Shown here: piece by piece, positions 1 to 46,749 of the stretch
How the letters are laid out: each line of letters opens with the position of its first letter
Numbering within the stretch: the stretch's first letter is position 1
Assembly: GCA_015295945.1 (NCBI GenBank)
Contig: DVED01000163.1
Span: 1 to 46,749 of the forward strand
DNA length: 46,749 nt
From: Oscillatoriales cyanobacterium M59_W2019_021
GTDB lineage: Bacteria > Cyanobacteriota > Cyanobacteriia > Cyanobacteriales > Geitlerinemataceae
Reading direction: 5' to 3'
Notes under the pieces: generated by a model
What the model saw: the letters and a program-made list of their open reading frames with translations, nothing else
Told to the model about the DNA's origin: nothing
Database searches by the model: none
Made by a program: the position numbers and the translations under genes

Positions 1-163
1 GCGTTTAACAATTGAATTTGCATTGAGAGGATAAGTTTATTTTGTCATTTTTGGCGATCGAGAGTCAACCGGAATTCTAGGTCGCGATCTCGAGCGTCTC
101 GATTGAAGGTTAAAATAATCAAATACGGGCGATCGTTTCTCAAAGTCATAAAGGTAAAATCAG
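1..163. other. Intergenic start of window
   Basis: No coding region is supported here. The stretch is AT-rich with scattered CGATCG cores. It ends in a purine-rich AAAGGTAAAATCAG just before the ATG at 164, a plausible weak ribosome binding site for the Uma2 gene. Any upstream promoter cannot be defined with confidence. Confidence 0.5.
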
Positions 164-754
164 ATGATTCTGCAAGTCGAACACCAAAAAGTTTATACGC
201 CTGATGAATATCTCGATCTAGAAGTTAATTCAGATCTGCGACATGAATACATTGATGGTGAAATCGTTAACATGACGGGTGGAACTCCAAATCACAACCA
301 AATTGCTGGCAATCTCTATGCTGCGTTAAATTTCGCGCTCAAACGCCAGCCTTACCGCGTCTTTGTTACCGACCAACGACTTTGGATTCCTCGAAAAACT
401 ATTTATACTTATCCCGATATTATGGTAGTCTCAGGAGATTTACAATTTCAGGAAGGACGGCAAGATACGATTTTAAATCCAGTTTTTATTGCAGAAGTTT
501 TATCCCCCTCGACTCGAAGTTATGATAAAACCGATAAGTTTTCTGCCTATCGGACGATTTCAACATTTCAAGAATATTTATTAATCGAACAGTCTCAGAT
601 ACACGTCGAACACTACGTCAAGAACGATCGCAAGCGTTGGACATTCTCGGAGTACGACGAAGCTGAAGAAGTTATCGCTCTCAATTCGATCGACTTCCAG
701 ATTTTTCTGACCGATCTCTATGATAAAGTTGAGTTTGATTCGGAAGTCGATTAA
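164..754 (+). CDS. Uma2 family (DUF820) putative restriction endonuclease-like protein
   Basis: The 196-residue product fits the Uma2/DUF820 family, a PD-(D/E)XK nuclease fold greatly expanded in cyanobacteria and of unclear cellular role. Near the N-terminus it has the typical YTPDEYLDLE and EYIDGEIVNMTGGTPNH segments. The likely catalytic residues are the Asp of YPDIMVV (about residue 86), the Glu of FIAEVLSPST (about residue 111) and the Lys of DKTDKF (about residue 125). All three are kept, so the fold looks intact. The ATG start at 164 has a weak purine-rich leader. The 3' end overlaps by 35 bp the first possible start of the following membrane gene. Family assignment is firm; function is not. 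Confidence 0.85.
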   Translation: MILQVEHQKVYTPDEYLDLEVNSDLRHEYIDGEIVNMTGGTPNHNQIAGNLYAALNFALKRQPYRVFVTDQRLWIPRKTIYTYPDIMVVSGDLQFQEGRQDTILNPVFIAEVLSPSTRSYDKTDKFSAYRTISTFQEYLLIEQSQIHVEHYVKNDRKRWTFSEYDEAEEVIALNSIDFQIFLTDLYDKVEFDSEVD

Positions 755-3160
755 ATTTGATCGTTTCTTGACGATTCATTTTGGAGTAAGTCCTTTGCTC
801 GTTCTATTTTCTGCAACGCTTTTTTTGAGCGCCTTTTTACTATTGGGGGTGCAACTGATGGTGGCAAAAATGATTCTTCCTATTTTGGGAGGGTCGCCAT
901 CAGTTTGGAATACCTGTATGTTTTTCTTTCAAGCAACTTTATTGCTAGGATACGGTTATGCTCATCTGGCAACTCGTTGGTGGGGGGTTCGCCGTCATGC
1001 AATTTTTCATAGTATTTTGCTCTTCATTCCCCTCGCTTTTTACCGATCGCATTTCAGAAAACTGAAGTAGGGAGCGAAATAGCTCATCCCATTTTATCAG
1101 TGTTAGCGTGGTTAACTCTTGGGGTAAGCGTTCCTTTTTTCGTGGTGTCAACGAGTGCGCCTTTAGTGCAAAAATGGTTTGCTCAAACGCCACATCCCGA
1201 TCGAGACGATCCGTATTTTTTGTATGCTGCGAGTAACTTTGGCAGTTTATTAGGTGTTCTCAGTTACCCACTGGTTATCGAACCTAGTTTTTCTTTAGAT
1301 CGGCAAAGTTTTCTGTGGATGATCGCTTATGGATTGCTCGTAATTGTAACGATCGGATGTGCGACTTTTATTGGGAAATTGGGAGGCGATCGAGAGCAGG
1401 CTATAACTTTGGCACGATCTCACGAAGACTTCCCAGAAACTTTTTTAACGCCTCCCATAACCCAACAAAAAATTCAATGGGTTTTCCTATCATTTTTACC
1501 GTCTAGCTTGATGCTAGGCGTCACTACTTATATTACCACGGATATTGCGTCAATTCCACTCCTGTGGGCAGTTCCGTTAGCGATTTATTTATTAAGTTTT
1601 GTTCTGACGTTTTCTCGAAAATCTTTCCAATTAAATCGCACTTTAATTAGCATTTCTCCTTTATTTTTTTCCGGGACGATCGCCTTAGAAAACATTAAAA
1701 TACTCTTACCCGTAGGCATTTTATTATTCGCTCACTGGGGAAGTTTATTTCTAGCCAGTTGCGTCTTGCATGGCGAATTAGCGAAAAGTCGTCCGCATCC
1801 CGAGTATTTAACGGAATTTTACTTCTGGATTTCGCTGGGGGGAGTTTTAGGTGGATTATTTAATTCGATTGTCGCACCTTGGATATTTCCCAGGCTTGTG
1901 GAATACCCGCTCATTATCGGACTCGTATTGCTTTTGCTGCGCGATCCCTGGCAAGAAGATCGATCGTCTAAGCCAGAAATTGAAAACTTAGAGGCACTAA
2001 ATCGAGAAGTTAAACAAGCCAAAATTGAAAATCCAGATCTCGATGTTTCCGAATGGGTTTCCGCCAATGTTTTGTCTCACTATTCATCTCGAAATAGACC
2101 TAGAAAACGGACTCTTTTTTCACTCACTTTGCCGATCTCTTTGGGGGTGCTAATCGGCAATTTTTTCCTGGGGTTTCAACTGAATTTAGGCAATAGCAGT
2201 TTTATCGCTTGGCTCTTCACACTTGGTTTATTTGGCGCGATCGGTTATGCGTTTTCTCTCTATCCTTGGCGATGGCTGGTTGGTTTTATTTTTGTTATTT
2301 TGCTGAATCAATTTGCCTTACCGACGAGTCAGGTTATATACAGCGATCGCAATTTTTTCGGCGTGAATCAGGTTTTATACAATGCGACCGAAAACTATCA
2401 TGCATTCGTTCACGGGACAACGCTACATGGCAAGCAAAGTCTCGATCCTCAACGCCAAAACGAACCGCTCACGTATTTTACAAAAACTGGACCGATCGGA
2501 CAACTGTTTCAGTCTTTAGAGACAGAACCCAGAATCTCTCGTATCGGTGTGATAGGATTGGGGGTGGGAACGTTAGCAGCTTATGCCAAACCCGGACAAA
2601 CTTGGAGGTTTTATGAAATCGATCCGGCTGTGGAAAAAATTGCCTCCGATCCGCAATATTTTACGTTTTTACAGAATGCTAAAGGCGAGGTGAACATCGT
2701 TTTAGGTGACGGTCGATTGTCGATCGCTAAAGTTCCAAATAACTCCTACGATTTGCTGGTGATGGATGCTTTTAGTTCCGATTCCATTCCCGTTCATTTA
2801 GTGACTCGAGAGGCGATCAATCTGTATTTACAAAAGTTATCTCCTCAAGGTTTACTGGCACTCAATATTACCAACCGCTACCTCGATCTTCAACCGGTTA
2901 TCGGTGCATTAGCTCGCGATCGCAATTTAGTGACACTAACCCAATGGGATAAAATCGTATCAGTAGAAGAACGCCAACTTGGAAAAACACCCTCTCATTG
3001 GGTTATTTTAGCTCGCGATCGTCGCGATTTTGGTAATCTCGCGAACGATCCCAGATGGAAACCCATTGCTAATGAGAGTTCGATTTCGGTTTGGACGGAT
3101 AATTTTTCCAATCTATTTCGATCTCTGCGAATTTTTAAAACTCGATATAGCGGTTTGTAA
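720..3160 (+). pseudogene. Membrane-fused spermidine synthase-like protein, frameshifted
   Basis: Two reading frames together make one protein of about 810 residues of the membrane/aminopropyltransferase fusion family. The first part (720-1070) holds transmembrane helices with the segment VAKMILPILGGSPSVWNTC. The second part (from codons upstream of 1100 to 3160) continues with more helices and then a spermidine-synthase-like Rossmann domain, with IGVIGLGVGTLAAY, FYEIDPAVE and LVMDAFSSDSIP. The switch falls at the five-T run 1037-1041. One extra T would join ...IPLAF to LPIAFQKTEVG... and on to LAWLTLGVSVPF without a stop. It may be a real lesion, a read error or a slippery site. The true start may be the TTG at 795, which has GGAG eight bases upstream and removes the overlap with the Uma2 gene. 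Confidence 0.8.
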
Positions 3161-3187
3161 TCCACTAGATAAATATAGTTAGATATT

Positions 3188-3212
3188 GGGGCAACCACGG
3201 GGGGATTGCCCC
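3188..3212. terminator. Inverted repeat between convergent genes
   Basis: GGGGCAA (3188-3194) pairs with TTGCCCC (3206-3212) around an 11-base loop, and CTAC follows. It sits between the rightward synthase-like gene (stop at 3160) and the leftward DUF4079 gene (stop at 3323). A transcription-end role is inferred; there is no clean T-tract. The GGGGCAATCC..GTTGCCCC form resembles dispersed cyanobacterial palindromes. Confidence 0.4.
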
Positions 3213-3322
3213 TACAAATCTATCGAAAGATTTACAACTCATTTAGGATGGCTATAGATTGATAATAGCTCTATTTCTTTTTCTAATTTTTTTCTCCGCA
3301 AAGCCTTTGATAAACTTCGCAT

Positions 3323-4033
3323 TCAGCGAGACTGGAAAAATTTGAAGTTAGGACAAATTTGTTGAGTCCAATCGCATTGTTCTAAATAAGGAGATTGCCA
3401 GGATAGAGGCTTATCTAGCAAGTCTCGCACTCCAGTCACCCCTTGAAGACAAAACAAGAATAATGCAAAACAATTTAAAATGATATGAATTTTTCTCCAT
3501 TTATTTGATCGATCTTCGTATATTTTAGGTTTGATCGTTAAGGCAATAACCATTAATATAGAAACAAGGATTCCCGAGTAGTAGTGGGAGATATACCATT
3601 GTTCCGTTCTCCAAAAAACGCCTTCTTGCGACCCCAAAATAATCAATCCCGCACTCGTCATCGCTGCCAGGATGCCTCGCCAAATATACCTTCGTGACTG
3701 ATATAAACAAATCAGCGAGCCGATTGTCGCGACAAACATTAATACAATAACAACGATCGAACTAATTTCTTTTTGAAAGAGTTCGCCTTTAAAAATAATC
3801 GAATAAGCTAAGGCGATCGAGGTTAATCCGACGACCGAACCTGTCAAATAATGACCGAATTTGACGTGTTCGCGATTGACAACGGGAGGAATGAGGCTTT
3901 TACCTCCTGCTGAAGTTTCTAGCCGACGCTGGCGAGTTTGCCACGCCATATTCACGACCATTCCCAAGATGGGAAAAACGAGAATCACGGCAAGTGCGGG
4001 GTGAACTAATCCTAACAGGTCTTTTGCATCCAT
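3323..4033 (-). CDS. DUF4079 domain integral membrane protein
   Basis: The 236-residue product begins MDAKDLLGLVHPALAVILVFP, the usual start of cyanobacterial DUF4079 proteins. It alternates hydrophobic helices with short loops (about six membrane segments). The layout recalls b-type-cytochrome-like four- to six-helix proteins, with several His residues such as those in LVHPAL, EHVKFGHYLTG and WYISHYYSG. Haem binding has not been shown for this family as far as I know, so function is left open. The gene stands alone on the minus strand, convergent with the frameshifted synthase gene. A weak GAAAGAGTTGAGAA leader precedes the ATG at 4033. Confidence 0.8.
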   Translation of the reverse strand: MDAKDLLGLVHPALAVILVFPILGMVVNMAWQTRQRRLETSAGGKSLIPPVVNREHVKFGHYLTGSVVGLTSIALAYSIIFKGELFQKEISSIVVIVLMFVATIGSLICLYQSRRYIWRGILAAMTSAGLIILGSQEGVFWRTEQWYISHYYSGILVSILMVIALTIKPKIYEDRSNKWRKIHIILNCFALFLFCLQGVTGVRDLLDKPLSWQSPYLEQCDWTQQICPNFKFFQSR

Positions 4034-4199
4034 TTCTCAACTCTTTCAATTTCACAGGAGAATTTACTATATCATCATCGAGCGTACGTTTTCGACGATC
4101 GATTGTAGGATAAGTCGAAATGTTAAATTATTTTCCAAACTGTAGAAAATGCTGCCATAAGAACGCTATAAATAACTCTAAAGCATCAAATCGATCGAT

Positions 4200-4517
4200 A
4201 TGAATGGAGCAATACTAGCGGCAATCGCTTATGGAGTCTTGGCGATCGTTGGCGGAATGATCGGCTATCGCCAAGCTAAAAGTCATGTTTCCCTAATTTC
4301 TGGAGTTGGCAGTGGAGTTCTCCTCATTTTGGGTGGTGTCTTGCAGCTTTGGGGACAAACTTGGGGACTCTGGCTGAGTGCGATCGTTACCCTCGTTTTA
4401 ATTGCGGTTTTTGCTATGCGACTTGCCAAAACTCGCAAAGTTATGCCAGCGGGTTTGATGCTCATTTCTGGAACGATCGCCTTGGCGATTATCTTAGAAA
4501 GCCTGTTGGGCAGATAA
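4200..4517 (+). CDS. TMEM14/FAX-like small membrane protein
   Basis: The 105-residue protein has four hydrophobic, glycine-rich segments (about residues 4-20, 32-48, 54-70 and 82-101). Motifs such as GGMIGYRQAKSHVSLISG and PAGLMLISG are typical of the TMEM14 (UPF0136) family. Plant plastid members (FAX proteins) take part in fatty acid export, and cyanobacterial members are proposed to act similarly. The substrate here is inferred, not seen. The small gene that follows starts 37 bp after the stop on the same strand, so the two may be co-transcribed. Confidence 0.8.
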   Translation: MNGAILAAIAYGVLAIVGGMIGYRQAKSHVSLISGVGSGVLLILGGVLQLWGQTWGLWLSAIVTLVLIAVFAMRLAKTRKVMPAGLMLISGTIALAIILESLLGR

Positions 4518-4554
4518 ATAATTCCGTTTTAAAAGTTCAATTTTTTTAATCAAC

Positions 4555-4938
4555 ATGAAACCGAAATTTAAAGATATGACGGCTTGGCATCAAGCCGAAC
4601 TGTTAATGCAGCCAACCCTAATTCGGACGATCGACAACTTGCGAAAACACCTAGAAAAATCGACTTGGAAAGGAACGTATCGGGAAATTCAAGAGCCATT
4701 CCCCGGATACAAACTCGATTTAGAATTAGGCGATCGCCAAGAAACGATCGATATTTGGGAATTGTGCTATCAAATTTGCTTTCGGAACTATCAACCCACC
4801 CACGCTCCAGACGAAAGCTATGAAGTGGAAATCGATACGAGCTTATTCAATGAAAATGGTGAAGTGGATTGGATCCGCCTCGATGCTAAAGCTCAAAGTC
4901 TTATTGCCGATATCTTTAATAATTTAGGGGGTGGGTAG
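4555..4938 (+). CDS. Conserved hypothetical protein (127 aa)
   Basis: No family is recognised. The 127-residue soluble, acidic protein begins MKPKFKDMTAWHQAELLMQP and contains IDNLRKHLEKSTWKGTYREI and WELCYQICFRNYQP. Its ending, GEVDWIRLDAKAQSLIADIF, looks like a small alpha/beta fold. It has no signal peptide, membrane helix or obvious metal motif. The gene follows the TMEM14-like gene with a 37-bp gap and ends against a dispersed palindromic repeat. Codon use and length are consistent with a real gene. Its product may be a cyanobacteria-specific protein. Confidence 0.6.
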   Translation: MKPKFKDMTAWHQAELLMQPTLIRTIDNLRKHLEKSTWKGTYREIQEPFPGYKLDLELGDRQETIDIWELCYQICFRNYQPTHAPDESYEVEIDTSLFNENGEVDWIRLDAKAQSLIADIFNNLGGG

Positions 4939-5007
4939 GGGCGAAGCATTTAGGCAATAATTTATCGGTTCGATCGTCAAATTTTGTGCCAAATGCTTCG
5001 CCTTCCG
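4935..5007. repeat. GCGAAGCATTT palindromic repeat, copy 1
   Basis: GTAGGGGCGAAGCATTT at the left end is mirrored by AAATGCTTCGCC (4991-5002) at the right; the 12-bp arms are at 4940-4951 and 4991-5002. Two further copies lie at 10657-10725 and 42125-42193. This copy lies between two convergent genes (stops at 4938 and 5021), so it may also end transcription in both directions. Confidence 0.85.
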
Positions 5008-5020
5008 AGTTGGGATCGCT

Positions 5021-5875
5021 CTACCGCCGTCGGCTGCGGCTGGGACGTGCAGAACGACCGCCACTGCCAAATCCGGTCGATCGTTTTTGATACGTCGGTT
5101 TGGATTTGCTACCCGTACGCAAATTGCTCGAACCATAACCCGAACCCGTAGAACGGGTGGAGTTACCTTGGGGTTTGCGTTGGGTGGAAGAGGAGGTAGA
5201 CGGCGATCGCAAATTGCCTGTGGTACGGAGGGTTTGGCGATTTTTCACCGCTGCCGGAGGTGCGTTATACCGCGATTGATAGCTTTGTACCGCTTGGCTG
5301 TAGCTGCTGCCGTAGCCGCCGTATCCCGTCATGACGACGCCGGGTTGGTACACAGGGGGAACGTAGTAGCGGGGGGAGAAGAGCATATTGCCAACAATTT
5401 GACCCGCTAAGGCTCCCGCAAAGGGAGTCCAGAAGCTCGATTCCCGACGGACGATAACCGTTTGAGTCTGTCCGGTTTGCGGGTCGGTTTGCTGTTCGGC
5501 AACGTTGTGAACGTACTCGATGCGGAAGTCTTCGGTGAGGTGCAATATGGCTTGTCCGCCATCCACGCTGAGGTAACTTCGCTTGCCTGCCTGCACTTCC
5601 TCGGGGGTGAGTTGTGCCATTTGCAAATCCGTCGTTTGAAAGGTCGGAGAAACGCCAGCAGGCGTATTCAGGAGCATCAAGGTATACAACCCATCTGCGT
5701 CATTGTATTGAGCTTGTTGGACGGGATACTCGCCACTTGTAACCTGGTTCGGTGCAACTGCGACGGTAGAATTCGCCGATCCCGAACCCGAGTAATTAGA
5801 AGCAGACGAACCACAGGCGGTGGTCGTCCAACAAAAGGTCAAACACAAACAAAATGAAAAAATTCGACGTAACAT
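5021..5875 (-). CDS. Putative lipoprotein with basic Gly/Ser-rich tail
   Basis: The 284-residue product starts with MLRRIFSFCLCLTFCWTTTAC, a signal peptide ending in a lipobox-like TTAC with Cys21 as the likely lipidated residue. The middle (about residues 55-165) is a folded region with TLMLLNTPAGVS and HLTEDFRIEYVHNVAEQQ. A Gly/Tyr segment (GVVMTGYGGYG) follows, and the last 60-70 residues are a low-complexity Ser/Arg/Gly tail ending RSARPSRSRRR. This points to an envelope-anchored protein with a basic tail that could bind acidic polymers; the tail's role is inference. The gene is third in a leftward cluster behind msrA and the DUF1517 gene, 45 bp after the latter. Confidence 0.75.
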   Translation of the reverse strand: MLRRIFSFCLCLTFCWTTTACGSSASNYSGSGSANSTVAVAPNQVTSGEYPVQQAQYNDADGLYTLMLLNTPAGVSPTFQTTDLQMAQLTPEEVQAGKRSYLSVDGGQAILHLTEDFRIEYVHNVAEQQTDPQTGQTQTVIVRRESSFWTPFAGALAGQIVGNMLFSPRYYVPPVYQPGVVMTGYGGYGSSYSQAVQSYQSRYNAPPAAVKNRQTLRTTGNLRSPSTSSSTQRKPQGNSTRSTGSGYGSSNLRTGSKSKPTYQKRSTGFGSGGRSARPSRSRRR

Positions 5876-5920
5876 TTTTTTCTGTTAATTTAGCACTGAA
5901 AACTCTTTTCCTGCTTTGTT

Positions 5921-6523
5921 TTATAGCGGAATGAGTTCTGGGAAATTCACCAAAACTTGTTCTTCAGTTAATTCATCTCCTAGTTTAGCGGGGGAGAAGT
6001 GAACTTGGATGGCTCTGAGTTGGTGATTGTAGTGAAGGTTAATTATCGCTTTTAGTCCATTTTCCATCGCTTCCACATTGGCGAGATCGGTTTCCAAATC
6101 GGGAACTTCGCCTTCAGCGGCGATCGTTAACATCACCACTAAATTGCGGGTAATCGGTAAAGAAAACGGTGCGTTCGTCGCACCCGCAGCCCCATATTCA
6201 GGTTGACTGAGATAGCGTTGTGCGGAATCGGTAAAGAGTTCGTTAACGTAATCTCCGGCTTCTTCTTCTTTCCAAAAGACATCGCCTTCATTGGCTGCCG
6301 ATTGCCAGTAGGTTTCGTATTGCAGGAGTTGCTGGCAAATATCGACTAAATCTTCGCCTAAGATTTCTAAATCTCCTTCGGCATCGATCGCATTTCGTCC
6401 GGCTTGATTCAACGTGCCTAACAGCGGTGCGACTTCCTCTCCCGCCAAGTGCAGCATCACCCGACAAACGACAAATCTGGTTTTTCCTGTAAATTTTTTA
6501 AACCGATCGCCCAAACCACTCAT
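5921..6523 (-). CDS. DUF1517 family protein
   Basis: The 200-residue product MSGLGDRFKKFTGKTRFVVC... resembles cyanobacterial DUF1517-type proteins. Conserved segments include LAGEEVAPLLGTLNQAGR, LQYETYWQSAANEGDVFW, YVNELFTDSAQRYLSQ and LRAIQVHFSPAKLGDELT. Function is unknown. I place the start at 6523 rather than the longer in-frame ATG at 6679. TGAGGAG lies 7-12 bases upstream of 6523, and the longer form would overlap msrA by over 100 bp with low-quality sequence. It lies 46 bp downstream of msrA on the same strand and is probably co-transcribed with it and with the lipoprotein gene. Confidence 0.75.
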   Translation of the reverse strand: MSGLGDRFKKFTGKTRFVVCRVMLHLAGEEVAPLLGTLNQAGRNAIDAEGDLEILGEDLVDICQQLLQYETYWQSAANEGDVFWKEEEAGDYVNELFTDSAQRYLSQPEYGAAGATNAPFSLPITRNLVVMLTIAAEGEVPDLETDLANVEAMENGLKAIINLHYNHQLRAIQVHFSPAKLGDELTEEQVLVNFPELIPL

Positions 6524-6569
6524 AACTCGATATCTCCTCAAGATATATTTCAATTCTAATCGATATCGG

Positions 6570-7043
6570 TTATTTTGGAGGGCGCTTCTTTGGATTCTTT
6601 TCAAAGTATTGTTGATGGGATTCATCAGCGAGATAGTAGTCTCCGGCAGGTTGAATTTGGGTGACGATTTGCCGATCAAATTTTCCGGATTGCTGAAGTC
6701 TTAGTTTCGACCTACGGGCAGATTCTTCTTGGGCGCGATCGTGGTAGAATATGACCGATCGATACTGCTCGCCGCGATCGGGTCCTTGGCGATTCAGTTG
6801 GGTGGGATCGTGAATTTTCCAAAAGACATCGAGCAACGTTTCGTAGCTCACTTCTTCCGGATCGTATTCCACTTGCGCCACTTCCGCATGACCCGTAATT
6901 CGGGATAATACATCGAGATAGGAAGGGTTGGAAAAATGCCCCCCCATATAGCCGACAGAAGTCGATTTTACCCCTTTAATTTTCCGAAAAGCCGCTTCGA
7001 CTCCCCAAAAACATCCGGCTCCAAATGTTGCTAGTTTTGTCAT
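6570..7043 (-). CDS. msrA: Peptide-methionine (S)-S-oxide reductase
   Basis: The 157-residue MsrA reduces methionine-S-sulfoxide in damaged proteins. The active-site GCFWG lies at residues 10-14 with nucleophilic Cys11. It is followed by the family segments [48 protein letters not shown] and the C-terminal [10 protein letters not shown]. Cys11 is the only cysteine in the protein, so the usual C-terminal recycling cysteines are absent and regeneration must rely on an outside reductant. It is first in a leftward cluster with DUF1517 and a lipoprotein. Four tandem ATTGGTT heptamers sit directly at its 5' end. Confidence 0.95.
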
Positions 7044-7069
7044 TGGTTATTGGTTATTGGTTATTGGTT
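7042..7069. repeat. Tandem heptamer ATTGGTT x4
   Basis: Four uninterrupted copies of ATTGGTT begin within the msrA start codon region (the minus-strand ATG spans 7041-7043) and run upstream of the gene. Short tandem heptamers of this sort (STRR type) are characteristic of cyanobacterial intergenic DNA. They occupy the place where the msrA ribosome binding site should be, so copy-number change could affect expression. Confidence 0.85.
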
Positions 7070-7078
7070 ATCGAACGT

Positions 7079-7111
7079 AGGGTGTGTTGAGCGATCGCGA
7101 AACGCACCCAT
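7079..7111. repeat. GTAGGGTGTGTTGAG palindromic repeat, copy 1
   Basis: GTAGGGTGTGTTGAG-CGATCG-CGAAACGCACCC is an imperfect palindrome between the Uma2 gene (stop at 7120) and msrA. The same left end occurs at 19862-19891, and a more diverged relative lies near 32563-32591. This is a dispersed cyanobacterial repeat type. Confidence 0.6.
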
Positions 7112-7119
7112 TTATATAA

Positions 7120-7818
7120 TTAATTTAAATCCTCCAAATCGACTCCCAATTCGCGTAATTTTCGAGCGAGTTTTTCAGCCTTTTGGGCTTCTCGATTCGC
7201 GCGTTCTGCTTCCCTTTTCACCTGCTCTTGCGGAGTCAAATACCGATTTCCCTCAGCATCGTACCAATACAACCATTCTCGCGTTAACCCAGAATAATTA
7301 CCTCGATCGCATCCGATTCCCAAGCCAATTTCTGGCATCCACACCGGATTACCCGATTGCAATTCATATCTACCATTGACTAACTTATGCACTTCCAAAC
7401 GCGGCTTGCGACGACGGCGAGATGAATAGATAGCGTAATATAAAACCCCTAAAGATTGATATTCATCTAACTTATCGCTGTATTCCTTCCGATAATTGGT
7501 AGAAACCACTTCTAGGACTAAACTAGGAATGATATTTTCATCCCATAACACGTAACTGGGGCGCAATTCTTCATCGTAAAACCGTTCCACTCCCAAACTC
7601 AAAAAACCATCGGGAACCATCGGAGGTTTATCGGGATGATAGTAAATTCCCATATCGATACCGAAGAACCAATCCATCCGTTCCGACCCGATCGTTAATA
7701 AGATGGCTTTTAATAAACCCGGTATCAATTCTTGAAGTTCGTTATCCACAGGCGTTTCATCGGAATCGGGAAGTTCGTCGGCAGAAGGTAAATGTCTCGG
7801 TAAGTCGCACTGGTACAT
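7120..7818 (-). CDS. Uma2 family (DUF820) protein with coiled C-terminal tail
   Basis: The 232-residue Uma2-type protein belongs to the longer cyanobacterial subgroup. Features seen: LPSADELPDSDETPVDNE near the N-terminus, MGIYYHPDKPPMVPDGFLSLG, the motif strand LVLEVVSTNYRKEYSDKLDEY with the expected Glu and Lys, and YYAIYSS. The last 45 residues (from LTPQEQVKREAERANREAQ) form a charged heptad-like helix ending LRELGVDLEDLN, common in this subgroup and perhaps used for oligomerisation. Nuclease activity is inferred from the fold only. Another Uma2 gene lies 144 bp upstream on the same strand. Confidence 0.85.
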   Translation of the reverse strand: MYQCDLPRHLPSADELPDSDETPVDNELQELIPGLLKAILLTIGSERMDWFFGIDMGIYYHPDKPPMVPDGFLSLGVERFYDEELRPSYVLWDENIIPSLVLEVVSTNYRKEYSDKLDEYQSLGVLYYAIYSSRRRRKPRLEVHKLVNGRYELQSGNPVWMPEIGLGIGCDRGNYSGLTREWLYWYDAEGNRYLTPQEQVKREAERANREAQKAEKLARKLRELGVDLEDLN

Positions 7819-7961
7819 GGCAGCTTTCCCAAAAACTCATCTTGATTATAGTACGAGTAGAAGATCCCGATACAGATCGGGACTTGACTGACACCGATCG
7901 ATCCCTGGTTCGACAACTAGAAACTATATCTTTGATCGGTTCTTGAGTCTAAATTTTCTGG

Positions 7962-8522
7962 TTATTGCGATCGCAACATATCGCCAACTGCCAGCACGAT
8001 TTCTGGAAACGCTAAGGGAGAAATAGAATCTTCATCGGATAGAACCATGATTTGCCGATAACCCTCTAAACTGGGTTCTCTAAAAACATGAAGTTGGCGG
8101 TTGGTGACATCCAAAACCCAATAATCGGAAATCCCCGATCGCCCGTAGACCACCGCTTGAAATTCCGTATCGCGATTGAGGCTACTATCTGCAACCTCAA
8201 TAATTAAATAAATTTCTTCCAGCGTTGGATGATGGTCTTCGTAAAATGACGGATTGGGAACGACGACGGCAATATCGGGTTCGGGTTCGGAGTAATCGTT
8301 CAAGCGAACTGGATCTTGCAATCGAACTAAAACGCGACCTGACAGGCGATTTCGGAGTAAATTATCGGTTCTGCCAACGGCGGCACTATGTGGCGTTCCT
8401 TTCATCGGTTTGTTAAAAATCTGCCCGTCAATCAGTTCGACCCGTTCGTCTGGATTTAAAATTCCCAGTTCTCCCATCCGATGATATTCGTCAACCGTAA
8501 TCCGGCGTAGTTCGACTAACAT
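7962..8522 (-). CDS. Uma2 family (DUF820) protein, possibly catalytically altered
   Basis: The 186-residue product has the Uma2 layout: ITVDEYHRMGELGILNPDERVELIDG, the Asp strand PEPDIAVVVP (about residue 88), the Glu strand YLIIEVADSSLNRD (about residue 109), and YGRSGISDYWVLDV. In many relatives a Lys lies 12-13 residues after the Glu (EVADSSLxxDRxxKLPLYA). Here the matching stretch reads NRDTEFQAVVYG, with Gln in that place, so the enzyme may be inactive. That alignment is from memory of the family. The gene is followed on its right by a strong terminator belonging to ftsH. Confidence 0.85.
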   Translation of the reverse strand: MLVELRRITVDEYHRMGELGILNPDERVELIDGQIFNKPMKGTPHSAAVGRTDNLLRNRLSGRVLVRLQDPVRLNDYSEPEPDIAVVVPNPSFYEDHHPTLEEIYLIIEVADSSLNRDTEFQAVVYGRSGISDYWVLDVTNRQLHVFREPSLEGYRQIMVLSDEDSISPLAFPEIVLAVGDMLRSQ

Positions 8523-8535
8523 TATTCAAATCTCA

Positions 8536-8574
8536 TAAAAAAGAAGGATGAATTTCTCAAAAATTCACCCTTCT
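8536..8574 (-). terminator. Rho-independent terminator of ftsH
   Basis: Read on the minus strand after the ftsH stop, AGAAGGGTGAATTT (8574-8561) pairs with AAATTCATCCTTCT (8555-8542) with one G-U pair and a five-base loop. Six T residues follow. This is the cleanest intrinsic terminator in the window. It separates ftsH from the downstream Uma2 gene. Confidence 0.85.
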
Positions 8575-8596
8575 ATTTTACCGATCGATCGTTAGC

Positions 8597-10483
8597 TTAT
8601 ACAGCTACTTCGGCAGTTTCGATCGCTTGCACCCGATCGAGCAAAGTTTGCAGCGTCTCCCCTTCAATCACTTCCGTTTCCAAGATTTTTTGGGCGATTT
8701 CTTCCATCAAATCTCGGTTTTTCTCCAGGATTGCCAAAGCGGTTTGATGTCCGGCTTCCACGATATCTTTCACTTCTTCATCGATCGCCCGTGCGGTATC
8801 GTCGCTGACATTGCGGCGGGGATTCATTATCATCCCATCTCCGAGGAACGTATTCTGCGAACCTTTCTCGTACGCCAGCGGTCCCAACACCTTACTCATG
8901 CCATAAGTCGTCACCATCCGTTCTGCCAAATCCGTTGCCCGTTGTAAATCGTTGGCTGCCCCGGTGGTGATGCTGCCGAAGATGATTTCCTCAGCGGCAC
9001 GTCCCCCCAGGAGCGTGGCGATTTGGTCGCGCAGTTCCGACTCCGACATCAAGAAGCGATCTTCGGTGGGCATTTGTAAGGTATAACCCAGTGCTGCCAT
9101 CCCCCGAGGGACGATGGAGATTTTCGCCACCTTACCGCCACCCGGCATCAATGCCCCCACTAAAGCGTGACCGACTTCGTGATAGGCAACGATTTTCTTT
9201 TCCTTGTCGTTGAGGACTCGGCTTTTCTTCTCCAATCCAGCCACGACTCGTTCGATCGCCTCAGCAAAGTCTTTTTGGGCGACGGTTTCCCGGTTTGCCC
9301 GTGCGGCTAGCAGTGCCGCCTCGTTGACCAAGTTCGCCAAGTCAGCACCCGCAAAACCCGGCGTGCGAGTGGCGATCGCCTTCAGGTCGATATCGTCGCC
9401 CAATTTCACCTTTTGCGCGTAGATTTCCAAAATTTTCAAGCGTCCGGCTAAATCCGGGCGATCGACCAACACTTGGCGATCAAACCGTCCGGGACGCAAT
9501 AACGCCGGATCGAGGGTTTCCGGACGGTTGGTTGCCGCCAACACGATCACCGTATTCTCCCCGGCCGAAAAGCCATCCATCTCGGTGAGCAACTGGTTGA
9601 GGGTTTGTTCCCGTTCGTCGTTACCGCCGACGAATCCCCCGTTACCCGCACGAGATTTACCGATGGCATCCAACTCGTCGATAAAGATGATGCAGGGCGA
9701 TTTCTTCTTGGCTTGCTCGAACAAATCGCGCACTCGCGCCGCACCCGCACCGACAAACAACTCTACGAACTCCGAACCGGAGATGCTGAAAAACGGAACC
9801 CCCGCTTCCCCAGCCACCGCTTTCGCCATCAAGGTTTTCCCGGTTCCCGGAGGTCCGACTAACAGCACCCCTTTAGGAATCCGCGCCCCGATGCGGGTAA
9901 AGCGTTGCGGCGTTTTCAAGAATTCCACCACTTCGGCGAGTTCGGTTTTAGCTTCTTCCACACCCGCTACATCGTCAAATGTCACTTTGGTGGCGTCGTC
10001 TTGTACGTAAACTTTGGCGCGACTCTTGGTAATCGACAGCGCCCCTTGCGGACCGCCGGCACCACCACCGCGTGCGAGGAAGAACTGCCAAATCGCTACG
10101 AAAATTAACGGCGGAATTACCCAGCTTAACAAGCTACCGAACCAGCTATTTTTCGGCGGGGGTGCAGCGGCGAATTCCACACCCTTCGCTTCCAGGCGAT
10201 TGGGCAACTCCAAGTCGAAAATTGGCGTGGTTGCTAGAACTTGCTGGGGCTGACCCTCTTCGGTTTTCAACTGATAGCGAATTTGGTCTTGGGCGACGTA
10301 AGCTCGCGCCACTTCCCCGTCTTCGACTTGGGCGATGAAGACGCTATAGGGAACTTGGGGGATTTTCGGCGCGAACAGTTGGGGGAAAAATAAGTTTAGC
10401 AGTAGGAACCCCCCCGACACCCACAGGAGAATACTCCCGATGATGCGCGAACGAGAGGGTTGGGGATTGTCTTTTATACTCAT
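8597..10483 (-). CDS. ftsH: ATP-dependent zinc metalloprotease FtsH
   Basis: The 628-residue membrane AAA+ protease makes up quality-control complexes; in cyanobacteria FtsH complexes act in the thylakoid and cytoplasmic membranes, including photosystem II repair. Two N-terminal membrane helices (about residues 14-34 and 116-136) flank the periplasmic or lumenal domain. Walker A GPPGTGKT is at 210-217 and Walker B IIFIDE at 265-270. The second region of homology, [18 protein letters not shown], starts at 319. The zinc motif HEVGH is at 435-439, with Val where many members have Ala or Tyr. Length is normal. [13 protein letters not shown] in the AAA domain may help assign the cyanobacterial paralogue, which I cannot fix here. 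It is monocistronic, with its own terminator. Confidence 0.97.
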
Positions 10484-10656
10484 TTTCTGTATCCATGAGG
10501 GTTCGACCGAGGGCAGGCTCCCGTCGTCTTGTGACTGGGCAAAAGACTGGAACAGCCCAAGCCTTCAGATCTGTGAACTTTTATTACATTATTTCATAAA
10601 CCCCGAGGGGCGCACGGTGGAGATTGCCGCACCTCATCGAGTGGGGTTTGGGGTTT
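10484..10656. other. ftsH upstream region
   Basis: This gene-free stretch runs from the ftsH start to the repeat at 10657. It carries G/C-rich text before an AT-rich patch near 10575-10595 (TTTTATTACATTATTTCAT). That patch is the best candidate area for the ftsH promoter, read leftward. No specific box is claimed. Confidence 0.35.
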
Positions 10657-10725
10657 GTAGGGGCGAAGCATTTGGGCGATAAATCTCAGGTGAAACCCAA
10701 GATCTACATTCCAAATGCTTCGCCC
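10657..10725. repeat. GCGAAGCATTT palindromic repeat, copy 2
   Basis: The left end GTAGGGGCGAAGCATTTGG (10657-10675) is mirrored by CCAAATGCTTCGCCC (10711-10725). The interior resembles that of copy 3 (42125-42193). It lies between the cydB 3' end and the ftsH 5' end, both leftward. Confidence 0.85.
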
Positions 10726-10761
10726 TCTTCTCTTCGAGGGTTTGAAAACACGCTCTAAAGA

Positions 10762-10797
10762 GTGGGTGGAATTTCGAGATCGTTTAACCCCACCCAC
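10762..10797 (-). terminator. Inverted repeat downstream of cydB
   Basis: GTGGGTGG (10762-10769) and CCACCCAC (10790-10797) form 8-bp perfect arms 16 bp past the cydB stop. Read leftward it could fold as a transcription terminator for the cyd operon. There is no strong T-run, so this is moderate evidence. Confidence 0.5.
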
Positions 10798-10812
10798 CGA
10801 TTGCTACCCATT

Positions 10813-11826
10813 TTACTCTCCGTAATGTTCGCTGGAAATCTTACCCCGAAACACCACGTAGTTGTAGATGTTGTAAAACAACATGATCGGAATGAGAAAC
10901 CCGATAAAAACGATCATGAACACCAAAGCGCTAGGCGAGGCAGCGGCTTGGTAAATGGTGATTTGGGGAGGAATAATATAGGGAAAAATAATTAATCCTA
11001 ACCCCAAAAAGGAGAGCAAAAAAATCAGCATCGTCCAAACGAAGGGCGATCGCTCTTTCCCCTGTTGGAGACTTTGCCACAAGCACCATACCAAAATTCC
11101 CCCGAGGATGGGAATGGCGGCAAAAACGTACAGTAAAGGAGGCTCGAACAACCGCGATCGCACTTGTTCGTAAAAAATCGGCGTGCCGATCGTAATGAGA
11201 ACCGCACCGATTAACGTCGTCCAAGTTGCCAGTTTTGCGGTTTTATAGTGGGTTTGTTGGAGTTCTCCCGTGGTTTTCATCACCAAATACGTCGAACCGA
11301 TCAACACGTAGCCTTGAATTAGGGTTAACGCCACCAAAATCGATCGCCAACTCAACCAATCCCACATTCCGCCGATAAAATGCCCCGCTTCATCAACCGC
11401 AATGCCTTCAAACACCGTCCCCAGGGCAAATCCCTGACCCAAAGCCGCTAAAAAACTCCCAACCCCAAACGCCAGATTCCAGAAGAATTTGCGATCGGCA
11501 TTTTCCCGAAATTCAAAGGCAACCGCTCGCAAAATCAACCCGACAATCATCATCACCGCCGGGATATACAACGCATTGAGAACCGTACCGTAGGCAAGGG
11601 GAAATGCACCAAATAGCGCCCCTCCCATCAATACCAACCACGTTTCATTCGCGTCCCACACATTTCCCAAACTCGTCATCAAAATGCTGCGACGCTCTTC
11701 CGTAGAAGCAGTAAGCGACAGAATCCCAATGCCGAGATCGAAACCATCGAGCAAAATATAGAGAAACAGAAATAGCCCAAGAATGATAAACCAAACTTGG
11801 GGCAAAAACTGTTCTAAGGGGTCCAT
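10813..11826 (-). CDS. cydB: Cytochrome bd quinol oxidase subunit II
   Basis: The 337-residue membrane subunit partners CydA in a quinol:O2 oxidoreductase; in cyanobacteria it is a terminal oxidase of the membrane quinol pool. The start region, FLPQVWFIILGLFLFLYILLDGFDLGIGIL, has the typical DGFDLG motif. WDANETWLVLMGGALFGAFP carries the conserved NETWLV, and EFRENAD and FLAALGQGFALGTVFEG follow. Eight or more membrane helices are visible. It starts 10 bp after the cydA stop, so the genes form an operon. The short inverted repeat at 10762-10797 probably ends the transcript. Confidence 0.95.
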   Translation of the reverse strand: MDPLEQFLPQVWFIILGLFLFLYILLDGFDLGIGILSLTASTEERRSILMTSLGNVWDANETWLVLMGGALFGAFPLAYGTVLNALYIPAVMMIVGLILRAVAFEFRENADRKFFWNLAFGVGSFLAALGQGFALGTVFEGIAVDEAGHFIGGMWDWLSWRSILVALTLIQGYVLIGSTYLVMKTTGELQQTHYKTAKLATWTTLIGAVLITIGTPIFYEQVRSRLFEPPLLYVFAAIPILGGILVWCLWQSLQQGKERSPFVWTMLIFLLSFLGLGLIIFPYIIPPQITIYQAAASPSALVFMIVFIGFLIPIMLFYNIYNYVVFRGKISSEHYGE

Positions 11827-11835
11827 AATCTTCTC

Positions 11836-13278
11836 CTATTGTTGGGCTTCTGCGGGACGACGATCGGGTTCGTGTTGTGCGGGAGTCGTATCCAGCGTCG
11901 GTTCCACTGCTTCTTGAGGAATTGGTAACTCCAAATTGGGACCTTTGCGAAGGATGCGACTGCCAAAGTACAGCGTCGCGACAAACAGCAAAGAATACAA
12001 AACCACAAACCCGCTCAACGAGGCTAAAACCTCTCCGGCAGGCAAATGAGATGCGGCATCGACGGTGCGAACTTCCCCATAAACCGTCCACGGTTGCCGT
12101 CCCACACAGCGCACGATCCAGCCCGTTTCTACCGCGATATAGCCCAAAGGTGCGGCGCCAATCCAACCGAATAAGAGCCATTTTTGTCGGGCAATGGTAT
12201 CAGCAGCCAGTTGACCGCGTACCCACTGAAAAACGGTGACGAGCATCAAACCCACCAAGAAGAATCCGATGCCGCTCATAATTCGGAAAGAGTAGTAAAT
12301 CAATCCCACCATGCGGGGGCGATTTTCCGGTTGCCATTCCTTCAGTCCGCGAACGGGTTCGGAGAGCGTGGGTTTGAGTTCCAAAATGTAACTTAAGGCG
12401 TGGGGAACTTTAATTTCCCAATCGTTTTTCTCCGCTTTTTCATTGGGACGTGCCACTAAACTCCAATCGGCAGATTCTCCGGCAGGAATGGTTTCCCATT
12501 GCGCTTCGATCGCTGCTAGTTTGGTAGGTTGGTAGTGATAGACTTGTTCGGCACTCAAATGTCCGATGAAAATTTGTAACGGTGCAACGGCGATCGCGGC
12601 GGCTAAGACAATTTTGAAAGATTTGGCAAAAAATTTTTCGTGGCGTCGGTTGACAATATACCACGCACTAATCCCCCCAATGACAAATAACGAAGTCTCC
12701 AAAGTGGCAAAGAACATATGGAGAACGCTATTGAGCATAAAAGGGTTGAGAATGGCTTGGAAGTAATCGCTGACGACGAACTTACCATCGACGAACGCGC
12801 CACCAGCAGGAGTTTGCAGCCAAGAATTCGCCACCAAAATCCAAAAGGTCGAGAGGTTTGCACCAAAGGCAACCATAATCGTTGCCAGGTAGTGAATTAG
12901 CGGTGGAACTCGTTCCCAACCGAACAGCATAATCCCTAGAAATCCCGCTTCTAGCATGAATGCCATTGAAGCTTCAAAGCCTAAAATGCTACCCAAAAAA
13001 TCGCCCACGGCTTCGGAAAAAGGCGCCCAATTCGTGCCGAATTGAAATTCCATCGGCAGTCCGGAAGCGACCCCAATCCCGAAATTGAGGACGTACAATT
13101 TCGACCAAAATCGCGCGTGGCGATAGTAGTCGGGATTTCGCGTTTTCAGCCACAGTCCTTCGACAATAACGAGGTAAATTGCCATCCCCGTGGTGAGGAC
13201 GGGCCACAGCATATGAAAAATCGCAGTTAAGGCAAACTGCATTCGCGACAGGACAACGGTATCGGTTAAAAAGTCCAT
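11836..13278 (-). CDS. cydA: Cytochrome bd quinol oxidase subunit I (CioA-like)
   Basis: This 480-residue haem-bearing subunit carries the quinol site. His22 in FALTAIFHMLWPVLT matches the haem b595 ligand at the N-terminus. GLPMEFQFGTNWAPFSE, GFEASMAFMLEAGFLGIMLFGW and the VGRQPWTVYGEVRT motif near residue 400 are family hallmarks. The Q-loop after helix 6 is of the short type, as in cyanide-insensitive (Cio) enzymes rather than E. coli CydA. That suggests a CioAB-like oxidase. It heads the operon with cydB. The AT-rich 250 bp upstream must hold the promoter, but no clear box was found. Confidence 0.95.
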   Translation of the reverse strand: MDFLTDTVVLSRMQFALTAIFHMLWPVLTTGMAIYLVIVEGLWLKTRNPDYYRHARFWSKLYVLNFGIGVASGLPMEFQFGTNWAPFSEAVGDFLGSILGFEASMAFMLEAGFLGIMLFGWERVPPLIHYLATIMVAFGANLSTFWILVANSWLQTPAGGAFVDGKFVVSDYFQAILNPFMLNSVLHMFFATLETSLFVIGGISAWYIVNRRHEKFFAKSFKIVLAAAIAVAPLQIFIGHLSAEQVYHYQPTKLAAIEAQWETIPAGESADWSLVARPNEKAEKNDWEIKVPHALSYILELKPTLSEPVRGLKEWQPENRPRMVGLIYYSFRIMSGIGFFLVGLMLVTVFQWVRGQLAADTIARQKWLLFGWIGAAPLGYIAVETGWIVRCVGRQPWTVYGEVRTVDAASHLPAGEVLASLSGFVVLYSLLFVATLYFGSRILRKGPNLELPIPQEAVEPTLDTTPAQHEPDRRPAEAQQ

Positions 13279-13535
13279 AACTCGTGCTTCGTGACAGTAT
13301 TACCCACTTGTATTTGTTACGAGATATCTCTATAACTTCATTTCTTTTAACAAATATTGGCGATTCAAGCTACTGACAGAGGGTCAAACTCGGACAATCT
13401 ACAGATTTGCTTTGGGATCGCTGGCTCTGGATGTGATGCGTTAACCTAAACGTAGCGACGTTTGCATTGAACGATTGTAAATCGCCATCAAGTGAATTTG
13501 TTAGTTGTTGATTCTGAAAGTGAGGCGATCGAGCG
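13279..13535. other. Intergenic region upstream of cydA
   Basis: There is no coding sequence. It contains the AT-rich cydA upstream region (about 13310-13365), then unremarkable sequence up to the xisI-like fragment. No repeat or RNA gene could be supported. Confidence 0.4.
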
Positions 13536-13604
13536 ATGGATAGATTAGAGCAGCAGCGCGAAATCGTTCGGGATGTTTTAACCCAATACCATCAGCGTTG
13601 TTAG
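13536..13604 (+). pseudogene. XisI-like remnant (22 codons)
   Basis: A short frame starting ATG at 13536 reads MDRLEQQREIVRDVLTQYHQ and stops after 22 codons. This matches the usual opening of XisI-family proteins (MDxLxxYRxIIxxIL.EY), which normally run about 110 residues. Everything after the first helix is missing, and no xisH partner is present. XisI-like proteins are common accessory genes in cyanobacteria, often paired with XisH, so this is probably the stump of a deleted cassette at the edge of the toxin-antitoxin island. The short match makes the family call tentative. Confidence 0.45.
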
Positions 13605-13679
13605 TCGTCCACTGCGATCGCGGTTCGACTATTCGCATCATCAGTGTTAGATGTGCCACCCCATCCCAAAAGCGTTGTT

Positions 13680-13955
13680 ATGAACGAGGAGACTAATTTC
13701 ACCGCTCAACCCGAGTTTTCAGAGGACGAGATGCTCGAGGAATACGATTTTAGCCAAGCTGTCCGAGGCAATCCCCGTCAATATCTGCGCGATCGATCGA
13801 CCGTCCGCATCGAGACGGAAAATGGCGATATTGAAGCTCGAATTATTACGGTGGAAGTGAAGGCGATCGTCGATGAAAATGGTAGCGTGACGATTCAACT
13901 TCCGCCTGATATTTCGCCTGGGGAATACCCAATGACGCTGTTAATTCAAGTATAG
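13680..13955 (+). CDS. Antitoxin-like protein with YDFS..VRG motif
   Basis: The 91-residue acidic protein is taken from ATG 13680; a longer frame from 13644 adds 12 poor residues. It contains EEYDFSQAVRGNPRQYL, a segment common in small cyanobacterial antitoxin-like proteins. Then come an IETENGDIEARII strand and a C-terminal beta-like part, VDENGSVTIQLPPDISPGEYP. No toxin partner follows directly; the next gene downstream is a DUF433 antitoxin. It may be a solitary antitoxin whose toxin was lost, or may act with something elsewhere. The function is inferred from motif and neighbourhood only. Confidence 0.6.
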   Translation: MNEETNFTAQPEFSEDEMLEEYDFSQAVRGNPRQYLRDRSTVRIETENGDIEARIITVEVKAIVDENGSVTIQLPPDISPGEYPMTLLIQV

Positions 13956-13956
13956 A

Positions 13957-14045
13957 GCGTCGAAAAAATAGAATATGGTGTTTCTGTCGATCGAGCGACA
14001 CGTAAAATAAAATAGAAGTAAGTCGCAATTTCTACTTGCCATGAT
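13957..14045 (+). repeat. Diverged start-region repeat before DUF433 gene
   Basis: The gap before the DUF433 gene carries two weak matches to the start-region repeat seen at 14768-14814: GCGTCGAAAAAATAGAAT at 13957-13974, and CGATCGAGCGAC..AAAATAGAAG..TACTTGCCATGAT at 13988-14045. The end lies just before the gene start at 14049. Confidence 0.5.
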
Positions 14046-14048
14046 GAG

Positions 14049-14372
14049 ATGAATACTCAGTTAGTTGACTCCTTAATTCAAGCGATCAAAGCGTTGACTC
14101 CGGAAGAAACTTTACTGTTTCAAGAAAAATTAGCAGCGATCGCCATTCAAAGTACGCCGGGAGTTTGTGGGGGTTATGCTCGAATTCGCAACACCCGCAT
14201 TCCCGTTTGGACGCTCGTTTCGCTCCACCAACAGGGAGCCGATGAAGTCGAGTTACTCCAAAATTATCCAGGTTTATCTCCTTTCGATTTAGAGAATGCT
14301 TGGCGTTATTACGCTCGCCATCGCCAAGAGATCGATCGAATTATTGCGTCCCACCAAACGGATGAAGATTGA
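14049..14372 (+). CDS. DUF433 antitoxin
   Basis: The 107-residue protein has a helical N-terminus, LIQAIKALTPEETLLFQEKL, followed by the DUF433 core TPGVCGGYARIRNTRIPVWTL and NYPGLSPFDLENAWRYYARHRQEID. DUF433 proteins carry a winged-helix-like DNA-binding fold and commonly act as antitoxins to PIN-like DUF5615 toxins. The next gene is such a toxin, and their frames overlap by 11 bp (14362-14372), which implies translational coupling. An ATG at 14041 is in a different frame and stops at once, so 14049 is the start. Autoregulation of the pair is likely but not visible. Confidence 0.88.
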   Translation: MNTQLVDSLIQAIKALTPEETLLFQEKLAAIAIQSTPGVCGGYARIRNTRIPVWTLVSLHQQGADEVELLQNYPGLSPFDLENAWRYYARHRQEIDRIIASHQTDED

Positions 14373-14760
14373 AACGATAAGGTTATATTCCAATGAAAAT
14401 TTGCCGAGTACAATGGTCGATCACTTGCGCGATCTCGGATGCGATGTTTTAACGTCTTTTGAGGCAGGTCAAGCCAATCGAGGCATTCCCGATGACGAAG
14501 TTCTGCGTTTTACAACGGAACAAAATCGGGGGGTCATTACCTTCAATCGCGATGATTTTGTGGCGCTTCATCGTAGCGGTCAACAGCACGCTGGAATTAT
14601 TGTTTGTAAAGACGATCAAAATTACATCGGGCAAATTTCCACTCTTCATCTCTATCTGCAGGAAATTGACTCGCTGTTCGATCGTCTCATTCGCGTCAAA
14701 AAGCAAAATCAGCCCGGTTTAAGTTCTCCTATTTTTGTCATTCAAGAATATCAACGATAA
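14362..14760 (+). CDS. DUF5615 PIN-like toxin
   Basis: The 132-residue protein begins MKIETIRLYSNENLPSTMVD, in which RLYSNENL carries the acidic residue expected at the start of the PIN-like fold. It continues with HLRDLGCDVLTSFEAGQANRG, PDDEVLRFTTEQNRGVITFN and RDDFVALHRSG; these Asp/Glu residues would form the metal site. Family knowledge: DUF5615 proteins are predicted ribonuclease toxins paired with DUF433. An in-frame ATG at 14296 lies deep inside the DUF433 gene and is rejected in favour of 14362. The C-terminus SSPIFVIQEYQR is complete. Confidence 0.88.
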   Translation: MKIETIRLYSNENLPSTMVDHLRDLGCDVLTSFEAGQANRGIPDDEVLRFTTEQNRGVITFNRDDFVALHRSGQQHAGIIVCKDDQNYIGQISTLHLYLQEIDSLFDRLIRVKKQNQPGLSSPIFVIQEYQR

Positions 14761-14767
14761 ATCGTCA

Positions 14768-14814
14768 ATCGTGCGAAAAATAGAAGCTAATTAAACTCCG
14801 TACCTGCCATGATT
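14768..14814 (+). repeat. TA start-region repeat, copy A
   Basis: The 47-bp segment includes CGAAAAATAGAAG, CGTACCTGCCATGATT and the first codons of the mntA-like gene (ATG 14809). It recurs nearly unchanged at 15550-15596, exactly 782 bp downstream, and in diverged form before the DUF433 gene. Confidence 0.8.
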
Positions 14815-15228
14815 CCCCAAACTCCCGAACTTCCGGACGAAGATCTCACCAAATCTCAACTGTTGGATCGCTTAGGGATGACACCTACCCAACTTGCTGA
14901 ATTTTGCCAGCAGTGGCACGTCGCCGAACTAGCTCTATTTGGCTCTATTTTACGCGATGACTTTCGATCAGATAGCGATATCGATCTTCTCGTGACTTTC
15001 GATCCCGACGCTAAAATGAGCCTCTTAGATTTGGTGAGCATGGAATATGAACTTGCAGAACGATGCGATCGAAAAGTTGATGTATTGACTCAAAAATCCG
15101 TTGCTAATAGCTCGAACTGGCTTCGTCGCCAAGAAATTCTCAATACAGCTCAGGTGATTTATGAATCGAGATCTAACCTACTTGCTCGATCTGGAAAAAA
15201 CGTGCCGAACGATCGTAGAACTAGTTGA
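14809..15228 (+). CDS. mntA: MntA-type nucleotidyltransferase antitoxin
   Basis: This 139-residue minimal nucleotidyltransferase carries LFGSILRDDFRSDSDIDLLV (about residues 44-63). It has the Gly-Ser and double-Asp triad pattern GSxxRxDxxxxSDxD of the MNT superfamily. In MntA/HepT systems the antitoxin AMPylates the HEPN toxin. A preceding helical part, SQLLDRLGMTPTQLAEFCQQW, is typical of the longer cyanobacterial type. The 3' end overlaps the hepT start at 15161 by 68 bp, so the pair is co-translated. It is flanked on both sides by a near-identical 47-bp repeat, suggesting the pair sits in an exchangeable cassette. Confidence 0.88.
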   Translation: MIPQTPELPDEDLTKSQLLDRLGMTPTQLAEFCQQWHVAELALFGSILRDDFRSDSDIDLLVTFDPDAKMSLLDLVSMEYELAERCDRKVDVLTQKSVANSSNWLRRQEILNTAQVIYESRSNLLARSGKNVPNDRRTS

Positions 15229-15505
15229 AGGAATGAGCCAAGAATCATTCTTAGGCGATCGACGAACGTATTTAGCAATTCTTTATGAAATCACCGTTAC
15301 CGGAGAAATTGTCAAGCGACTTTCCCCTGAATTTCGGCAAGAACACTCAAAAATTCCCTGGAAACAAATTGCTGGGATGCGGGATAAGCTCATCCATGAT
15401 TATAACGAAGTCGATCTTGGCTTAACTTGGGAAGTTACTCAAAGGGATATTCCGGCATTACTAGACTTTATCGTACCACTACTACCGAGTCACCCCGATC
15501 AATGA
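15161..15505 (+). CDS. hepT: HepT-type HEPN ribonuclease toxin (DUF86)
   Basis: The 114-residue HEPN-fold protein reads MNRDLTYLLDLEKTCRTIVEL... with FLGDRRTYLAILYEITVTGEIVKRLSPEF. Its catalytic motif is MRDKLIHDYNEVD (about residues 70-82), which gives the Arg-X4-His-X-Tyr signature; the tyrosine is the residue modified by MntA in characterised systems. The toxin is predicted to cleave RNA when free. It is coded directly after and overlapping the nucleotidyltransferase. After its stop comes 44 bp of spacer and then the second copy of the start-region repeat, with no intact gene after it. Confidence 0.9.
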   Translation: MNRDLTYLLDLEKTCRTIVELVEGMSQESFLGDRRTYLAILYEITVTGEIVKRLSPEFRQEHSKIPWKQIAGMRDKLIHDYNEVDLGLTWEVTQRDIPALLDFIVPLLPSHPDQ

Positions 15506-15549
15506 GGCGATTAGAACTTATGATGCAAGCGAGAACCAAAAAGCCATCG

Positions 15550-15596
15550 ATCGCGCAAAAAATAGAAGCCAATTCAACTCTGTACCTGCCATGATT
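15550..15596 (+). repeat. TA start-region repeat, copy B (gene lost)
   Basis: This is a near copy of 14768-14814, including TGTACCTGCCATGATT. The ATG at 15591 opens only 12 codons before TGA and runs into the convergent 3' end of devA (15602). It looks like the preserved start of a deleted toxin-antitoxin gene. Confidence 0.7.
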
Positions 15597-15601
15597 ATCC
15601 A

Positions 15602-16318
15602 TCAAGACATCGCTACAGATTCGGGTTGAGTGGCTAAGCGCCCATCTTCCATGTAAACAATTTGATCGGCAATATCCAAAATTCGATTGTCGTGAGTCAC
15701 CAACAAAATCGTACAACCCTGTTTTTTGGCTAAATCGTGCATTAAATCGACGACATCTCGTCCGGTTTTTTTATCTAAAGCAGCAGTCGGTTCGTCGGCA
15801 AGGACGATTTTGGGACGACTGACCAGGGCGCGGGCGATCGCCACTCGCTGTTTTTGTCCCCCCGATAAATTCGCTGGATAGTAATCGATATGCTCTTTCA
15901 AACCCACCTGCTTTAACATTTCGGTAGCGCGACGGTGACGTTCCCCTTTTGATAAAGTGCCGTGAACTTCTAATCCCATTTGCACGTTTTCCAGGGCAGT
16001 TAAACTACCGTGCAAATTGTGCGCTTGGAAAATATAGCCGTTGTGTCGTCTGGCTTTTACCAATTCCTTTTGACTCGCACCGCACAGTTCTTGCCCTAAA
16101 ATGTTGAGGCTACCAGACTGCGCCGATCGCAACCCTCCAATCAGCGTTAGCAGCGTGGTTTTCCCCGAACCCGAAGGTCCGGTCATAATGACGATTTCCC
16201 CGGCAAAAATCTCTAAATTGATGTCGAATAACACCTGTTTTCGGAGTTTTCCCGTTCCGAAATAGTGGTCGAGTTGGTGAATGGCAATAACGGGTTTCTG
16301 ATTCATCATTTTTAGCAA
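15602..16318 (-). CDS. devA: DevA-type ABC transporter ATPase
   Basis: The 238-residue ATPase subunit has Walker A GPSGSGKT (about residues 48-55), signature LSGGQKQR, Walker B IVLADEP and the switch His in LLVTHD. The start MNQKPVIAIHQLDHYFG (Met5, about 16306) matches DevA proteins and is likelier than Met1. With DevB (membrane fusion) and DevC (permease) it forms an exporter. In Anabaena DevBCA exports heterocyst glycolipid via TolC. In other cyanobacteria homologues export other compounds, so the substrate is unknown here. It is separated from devC by about 190 bp filled with three inverted repeats. Confidence 0.93.
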   Translation of the reverse strand: MLKMMNQKPVIAIHQLDHYFGTGKLRKQVLFDINLEIFAGEIVIMTGPSGSGKTTLLTLIGGLRSAQSGSLNILGQELCGASQKELVKARRHNGYIFQAHNLHGSLTALENVQMGLEVHGTLSKGERHRRATEMLKQVGLKEHIDYYPANLSGGQKQRVAIARALVSRPKIVLADEPTAALDKKTGRDVVDLMHDLAKKQGCTILLVTHDNRILDIADQIVYMEDGRLATQPESVAMS

Positions 16319-16321
16319 TGG

Positions 16322-16349
16322 GTAGAGACGAATAGCCTTTCGTCTCTAC
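16322..16349. repeat. Inverted repeat GTAGAGACG/CGTCTCTAC
   Basis: Perfect 9-bp arms (16322-16330, 16341-16349) with a 10-base loop lie just upstream of devA. The sequence type occurs as a dispersed palindrome in cyanobacteria. Confidence 0.8.
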
Positions 16350-16363
16350 TGAAACTCTCTTCC

Positions 16364-16381
16364 AGTCTTCTTAAGAAGACT
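16364..16381. repeat. 18-bp perfect palindrome in devC-devA gap
   Basis: AGTCTTCTTAAGAAGACT is fully self-complementary. It is the middle of three inverted repeats in the devC-devA spacer and could be a protein-binding site or part of an RNA hairpin. Confidence 0.75.
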
Positions 16382-16391
16382 TTCGCTGTTA

Positions 16392-16412
16392 GCCCGCACT
16401 TAAGTTGCGGGC
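16392..16412. repeat. Inverted repeat GCCCGCA/TGCGGGC
   Basis: Seven-bp arms (16392-16398, 16406-16412) lie around CTTAAGT. It is the third hairpin in the devC-devA spacer, of a type seen scattered in cyanobacterial genomes. Confidence 0.75.
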
Positions 16413-16506
16413 GGGCATTGGCTGATAGAGGTGCAAGATCTCAGTCTACCCAAGCGACGAGATATCTGTTTCTTTCCCTTCTGCCCTCTGCCTTTTGCTA
16501 TATCCA

Positions 16507-17685
16507 TCACGAGAAAATATCAGCCGGATCGGCAGCTTGGAGTCGGCGGGTGGCGATCGCCCCAGATGCCCCGCACATCACAAATGTGAGTAACAGAACG
16601 ATAACACCCCGACCAAAAGGCATGGCGATCGGCAGTGCGGTTGCCGTTGCCGTCAGTTGATAGGCGCCCAGAGCGATCGCCAAACCGGGAATAAAGCCCA
16701 AAATCGATAAAATCAGCGCTTCTTCAAAAATTACCCCCAGTAAATACGCATTGCGATAGCCCATCGCTTTGAACGTGGCATACTCTGCCAAATGGCTGTT
16801 TACGTCTGTCGAAAGCACTTGGTAAACGATGACAATGCCGACGATAAACCCCATCGTCGTCCCCAACCCAAAAACAAAGCCGATGGGCGAAGTGGCTTTA
16901 ATCTCCGCCATCTCGAAATCGATATAACCTCGATTGGTCAGCACCTGCACGTCGTCGGGCAACCGTGCCGCTACTGCCGCTCTCACCCGATCGGGATCGG
17001 ACCCCGGATGCAGGCGAATCAGCCCCAAACTCACGGCTCCTGCATCCCGTTTGGGAAACAACCGTAAAAAGTTTTGGTCGCTGGTAATCAGGGCGCCATC
17101 GTCCGAAAAAGACGCTCCAACCTTAAACAGTCCGGCGACAGTGACGGTTCGCCGTCCGATTTCCGTGGTGACTCGCTCTCCCTGTTGCACTCGGGTAATG
17201 ATGTCCTGGTATTTGCCTCGCGACGCCCGATCGAACAAAACAGTATCGGGCATCCGAATCGCGTCTAGCTGTTGGTTGACTTCCGGCAAGTTAAACGACG
17301 GTCGATCGGGATTTTGCCCGACCAGCAGCATCGATGTCTTTTTCCGGGTTTGAGGATTGCGCCAGTCCACGGATTGAATGTAAAGCGCATCTGCCGAAGC
17401 GACTCCCGGTACGTCGAGTGCCTGGTACAGTCGCCGTCGGGGGAAGGTTCGCAGTTTCCCAAAGTTCTTGGCTTGGGTGCCGATGATGACCAAATCCGCT
17501 TTCAGGGTGCGGGGATATTGAGTGTTGGTTTTATACAAGGCAGCCGCAAACCCAAGCTGCATGAAAATGAGAACGTCGGCAAACGTAATTCCCGCGATCG
17601 CCACGAGCAGACGCATTCGATCGTGTTTGAGTTGCAGCAGTCCCAAAGGGGTACGCTCTATTAACGTTTTAATAAAGCCCAGCAT
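16507..17685 (-). CDS. devC: DevC-type ABC transporter permease
   Basis: The 392-residue permease of the MacB/FtsX-like DevC group has the opening ERTPLGLLQLKHDRMRLLVAIAGITFADVLIFMQLGF, with the first membrane helix. A large extracytoplasmic domain (about 60-250) follows with TLKADLVIIGTQAKNF and YIQSVDWRNPQT. Three more helices come next, from GFVFGLGTTMGFIVGIVIVYQVLSTDV onward. The C-terminal RRLQAADPADIF is characteristic. It begins 5 bp after the devB stop, so the two are tightly coupled. The last gene, devA, is set off by repeats. Confidence 0.94.
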   Translation of the reverse strand: MLGFIKTLIERTPLGLLQLKHDRMRLLVAIAGITFADVLIFMQLGFAAALYKTNTQYPRTLKADLVIIGTQAKNFGKLRTFPRRRLYQALDVPGVASADALYIQSVDWRNPQTRKKTSMLLVGQNPDRPSFNLPEVNQQLDAIRMPDTVLFDRASRGKYQDIITRVQQGERVTTEIGRRTVTVAGLFKVGASFSDDGALITSDQNFLRLFPKRDAGAVSLGLIRLHPGSDPDRVRAAVAARLPDDVQVLTNRGYIDFEMAEIKATSPIGFVFGLGTTMGFIVGIVIVYQVLSTDVNSHLAEYATFKAMGYRNAYLLGVIFEEALILSILGFIPGLAIALGAYQLTATATALPIAMPFGRGVIVLLLTFVMCGASGAIATRRLQAADPADIFS

Positions 17686-17690
17686 GGCGG

Positions 17691-19106
17691 TTAGTCCGTT
17701 TGAATGGTGACGGTAACTTGCAAGTTGGTCAGTCCGGCAACTTTCTCGCTGGATGCCGGATCGAGGCGGACGCGCACCTCGACGATTTTGGCGTCAATAT
17801 TGGCGGCGGGGTCTTCGTTGACGACTTGTTGCTGTTGCACTTCCAAACCGATGCGATCGACCGTCCCCCGGAGCGTTTCGGGAATAGCGGGTGAGGTAAT
17901 TGTGGCAGGTTGTCCGGTCTCAATTTTGGCAATGTCGTTTTGGTAAACTTCGGCAACTGCCATCATCTGTTGGGTTTGTCCCAAGGTGGCGATGCCCTTG
18001 TCGGCTATGGTTTCGCCGGGATAGGTGTGAATTTTCACGATTTGACCCGATCGGGGCGATCGCACGTAAGCTTGGTCTAAGTTGGCTTCGGCTTCGGCAA
18101 CAGATGCGATCGCCGATTGCACCTCCGCTTCTGCCGCGTCTACGTCTACCGGACGCACTTCGGCAATGCTATCCAGTTTCGAGGTAGCTTCGCTGACTTG
18201 TTCGGTTCCCGTCCTTTGGATGCGTTCCAAGTTAGCTCGCGCTTCGGCGATTTGCTGACTCAATGTGCCATCGATCCGGTCTAAGTTAGCTCGCGCTTCG
18301 TTGATTTGTTCCCGTGCCGTGCGATCGATCCGCTCCAAATTGGCTTGCGCTTCGGCAACTTGCTGGCGGCTGGTTTCCAGGCTCAAACTTTTGCTATCGA
18401 ACAGAGATTGAGAAATTGCCCCATCTTCGGATAGCTGGCGGTAGCGTTGATATTCGGCTTCGGCATTTTTTAATTCGGCGTTCAACCTTCCCAGGGTGGC
18501 GATTTGCGCTTGTCGATCGCCCTCCCACTGTGCCTGGATGCGATCGATCGTTGCCACTTGCGCCGCTCTTTCGGTATCCCACTGCGCTTGCAGGCGATCG
18601 ATGGTGGCGATTTGCGCGGCTTCTTCTCCCTGACGCTGTGCTTGCAGGCGATCGATCGTCGCTTCTTGGGCGGTTATATCTCCGGATTTCGCCCCCGCTT
18701 TCACCTGTTCTAGGCGCGATCGCGCCACGCGCACTTGTTCCTCGGCTTTATATAGGGCGGCTTGCAGGCGATCTCGATTATCCAAAATGGCGATGACTTG
18801 TCCCGCCTCCACCCGATCGCCCTCCTCAATATATAATTCCTCGATCCGGCTTTCCTGGGTCGATGTGGGCGCCGTCAGGTCGATCGTCTCCCCTTCCGGC
18901 TCCAACCGTCCCAGCGCCGTCACCGTGCGGATTTGGGGGGCAACCTCCACTTCGGGAGGGGTTTCCCCAACCCGAACTCCGCCAAATTGCCCGACCCCCC
19001 AAACGGTCATCCCGGCAATCCCCAGTAGCGCGACTCCTGCCACCGCCAGACTGCGACGCGGTAATTCGATTGATGCCGCCCGATCGTTCGATACGTCTAA
19101 CTTCAT
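17691..19106 (-). CDS. devB: DevB/HlyD-type membrane fusion protein
   Basis: This 471-residue periplasmic adaptor links the inner-membrane transporter to a TolC-like channel. One N-terminal helix (about 20-38) anchors it. The lipoyl half ALGRLEPEGETIDLTAP and GDRVEAGQVIAILDN (about 64-110) comes before a long coiled-coil hairpin (about 115-345). The second lipoyl half, YVRSPRSGQIVKIHTYPGETI, and the beta-barrel follow. The hairpin is unusual. Its first arm has three 18-residue repeats of the ATIDRLQAQ type (residues 149-202), and its second arm has three 18-residue repeats of the AEARANLERI type (residues 251-304). It heads the operon and is divergent from tetR. Confidence 0.94.
   Translation of the reverse strand: MKLDVSNDRAASIELPRRSLAVAGVALLGIAGMTVWGVGQFGGVRVGETPPEVEVAPQIRTVTALGRLEPEGETIDLTAPTSTQESRIEELYIEEGDRVEAGQVIAILDNRDRLQAALYKAEEQVRVARSRLEQVKAGAKSGDITAQEATIDRLQAQRQGEEAAQIATIDRLQAQWDTERAAQVATIDRIQAQWEGDRQAQIATLGRLNAELKNAEAEYQRYRQLSEDGAISQSLFDSKSLSLETSRQQVAEAQANLERIDRTAREQINEARANLDRIDGTLSQQIAEARANLERIQRTGTEQVSEATSKLDSIAEVRPVDVDAAEAEVQSAIASVAEAEANLDQAYVRSPRSGQIVKIHTYPGETIADKGIATLGQTQQMMAVAEVYQNDIAKIETGQPATITSPAIPETLRGTVDRIGLEVQQQQVVNEDPAANIDAKIVEVRVRLDPASSEKVAGLTNLQVTVTIQTD
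18195..18356 (-). repeat. 3 x 54-bp repeat, second coiled-coil arm of devB
   Basis: It encodes AEAQANLERIDRTAREQI, NEARANLDRIDGTLSQQI and AEARANLERIQRTGTEQV, followed by a partial fourth unit, SEATSKLDSI. Each unit is exactly 18 residues. Confidence 0.9.
18501..18662 (-). repeat. 3 x 54-bp repeat, first coiled-coil arm of devB
   Basis: It encodes ATIDRLQAQRQGEEAAQI, ATIDRLQAQWDTERAAQV and ATIDRIQAQWEGDRQAQI, followed by a partial fourth unit, ATLGRLNAEL. Unit length and count match those in the second arm. Confidence 0.9.
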
Positions 19107-19150
19107 AAGGCTTTCTCCCTATCCGAGAAAAGCGGTAAACTCGATCCTTA

Positions 19151-19185
19151 ACTTGACTTTACTAAACCGTTTAGTAAAGTCAAGT
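19151..19185. promoter_or_regulatory. Perfect palindrome, probable TetR operator
   Basis: ACTTGACTTTACTAAAC and GTTTAGTAAAGTCAAGT are perfect 17-bp arms around one central C. The palindrome lies in the 117-bp gap between divergent devB and tetR, 39 bp before the tetR GTG. Size, symmetry and position fit an operator through which the TetR protein controls both its own gene and the exporter. A TTGACT -35-like hexamer lies within each arm. Confidence 0.85.
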
Positions 19186-19223
19186 GTATGATGGAGTTAT
19201 CGAAAGAATAGGGAAGACTTCGC

Positions 19224-19865
19224 GTGACTCATTCAACCCAACCCAAATCGCCCCATCGACCCCGCAAAGAGAAGCCCGACAAAGCCCAGGCAATTTTGGC
19301 GGGAGCATTGCAAGTATTTACCAGCCACGGCTACGCGGCTGCCAGCATGGATCGCATCGCCTCGGCGGCAGGCGTCTCCAAACCCACGCTGTACAGTTAC
19401 TTTCAAGACAAAGAAGGCTTATTTTTTGCCTTGGTAATGCAACTCACGAAAAACAACCGCAAAACTCTCTTCAGTTTGCCCACAAAATCTAACTTGCAAG
19501 CGCCTCCAGACAAAGTGCTGCATCAAATCGCCACGTCGGTACTCACCGAGTTTTCCCAAAATCAACCGCTTTTAACCTTAATGCGATTGATTATTGGCGA
19601 GTCCGAACGCTTTCCCGAACTGGCTCAAACCTTCATCCGAGAAATCAAAAAACCCATATTAGAAAAACTAGCCAGTTACCTCGCCTCACAACCCCAGCTT
19701 AACTTACCCGATCCCATGGTTGCCGCACGGATTTTTATCGGTTCCCTCGTGGATTACCTGATTACTCAACACATTATGAATGGTAGCGAGATTTTACCCT
19801 TAGAGGGCGATCGGATGGTTGACGGTTTAGTTCATCTGTTGACCGTAAAGGCGGGAAGTCGGTAG
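19224..19865 (+). CDS. TetR/AcrR family transcriptional regulator
   Basis: This 213-residue repressor-type protein has an N-terminal helix-turn-helix (about residues 22-66): AILAGALQVFTSHGYAAAS, MDRIASAAGVSKPTLYSYF and QDKEGLFFALV. The C-terminal helical domain (about 70-210) includes LTLMRLIIGESERFPELAQ and is of the TetR_C type found with AcrR-like exporter regulators. The start is the GTG at 19224; the nearer ATGs at 19188-19191 meet a stop within a few codons or are out of frame. It is divergent from devBCA across a perfect palindrome, so it most likely represses the exporter until a ligand binds. The ligand is unknown. Confidence 0.93.
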   Translation: MTHSTQPKSPHRPRKEKPDKAQAILAGALQVFTSHGYAAASMDRIASAAGVSKPTLYSYFQDKEGLFFALVMQLTKNNRKTLFSLPTKSNLQAPPDKVLHQIATSVLTEFSQNQPLLTLMRLIIGESERFPELAQTFIREIKKPILEKLASYLASQPQLNLPDPMVAARIFIGSLVDYLITQHIMNGSEILPLEGDRMVDGLVHLLTVKAGSR

Positions 19866-19891
19866 GGTGTGTTGAGAAATGCACCCTACCG
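19862..19891. terminator. Bidirectional hairpin, GTAGGGTGTGTTGAG repeat copy 2
   Basis: GGTAGGGTGT pairs with GCACCCTACC (one mismatch) around GTTGAGAAAT. It sits exactly between the convergent stops of tetR (19865) and the radical SAM gene (19913). It is related to the palindrome at 7079-7111. Confidence 0.65.
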
Positions 19892-19912
19892 ATTTCCCCA
19901 TTACTAGATTCC

Positions 19913-21487
19913 TTAAATCTCGATCGTTGCCAGTTCGCGAACCGCTGTAACCCTGTTGTCGCCTTCTTTTTCTAACCGCTCCAACTTTTCTAACAGTTGT
20001 GCCTTCACTTGATGGCGATAGCTGAAGAAATGTTCGCTCATTCCCAACACGGTCATATAATCGTAAAATAGGCGGGGTTTGAGGAGAAGAATGGCGAAAA
20101 ACTGCCACCAAAACCGGAAACGAGTCGATCGCAAAACGCCTTGCCGCCAACAAATCGCGCTAAACAATCGCCACTCGTGCCACGTCAGCTTGTGAATCAG
20201 TTTTCCTCGCCAACCCTTCATCATCATAAAGTGGCGAAATGTCCGTTTTAGGAAAGGCAAGGGTTCGTAAATATTCCAAAACGCATCAATATATTCTCGG
20301 ACGATTTCTTCAACAGGGCGCGTGGGGATAAAGTTCATAATTTCCCCTTGGTGAACCGTTTTGATTCCTTCAATCAAACGCCCTTCTTGTTTCAGGCGAT
20401 TCCACATTTGGGTATTTTGCAAGGCTTGCAGCAAGCTGAAGTGACCTTGAGGAATTCCAGTATCTTCGATAAATGCTTGAATTCGTTGACCCGCTCCCGG
20501 ACGTTCGTTGTCGAATCCCATAATAAATCCAGACATAATTTGCAGCCCTGCACGGGTAATTTTATGGCAAGATTCGATCAGGTCGTGGCGGGTATTTTGC
20601 AGTTTGTTAATTTCGGTCAAACTATCGGTATCGGGAGTTTCAATGCCCATGAATATCATGGAAAATCCGGCTTTCACCAGCAGTTCGATCAATTCGTCAT
20701 CTTCGGCGAGATTGAGCGAAGCTTCGGTCAGCAGCATGAAGGGATAGTTCCGTTCTTCCATCCAGGGAATTAACGCTCGCAGAAAGACCTTGGCATTGCG
20801 TTTGTTGCCGATAAAGTTGTCATCGACAATGAAGACGTAGCGATACCACCCCATTTGATACAAAACCTCCAATTCGCCCAGAATTTGTTCTGGGGTTTTG
20901 GTGCGGGGTTTGCGACCGTAGAGGTTAATAATATCGCAAAATTCGCATTGGAACGGACACCCGCGCGAAAATTGGACGGTGACGGCTAAATAGGCATCTA
21001 AATCGAGTAAATCAAAACGCGGCATCGGGGTTTGGGTGACGTCGGGTTTTTCCGATGCCCGGAATATTCCCCGTTCTTCTCCCCTGGCTAAAGCCTCCAA
21101 GAAGGAGGGAATCGTACATTCGCCTTCGTCGAGAATGAGGTAATGCGCCCCGGATTCCAGGGCAAATTCGGGAACGGAGGTGGGAAAAGGACCGCCGACG
21201 GCAACTTTTTTGCCTAAAGAAATGCCTTTTTGAATGAGCGATCGAAAGTCGGCTTTCTGAACGATCATAGCGGAAATAATAACTAAATCGCACCAATTCC
21301 AATCGTCTTCGGTTTCAAAGCGAACGTTGCGATCAACCACCCTAATTTCCCAATCTGACGGCAACAGTGCCGCAACGGTAATCAGTCCCAAAGGAGGATT
21401 GGTCGATCGTAAACCCGCTAAATCTAAGGTTTCTTGATACGACCAAAAGGACGTTGGCATGACGGGCCAAAGTAGTAGAGCTTTCAT
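19913..21487 (-). CDS. B12-binding domain radical SAM protein (DUF4070 type)
   Basis: The 524-residue protein has an N-terminal cobalamin-binding-like domain (about residues 1-140: MKALLLWPVMPTSFWSYQET, NPPLGLITVAALLPSDWEIRVVD). The radical SAM core follows, with Cys177, Cys181 and Cys184 in RGCPFQCEFCD binding the 4Fe-4S cluster. The segments IFMGIETPDTDSLTEINKLQ and GFIMGFDNE are typical of the long cyanobacterial B12-radical-SAM proteins with a C-terminal DUF4070 region. Such enzymes often methylate unactivated carbons, with HpnP-like hopanoid methylases among relatives, but the substrate cannot be read from sequence. It is monocistronic and convergent with tetR. Confidence 0.9.
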   Translation of the reverse strand: MKALLLWPVMPTSFWSYQETLDLAGLRSTNPPLGLITVAALLPSDWEIRVVDRNVRFETEDDWNWCDLVIISAMIVQKADFRSLIQKGISLGKKVAVGGPFPTSVPEFALESGAHYLILDEGECTIPSFLEALARGEERGIFRASEKPDVTQTPMPRFDLLDLDAYLAVTVQFSRGCPFQCEFCDIINLYGRKPRTKTPEQILGELEVLYQMGWYRYVFIVDDNFIGNKRNAKVFLRALIPWMEERNYPFMLLTEASLNLAEDDELIELLVKAGFSMIFMGIETPDTDSLTEINKLQNTRHDLIESCHKITRAGLQIMSGFIMGFDNERPGAGQRIQAFIEDTGIPQGHFSLLQALQNTQMWNRLKQEGRLIEGIKTVHQGEIMNFIPTRPVEEIVREYIDAFWNIYEPLPFLKRTFRHFMMMKGWRGKLIHKLTWHEWRLFSAICWRQGVLRSTRFRFWWQFFAILLLKPRLFYDYMTVLGMSEHFFSYRHQVKAQLLEKLERLEKEGDNRVTAVRELATIEI

Positions 21488-22020
21488 AGTTTTTGAGTAG
21501 ATATACAGCTTTAATAAAAAATCGAGAAATACTGAATTTATTGCTATACTGAGCTTTAATCGATTGGTGAATTTTTCGATCGATCAGTTGTCTTCAAGCG
21601 CATTCGCTTGAAGGCTAGAACCCCAGATAAATTGCCAATCGAGAATGGAAATTTCTCCGAGATCGGAGAGGGTTGGGCTCGGATTTCTATAAAAGGGTAA
21701 ACCCGTCAACCATTCGCGGCTGGTAATTCGATCTTCGATCGCTTTTGGATATTAATTTGGGTAAGGTTTGCGAGTCTCGTCAAGACTGCTGTGATCGGAA
21801 AGACAGAAAAGCAAACCCAATTCTATGAGGTTCGGTCTCGAAATATACTAAAATCGATTTCTCCCGATCTATGATCACTAAAAATCACACTTGAATGCAT
21901 CCAATTTACCCTAGTTTAGAGGTGAGAAACGAGTTTTATTTTATTATTGGTTTTTGATTTATTTTTCACTTTAACTGAAGATGCCATCGAGCGATAGACT
22001 TCTTAAAAAATATTTATATT
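21488..22020. other. 533-bp gene-free region
   Basis: No coding frame is convincing. Contents: a hairpin CTTCAAGCG-CATT-CGCTTGAAG (21593-21614); a longer structure with GGTTTGC (21765-21771) pairing GCAAACC (21811-21817) around an inner GTCT-CGTCA-AGAC stem (21774-21786); and a T-rich stretch (21930-21970). It could hold the radical SAM promoter and possibly a small RNA. Confidence 0.4.
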
Positions 22021-22383
22021 TTATCGATTTTCGTGGTCGTTCTGATACCGATCAAAACGCCGCATTTCCTCTGAGTCCTCACCGTAAATCCCCTCGATAT
22101 GCTCGCGGCAGCAGTCGATGGCAAAATCGCTCAACTCTTCCGGTTCGATGCCGAACATCTCCCGAAACCCCTCAGCTTCGACGCGGCAAAATCGGGGACG
22201 TTCGGCATAGATGCGGCATTCGCGGGAAGTGCGATCGTAATTGACGCACCAGCCATCCTCCCCCACCAAACTGAGGTAGCGTTCGCTCTCCTCTGGGGAC
22301 AAAAATTCATCTAAGTCCGGACGTTCGGAAGGTTCTAAGTAGCAGCACGCACCGCACTGCTTTACACAACGCCAAGTAGCCAT
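22021..22383 (-). CDS. YkgJ family cysteine cluster protein
   Basis: The 120-residue protein begins MATWRCVKQCGACCYLEP. It belongs to the CxxCGxCC cysteine-cluster family (YkgJ/PF03692-like), which is thought to bind zinc or an Fe-S centre. Further cysteines occur in GWCVNYDRTSRECRIYAERP, RFCRVE and IDCCREH. Acidic residues dominate the C-terminus. The start is set at 22383: GGGAG lies about seven bases upstream, while the in-frame ATG at 22398 overlaps that site. Function is unknown. It is divergent from psb30 across 123 bp, so they may share a promoter region. Confidence 0.88.
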   Translation of the reverse strand: MATWRCVKQCGACCYLEPSERPDLDEFLSPEESERYLSLVGEDGWCVNYDRTSRECRIYAERPRFCRVEAEGFREMFGIEPEELSDFAIDCCREHIEGIYGEDSEEMRRFDRYQNDHENR

Positions 22384-22506
22384 TGATCGCTCCCTCATTG
22401 TATAGTTTTGTAAATTCCATTAAAATCCAGAGGAGCTTAACCAGTAAGATGATTAACGGAATTGCAAGGTTAATTTTATATCCCCCGGTGAGATTGAGAG
22501 GAAAAT

Positions 22507-22647
22507 ATGGATTTCATTACCGATGCGTTTAACGGAATCGTCAGCTTTAACTGGGAACCCATTTTTCAGCTAACCGTTCTGGCACTAATCGTCATTGCCG
22601 GTCCGGCAGTTGTCTTTTTGCTGGCACTGCGCGGCGGCGATCTGTAA
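22507..22647 (+). CDS. psb30: Photosystem II protein Psb30 (Ycf12)
   Basis: The 46-residue single-helix peptide has the composition and pattern of Psb30/Ycf12. It has a polar N-terminal part ([18 protein letters not shown]), the membrane segment [20 protein letters not shown], and the hallmark ending RGGDL. Psb30 is a small photosystem II core subunit near PsbJ and cytochrome b559. A good ribosome binding site (GAGAGGAAAAT) precedes the ATG. A GC-rich hairpin and T-run follow about 30 bp after the stop, so it is probably a one-gene transcript. The small size makes it easy to miss, but motif and signals together are convincing. Confidence 0.92.
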
Positions 22648-22675
22648 GTTTGTCTCCAGCCGCACCGGATTGACC

Positions 22676-22705
22676 GGCTCGACTGCGGTCGAGCCTTTTG
22701 CCTTT
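22676..22705 (+). terminator. Terminator of psb30
   Basis: GGCTCGAC-TGCG-GTCGAGCC forms a perfect 8-bp stem (22676-22695) followed by TTTTGCCTTTT. It is a good intrinsic terminator 28 bp past the psb30 stop. Confidence 0.85.
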
Positions 22706-22798
22706 TGGGGATAGCAGGGGGAACAGGGCAGGGCTGTTTCATTTTCCCTCCAGGGTTGCCCCGATCTCCCAAATCCACATTCACTCGTTGGTGGGGCG

Positions 22799-22862
22799 GG
22801 GAGGGCGGGTTTTGATGACCCATGTCGGATCGGTCCGATCGATTTTCGCTCAACCCGCCCCG
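22799..22862. repeat. GCGGGTTTTGATGA repeat, copy 1
   Basis: GGGCGGGTTTTGATGA at the left and CGCTCAACCCGCCCC at the right make an imperfect palindrome. The same ends occur at 32624-32689. It lies between the psb30 and ftsI 3' ends. Confidence 0.65.
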
Positions 22863-22905
22863 ACGACAACTCAACAAACCCCAATCCCCAAACTCCCAAT
22901 CCCAA

Positions 22906-24807
22906 CTACTCGCTAGGAGGAACGCCTTCGATCCCGGCGAGTAATTCGATGACCGATTTGACGATCGGTGCTGCCACCGCGCCTCCCGATCCCCCCATGG
23001 GTTCGTCCACCACAGCGAGAACCACGTAACGCGGCGCTTCGGCGGGAAAAATCCCTACAAAGCTAGTAACGATCGCGTAGTCCGAATAGCCCCCTCCCGC
23101 CGTAATTTTCTGTGCCGTTCCCGTTTTCCCTGCCACCCGATAGCCGGGAATGTAAGCATTGGTTGCCGTCCCCGACTCGACGACGGTTTCCATCATCTCC
23201 AACACCGTTTTCGTGGTTTCTGGGGAAAAGACCTGTTTGGGAGGCGGCAAATCCGGCTTCCAGTGCTGGCGGTTTTGACTGTCGTACAATCCCCGAACGA
23301 CGTGCGGGGTCATCAATTTGCCCCCGTTGGCTAAAGCCCCTTGCAAGCGCAGCATTTGGACGGGCGTTAAGGCAAATCCCTGACCGAAAGCTGCCGTTGC
23401 CGCTTCCACCGCCGATCCCACGAATTGCTCCCGCACCTTCAATTGACTGGGAGTTTCAAAGGGGAGATCGATATAGGACTTATCGCCCAACCCGATTTTG
23501 ACCAACCAGTCGTAGAAATCGCCGCGTTCCATTTGTTCGACAATTCTCACCATGCCAACATTGCTGGAAAACCGAACGATATCGGTGACGTCGATCTGTC
23601 CGTGACCGCCACCTCCGGCATTGTTAATCGGCCAACCATCGACGATAATTTGACCGGGATCGTAAAAGCTCGAGTTCGGCGAAATAGCTCCGGCTTCCAG
23701 GGCGATCGCCACGTTGATGGGTTTAAAGGTCGATCCCGGTTCGTACAAATCCGTCACCGCCCAGTTTTTCAAAGTTTCTAAGTCAGCGTCGAAATATTTG
23801 TTGGGATTGTAAGAAGGACTGGTGACCAAGCAAAGAATCTCGCCATTGCTAGCATCCATCACCATCACCGTTCCCCGTTTCGCCCCGAAATTATAAACTT
23901 GGTTGTCTAAAATGGGACGGACGAGCCGTTGCAAGCGACTATCTACCGTTAGCTGGAGTTTGAGATCGTCCAGACGGGCGAAGGAAGGGGCGTAGCGATC
24001 GAGCAGTCCCGACTCCACACTGTCGGGTTGCCGATCCGCACGAATCAGCAAGTCTTGTTGGCTCAATTCCACCCCCGCTTGTGCCTCACCTTCTAAGTTG
24101 ACGTACCCCAAAACTTCTGCCACCCAATCTTCCCGAGGATAGCTGCGAGTTGGGCGTTGAATGAGTTCCAAACCGTCGATCTTCAGGTCGGCAACTTCGC
24201 GGGTTTCCGATTCGCTGAGGTTTTCGGTCAAGCGAATGCCGCTGGGGGCAGAGTGAAGGGTGTCCAGGAGATCGGTGGGGGAAAGACCCAGAATGGGAGC
24301 CAATTGGCTGGCAACGTCCTCGTAGGACAGTTTGAAGAGAAAGGGGTGGGCGTAGAGGATGTAGGATAGACGATCGGTGGCGAGCAGGTGGTTGTCGCGA
24401 TCGACGATCGAGCGACGGGGAACGAAAGGCGGCAATCGTCGGTGTTGTTGCTGGGCTACTTCTTGCAGTTCGGGTGCTTGCCAAACCTGCAATTTAAATA
24501 AATTGGCGCACAGTCCCAATCCCCCAAAGACCAGAGCCAGCCACACCAAGAAGAATCTAAATTTAGAGGGTCGCGCTTGCAGTTGCGCTGCCAACCAATT
24601 GCGCAGGGGCAAGTTGGGGTCAACCGGCGGTGGAGCCTGACCGTTGGGCAATCGATCCGGTGGAATTCGCCTGGGAGAGGCGATGGCAATTTTCCGTCTC
24701 GGTTGGGGGGAAGACGACGAGTTGGCGCGGTGCGGCGAGCGGACAACGCGAAAGTGGTGGGAATTGCTAGACCGATCAATATCGATCGCCATTCTTTTAC
24801 GATTCAT
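22906..24807 (-). CDS. ftsI: Peptidoglycan transpeptidase FtsI (class B PBP)
   Basis: The 633-residue division transpeptidase has a 75-80 residue basic, Pro/Ser-rich cytoplasmic tail, a membrane helix (about 84-104), the dimerisation domain, and the catalytic domain. The latter has STFK (359-362, nucleophile Ser359), SSN (414-416) and KTG (561-563). RRSIVDRDNHLLATD (131-145) is the standard class B entry motif. The tail is long compared with E. coli FtsI but common in cyanobacteria. The start at 24807 (MNRKRMAIDID) could be replaced by Met6. It is convergent with psb30 and divergent from the PhoD-like gene. Confidence 0.93.
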   Translation of the reverse strand: MNRKRMAIDIDRSSNSHHFRVVRSPHRANSSSSPQPRRKIAIASPRRIPPDRLPNGQAPPPVDPNLPLRNWLAAQLQARPSKFRFFLVWLALVFGGLGLCANLFKLQVWQAPELQEVAQQQHRRLPPFVPRRSIVDRDNHLLATDRLSYILYAHPFLFKLSYEDVASQLAPILGLSPTDLLDTLHSAPSGIRLTENLSESETREVADLKIDGLELIQRPTRSYPREDWVAEVLGYVNLEGEAQAGVELSQQDLLIRADRQPDSVESGLLDRYAPSFARLDDLKLQLTVDSRLQRLVRPILDNQVYNFGAKRGTVMVMDASNGEILCLVTSPSYNPNKYFDADLETLKNWAVTDLYEPGSTFKPINVAIALEAGAISPNSSFYDPGQIIVDGWPINNAGGGGHGQIDVTDIVRFSSNVGMVRIVEQMERGDFYDWLVKIGLGDKSYIDLPFETPSQLKVREQFVGSAVEAATAAFGQGFALTPVQMLRLQGALANGGKLMTPHVVRGLYDSQNRQHWKPDLPPPKQVFSPETTKTVLEMMETVVESGTATNAYIPGYRVAGKTGTAQKITAGGGYSDYAIVTSFVGIFPAEAPRYVVLAVVDEPMGGSGGAVAAPIVKSVIELLAGIEGVPPSE

Positions 24808-25182
24808 TGCTTAACTGCGTTTGGGATGACTTGACCATACCGCCTAGGCATAAATTATCACGATTGCCGCATCCTTAGAGCTAGCTGTATTCAGTAGACA
24901 TCTGGAGGCAATGAAAAATACGATCGATTCTCGTGCCGAAATTCTCAATAGACATCTGGAGAAAATTAAGAAAGACCCCTCCTTTTCCGGAGATGTCTAA
25001 TAATGATCCCCGTTCCCCGTTCCCTCTTTTCCGCCAGAGATCTAGTGGGTAGGACTCCTGTAAAACTCAATCGATCGAGAATCAAAATGGGATGGCTTAT
25101 AGCTGGCAATTTTCGAGACTGCGACCATTTCGTGCAGGCTCTGTGAGACTTGGTAAACTGAGATCTTACTAGTTTTCACGCT
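24808..25182. other. 375-bp region between ftsI and phoD-like gene
   Basis: There are no genes. It holds a short repeat TAGACATCTGGAG at 24895-24907 and 24949-24961, and a hairpin between TAGACATCT (24949-24957) and AGATGTCTA (24991-24999). The rest (25000-25182) is the upstream region of the PhoD-like gene, without a clear promoter box. Confidence 0.5.
24949..24999. repeat. TAGACATCT hairpin repeat
   Basis: Perfect 9-bp arms TAGACATCT/AGATGTCTA are extended by GAGAAAA..TTTTCC. Related half-copies are at 24895-24907, 29067-29080 (CCAGATGTCTATTT) and 42321-42337 (TTTTTCGGAGATGTCTA). Confidence 0.65.
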
Positions 25183-27525
25183 ATGTCTTGGATTCCGTTT
25201 GCCGATCGCTTGTCTCAATTGCCCCTAATTTTGACCGGGCCGACTTTACAGCATACAGATTTTACCTCGGTGACAGTTTGGCTGGCGCTTCAGGATAGTC
25301 GCCAGGTCGAACTCCTCGTTTACGAGACCGCCGATCGCGGGTCGGTCGTGGGGGAGTTGGTGGCGACAGGAGAGCGATCGACAGTCCGGATCGGTCGATA
25401 TTTGCACGTTGCCGCCGTCACGGCAGTGCCCATCGGTCACGCCCAATTACAACCGGGACGAATTTACGCTTACACCCTGCGCTTCGAGGGCGATGTCGAA
25501 CTGCCCCAAGCTCTGACTTCGCCGCTGCTCCCCCAGGTTTCCCTCAGCTATTTCCCGCACCAACTGCCTACTTTTTCTCTACCGCCGACTCATCTCGATC
25601 GCCTGAAAATCGCCCACGGATCGTGCCGCAAAATGCACGGTCGGTTTCACGATGCCTTAGCCATTTTAGACGGTCTCATCGCCCATACGGCAGATTCGGC
25701 AGACGATCGCCCGCACCAATTGTTCCTCACGGGCGATCGCATTTACGGCGACGACGTTGCCGATGCCTTACTCTGGGCAGCAACCGAACTCGGCGACACG
25801 CTTCTCGGTTGGGAGGAACGGTTGCCGCTGCTGCCAGCAGCTTCTACCGACGGCGTGGTGGAGATAACCCCGCGACAGTTAAAACCCGGACGCCGCAGCG
25901 ACGTTTCCGAACGACAAGCTGGATTTACAGCGGGGCTGCACGGCAAGTCCGACTATACCAAAAGCCATTTATTCGGGTTTGGGGAGTATTGTGCGGCGTA
26001 TTTGCTGGCGGAATCGGAGGTATTTTGGACGGAACCGCTGCCCCGAGGATCGGAGGTGGGTCGCGAGTCGGAAGAGGTCGATCGCTGGGATCGGGAATTG
26101 GACGATGTAGAACGATTTGCCCGCAGTTTGCCCAACGTGCGGCGAGCTTTGGCGAATATTCCCACTTATTCAATTTTCGACGATCACGATGTCAGCGACG
26201 ATTGGTTTTTGAATCAAGCGTGGTGCTTGCAGGTGTTGGGAAAACCCCTGGGACGGCGGGTGGTGCAGAATGCGATGCTGGCATATGCCGTGTTTCAGGG
26301 GTGGGGGAATACGCCGGAACAGTTCGAGGAAGGACGATCGGGCGGAAAATTACTGGAAATGGCGCGGGATTGGTCGCAATCGGGGGGAAACGACGCGATC
26401 GCCGCCGATGGCATTCGCCGCTATTTGGGACTGCCGGAAACCGATCCGATGACCGATTTGCCGAAAATGCGCCGGGAGGGTTCCGTTCTGGTGTTAGACC
26501 GCCATCAAGAAGCCGTGACTTGGAACTATAGCATTCGTAGCCATTGCCACGAAGTGATTGTTTTGGATACGCGCACCTGGCGGGGGTATCCAGTTGAGGG
26601 TCAGGGGATCGCGCCGCCGATGCTGTTGTGTCCCAGTGCCTTCGATCGTCAATTGCGAAGCGTGTTGGCTCAAACCAATCGGCTCAATGCCATGCAAACC
26701 TCCCGCACCCTAGCGACGATCGTGGTAGCCTCTACCAATTTGTTCGGATTGGAAGGGATCGATCGGATTCAAGAGTGGTATTGGCGACGCGGCAAGGTAT
26801 TTTCTCGAGATGTGGGGGATGCCTGGAATCTCAACCCGGTGGCGCGCGTGCAACTCCTGGCAACCCTGTTCGAGCATCGCCAGGAAGTGACGATCCTGTC
26901 GGGAGACGTGCATTACGGGTCAGCGGCGCGGGTGGAATACTGGACGCGGGACGATTCGGTCTCGTTTTCTGCCCGCGTACTGGCACAACTCACCTCGAGT
27001 TCCCTGAAAAATACCGAGTTTCTCACCCAACTGGTGCATACCAAGTTCAAACAAATCGTTTGGCCCGAACGGTATCGCGGGTGGATCGGACGCACCGCTC
27101 CGCCGGAGGAATGGGAAGTGAAATCCATCGAGGGGAAACTGCCGATCCCCTCTCCCGATTGGGTGATGGGTTTGCAGTGGATGCGGCGTCAAAGCGCTCG
27201 AACGGTTCCGTGGACGGATGAAGCGTCTTGGTTCGTGCCGAATGAGAATCTCAGTTGGTGGCGGCGCGTTGCCAATTGGTTTTGGCGGAACCGTTGGTTT
27301 CAAGAAGGTCAAGAGGTGGTGGGGTTGAACAATCTGGGGGTAGTTTCCTGGGAAGAAACGGAGGATGCCGAGCGGCGGGGGATACTCCAACGGAGTCGCT
27401 ACGCGATCGTGCAGGATCTTTATTGGTATGCCTCTTGGGGCAAGCCTCGCTTGGTTTTCAGCCGATTTAAAGTTCCTCTCGATCGCCGCCCTTTTCCCCC
27501 GAGTTTGCCGTCGAAATTGTCGTAG
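25183..27525 (+). CDS. PhoD-like metallophosphatase family protein
   Basis: The 780-residue protein is related to PhoD alkaline phosphatase/phosphodiesterases but longer than the usual 450-550. An N-terminal beta domain (about 1-140) precedes the metallophosphatase core. The core has AHGSCRKMHG (about 146), FLTGDRIYGDDVADALL (about 186), IFDDHDVSDDW (about 332) and ILSGDVHYGS (about 572), the metal-ligand pattern of the PhoD fold. No signal peptide or Tat motif is visible, so unlike classic PhoD it may be cytoplasmic. The C-terminal 150 residues are Trp/Arg-rich and unassigned. It carries within its frame a 29-bp dispersed repeat (27381-27409) that translates as ILQRSRYAI. Confidence 0.85.
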   Translation: MSWIPFADRLSQLPLILTGPTLQHTDFTSVTVWLALQDSRQVELLVYETADRGSVVGELVATGERSTVRIGRYLHVAAVTAVPIGHAQLQPGRIYAYTLRFEGDVELPQALTSPLLPQVSLSYFPHQLPTFSLPPTHLDRLKIAHGSCRKMHGRFHDALAILDGLIAHTADSADDRPHQLFLTGDRIYGDDVADALLWAATELGDTLLGWEERLPLLPAASTDGVVEITPRQLKPGRRSDVSERQAGFTAGLHGKSDYTKSHLFGFGEYCAAYLLAESEVFWTEPLPRGSEVGRESEEVDRWDRELDDVERFARSLPNVRRALANIPTYSIFDDHDVSDDWFLNQAWCLQVLGKPLGRRVVQNAMLAYAVFQGWGNTPEQFEEGRSGGKLLEMARDWSQSGGNDAIAADGIRRYLGLPETDPMTDLPKMRREGSVLVLDRHQEAVTWNYSIRSHCHEVIVLDTRTWRGYPVEGQGIAPPMLLCPSAFDRQLRSVLAQTNRLNAMQTSRTLATIVVASTNLFGLEGIDRIQEWYWRRGKVFSRDVGDAWNLNPVARVQLLATLFEHRQEVTILSGDVHYGSAARVEYWTRDDSVSFSARVLAQLTSSSLKNTEFLTQLVHTKFKQIVWPERYRGWIGRTAPPEEWEVKSIEGKLPIPSPDWVMGLQWMRRQSARTVPWTDEASWFVPNENLSWWRRVANWFWRNRWFQEGQEVVGLNNLGVVSWEETEDAERRGILQRSRYAIVQDLYWYASWGKPRLVFSRFKVPLDRRPFPPSLPSKLS
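27381..27409. repeat. 29-bp repeat inside phoD-like gene
   Basis: The 29 bases are identical to 37325-37353 in the CHAT-CHASE2 gene and include the core CTCCAACGGAGTCGCTACGC. Here the core is read as Ile-Leu-Gln-Arg-Ser-Arg-Tyr-Ala-Ile. Confidence 0.9.
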
Positions 27526-27912
27526 CCATCGCCCAAATTTCCCGATTTGAGAAAGCTCGATCGTCTTCATCAAAGCTTATAAACGCGGGTTTTCCAATTT
27601 TTGAAAATGGGCAGGATGGGCGAGCTTCTTCGAGAGGTTTCCAACGGTTTCAACAGGCATCGGATTGAACCAACGAAAATTGACGCTCGAAACCCTTCGG
27701 GACAGGGGTTTGGGGTCGCACTCTCATTCCCTATTACCAGTCCTCACCCGATCGTCTCTTCTCCCGTACTGAGGTTATGATAGAGACGGATCGGTTGCCC
27801 GCGATATCTTGAAACTCAAGGGAGAATCGATACCAGTGTTGTCCGACTCATCGGCTCTCGAGGCGGAAAACCCATCTAAAAATTAGCATCGACGATAAGG
27901 AGAATCATCACC
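27526..27912. other. 387-bp gene-free region
   Basis: No gene was found. CGAAACCC..GGGGTTTGG around 27688-27713 could form a small hairpin. GATAAGGAGAATCATCACC just before 27913 is a good ribosome binding site for the DUF4342 gene. No other element is supported. Confidence 0.45.
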
Positions 27913-28254
27913 ATGAGCGAACCGACCGATGCCCCCAAGACTCCGGAAACCCCAGGACAAACCGATGCCACACCTGTAGATGCCGAAGTGGAAACGACCG
28001 ATCGCATTCGGGTTGAAGAGTTTCAGATCGATGGAGATACTGTCGTGACGAAAATTAAAGAACTCATTCACCAAGGCAACATTCGCCGGATTACCCTGAA
28101 GAATGAAAGCGGTCACACCTTAATTGAAATTCCGCTGACGGTGGGAATTGTTGGCGGGGCGATCGCCGTGACCATTGCTCCAGTTCTCGCAGCCATCGGC
28201 GCAATCGGAGCCCTAGTTGCCCGTTTGACCATTACCATCGAACGGGAGAGTTAA
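27913..28254 (+). CDS. DUF4342 domain protein
   Basis: The 113-residue protein has an N-terminal acidic, Pro/Thr-rich part (residues 2-35). The DUF4342 core follows: VEEFQIDGDTVVTKIKELIHQGNIRRITLKN and GHTLIEIPLTVGIVGGAIAV. It ends in a strongly hydrophobic Ala/Gly/Ile stretch (about 75-105) that could insert in a membrane. The family is widespread and of unknown role, often coded near envelope or stress genes. AAGGAG is seven or more bases upstream of the ATG. It is monocistronic on the plus strand, and the following gene is convergent. Confidence 0.88.
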   Translation: MSEPTDAPKTPETPGQTDATPVDAEVETTDRIRVEEFQIDGDTVVTKIKELIHQGNIRRITLKNESGHTLIEIPLTVGIVGGAIAVTIAPVLAAIGAIGALVARLTITIERES

Positions 28255-28495
28255 GCCCAGGTAATGAGTGATGGGCAATTAGCGCCTCATCCGGTGAATC
28301 ACTCGCCTTTCAAAATGAAGGGCGACCCGCCCATCGATCGATAATCCAGACCTTTAATCGCCCGTAGGTCGATTGTCCTTTCCGCGTTTGGGTTTCGGAT
28401 TGTCCGACCCGCATCGGCTCCGAAAGATCGTTCCGATCGGACGGACGGAAAAGGGAAAAATCCCAAACAGAACGTGCGGCTGGCGAAGCTCGAAC
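28255..28495. other. Gene-free region with possible structured RNA
   Basis: A small stem GGGCG-ACC-CGCCC (28321-28333) follows the DUF4342 gene and may help end its transcript. Further right, GTTTGGG (about 28387-28393) can pair with CCCAAAC (about 28463-28469), enclosing several CCGATC/GGACGG matches. It is a weak candidate for a structured element. Confidence 0.3.
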
Positions 28496-28759
28496 TCAGA
28501 CGCAGGACGAAGCCGTTTCCCGAACTTCCAATCGCTCGTCGAGCAGACCGTTCATCTTGTCCACTGCCGATCGAATTTGTTGCAGGTAACGGGTCGAACC
28601 GACTTCTTTGCCAAAAGCCCTTTGGGTTTCGAGCAATTCGACCGACATTAAAATCGTATTGAGGGACGTGCGGAACTCATAGGACATTTCTGTTAAGTTC
28701 GCTTCGCAACTCGTGAGGAGTTGAGGGGAGTTTTGGGTGGCTAAACTTGGGTGTTTCAT
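28496..28759 (-). CDS. Stand-alone HisKA-like protein lacking the phospho-His
   Basis: The 87-residue protein has MSYEFRTSLNTILMSVELLE (about residues 25-44), then RYLQQIRSAVDKMNGLLDE. This matches the dimerisation/phospho-acceptor helices of cyanobacterial histidine kinases (SHEFRTPLxTILxSxELLE...LxRIQSAVxxMxxLLE). The phosphorylated His is Tyr (codon TAT) and the following conserved Pro is Ser. No ATPase domain follows: the frame stops after RETASSCV. A GAGAGTGAG leader before the ATG at 28759 and an open start suggest it could still be expressed. It is either a decayed kinase remnant or a small decoy that dimerises with kinases. There is no obvious partner nearby. Confidence 0.65.
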   Translation of the reverse strand: MKHPSLATQNSPQLLTSCEANLTEMSYEFRTSLNTILMSVELLETQRAFGKEVGSTRYLQQIRSAVDKMNGLLDERLEVRETASSCV

Positions 28760-29370
28760 GGGTACTCACTCTCGTAGATGCTGTGGTTAGCTGATAGATC
28801 GAACTTGCACACCCGTCAAACGTGCGATCTAGAACTCGCGTTTTCTAGAATCGGGACATCGGGTCGATGGGTTGTAGGGGGATTAACCCCACCAGCCGGA
28901 CAACTGAATCTGCTATCTCAATCGTAAGATCGGATGGGCAGTCGATCCTCCCCTAATTCTTTTATCTTCAGATTTGCTTTGGGTTTGACACCGAGTGCTG
29001 GGTTCGATCGCGATCGAAAGCCGCTCGTTTCCCAACACCTACGACCTACTAAAGTATCGGCTTGTGCCAGATGTCTATTTGACCCTGATGCCACTCTAAC
29101 AAGTGTCACAGGTCTTTTGGGTAATTTTTCAATAAAGCCGAGCCGGCAATTGTGTCGTAATCGGCAGAAGGCAGAGGGCAGAAGGGGGGTTTTTGTCAGA
29201 AACTTGAACTCCTCCCAAAAACTCTTCCCCCTCAAGGAAGAGGCTCAAGCTTCAGGTGGCTCCACTTTGCCGCATCTCCTATAAACCCGGAAGTCCAGAC
29301 CCCAAAGGTCTTTAGAACTGGAGGCTAAAAGCTCATTGCTGATAGCTAACTGCTAACAGCTATACGATCG
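28760..29370. other. 611-bp gene-free region
   Basis: No convincing coding frame; the longest ones lack family features. It holds an AGATCG..GCAC/GTGC..GATCT partial inverted repeat (28797-28834), a TAGACATCT-type half-repeat (29067-29080), and a 17-bp AAGGCAGAGGGCAGAAG (29167-29183) also present inverted at 16478-16494. It looks like repeat-rich, possibly decayed DNA, perhaps where the rest of a histidine kinase once lay. Confidence 0.45.
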
Positions 29371-30204
29371 TCAATCGCGGTTTTCCATGACGCCGACGAG
29401 AGATTGCAGGTCGAAATCGCGATCGCGTCCGCTGAGGCAGATGCCGGAACTGATAACAGTCAGGTCATTTTTGGCGATCGCGCTGGTATGTCGATCGCCC
29501 TCTGCTGTCGTCCACTCCACCATCCAGTATTCGCCGCGATCTTGGAATTGCTGGAGTTCGCCGCCACCAACTTGCAAGGCGTCTTTCAAACGCCGTCCGT
29601 CGCGATGGAAGGGGGAAAATCCCTCGGTTTGTTGGGAAACTAAATCGTAAGCGACCCGCATTTCTGGGGTGATGCCGGGGAAACGCAACGCTTCGATCTC
29701 CGTTAGTTGCGTGAGTTGCGCCTTCAAGAGATCGGCAACTTCGGGATCGGCACGGCGATCGATTTGGTCAAACCACCACGCCTGTCCGTCAAATCGCGCG
29801 GCGATGACTTCAAACGCACTTCCTTCCGTTACCAAATGTACGGGAATCGGTCGAACCCCGCCAGAGATGCGCTGCCGCACGTCTGCCTCGCTGACGGGAT
29901 ACGCTAACCACGTTTGACCCCGCAGGCGATAGGCTAACCGCAGGCGAAATCGGGGAAAGCGTTCCAGATACTCCGCCACTTGGAAAACATCCGCTTCTTC
30001 CACCAACGCGGCAATACGAGCGGTTTGCACTTGGAAAATGCCCCACCCTTCAAACTGGCGAGGTTGCGGCGCAAAGGTACAAACCATCCCCCCCACGCGG
30101 GTGCGAACTCGTCCCCCCTTGACGCAAGGCGCGAGGAACTGAGTCGATCGCAACTGTTGTTCCTCTCGCGCCAATTGTTCCAGTAGTTTGCCGATGTTAG
30201 TCAT
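29371..30204 (-). CDS. Conserved hypothetical cyanobacterial protein (277 aa)
   Basis: No named domain is recognised. The protein starts MTNIGKLLEQLAREEQQLRS. It has LAPCVKGGRVRTRVGGMVCTF, FEGWGIFQV, RFRLRLAYRLRGQTWLAYP and WWFDQIDRRADP, and a C-terminal VGVMENRD. It is Trp- and Arg-rich, soluble, without membrane helix or signal. The orderly mix of conserved-looking aromatic motifs argues for a real gene shared among cyanobacteria. It lies 110 bp downstream of the EF-G-like fragment on the same strand, and the gap includes tandem TTAGTGG heptamers. Its function is not known. Confidence 0.7.
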   Translation of the reverse strand: MTNIGKLLEQLAREEQQLRSTQFLAPCVKGGRVRTRVGGMVCTFAPQPRQFEGWGIFQVQTARIAALVEEADVFQVAEYLERFPRFRLRLAYRLRGQTWLAYPVSEADVRQRISGGVRPIPVHLVTEGSAFEVIAARFDGQAWWFDQIDRRADPEVADLLKAQLTQLTEIEALRFPGITPEMRVAYDLVSQQTEGFSPFHRDGRRLKDALQVGGGELQQFQDRGEYWMVEWTTAEGDRHTSAIAKNDLTVISSGICLSGRDRDFDLQSLVGVMENRD

Positions 30205-30236
30205 TGGAAGTTGGGGTTTGGGATTGGGGGTTTGTT

Positions 30237-30260
30237 AGTGGTTAGTGGTTAGTGGTTAGT
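30237..30260. repeat. Tandem heptamer TTAGTGG x3
   Basis: Three TTAGTGG copies plus a partial fourth lie in the gap upstream of the hypothetical gene that starts at 30204 (minus strand). Confidence 0.75.
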
Positions 30261-30314
30261 TGCTTCTCTCCCCCCGATCGCCTTCGCCAGAAACAGTCGT
30301 ATTCCGTACAGATG

Positions 30315-30890
30315 CTAGTTCCGGATGGGTTGATAGTGGCTGAAAGTCATGGAGAATTGTCCTTGACCGGAACAGAGGGTTCGCAAGGTGGTGGCATAAC
30401 CGAACATGGCGGCAAGGGGGACTCGTGCGGTCATCACAGCTCGATCGCCGTCAAATTCGAGACGATCGATCGCCCCTCGCCTCGCCATCAAATCGCCCTG
30501 TACTACACCAATACAGTCGATCGGCACTTCAAGATTCACTTGCATCACGGGTTCGATAACGATCGGATCGGCGGTTGCCATGCCTTGATAAAATCCCTGG
30601 CAGGCGGCAAACCGAAACGCGCGATCGTTGGAATCGACGGGATGGGAAGCACCCCCTTCCAGCACCACTTTGACGCCGATAACGGGATAGCCTGCCAAAA
30701 TCCCCGTTTGGGTGGCATCGCGAAATCCCCGTTCGCACGCTTTAATAAACGCTGGCGGAATCGCACCCCCGACAACGCGATTTTCAAAGGCAAACACGTC
30801 GTCGTAGGGTTCGATCCGACCGATAACACGAGCGTATTGACCCGGACCGCCACTTTGTTTTCTCAGGGTGTAATCGAATTTGCCGTTCAT
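30315..30890 (-). CDS. Free-standing EF-G domain IV-V protein
   Basis: The 191-residue product matches only the C-terminal part of elongation factor G. The domain IV start is GKFDYTLRKQSGGPGQYARV (E. coli: KQSGGRGQYG), then FENRVVGGAIPPAFIKACERG, LAGYPVIGVKVVLEGGASHP and VDSND at the domain IV tip. Domain V follows with IEPVMQVNLEVP, GDLMARRGAID, MFGYATTLRTL and FSMTFSHYQP. The GTPase and domains II-III are absent, and nothing similar lies upstream. CTGGAGG sits before the ATG and a TACAAT -10-like box is near 30941-30946, so it is likely expressed as it stands. It may mimic the tRNA-like half of EF-G, or be a relic of an EF-G paralogue. Confidence 0.85.
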   Translation of the reverse strand: MNGKFDYTLRKQSGGPGQYARVIGRIEPYDDVFAFENRVVGGAIPPAFIKACERGFRDATQTGILAGYPVIGVKVVLEGGASHPVDSNDRAFRFAACQGFYQGMATADPIVIEPVMQVNLEVPIDCIGVVQGDLMARRGAIDRLEFDGDRAVMTARVPLAAMFGYATTLRTLCSGQGQFSMTFSHYQPIRN

Positions 30891-30937
30891 ATCGATCGCC
30901 TCCAGCCGATCCGCTTTTTCTCAAACATCTCTATATT

Positions 30938-30948
30938 GTAGCATAAAT
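30938..30948 (-). promoter_or_regulatory. Possible -10 box for the EF-G-like gene
   Basis: Read leftward, GCTACAATATAGAG contains TACAAT about 50 bp before the ATG at 30890. No clear -35 is visible. Confidence 0.35.
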
Positions 30949-31287
30949 ACTACAAGTTGATCGCGGAGTCATTGAGATGTTCGTCCTCATTGCGTCCCCC
31001 TGGCATTTGCCTGCAAACCCCGAGAGCGGGAGTCATTTATAGGGAATGCTTTTCACAATTGCTCCGTTCGCGAAGCGTCTCCAAAGGAGAATTGCTCGTC
31101 AAGTGTCAACGAAAAATCAAGGGTTCTGCTCCCCCGGCTTCCCCTGCCTCCCCTGCCCCATTTCACCCAGAATCTAAAAAACATACCCTTGTAAGGATCG
31201 GGGGTCGGGGAGAAAAACCCGATCGCGGACGCCTGACAACGGGATAGACTGATGAGATGAATTGTTAATGATTGTCGAGAGTATCCC
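30949..31287. other. Gene-free region with palindromic repeat
   Basis: It contains a CGTTCGCGAAGCGTCTCC..GGAG element (31065-31089), which in reverse orientation is a diverged relative of the 29-bp repeat found in two genes. A C-rich tract, CCCCTGCCTCCCCTGCCCC, is near 31143-31161. The LpxB-like gene starts at the right edge. Confidence 0.5.
31065..31089 (-). repeat. Diverged intergenic copy of the CTCC..GGAG..CGCT..CGCGA repeat
   Basis: In reverse complement it reads CTCC-TTT-GGAG-A-CGCT-T-CGCGA-A-CG. The two genic copies read CTCC-AAC-GGAG-T-CGCT-A-CGCGA-T-CG: the fixed blocks agree and only spacers differ. It is bounded by CAATT/AATTG, so it is palindromic overall. Confidence 0.75.
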
Positions 31288-32565
31288 TTGAAGCTACTTT
31301 GCCTGAGTAACGGTCACGGAGAAGATCGAATTGCTGCGAGCATTTTGCGGGAACTTCAGCGCCATCCCGACTGTCCGCAACTGGCGGCACTGCCGTTGGT
31401 GGGGGAAGGACTGGCGTATACCCAACTGCCGGACGTGACGCTTCTCGGTCCGGTGCGGAAAATGCCGTCAGGAGGATTTGTCTATATGGACGGACGGCAA
31501 TTTTGGCGGGACGTACGCGGCGGACTCATCCAACTGACCCTGGCTCAACTCGGCGCGGTGAAACGGTGGGCAAAGGGTGGCGGTAAAATCTTAGCGGTGG
31601 GCGATATTTTACCGTTGCTGATGGCTTGGTGGAGCGGTGGGAATTATAGCTTTGTGGGAACGGCAAAGTCGGAATACTACTTACGCGACGAAGCGGGTTG
31701 GTTGTACCGCCGCAAAAAAGCCGATCGACTCGAACGCTGGTCGGGTTCGGTCTATTTACCTTGGGAACGGATGCTGATGCACAGTCGGCGGTGTCAAGCC
31801 GTCTTCGCTCGCGATACCCTGACGGCAGAGGTTTTGCAAAAGTTTCGGATTCCCGCCCTGGATTTGGGCAATCCGATGATGGACGAATTGGGATTAGAAT
31901 TATCGTCAACGGGATACTACAACCCCGATGCCAATCGCCGGGGATCGCGGCGGGTGATGACCGTGCTGTTGTTACCGGGATCGCGATCGCCAGAAGCCTA
32001 TGCCAATTGGGAACAGATCGGACTGGCGATGGTCTCCGTCCGCGAAGCCTTTGCCGATCGCCCCATCCTCTTTCTTGCCGCCATTTCGCCGGGATTGGAC
32101 TTGGAAACTTTAACCGACGATTTAGCGCGGTACGGGTGGCGACGCCACGCCCATCGCCCGATCCTGACTAGCGATCCCAAGGCAGAGTGTTTCTCTTTGC
32201 TCAATTCTCGGTTAGTCTTATCCCAGGATGGTTTCGGGGAATGCTTGCGCCGCGCTGATTTTGCATTAGCGATGGCGGGGACGGCAACGGAGCAATTCGT
32301 GGGATTGGGCAAACCGGCGATCGCCTTTCCCGGTGGGGGACCTCAATATACCGCCGCTTTTGCCGAAGCCCAAAGCCGCCTTCTCGGTTGCTCTCTCATT
32401 CTAGTCGATCGTCCCGAAAAAGCCGCCGAACCCATTCAGACTTTATTGCGCGATCCCGATCGCTTACAATCGATCGCGGAAAACGGTCGCCGCCGCCTCG
32501 GCAAACCCGGAGCCTCCCGCCGCATCGCCGATTCTTTAATGAAGAGGCTAGTCGCAAGTGGGTAG
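31288..32565 (+). CDS. LpxB-related lipid-A-disaccharide synthase-like glycosyltransferase
   Basis: The 425-residue protein matches the cyanobacterial/plastid lipid-A-disaccharide synthase-related family (GT19/GT-B fold). It starts MKLLCLSNGHGEDRIAASIL, has AVGDILPLLMAWWSG and FVGTAKSEYYLRD, and the C-terminal GT-B donor site region ADFALAMAGTATEQFVGLGKPAIAFPGGGPQY. Cyanobacteria generally lack classical lipid A, so a different glycolipid or polymer substrate is likely. The start is TTG at 31288 (KLLCLSNGHGED follows at once); an ATG at 31268 is out of frame. It is followed by purL on the same strand after 246 bp of repeat-rich DNA. Confidence 0.88.
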   Translation: MKLLCLSNGHGEDRIAASILRELQRHPDCPQLAALPLVGEGLAYTQLPDVTLLGPVRKMPSGGFVYMDGRQFWRDVRGGLIQLTLAQLGAVKRWAKGGGKILAVGDILPLLMAWWSGGNYSFVGTAKSEYYLRDEAGWLYRRKKADRLERWSGSVYLPWERMLMHSRRCQAVFARDTLTAEVLQKFRIPALDLGNPMMDELGLELSSTGYYNPDANRRGSRRVMTVLLLPGSRSPEAYANWEQIGLAMVSVREAFADRPILFLAAISPGLDLETLTDDLARYGWRRHAHRPILTSDPKAECFSLLNSRLVLSQDGFGECLRRADFALAMAGTATEQFVGLGKPAIAFPGGGPQYTAAFAEAQSRLLGCSLILVDRPEKAAEPIQTLLRDPDRLQSIAENGRRRLGKPGASRRIADSLMKRLVASG

Positions 32566-32623
32566 GGAGTGCCACCGGAACGAAACGCACCGCTTTGGTC
32601 ATTGGGGGTTTGGGGTGGGTTGC

Positions 32624-32690
32624 CGGGGCGGGTTTTGATGATAAATTTTGGGTAGAGTCGAGTTAAATTCCCGCTAAACCCGCCCCTACT
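32624..32690. repeat. GCGGGTTTTGATGA repeat, copy 2
   Basis: GGGGCGGGTTTTGATGA at the left and CGCTAAACCCGCCCC at the right match the repeat at 22799-22862. Another diverged palindrome (GTAGGG.GTGC..GAACGAAACGCACC, 32563-32591) sits just before it. Confidence 0.65.
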
Positions 32691-32767
32691 GCTCAAGAAA
32701 GATCTCCCTCCTTCCCCTGCTTTCTTCCCCCTCACTTCCTCATCCCTTCACCCTTTTCTTCCTCCTT

Positions 32768-32803
32768 CTCCTGAACTCCTGAACTCCTGAACTCCTGAAC
32801 TTC
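32768..32803. repeat. Tandem octamer CTCCTGAA x4 upstream of purL
   Basis: Four exact CTCCTGAA units run from 32768 to 32799, ending 12 bp before the purL ATG. They replace the usual leader and leave no clear ribosome binding site except TTCTTTAAAAA. Confidence 0.85.
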
Positions 32804-32811
32804 TTTAAAAA

Positions 32812-35181
32812 ATGACTCCCTTCTCCCCCCAAGAAATTGCCTCCGAAGGCATCAAACCCGAAGAATACGAAGAAATTGTCCGGCGGTTGGGTCGGCATCC
32901 CAACAAGGCAGAGTTGGGGATGTTTGGCGTAATGTGGTCGGAACATTGTTGCTACAAGAATTCCCGACCCCTGCTGAAACAGTTTCCCACCGAGGGCGAT
33001 CGCATTCTCGTCGGTCCGGGGGAAAATGCCGGCATCGTTGATTTTGGCGATGGGTTCCAGGTTGCCTTTAAAATCGAATCCCATAACCATCCCTCGGCGA
33101 TCGAACCCTTCCAAGGCGCGGCAACCGGAGTCGGCGGCATTCTCCGGGATATCTTCACCATGGGTGCGCGTCCCATTGCCGTCCTCAACTCCCTCCGCTT
33201 CGGTAACTTAGAAGAAGCCCGCAACCGCCGCATTTTTATGGGTGTCGTCGAAGGCATTTCCCACTACGGCAACTCCTTCGGCGTCCCCACCGTCGGCGGC
33301 GAAGTGTACTTCGATCCGGCATACACCGGAAATCCCCTGGTCAACGCCATGGCGATCGGTTTAATGGAAACGCCGGAAATTGTCAAATCGGGGGCTTCTG
33401 GGGTCGGGAATCCGGTGCTATATGTGGGTTCGACCACCGGACGGGATGGCATGGGGGGTGCGAGTTTTGCCAGTGCGGAACTCAGCGACGAGTCCATGGA
33501 CGATCGTCCGGCGGTGCAAGTGGGCGACCCTTTCTTAGAAAAATGCTTAGTCGAAGCCTGTTTAGAAGCCTTTAAAACCGGGGCAGTGGTGGCAGCACAG
33601 GATATGGGAGCCGCCGGGATCACCTGTTCGACTTCGGAAATGGCGGCAAAAGGCGGCGTCGGCATCGAGTTGGATCTCGATAAAATTCCCGTCCGCGAAA
33701 CCGGAATGGTTCCCTACGAATATCTCCTTTCGGAATCCCAGGAACGGATGCTGTTTGTGGCACAGAAAGGACGGGAACAAGAATTACTGGATATTTTCCA
33801 TCGCTGGGGATTGCAAGCGGTGGTGGCGGGAACGGTGGTGGCAGAGCCGATCGTCCGGATCTTATTTAAAGGAGAAATCGCGGCGGAAGTTCCCTCGACG
33901 GCGTTGGCAGACGACACCCCTATTTACCACCGCGAACTGTTAGCCGAACCGCCGGAATATGCCACCAAAGCTTGGTCTTGGACGGCGGAATCCTTGCCGC
34001 CGTGTACGGCAGAGGGCATTGAAATTGGGGGCACTCAGCGCAGTTGGACGGAGATTTTGCTGCAATTGCTCGATACCCCTTCGATCGCCTCGAAACGCTG
34101 GGTTTACCGCCAATACGACCATCAAGTGCAGAATAATACCGTGGTGGTTCCTGGCGGTGCCGATGCTGCCGTCGTTCGCTTGCGTCCCTTGGAGAAGGCA
34201 GAAGGGGGAAATTCAAGCTGGAATAAAGGCGTAGCGGCAACGGTCGATTGCAATTCCCGCTACGTCTATCTCGACCCTTACGAAGGGGCAAAAGCCGTCG
34301 TTGCCGAAGCGGCGCGAAATTTAAGTTGCGTTGGTGCCGAACCCATTGCCGTTACCGATAATTTAAACTTCGGATCGCCGGAAAAACCGATCGGCTATTG
34401 GCAGTTAGCCTCGGCGTGTCGCGGCATTTCCGAAGCGTGTCAGGAATTCCAAACTCCGGTGACGGGAGGTAATGTTTCTCTCTACAACGAAACCTTAGAT
34501 TCCGATGGCAAACCTGCCCCCATTTATCCCACTCCGGTAATTGGAATGGTGGGAATTGTGGAAGATTTAACGCGGGTTTGCGGTCAAAGTTGGCAGCAAG
34601 AAGGGGATACCATTTACCTCCTGGGATTGGGGGTAGAAATTTCCAGGGTGGAACCGGATTTAACTTCCGAATTGCGAGAATGCGGCGTTACGTTGGGGGC
34701 ATCGGAATATTTAGCAGCCCTACACGGAACTGTTGCTGGAAAACCGCCTCGCGTGGATTTTTATCTAGAACGGCGGGTTCAAGAAGCGTGTCGGGAAGGC
34801 ATTCGTCGAGGTTGGGTGAAATCGGCACACGATTGCGCGGAAGGGGGCTTAGTTGTGGCGCTGGCGGAATGTTGTATCGGGGGGGAAATGGGGGCAGAAA
34901 TTGACTTGGGAACTCCCGAAATCGACCGTCTCGATCGCGCGTTATTTGGCGAAGGCGGGGCGCGAATTCTGGTTTCGATCGCTCCGGAATCTGTCCCAGA
35001 ATGGGAGGCTTATCTCACCGAACAATTAGGGGAACATTGGCACAAAATCGGGGATGTGGGACAGCAAAATGGAAGTTTGAAAGTATTACTGAATAATACG
35101 CCAATAATCGAAGCCAGTTTAGCAGACATGGGCGATCGGTGGCACGGGGCGATCGAACGACGATTGTCCGGTTATAAGTAA
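32812..35181 (+). CDS. purL: Phosphoribosylformylglycinamidine synthase II
   Basis: The 789-residue small-type PurL makes FGAM from FGAR, ATP and ammonia in purine synthesis, together with PurQ and PurS. Conserved segments: [71 protein letters not shown] (about 514) and [12 protein letters not shown]. Length is normal for the bacterial non-fused enzyme. In many cyanobacteria purF follows purL; here it does not, and a clear terminator comes next. An octamer array occupies its leader. Confidence 0.97.
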
Positions 35182-35217
35182 CGTCAGTCGGTCAAATCGG
35201 ATTCATTAAAATGTACA

Positions 35218-35248
35218 AAAAGGGAGAGACTGAAACCCTCTCCCTTTT
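35218..35248 (+). terminator. Terminator of purL
   Basis: AAAAGGGAGAG (35218-35228) pairs perfectly with CTCTCCCTTTT (35238-35248) around a nine-base loop. It ends in four Ts, 36 bp after the purL stop. Confidence 0.85.
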
Positions 35249-35425
35249 GCCTTGCCGAACGTTGGTTTTGAAGTTGCAAACCACCAGAATAACTTCCTCA
35301 AAATGTCGATCTTTCCGCATATAGATCGAGTCTCCGCTCCGATCGCCCGGAGGGAGCAATCGTCCGGAAAGTGGCGTCGAAAAATCGGTAGATAGACTGT
35401 TATCAAAGGGCGCTTGCAGGTTTCC

Positions 35426-37765
35426 ATGAGTCAATTGATCGTTCTGAATTTAGGCAACGGCAACGTGCGGCAGGGGTTCCCCACGGTGGTAGTACAGTGG
35501 GGCGAAATCGGCAGTCCAACTCGGGGGAAAACGATCGGGAGCTTGCTTCCGGCAACAGAACTCGCAGACTTGTATCGCCAGTGGCAGCAACTTTACACAG
35601 CACTGGCGCAACAGTTTTTCCTGCGTCGCTTGCGGCAAATTGAAATTGAAGATGACGACGTGACGCGGGTTTCGGTGGCGGAGTTCGGAGAACTGTGCCG
35701 ACACCTCCAGCAGCAGATGAATGGGTGGTTGGAGTCGCCGTCATTTGCTAAAATCGATCGGCAGTTGCGGACTCAGTTTGCCGCTACCGATGAAATTTGC
35801 GTGGTGGTGGAAGCGGAAGATGAGGAGGTGCGGCGGTTGCCGTGGCATCTGTGGCAGTTTTTCGAGGATTACCCCCGTGCGGAAGTGGGGTTGAGTTTGC
35901 CGGAGTACCGCTATGTGGCATCTCCCCCGAAAAGAACGGCAGCAGGCGTCCGGATTTTGGCAATTTTGGGAAATCGGACGGGAATTGAGGTGGAGGGCGA
36001 TCGCCGATTGCTGGAAGCCTTGCCAGGGGCGGGTTTGGCGCTGCTCGATGAACCCACGAGATCGCAGCTAGATGCGGCGTTATGGGACGAGGGAGGATGG
36101 GATATCCTTTTCTTTGCCGGACACAGCCAAACAGAACGGGAAACGGGGCGAATTTTCATCAACCCCACAGAAAGTTTGACCATTGGCGAGTTGAAAAATG
36201 CCCTGAAACGATCGATCGATTTGGGATTGCAACTGGCAATTTTTAACTCCTGCGATGGATTGGGATTGGCACGATCGCTAGCTCAGCTAAATTTACCCCA
36301 ACTGGTCGTCATGCGCGAACCCGTGAGCGATCGAGTGGCCCAAGCTTTTCTCAAACATTTGCTCGCAGCCTTTGCCGGAGGCGCATCGTTATCTCTCGCC
36401 GTTCGGGAAGCGCGAGAACGGTTGCAAGGCTTAGAAAGCGAGTTTCCCGGCGCCAGTTGGTTGCCCGTCCTCTGCCAAAATCCGGCGCAAATTCCGCCGA
36501 CGTGGGCGCAGTTGCGGGGAATGCCGAAACAGTCTCAAATTCCCAGGAAGACCCCTCGACGGCGCTCCTGGGGGGCAGTGGCGATCGCCAGCGCGGTGAG
36601 TACCACCCTGGTGATGGGGCTGCGATGGGCGGGAGTTTTCCAAGGGTGGGAGTTGGCAACCTTCGATCGCCTCGTCCGGTTGCAACCCGCCGAACCCGCC
36701 GACAAGCGCCTGTTAATCGTCGGTGCCGATGAAGAGGATTTGCGGCGTTACGGCTATCCCCTGCCCGATGCCGTCATCGCCCGACTGTTGGCGAAACTCC
36801 AGCCATTGCAACCCGCCGCCATCGGATTGGATATCATTCGCGATCGATCGGTGGAACCGGGGACGACAGAACTCAACCGCCAAATCCAGCAAACTCCCAG
36901 CCTGGTTGCTGTCTGCGCTTTTGGCAAAGGCATCGACACCAGCATCGCCCCACCCCCAGAAGTTGACGACTCCCGAGTCGGTTTTATCGATCTATTTCTC
37001 GATGGCGAGTTAAACCCCCAAGACGACACGGTACGCCGCTACCTCCTCTCCCGCAGTGCCAACCCCGTTGACGTGCCGTCGCGATGTCCTGCCGATAAAT
37101 CCTTCGCCTGGAAATTAGCGTATCGTTACCTACAACAGCAACCAATTCCGGTGACGACGGCGGGGAAAGATTGGCAGTTCGGCGATGTGGTGTTCCACCG
37201 CCTGCAACCCCATAGCGGCGGCTACCAAACCCTCGATGCCAGGGGCAACCAACTGCTGATTCGCTACCGCAATACCCCGCAAATCGCCCAGCAAGTGACA
37301 ATTCGGGATATTTTAGAACCGAGCGATACTCCAACGGAGTCGCTACGCGATCGCTTTTCCCCGGATTGGACAAAAGGTCGAGTCATCCTCATCGGCATTA
37401 CCGCCACCAGCATTCAGGATTACCACGATACGCCCTTGGGAAAAATGCGGGGTTTGCACGTTCACGCCCAGGTTGTCAGTCAAATTCTCAGTGCTGTAGA
37501 TAGAGAAGAATCGCGATCGCTCTTTTGGTGGTTGCCAACCTGGGGCGATGCCCTGTGGGTGCTGCTGTGGGCGGGAATTGGTGGTGTTGTTATTGTTGCC
37601 AGTCCCTCAAATCGAATGCGGGGGGTCGGGATTATTGGGGCTGGGGTTAGTTTAGTCGGAATTGGGGCGATCGTTTTTATCCAAGGGGGATGGTTGCCCC
37701 TGATTCCAGCACTGTTGGCGTTAGGAGGAACCGCAATCGGGATGTCACTCTATATCCAAAAGTAA
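35426..37765 (+). CDS. CHAT-CHASE2 membrane protein (putative sensor protease)
   Basis: The 779-residue protein joins two families. Residues about 120-355 form a CHAT (caspase-like) domain with the likely catalytic His233 in FFAGHSQ and Cys276 in AIFNSCDGLG. A basic linker (KTPRRRS) and a membrane helix (383-397) follow. CHASE2 (about 400-690) comes next, a predicted extracytoplasmic sensor domain with ELATFDRLVRLQPAEPADKR, IGLDIIRDR and KGRVILIGITATSIQDYHDTP. Three helices end the protein. CHASE2 usually feeds kinases or cyclases; here the only cytoplasmic output is the protease-like N-terminus. Start: ATG 35426, with TTG 35414 less likely. A 29-bp repeat lies in CHASE2. Confidence 0.88.
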   Translation: MSQLIVLNLGNGNVRQGFPTVVVQWGEIGSPTRGKTIGSLLPATELADLYRQWQQLYTALAQQFFLRRLRQIEIEDDDVTRVSVAEFGELCRHLQQQMNGWLESPSFAKIDRQLRTQFAATDEICVVVEAEDEEVRRLPWHLWQFFEDYPRAEVGLSLPEYRYVASPPKRTAAGVRILAILGNRTGIEVEGDRRLLEALPGAGLALLDEPTRSQLDAALWDEGGWDILFFAGHSQTERETGRIFINPTESLTIGELKNALKRSIDLGLQLAIFNSCDGLGLARSLAQLNLPQLVVMREPVSDRVAQAFLKHLLAAFAGGASLSLAVREARERLQGLESEFPGASWLPVLCQNPAQIPPTWAQLRGMPKQSQIPRKTPRRRSWGAVAIASAVSTTLVMGLRWAGVFQGWELATFDRLVRLQPAEPADKRLLIVGADEEDLRRYGYPLPDAVIARLLAKLQPLQPAAIGLDIIRDRSVEPGTTELNRQIQQTPSLVAVCAFGKGIDTSIAPPPEVDDSRVGFIDLFLDGELNPQDDTVRRYLLSRSANPVDVPSRCPADKSFAWKLAYRYLQQQPIPVTTAGKDWQFGDVVFHRLQPHSGGYQTLDARGNQLLIRYRNTPQIAQQVTIRDILEPSDTPTESLRDRFSPDWTKGRVILIGITATSIQDYHDTPLGKMRGLHVHAQVVSQILSAVDREESRSLFWWLPTWGDALWVLLWAGIGGVVIVASPSNRMRGVGIIGAGVSLVGIGAIVFIQGGWLPLIPALLALGGTAIGMSLYIQK
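37325..37353. repeat. 29-bp repeat inside CHAT-CHASE2 gene
   Basis: It is identical to 27381-27409 but read one frame over, giving Asp-Thr-Pro-Thr-Glu-Ser-Leu-Arg-Asp (codons GAT ACT CCA ACG GAG TCG CTA CGC GAT). Confidence 0.9.
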
Positions 37766-37799
37766 GGCTTCTCTCGATCCCCCTGCTCATGTACGGGCG

Positions 37800-39185
37800 T
37801 TACGAGAGACCCACATCTCGAACCCGTTTGTACCAGCGCAAGACAACCCGCGCGAGGCGTCCGGAGTGGTGGCGCACGACACCCCCTTTATCTTCTGCCA
37901 TCACGTAAGCTGACAACACCTGACGATCAAGTTTGGCAATGTCTTCAAAATCTACGGAGACTGGGTGACTTTGCTGCTGCGCGTACCGAATCAACGCTCT
38001 GGCGGAGGGTTGGGTTTTCTCCACCAGAACCGTATCGAACAAGGGACGACCGCAGGCGGCATCGATCGCTCGAATGTGGTCGGCAACGCTGTATCCTTGA
38101 GTTTCCCCCGGTTGGGTCATGATATTGCAAATATAGATGCAGGGAATCCGCGTTCTTTCGTCTGCCAGACAGGTGCGGCGGGCGATCGCTTCGGTAATTT
38201 CCGGCACTAACAAATTAGGAATGACGCTCGTATAGAGGCTTCCCGGTCCGATAACGATCACCTCCGCTTCCTCGATCGCCTCTAGCACTTTCGGCAGCGC
38301 TGGAGGATTGGCGGGATGGCAGCCGATGGTAACAATTTTACCCCCCGCTTCCGTAATTTTCGACTCTCCCTCGACCCGGCGACCATCTTCTAACTGCGCC
38401 CACAGTTGCACGTCGCACCGGGTGGCGGGTAGCACTTGTCCCCGAATGGCTAACACCCGCGAACTGGCGGCAATGGCGCGTTCTAAATCCCCTGTCACCT
38501 CCGACATCGCCGTCAGAAACAAGTTACCGAAACTGTGACCGCTCAAGCCTTCGCCCGATCGAAAACGATATTGAAATAACTCCGTCACTAACTTTTCCTC
38601 GTCGGCAAGTGCCGCCATGCAGTTGCGAATGTCTCCCGGCGGCAGCACCCCCATTTCCCGCCGCAACCGTCCCGACGATCCCCCATCGTCCGCCACCGTC
38701 ACCACCGCCGTAATATTGGCGCTGTAAGCCTTCAAACCTCGCAACAACGTCGATAACCCCGTTCCCCCGCCAATGGCGACGATTTTCGGTCCGCGATGCA
38801 GGCGGCGGCGAGTCAGCAGCTTATCAACCAACTCTTCATCCCCTGCCGGGTTCAACACCGCTTCGATTTCCCCCAAAGAGCGAGTTTGTCCCCAAAAAAT
38901 CAACCCGATCCCCATTAATAAAACTAACGGTCCGCTAATGTAGCTGGGAACCCAACTGGTCACTTGCGACAAAACCGTCTTGACAAACTGAATCAAGTAG
39001 TAAACGGGGGTTTGGTTCGTCCAAATCGCCAATCCCAAACTGGTCAGCAACACGCCTCCAGCACTGAGGAGAAACCAGCGCTTGACCGACAAACCGGGCG
39101 ACATCCACTTAAACCACTGATTGACTCGGTAGGGGGCGCGGCGGCGGTATCTGCGAATATTGAGCGTTTTCCAAATTTTTTTCAT
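37800..39185 (-). CDS. YvcK/CofD-like protein with N-terminal membrane helices
   Basis: This 461-residue protein is of the YvcK (gluconeogenesis factor) branch of the CofD-like family. Two membrane helices (about 36-56 and 83-100) precede the core. The core has [18 protein letters not shown] (135-152), [20 protein letters not shown] and [34 protein letters not shown] and [14 protein letters not shown] come near the end. In Bacillus YvcK binds UDP-sugars and is needed for carbon-source adaptation and wall synthesis. The helices are typical for cyanobacterial members. I start at ATG 39185 (MKKIWKTLN), since the longer GTG form from 39230 adds unconserved residues. It is convergent with the CHAT-CHASE2 gene. 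Confidence 0.9.
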
Positions 39186-39529
39186 AGGACGATCGTAATA
39201 TCGTTCGGACGACGGGTTCTCGCAACGCACTTTCTCATCCCTTCACCTCTAGGGTGGCGATGGCTATCTCCCTTTCCCATTGTCCTTATTGTGGACAGCA
39301 CAGACCGCCGATCGTCAAATTTGGGCGATCGCCATGGCTGTTTTGAGATCTATTGTGCCGTCCCGGCAGAGGTTTGCGCTAAACTGGAACACCTTGCAGC
39401 CCGATCGCCCCTTCAAAATGGTACAACCTCTAAGGGGATGCGATGCTGGGTGGACTTCGCAAGACTCCTCGTTCGCCAAGCGCGATGATAACTCAGTCTA
39501 AACTGGCAACTGAGAGGTTTGGTTATTGT

Positions 39530-40318
39530 ATGGCAGAACCCTTGATCGAACTCAGAGGAATTTCTAAAGCTTTTGGCTCTCAAGTCATTCTCGATGGCGT
39601 CGATTTGACAATCTATCGGGGAGACGCGCTGGCACTCATCGGTCCGTCGGGAACGGGAAAATCGACGGTGCTGCGAATTATTGCTGGATTGCTGGCTCCC
39701 GATGCCGGGGAAATTTATCTGAGAGGACAAAAGCGAACGGGGTTGATCGAGGAGGGCAAAGATCCCTTCAGTATTGGGATGGTGTTTCAGCAAGCGGCGC
39801 TGTTCGACTCGTTAACGGTGGATGAAAATGTCGGTTTCGTGCTGTACCAACATTCCCGACTGCCGAGGGCGAAAATCCGCGAATTGGTCGAGCGCAGTCT
39901 CGATCGCGTGGGGTTGTCGGGGAAAGCGCATCTATATCCAGCAGAGTTATCTGGGGGGATGCGCAAGCGGGTGAGTTTTGCCCGCGCGATTATGTCCAAT
40001 CCCGACGATCCGACTACGCAGCCGGAGGTTTTATTGTACGACGAACCCACGGCGGGATTAGACCCGATCGCCTCGACGGTGATCGAAGATTTGATCCGCC
40101 AACTCCACAGCCAGGAAAATAGTATCTGTCAAACCTACGTGATGGTTACTCACCAAGAGAGTACCATTCGCCGCACTGCCGATCGCCTGGTGTTTCTTCA
40201 CCAGGGGAAAGTTAACTGGGAAGGCAACCTTCAAGACTACGACACGACGGACAACCCCCTCCTGAAACAGTTTCGTACGGGGAGCGTTACCGGACCGATT
40301 CAGGTGGGACGGGAGTAA
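39530..40318 (+). CDS. MlaF/TGD3-type ABC transporter ATPase
   Basis: The 262-residue ATPase has MAEPLIELRGISKAFGSQVI at its start, Walker A GPSGTGKS (38-45), signature LSGGMRKR (about 142-149) and Walker B VLLYDEPTAGLDPIAS. The GGMRKR signature and overall sequence place it with MlaF and the chloroplast TGD3 ATPase, which drive phospholipid transport between membranes with MlaE/TGD1 permease and MlaD/TGD2 partners. No permease is adjacent; partners must be elsewhere. GAGAGG lies 13 bases before ATG 39530; longer in-frame starts at 39443 and 39485 add unconserved residues. Confidence 0.9.
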   Translation: MAEPLIELRGISKAFGSQVILDGVDLTIYRGDALALIGPSGTGKSTVLRIIAGLLAPDAGEIYLRGQKRTGLIEEGKDPFSIGMVFQQAALFDSLTVDENVGFVLYQHSRLPRAKIRELVERSLDRVGLSGKAHLYPAELSGGMRKRVSFARAIMSNPDDPTTQPEVLLYDEPTAGLDPIASTVIEDLIRQLHSQENSICQTYVMVTHQESTIRRTADRLVFLHQGKVNWEGNLQDYDTTDNPLLKQFRTGSVTGPIQVGRE

Positions 40319-40655
40319 TCGGTTTTTTTGTAGAGATAAGCAGGGGGAGTAGGGGGAGCTTTCTTGAGCCGGGGAGGCAGGGGAAGGAGGATACGGGGAC
40401 ACGGAGACACGGAGACACGGAGATCGTGAATGCGAAAGCGCAAATCTCCAAATGACCAATGACCAATGACCCGCAACCGATGACCAATGATCGACCTCAA
40501 ACCCTACCAAGGATTCGGCTTTTGACTTAACCCGCACTGACGTTTTTTTAGGTTATCGAGAGTGGCGATCGCCTCTTTCTCCGTGCGATACAAATCTTAA
40601 GCTTTTGGGACTTCAGAAATGAGTATGATGAATATTTAATTTTGGAAAAAACACT
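40319..40655. other. Gene-free region rich in short tandem repeats
   Basis: It holds an octamer array ACACGGAG x3 (40399-40422), AATGACC heptamers (about 40450-40470), and G-rich text resembling the C-rich tract near 31143 in inverse orientation. TATGATG/TATTTAATT before 40656 may carry the promoter of the small gene. Confidence 0.55.
40399..40424. repeat. Tandem octamer ACACGGAG x3
   Basis: Three exact ACACGGAG units followed by AT lie in the spacer after the MlaF-type gene. It is similar in style to the CTCCTGAA octamers before purL. Confidence 0.85.
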
Positions 40656-40799
40656 ATGACTAAATCTGGAAACAACCCAAATTCGTCATCTCAACCCTTA
40701 GAACCCGTTTGGGTCGGGTTTGCGCTCCTGTGTATGGGTCTGGTAACGGCGATCGCCGTTGCTAGCGCGTTGGCAGCTTGGGAAATTATCTCCTTGTAA
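40656..40799 (+). CDS. 47-residue single-helix membrane peptide
   Basis: A small frame, ATG 40656 to TAA 40799, gives MTKSGNNPNSSSQPLEPVWV followed by a membrane segment GFALLCMGLVTAIAVASALA and a short end, AWEIISL. The polar N-terminus and single helix resemble small thylakoid or cytochrome-complex peptides, but I do not recognise it as any named Psb, Psa or Pet subunit. TTTTGGAAAAAACACT gives a weak ribosome binding site. Clean composition and isolation between genes argue for a real gene. Function unknown. Confidence 0.55.
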   Translation: MTKSGNNPNSSSQPLEPVWVGFALLCMGLVTAIAVASALAAWEIISL

Positions 40800-41168
40800 T
40801 GCCAATTGTTGTGTGAGTTTGCTCGAAAAATAAAGCCAGGAAGCCGTCGATCGTGCGATTCTCAATTCCCGATCGCCATCGACTCTTCCTTTCTGGGCGA
40901 TCAAACCTTCAAGACTCGTTCAAAAGTTTTCAATTCAGTCGGGCTTAACCGGGTGTTATTGTTTTTTAGCTTCATCTTAAACTTATACCCAAAAGGCGAT
41001 CGTCCCGGATCTGGGCGTCAAAACCCCTCAAACAGACCAAAACCACCCGTTCGGAGATCGCCGCTTTTCAAATTCGCCATCGAGATCTCTTTTTCGCGAT
41101 CGAGTTAGAGTATCTGTCCTGATAATCTATATATTTGTAGAACTCCAGCGACAGAAGGAAAAAATTTC
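40800..41168. other. 369-bp upstream region of speE-like gene
   Basis: There is no gene. It is AT/GC mixed with several CGATCG cores. ACAGAAGGAAAAAATTTC before 41169 is a good ribosome binding site. ATAATCTATATATTTGTAG (41120-41138) is the best candidate promoter area. Confidence 0.4.
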
Positions 41169-42113
41169 ATGGCAGGGAGCGAGCTAAAAGCCGACGTGTG
41201 GGTGAACGAATACATCACCCCTTGGGATATTTACTCCCACGGCATTACCCAGATTTTGGCGTACAAAAAAACGGCGTTTCAGGATATGTATATCGTCGAA
41301 ACCGGGGCGTATGGCAAAGCCTTAGTCCTAGACGGCAAGTGGCAATCCTGTACCGGAGACGAGTTTCTGTATCACGAAGCCATGGTGCAACCAGCGATGG
41401 TTGCCCACCAAAACCCGCGCAACGTGTTGATTCTCGGCGGCGGCGAGGGGGCAACCCTGCGGGAGGTGCTGCGCTGGAAAACCGTCGAACGCGCGGTGAT
41501 GATCGATATCGACGGGGAAGTGGTGGAAGCGTGCCGCCAGCATTTACCAGAGATGCACCAAAATGCTTTCGACGACCCCCGAACGGAGTTGGTCATCGGC
41601 GATGCCCTCAAGTTTGTCGATGAAACTCAGGATCTCTGGGATGTCATTCTCTACGATTTATCCGATCCCATTGAAGAAGGACCCTCGTTCCCTCTGTTTA
41701 CGAAGGAGTTATTCGAGAAAGTTCGCCGCATCCTCGCACCGGATGGATTTCTCGCCGTCCAAGCCGGTCCCGTGTCTCCGGCGGAGTTGAAACTACACGC
41801 GCGGTTGGCGAATACTTTGAAATCGGTGTTCCCCCATACTTGCTCGTATACTTCTTACGTACCGACCTATGCCGCGCCTTGGGGATTTATTCTGGCTTCG
41901 GCACAGGAACTCGTCACTCGTCCGGAACCGGAAGCGATCGATCGACTCTTGGCGGAGAACACGACGGGAGAGTTACAAATGTTCGATGGTATTGCCTTGC
42001 TGGGGATGATGCACCTTCCGGCACACCTGCGACGGGCAATTGATTCGGAAACTCAAATCTTTACCCTCGCCGAACCGCCGAAATTCTTCGGCAAAGGCGT
42101 TGCCGGAGAGTAA
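41169..42113 (+). CDS. Aminopropyltransferase, thermospermine synthase (ACL5)-like
   Basis: This 314-residue polyamine aminopropyltransferase transfers aminopropyl from decarboxylated SAM. An N-terminal beta domain (about 10-70) precedes the Rossmann core with ILGGGEGATLREVLRWKTVE (GGGEGA at 90-95), MIDIDGEVVEACRQHLPEMH and DVILYDLSDPIEEGP. GGGEGxT (rather than GGGDGG), the CRQHLPEMHQNAF..DPR stretch and DLSDPIEEGP..LFTKELF resemble plant ACL5 thermospermine synthase more than classic SpeE (DSSDP). So the product could be thermospermine; this is inferred from motif memory. It has a strong ribosome binding site. It is followed by a palindromic repeat and a convergent gene. Confidence 0.88.
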   Translation: MAGSELKADVWVNEYITPWDIYSHGITQILAYKKTAFQDMYIVETGAYGKALVLDGKWQSCTGDEFLYHEAMVQPAMVAHQNPRNVLILGGGEGATLREVLRWKTVERAVMIDIDGEVVEACRQHLPEMHQNAFDDPRTELVIGDALKFVDETQDLWDVILYDLSDPIEEGPSFPLFTKELFEKVRRILAPDGFLAVQAGPVSPAELKLHARLANTLKSVFPHTCSYTSYVPTYAAPWGFILASAQELVTRPEPEAIDRLLAENTTGELQMFDGIALLGMMHLPAHLRRAIDSETQIFTLAEPPKFFGKGVAGE

Positions 42114-42124
42114 TATAGGCGCTA

Positions 42125-42193
42125 GTAGGGGCGAAGCATTTGGACTAAGGATCTTAGCTTGCACCTAGGATGTACCGCCCAAATGCTTCGCCC
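42125..42193. repeat. GCGAAGCATTT palindromic repeat, copy 3
   Basis: The left end GTAGGGGCGAAGCATTTGG (42125-42143) is mirrored by CCCAAATGCTTCGCCC (42178-42193). It begins 12 bp after the aminopropyltransferase stop, between convergent genes. A TTTTTCGGAGATGTCTA fragment (42321-42337) lies nearer the next gene. Confidence 0.85.
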
Positions 42194-42343
42194 TCTCTCT
42201 CTAAACCCCCATTCAATCATCGGTGGGGCGGGGTTGGTACGGGGGCGCAACTCCTACAAAACCCTCATTTTTCGGAGAATGAAACAGCCCTGCGGAGGGA
42301 AGGGGGGTTAGGTATAAATCTTTTTCGGAGATGTCTATTCCCT

Positions 42344-44521
42344 TTATTTGAGATAAATCAATAAATTTAATCCCGGAATCGTCCGGGATAGCGTCCAAAA
42401 GAGGAGGGTGATGTAAAGCAAACCGAGTATCCATTGATACCACACCAAACTGGCGATCTCACCGGGTAAATGGGTGTCGCGCAGGCGAATATCGTTAAAG
42501 CCAAATTTGAATAAATTGTTGAGGCTAAAATCGTAGTAATTCAGCCAATTCCAGCGGCGATCGAGAAGGAGTGGCAGATAGCGTTCTCGAAATAACGGAT
42601 AGCGCGGTACGATCGGCAAGCGACCGATCGCGAGGCGCAATTGGCGGAGGGTTCCTTCTTCGACAAAGTAGGATAGCTCGAAAGATTCGCTCTCAAATTT
42701 GCGCCGATAAAGACTGCCTAAAAAACAGGTAGGAAGGGGAACTAAAATGGCTGCCAAACAGAGTAAGGTCAGCCAAGGTTGCGCGGAATTTCTGAAAATT
42801 GCCAGCAATCCGAAGGTACTCAAAATTATAAAACTGCCCAACATCCACAAGCTTTCTCCAAGGTGAGGAAGAGTCTGATGGGGAAGGTATTGTCGATCGC
42901 GATCGATCCACCAAAAAAGTCCGCTAAAATAGGCGATCGTCAACAATCCGATGCCGAAAACTAACCCAAAATTTGTTCCGTAGCAACTCAACCACAACAG
43001 TAAACTCAACCCCAACCAATCTAACCCCATGTCGAACCAACCGAATAGGGAGATGGGCAATCTAAAAACAAGGCGATCACGGACTTTGATATAGGTTGCT
43101 AGATCGATTTCATCCAAGTTTAAAATTTCGTTTGAATTGACGAAAGGCTGTTGTTTTCTATAGTTAAGAATTGCCGTAACTTGCTGTGGTGAAAATCCAA
43201 TTTTGGCAAGCGTTTCGGGATGGGCAGTATTGATATCGATGCCGCGAAATCGATCGCCTAATTCTTGCTGCCACAACCGAGCAATTTGATACTCAATTTG
43301 ATTGGCATCGGCAATTTGTTCTTGTATCCGAAAATTGCGAACCAGGTTTTGCAATAAATTTTCATTGCCTTGTAATGTAGGAATGGATAAGATTTTGCCA
43401 ATTTGACCCGGATTTCCAGTAATCGTCGCCCGATCGGAATCGAAATTTAGCTCGGCAATATTGAGATAAGCAGAATGGCTAAAACGGGTATCGCTAAAAT
43501 CCATTAATCCCCAAATATTTGCCCCTCTTAAGTTCACAGGTTGACTGAATAATGATTCTCGAAAGGTAATATTGGATAAAAATGTTGCTTCGGATAAAAA
43601 CAGAGCGCGATCGAAGTCAGATTTGGAAAATTGCGCTCGATCTTGCCAGTGAGTTTGAGAGAGATCGGCGTTTCCTTTCCAATGCGTGCGGGTGAAATTG
43701 GCGGCGCTGTCAAATTGTGCTTGATGAAAATTGACGGTATTTTCAAAGGTCGATCCGATAAAAATAGCATCACCTTTAAAGTGAACTCGCGCGAAATTAG
43801 ATTGGTCAAAAAAGATACTATTGCGAAAACGGGCGATCGCGCCGAAGCTGGCATCGGTGAGACTAAAAGGCTGACTGAATCGGGTTTCCGACCAATCGGC
43901 ATCGCGAGAAAAGATCGCGCCTTGGGCTTCTACGCGATCAAGAAAAAAGATATTGTTAAAATTAACAGAATCGAGAAATCGCGTATTTTTTAAAATTAAC
44001 CCACTTCTAAACACCGCAAGTTTTAAATTAGAAACATTATTTAACTGAGACTCATCTAAAATCAAGCGAGAAAGCGATCTCAGTTGAGAAATTCGACGGC
44101 GATCGCGCTGAAGTTGTTCTAACTCTTCCGGCGTGAATAATGGCGAGAGTGCCTGCCCGTATAGCGGCACTCTCAGCGCGAGCAAACTACCATCAAAAGA
44201 GCCTTTAACAATGGAATCGCTTAAATCTAAACTAACGTGAGACGATCGAGTGAGACGAGCTTGAAGTAAGCTGTAGAAGCGATCGCGAAATTCCGAGTTT
44301 TCCGATCTCAGATCGATCTCCAAATGTTTGAGATCGATGGTTTGGTTGCCGTTGTTTTGTTCTGGCAGTTTCAATCGTTCTTGCAATAATTCTACCGTTA
44401 AAATCGGGCGATCGACGGTCGCTGCCAGGGCGGTCTCTGGAGATAGACAACCCAAAATTAAGATTAAGAAAAGGGTAAAAATTAAACGGCTAACCAATCC
44501 CTGAATTGGTTTAAAAAACAT
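42344..44521 (-). CDS. Pentapeptide-repeat / helix-hairpin-helix membrane protein
   Basis: The 725-residue protein has several parts. A signal-type segment MFFKPIQGLVSRLIFTLFLI ends at ALAA (about 34). A long pentapeptide-repeat region (about 150-350) has runs such as ARFRNSIFFDQSNFARVHF and ADLSQTHWQDRAQFSKSDF. A helix-hairpin-helix-like unit follows, INTAHPETLAKIGFSPQQV and ILNYRKQQPFVNSNEIL (about 425-470). At least four membrane helices make up the C-terminal part (GLSLLLWLSCYG, LWMLGSFIILSTFGLLAIF, and others). I know pentapeptide proteins and HhH proteins separately; this order is unusual. It is likely exported N-terminus first, with the repeats outside the cytoplasm. Stand-alone gene. 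Confidence 0.82.
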   Translation of the reverse strand: MFFKPIQGLVSRLIFTLFLILILGCLSPETALAATVDRPILTVELLQERLKLPEQNNGNQTIDLKHLEIDLRSENSEFRDRFYSLLQARLTRSSHVSLDLSDSIVKGSFDGSLLALRVPLYGQALSPLFTPEELEQLQRDRRRISQLRSLSRLILDESQLNNVSNLKLAVFRSGLILKNTRFLDSVNFNNIFFLDRVEAQGAIFSRDADWSETRFSQPFSLTDASFGAIARFRNSIFFDQSNFARVHFKGDAIFIGSTFENTVNFHQAQFDSAANFTRTHWKGNADLSQTHWQDRAQFSKSDFDRALFLSEATFLSNITFRESLFSQPVNLRGANIWGLMDFSDTRFSHSAYLNIAELNFDSDRATITGNPGQIGKILSIPTLQGNENLLQNLVRNFRIQEQIADANQIEYQIARLWQQELGDRFRGIDINTAHPETLAKIGFSPQQVTAILNYRKQQPFVNSNEILNLDEIDLATYIKVRDRLVFRLPISLFGWFDMGLDWLGLSLLLWLSCYGTNFGLVFGIGLLTIAYFSGLFWWIDRDRQYLPHQTLPHLGESLWMLGSFIILSTFGLLAIFRNSAQPWLTLLCLAAILVPLPTCFLGSLYRRKFESESFELSYFVEEGTLRQLRLAIGRLPIVPRYPLFRERYLPLLLDRRWNWLNYYDFSLNNLFKFGFNDIRLRDTHLPGEIASLVWYQWILGLLYITLLFWTLSRTIPGLNLLIYLK

Positions 44522-44569
44522 TGGCGATCGTTGTCGGTGAGCGATCGTATTTTACTCCGAGAGTACCGC

Positions 44570-46096
44570 TTACTGCATGCGATCGAAGGTTCGGTACTGA
44601 ATCGCCTCGGCAACGTGTTGGGGTTTCAACGTCTCATCCCCAGCTAAATCGGCGATCGTGCGAGCCACTTTGAGAATGCGATCGGTCGCCCGTGCCGAAA
44701 GTCCCAATTTCCGGATCGCTCCTTCTAATAAATTGCGACTGCTATCGTCGAGTTGACACCACTGCCGCAAATGGCGACTTTGCATCTCTGCATTACAGCG
44801 AATGGTTTCGCTTTGAAATCGCTTCGCCGCCCGATCGCGCCCCGCTTGCACCCGTGCTCGTACCGTTTGCGAGTCTTCCCCCGTCGGGTGTTGGGTAATT
44901 TCCTCCGGTTTCAGGCGATTCACCGCCACTTGTAAATCGATGCGATCCATCAGCGGTCCCGACAGTCGCGCCCAATATTGTTCCCGGTGACGAGGCGAAC
45001 AGGTGCAGGGTTGAACGGGATCGCCGTAGTACCCGCAGGGACAGGGATTGGTGCTGGCAACCAGGGTAAATTGAGCGGGAAAACTCACCGATTGCCGGGT
45101 GCGAGAAATGCTGACATACCCGTCTTCGAGAGGTTGGCGCAAAAACTCCAAGACATCCCGCTTAAATTCCGTCAGTTCGTCGAGAAATAAGATCCCTCGG
45201 TGTGCCAGAGAAATTTCCCCTGGTTTGGGATAGCTGCCGCCTCCGACAAGGGAAGGTCCCGATGCCGAATGGTGGGGACTGCGAAACGGGCGATCGCTCA
45301 CCAGGAACCCGCGATCGCGCAACAACCCCGCCACCGAATACAACTGCGTCACCTCCAACGCCTCTGCCAACGTCAACGGCGGCAAAATCCCCGGCAACCG
45401 CCGCGCCAGCATCGTCTTCCCGCTTCCCGGCGGTCCGACGAAAATCAGGTTGTGTCCCCCCGCTGCCGCAATTTCCAGCGCCCTCCTGGCGTGAGTTTGC
45501 CCCTTCACTTCCTTCAAATCCAACCCGGCAAACCGACTTCCCGCCAACTCCTGCCGCGCATCCACTTTGACTGGAGAGTATGCTTCGGGACGGTTGAGGA
45601 AATCCGCCACATCCGCCAAACAGCTAAACCCATATACCGACAATCCTTCGACCACTGCCGCCTCTCGCGCGTTTCCCACAGGAACCACCAACCCGGAAAT
45701 CCCCATTTTCTGAGCGGCAGCAGCAATGGGAAGCACCCCCGCCACGGGACGCAAACTGCCATCGAGGGAAACTTCCCCTAAAAATAGGTAATCGCCTAAC
45801 AGTTGGGGGTTGACTTGTTCCGATGCCGCCAGAATGCCGATACTGATGGGTAAATCGAAGCTGGGTCCTTCTTTTCTGAGATCGGCAGGCGTAAGATTGA
45901 TGACAATGCGGCGTAGGGGGTACATATAGCCGGAGTTTTTCAGTGCCGCTTTCACCCGTTCTTTCGATTCCTGGACGGCAGTATCGGGCAATCCGACAAC
46001 GACAATTCCGGGTAAGCCGTTGGATACGTCGGTTTCGACTCCTACTTTGACTGCATCGATGCCAATAAGGGCAGCACTCCAAACTCTCGCCAGCAC
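44570..46096 (-). CDS. comM: YifB/ComM family Mg-chelatase-like AAA+ ATPase
   Basis: The 508-residue hexameric ATPase begins VLARVWSAALIGIDAVKVGV, with LPGIVVVGLPDTAVQESKERVKAALKN. The AAA domain follows with Walker A VGPPGSGKT, Walker B GILFLDE and STNPCPCGYYGDP. The C-terminal RHLRQWCQLDDSSRNLL and RATDRILKVARTIADL are typical. ComM helps branch migration during natural transformation. I choose GTG 46096: GAAAGGA lies about eight bases before it and the length fits the family. The longer frame from 46231 would translate a dispersed inverted repeat. Confidence 0.93.
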   Translation of the reverse strand: MLARVWSAALIGIDAVKVGVETDVSNGLPGIVVVGLPDTAVQESKERVKAALKNSGYMYPLRRIVINLTPADLRKEGPSFDLPISIGILAASEQVNPQLLGDYLFLGEVSLDGSLRPVAGVLPIAAAAQKMGISGLVVPVGNAREAAVVEGLSVYGFSCLADVADFLNRPEAYSPVKVDARQELAGSRFAGLDLKEVKGQTHARRALEIAAAGGHNLIFVGPPGSGKTMLARRLPGILPPLTLAEALEVTQLYSVAGLLRDRGFLVSDRPFRSPHHSASGPSLVGGGSYPKPGEISLAHRGILFLDELTEFKRDVLEFLRQPLEDGYVSISRTRQSVSFPAQFTLVASTNPCPCGYYGDPVQPCTCSPRHREQYWARLSGPLMDRIDLQVAVNRLKPEEITQHPTGEDSQTVRARVQAGRDRAAKRFQSETIRCNAEMQSRHLRQWCQLDDSSRNLLEGAIRKLGLSARATDRILKVARTIADLAGDETLKPQHVAEAIQYRTFDRMQ

Positions 46097-46160
46097 GCCG
46101 TTCGTTCCTTTCTCGCGACTTTCAATCCCACCATAGCCGATCTCATCGATCAGATCGTCG

Positions 46161-46262
46161 GGATAGGACTTACGCAAGGGTGCTACATCTGTAGGGAGAG
46201 GGGTCTGACCCTCAGTGCATTCATTCGCCAACAGCTTCAGGGCATTCGCCCCTACAGATGGT
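46161..46262. repeat. Dispersed repeat with CATCTGTAGGG inverted ends
   Basis: CATCTGTAGGG (46186-46196) and CCCTACAGATG (46250-46260) are perfect 11-bp arms. The left flank GATAGGACTTACGCA resembles a motif frequent beside cyanobacterial repeats. It lies between comM and the XRE gene. Confidence 0.7.
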
Positions 46263-46280
46263 GGTTTAAAGGTCGATTTG

Positions 46281-46499
46281 TTATTTTTTGCCCAATGCGA
46301 TCGACTCGCGCACGGCTTGTTCTAATTCGGCTTCGGAACACCGATACAAGTCCCGCAACCGGAAAACTTGCCAAACTTCCATTTTTGGCGTCGTTCGACC
46401 TTTTTCCCAGTTGCGGATAGAAGACTCAGAGCATTGGAGTATATTTGCTACCTCGATGAGTTTTATCCCGACCCGATCTCTCAATGCCTTCAAATCCAT
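46281..46499 (-). CDS. XRE-family helix-turn-helix protein
   Basis: The 72-residue protein is almost entirely a helix-turn-helix of the Cro/C1/XRE type: LRDRVGIKLIEVANILQCSE, SSIRNWEKGRTTPKMEVWQ and VFRLRDLYRCSEAELEQAV. The recognition helix SSIRNWEKGRT is clear. Such small regulators in cyanobacteria often stand alone or belong to toxin-antitoxin or phage-type control, but no partner is visible before the window edge. Its target is unknown. It is followed (leftward) by a palindromic repeat and comM. Confidence 0.88.
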   Translation of the reverse strand: MDLKALRDRVGIKLIEVANILQCSESSIRNWEKGRTTPKMEVWQVFRLRDLYRCSEAELEQAVRESIALGKK

Positions 46500-46549
46500 A
46501 CACGCTTCAACCCACTCGCGGATGCTACGTTAATTTTTAGCGCTAAGTA

Positions 46550-46578
46550 TTGACAAAAAAGTCCATGTGTACTTTAAT
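46550..46578 (+). promoter_or_regulatory. Predicted sigma70-type promoter
   Basis: TTGACA (46550-46555), a 17-base spacer and TTTAAT (46573-46578) make a good promoter reading rightward. It is followed by an inverted repeat GGCGCTAG (46591-46598)/CTAGCGCC (46621-46628). No gene is seen downstream before the window ends, so a small RNA or a gene beyond the edge is possible. Confidence 0.5.
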
Positions 46579-46590
46579 CATGCTTGAAAA

Positions 46591-46628
46591 GGCGCTAGAA
46601 CATCCCCGCCAAGAGATTTGCTAGCGCC
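46591..46628. repeat. Inverted repeat GGCGCTAG/CTAGCGCC
   Basis: Eight-bp perfect arms with a 22-base loop lie 13 bases downstream of the predicted -10 box. Confidence 0.6.
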
Positions 46629-46653
46629 CTAGAGTTCCTTATGTTTAACAAGG

Positions 46654-46691
46654 ATTTGACATACTCACCGCCCTAAAGGATCGGTGATTCT
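46654..46691. mobile_element. Probable right end of IS200/IS605-type (tnpB) element
   Basis: TTTGACATACTCACCG, then CCCTAAAGGAT and CGGTGATTCTT, form the hairpin CACCG (46666-46670)/CGGTG (46682-46686). This end sequence is familiar from tnpB-bearing IS200/IS605-family elements in cyanobacteria, where it lies just past the tnpB stop. The element body would extend beyond the window. Confidence 0.5.
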
Positions 46692-46749
46692 TTACGTTTC
46701 ATTGACGGAAGCAACCGAGGTTGTCTTACTCTGTCTCGACGTACATTTA
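46692..46749 (-). CDS. Possible 3' end of tnpB (partial)
   Basis: Read leftward from the window edge, one frame is open for 18 codons (KCTSRQSKTTSVASVNET) and stops with TAA at 46694-46692, immediately before the IS-type hairpin. A Ser/Thr-rich tail after the zinc-ribbon is common at TnpB C-termini. Only the tail is inside the window, so the identity rests mainly on the adjacent hairpin. Confidence 0.35.
   Translation of the reverse strand, partial: KCTSRQSKTTSVASVNET

Follow-up and report, generated by a model that had tools for sequence, protein, structure and literature searches.

Can domains IV and V of the elongation factor EF-G exist as a gene of their own and, if so, what might the product do? 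The question arises from an ORF in a contig of 46,749 bases, hereafter called the window, which was analysed over its whole length. The ORF runs from ATG to TAG over 191 codons on the minus strand. Pfam recognizes two domains in its product, EFG_IV over residues 4-107 (E 1.5e-31, with the profile entered at position 14 of 121) and EFG_C over residues 111-190 (E 4.2e-24); at a limit of E 0.001 it finds no other domain, GTPase domain I included. The gene and its parts are as follows.

30315..30890, minus strand: free-standing EF-G domain IV-V protein of 191 aa (ORF, Pfam, tree grouping with three other free forms)
30567..30890, minus strand: domain IV part, residues 1-108 (Pfam, conservation count)
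30318..30566, minus strand: domain V part, residues 109-191 (Pfam, conservation count)
30642..30644, minus strand: codon of His83 (opposite the tip His of this genome's main EF-G in the alignment; the same residue in all four free proteins)

An AF2 model built from 20 sequences (mean pLDDT 88.9, pTM 0.67) and a Foldseek search agree with Pfam on the presence of both domains: the best 50 of 1857 Foldseek rows are all EF-G or EF-G-like entries, 1wdt named among them. What the model shows is a predicted EF-G IV-V fold, not a function. A sequence-only reading of this DNA had described a separate gene limited to domains IV and V, devoid of every GTPase element but with the VDS tip loop and the MFGYATTLRTL segment kept, and this description holds. 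Both the tip loop SHPVDSND and the segment MFGYATTLRTL are retained in the 191-aa protein, and His83 occupies what we take to be the position of E. coli His583 and T. thermophilus His573, a residue presumed to be important in EF-G. When the 477-aa N-terminus of a full-length paralogue was used to look for a remnant of domains I-III in the whole window, only chance matches were returned (best E 4.5); the same query gave nothing better than E 0.68, again chance matches, around the other three free genes presented below. Since the gene lies in the middle of the contig, it is not truncated by a contig end. EFG_IV has three matches in the genome, in frames of 697 aa (EF-G), 720 aa (EF-G-like) and 201 aa (the free gene).

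Two overlapping samples of 388 genomes each, one from the order and one from the class, were searched at an E limit of 1e-54, which covers at most 677 genomes overall. The sequence-only reading had staked itself on free-standing forms occurring elsewhere, and proteins with EFG_IV and EFG_C only were indeed found in three genomes besides that of the window: G105 in the order sample (59% identical, stop-to-stop frame of 242 aa), and G553 (65%, 231 aa) and G530 (62%, 255 aa) in the class sample. These genomes belong to two families other than that of the window. Free domain IV-V genes thus form a rare family, present in four of at most 677 genomes; no additional free form was detected in the family of G105 (14 genomes) or in the family of G553, whose 42 genomes are also those of its order, and the top matches in the 58 relatives searched are full-length EF-Gs. 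As there is one match above the limit in each of the four genomes, none was seen to harbour the free and the full-length form of this paralogue together.

Several other short EF-G frames were set aside. The one of G042 results from frame breaks within a main-type EF-G, that of G026 from an EF-G-like gene with a transposase-like ORF within it (L121, G026:C10), and that of G353 from a contig end. Those of G294 belong to a broken full-length copy, in which the paralogue is spread over two overlapping frames with its middle part missing (L125 4592-6002); an assembly fault is possible there. Among the titles and abstract openings that literature searches returned, none describes a free-standing EF-G domain IV-V protein; the tRNA-array paper (NAR 2021, gkab661) could mention one. 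EF-G lacking its G domain has been studied in vitro.

To which EF-G do the free forms relate? Our tree comprised 70 rows, namely 4 free forms, 54 full-length paralogues (the partial one of G353 and the broken one of G294 included), 11 main EF-Gs and 1 EF-G-like protein, without spdEFG1 reference rows. The free forms group with a rare third, full-length paralogue, apart from the main EF-G. For one such full-length relative, that of G004, the best match among solved structures is mitochondrial EF-G1 (1.8e-198; T. thermophilus EF-G reaches 6.6e-193), a small margin. The window protein and those of G553 and G530 form a clade with support of 100/99, and all four free forms share a branch (98/91) that is found in 100% of 200 bootstrap trees. 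Long branches, that of the window row included, were flagged by the tree tool, and two further trees were therefore built. Omission of the EF-G-like row leaves the four free forms with support of 94/68; when six long full-length rows are removed as well, the value is 95/77, with 96% of bootstrap trees in either case. The three-member clade is unchanged in both rebuilt trees, in which long branches, again including the window row, are still flagged. Placement of the window protein with the full-length protein of G004, a member of its own family, is rejected (p-AU 0.00017), as is its placement with the full-length group (p-AU 0.00017); the corresponding placement of G105 is not rejected (p-AU 0.061). 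Together, the supports and p-AU tests make a single origin firm for the sequences of the window, G553 and G530, and likely for all four.

A phage or plasmid source was also considered and discarded. Two scans of viral contigs yielded no relative, the best 20 of 28 phage records are all below 60% identity, and so are the best 20 of 321 plasmid records. A scan of genome contigs collected 45 loci of spirochaete and Clostridia type with at most 47% identity.

The free form is under purifying selection, as judged from the comparison of G553 with G530, both of them free, where pS is 0.75 (saturated) and pN 0.14. We next considered the 76 positions whose conservation across the 54 full-length paralogue rows reaches 90% or more; 41 of these positions are in domain IV and 35 in domain V. 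The window protein keeps 41/41 in domain IV and 24/35 in domain V. Taken together, the four free forms keep 36/41 and 18/35, respectively (Fisher p 0.0008). Tested singly, the rows of the window, G553 and G530 are significant and that of G105 is not (p 0.13); as the rows are related, these p values are guides only. Controls drawn from the six longest, diverged full-length rows behave in the opposite manner, with a smaller share kept in domain IV than in domain V in 15 of 15 overlapping quartets and in five of the six single rows, the sixth (G061) leaning like the free forms. At the level of aligned sequences, constraint is thus shown to be asymmetric in the free forms, with domain IV kept and domain V relaxed. 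We infer that the relaxation of domain V reflects lost contacts with domains I-III. Among the kept positions are H83, D86, S87, Q12, G14, G15 and G17, which we take to be the EF-G tip that faces the A site.

The region preceding the gene contains the following elements.

30899..30903, minus strand: Shine-Dalgarno sequence GGAGG, 8 nt before the ATG (read from the sequence)
30935..30940, minus strand: possible -10 hexamer TACAAT (read from the sequence)
30937..30954, minus strand: candidate TrcR operator TGTAGTATTTATGCTACA, made of an exact TGTAGTAT at 30947-30954 and an inverted half-site with one mismatch

The gene therefore has its own Shine-Dalgarno sequence, as had been claimed. Of the proposed -10 box the hexamer itself is present, but a consensus scan at the free gene returned no sigma-70-type pair. 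The 8-mer TGTAGTAT, 56 nt 5' of the ATG, is a published one. In Anabaena, the regulator TrcR is reported to bind an 8-bp site near -10 boxes, with this very sequence at the trn promoter, and to act as a repressor of rtcB, rsgA, the trn operon with its 26 tRNAs and further genes, an effect lifted by inhibitors of elongation; the context of TrcR is described as restricted to cyanobacteria (PMC10272220). Together with the alr0857-family genes presented below, this context suggests that the host genomes are cyanobacterial. Two copies of TGTAGTAT are found in the window for 0.26 expected, the second (31914-31921) inside a neighbouring gene. An 18-base operator pattern was searched as well; since it was written from the window's own site, the published 8-mer is the only independent pattern. 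By its site, the free gene would be repressed by TrcR and induced under stress.

Are such sites a feature of the whole paralogue? We scanned the 150 nt before 52 full-length paralogues (30 nt only for one of them), with starts set by a script rule. The exact 8-mer is present upstream of 22 and absent upstream of 30, with a mean of 0.26 and a maximum of 2 in shuffled sequences. With up to one mismatch allowed it precedes 36 of the 52 (shuffle mean 7.61), and pairs of sites 8-12 nt apart precede 24 (shuffle mean 0.03). Because of these paired sites, the full-length, spdEFG1-like EF-G may itself be stress-induced, as far as promoter sequences can tell. Tandem TrcR-type sites before it can be seen for example in L119, L120, L129, L130 and L150.

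In the window's own genome, TGTAGTAT occurs 60 times, i.e. only 1.5-fold more often than the reversed control (39 copies). Among all 60 copies, a script detected nine places at which another half-site, with one mismatch or none, accompanies the 8-mer, a count of pairs without a genome-wide control:

divergent promoter with a trcR candidate on one side and HNH/alr0857-family genes on the other: paired site
rtcB (Pfam 1.4e-127): paired site
another HNH gene: paired site
L227 (G000:C1), 1190-3893: triple TGTAGTAT site ahead of a small unit that codes for tRNA-Leu(taa), tRNA-Tyr(gta) and a vWA protein
the free EF-G IV-V gene: paired site
near a transposase-like ORF (by eye): paired site
L242 1575 (G000:C197:97174): leucyl-tRNA-synthetase-like ORF (by eye), with the paired site some 109 nt ahead of it
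near an ORF of doubtful status: paired site
L233 1902 (G000:C155:4401): tandem TGTAGTAT/TGTAGCAT and a TTGACA box

The trcR candidate is an ORF that looks like the RHH type by eye and adjoins HNH and alr0857_fam genes; Pfam gave no match for it, RHH included. Its assignment is based on this gene context and on matches to phages, all nine records being Nodularia phages, with both phages named in PMC10272220 among them, over residues 76-129 only. On a Kovacikia plasmid, a TrcR-like gene is likewise preceded by TGTAGTAT sites, and the 24 kb examined around it contain no tRNA and no EF-G piece. The L227 unit is likely a mini stress tRNA array, and its vWA protein is 71% identical to one encoded near the free EF-G gene of G530. 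A relationship of the vWA protein to Ro60/TROVE was considered and is unsupported (PDB profile match E 1.3, poor AF2 model with pLDDT 62.8). At L233 a tRNA is lacking, and so is any ORF of 60 aa in the adjacent 160 nt; the site there perhaps controls a stress-regulated RNA.

The genetic environments of the free genes differ between the genomes. In the window, the next gene downstream is the following.

29371..30204, minus strand: 277-aa gene, same strand as the free gene; its homologue L148:16815-17693 of the G530 cluster has 53% identity to it

Its product has no Pfam, NCBIfam or PDB match. The window shares only the operator and this gene with the clusters of the relatives. ARAGORN detected 0 tRNAs in the 46,749 bases of the contig and Rfam no tRNA around the gene, degenerate ones included, so the window gene does not stand at a tRNA array. 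Also in the window, an 87-aa ORF (28496-28759, minus strand) with a HisKA domain only (E 7.1e-7) is perhaps the remnant of a histidine kinase. In G553, the free gene is preceded by 31 tRNA genes and followed by one; in G530, 30 precede it and one follows 4 kb downstream. Paired TrcR-type sites stand before both arrays, which are also preceded by HNH and alr0857-family genes (HNH identified by Pfam in G530 and by eye in G553), and PolyA_pol-head genes are found downstream of the free gene in both genomes. The G553 contig ends soon after them. In G530 the downstream region also codes for two RlaP, a vWA-type protein, the homologue of the window's 277-aa protein, ThiF and KptA. The order in G105 is a tandem site 8 kb upstream of the free gene, three ARAGORN tRNA genes 6-7 kb upstream (a fourth by Rfam), two copies of the vWA-type protein and the free gene.

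We propose, with a probability of roughly 0.55, that the gene codes for a conserved, GTPase-free offshoot of EF-G, cut down to domains IV and V, which belongs to the TrcR regulon, is induced by stress and acts in the A site. Its ancestor would be an EF-G of the spdEFG1/mitochondrial EF-G1 type, which most likely underwent this reduction a single time. As part of a TrcR regulon for translational stress, the free gene would be silent in healthy cells and switched on when translation elongation is blocked, the condition to which the operator and the neighbours point. Domain IV, with its conserved residues kept, would then move, without hydrolysing GTP, into the A site of ribosomes that are stalled or damaged; the parts of EF-G that touch the A site are presumably among those that the free form retains. 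There it might cover the site, dislodge a bound drug or a ligand that has become stuck, or keep the ribosome on hold until the supply is restored by spare tRNAs and RNA ligase. Protection against antibiotics or stalling, one of the roles put forward in the sequence-only reading, gains in plausibility from the TrcR-type site, the tRNA arrays and RNA-repair-type genes of the relatives and the constraint kept in domain IV; ribosome binding and a protective effect of the free protein themselves are what we would expect from these features.

Other explanations start from the same features. The protein could be a decoy or regulator, a mimic of domains IV and V that soaks up a toxin, a modifying enzyme or an EF-G-binding protein and does not act on the ribosome. 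The conserved domain IV positions would fit this as well, and FusB-type proteins, which bind EF-G, are known (PMC4725979, PMC3352095), so such a surface can serve as a docking site. However, no FusB-like or EF-G-targeting family was detected among the scanned neighbours, several of which have no family at all, and the kept tip residues listed above face the A site in EF-G; we therefore regard a decoy as unlikely. It is somewhat less probable still that domain IV, as a mimic of the anticodon arm, binds enzymes that handle or cut tRNAs away from the ribosome, as part of a repair kit or as a decoy for an anticodon nuclease. The arrays of 31 and 30 tRNA genes before the free genes of G553 and G530, the PolyA_pol-head genes that follow in both, the RlaP and KptA genes of G530 and the paired site of the same type at the rtcB of the window's genome speak for such a role. 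Nevertheless, co-location does not prove contact; no tRNA lies near the window copy, and the few of G105 are 6-7 kb away.

That the gene is a functionless, decaying remnant of the full-length paralogue appears very improbable to us, since there are four intact free forms, three of them firmly in one clade, synonymous sites are saturated at a pN of 0.14 between two free forms, and the window protein keeps the complete set of domain IV positions. Decay of this paralogue may be seen in G294, if no assembly fault is involved, and simulated neutral change at half the G553-G530 divergence left the frame intact in 267 of 5000 runs. Finally, a gene that begins exactly at domain IV recalls one half of a split EF-G, partnered by a separately encoded GTPase half. 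Yet the seven strong GTP_EFTU matches in the genome leave none unaccounted for, as their frame sizes fit EF-G, EF-Tu, LepA, TypA, RF3, IF2 and the EF-G-like protein, all known full-length factors, and no N-terminal half is present around any of the four free genes, which makes this arrangement hardly credible.

If the free protein is the stress-induced A-site factor that we favour, its significance goes beyond a single gene. EF-G is usually seen as a motor in which the tip does no work unless the GTPase drives it; with a tip-only protein that is selected and linked to stress, whether domains IV and V are useful on ribosomes by themselves becomes testable. The data also suggest that the cell's response to translation damage is a wider one, in which inducible tRNA arrays are a single component. 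More tentatively, and we would not yet bet on it, the translation-emergency kits of cyanobacteria (tRNA arrays, RtcB, KptA, RlaP and TrcR-type sites) might include a GTP-free, A-site-directed EF-G end that protects, clears or pauses drug-blocked ribosomes, which would constitute a new class of ribosome factor.

Among known systems, the closest in regulation is the TrcR regulon of Anabaena PCC 7120 with its trn tRNA operon (PMC10272220). The free gene has the 8-bp promoter sequence in common with it and is tied to tRNA arrays in the relatives, and the window's genome possesses a TrcR candidate with HNH and alr0857-family genes and an rtcB with a paired site. In contrast, the regulon as presented in that article contains no EF-G-derived gene, and its main text has 0 occurrences of either 'EF-G' or 'elongation factor'. 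By presumed descent, the comparison is with EF-Gs of the spdEFG1/mtEFG1 type, of which spdEFG1 is reported in Cyanothece and Nostoc (PMC4342817). This lineage is characterized by a three-residue insertion in switch I (PMC3150367), a segment absent from the window protein. Domains IV and V are common to both; unlike spdEFG1/mtEFG1, the free form has no domains I-III and so cannot hydrolyse GTP, and its domain V constraint is changed. The ribosomal protection proteins Tet(M) and Tet(O) extend their domain IV to the A site region of the drug-blocked ribosome. Unlike the free form these are full-length GTPases, and the weak tet_protect score of the window protein (55.5 bits for a cut-off of 775) does not place it in the Tet type. 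Lastly, the FusB-type fusidic acid resistance proteins are small and help ribosomes blocked by EF-G, as described in PMC4725979 and PMC3352095; they bind EF-G and are not built of its domains, whereas the free form consists of two of them.
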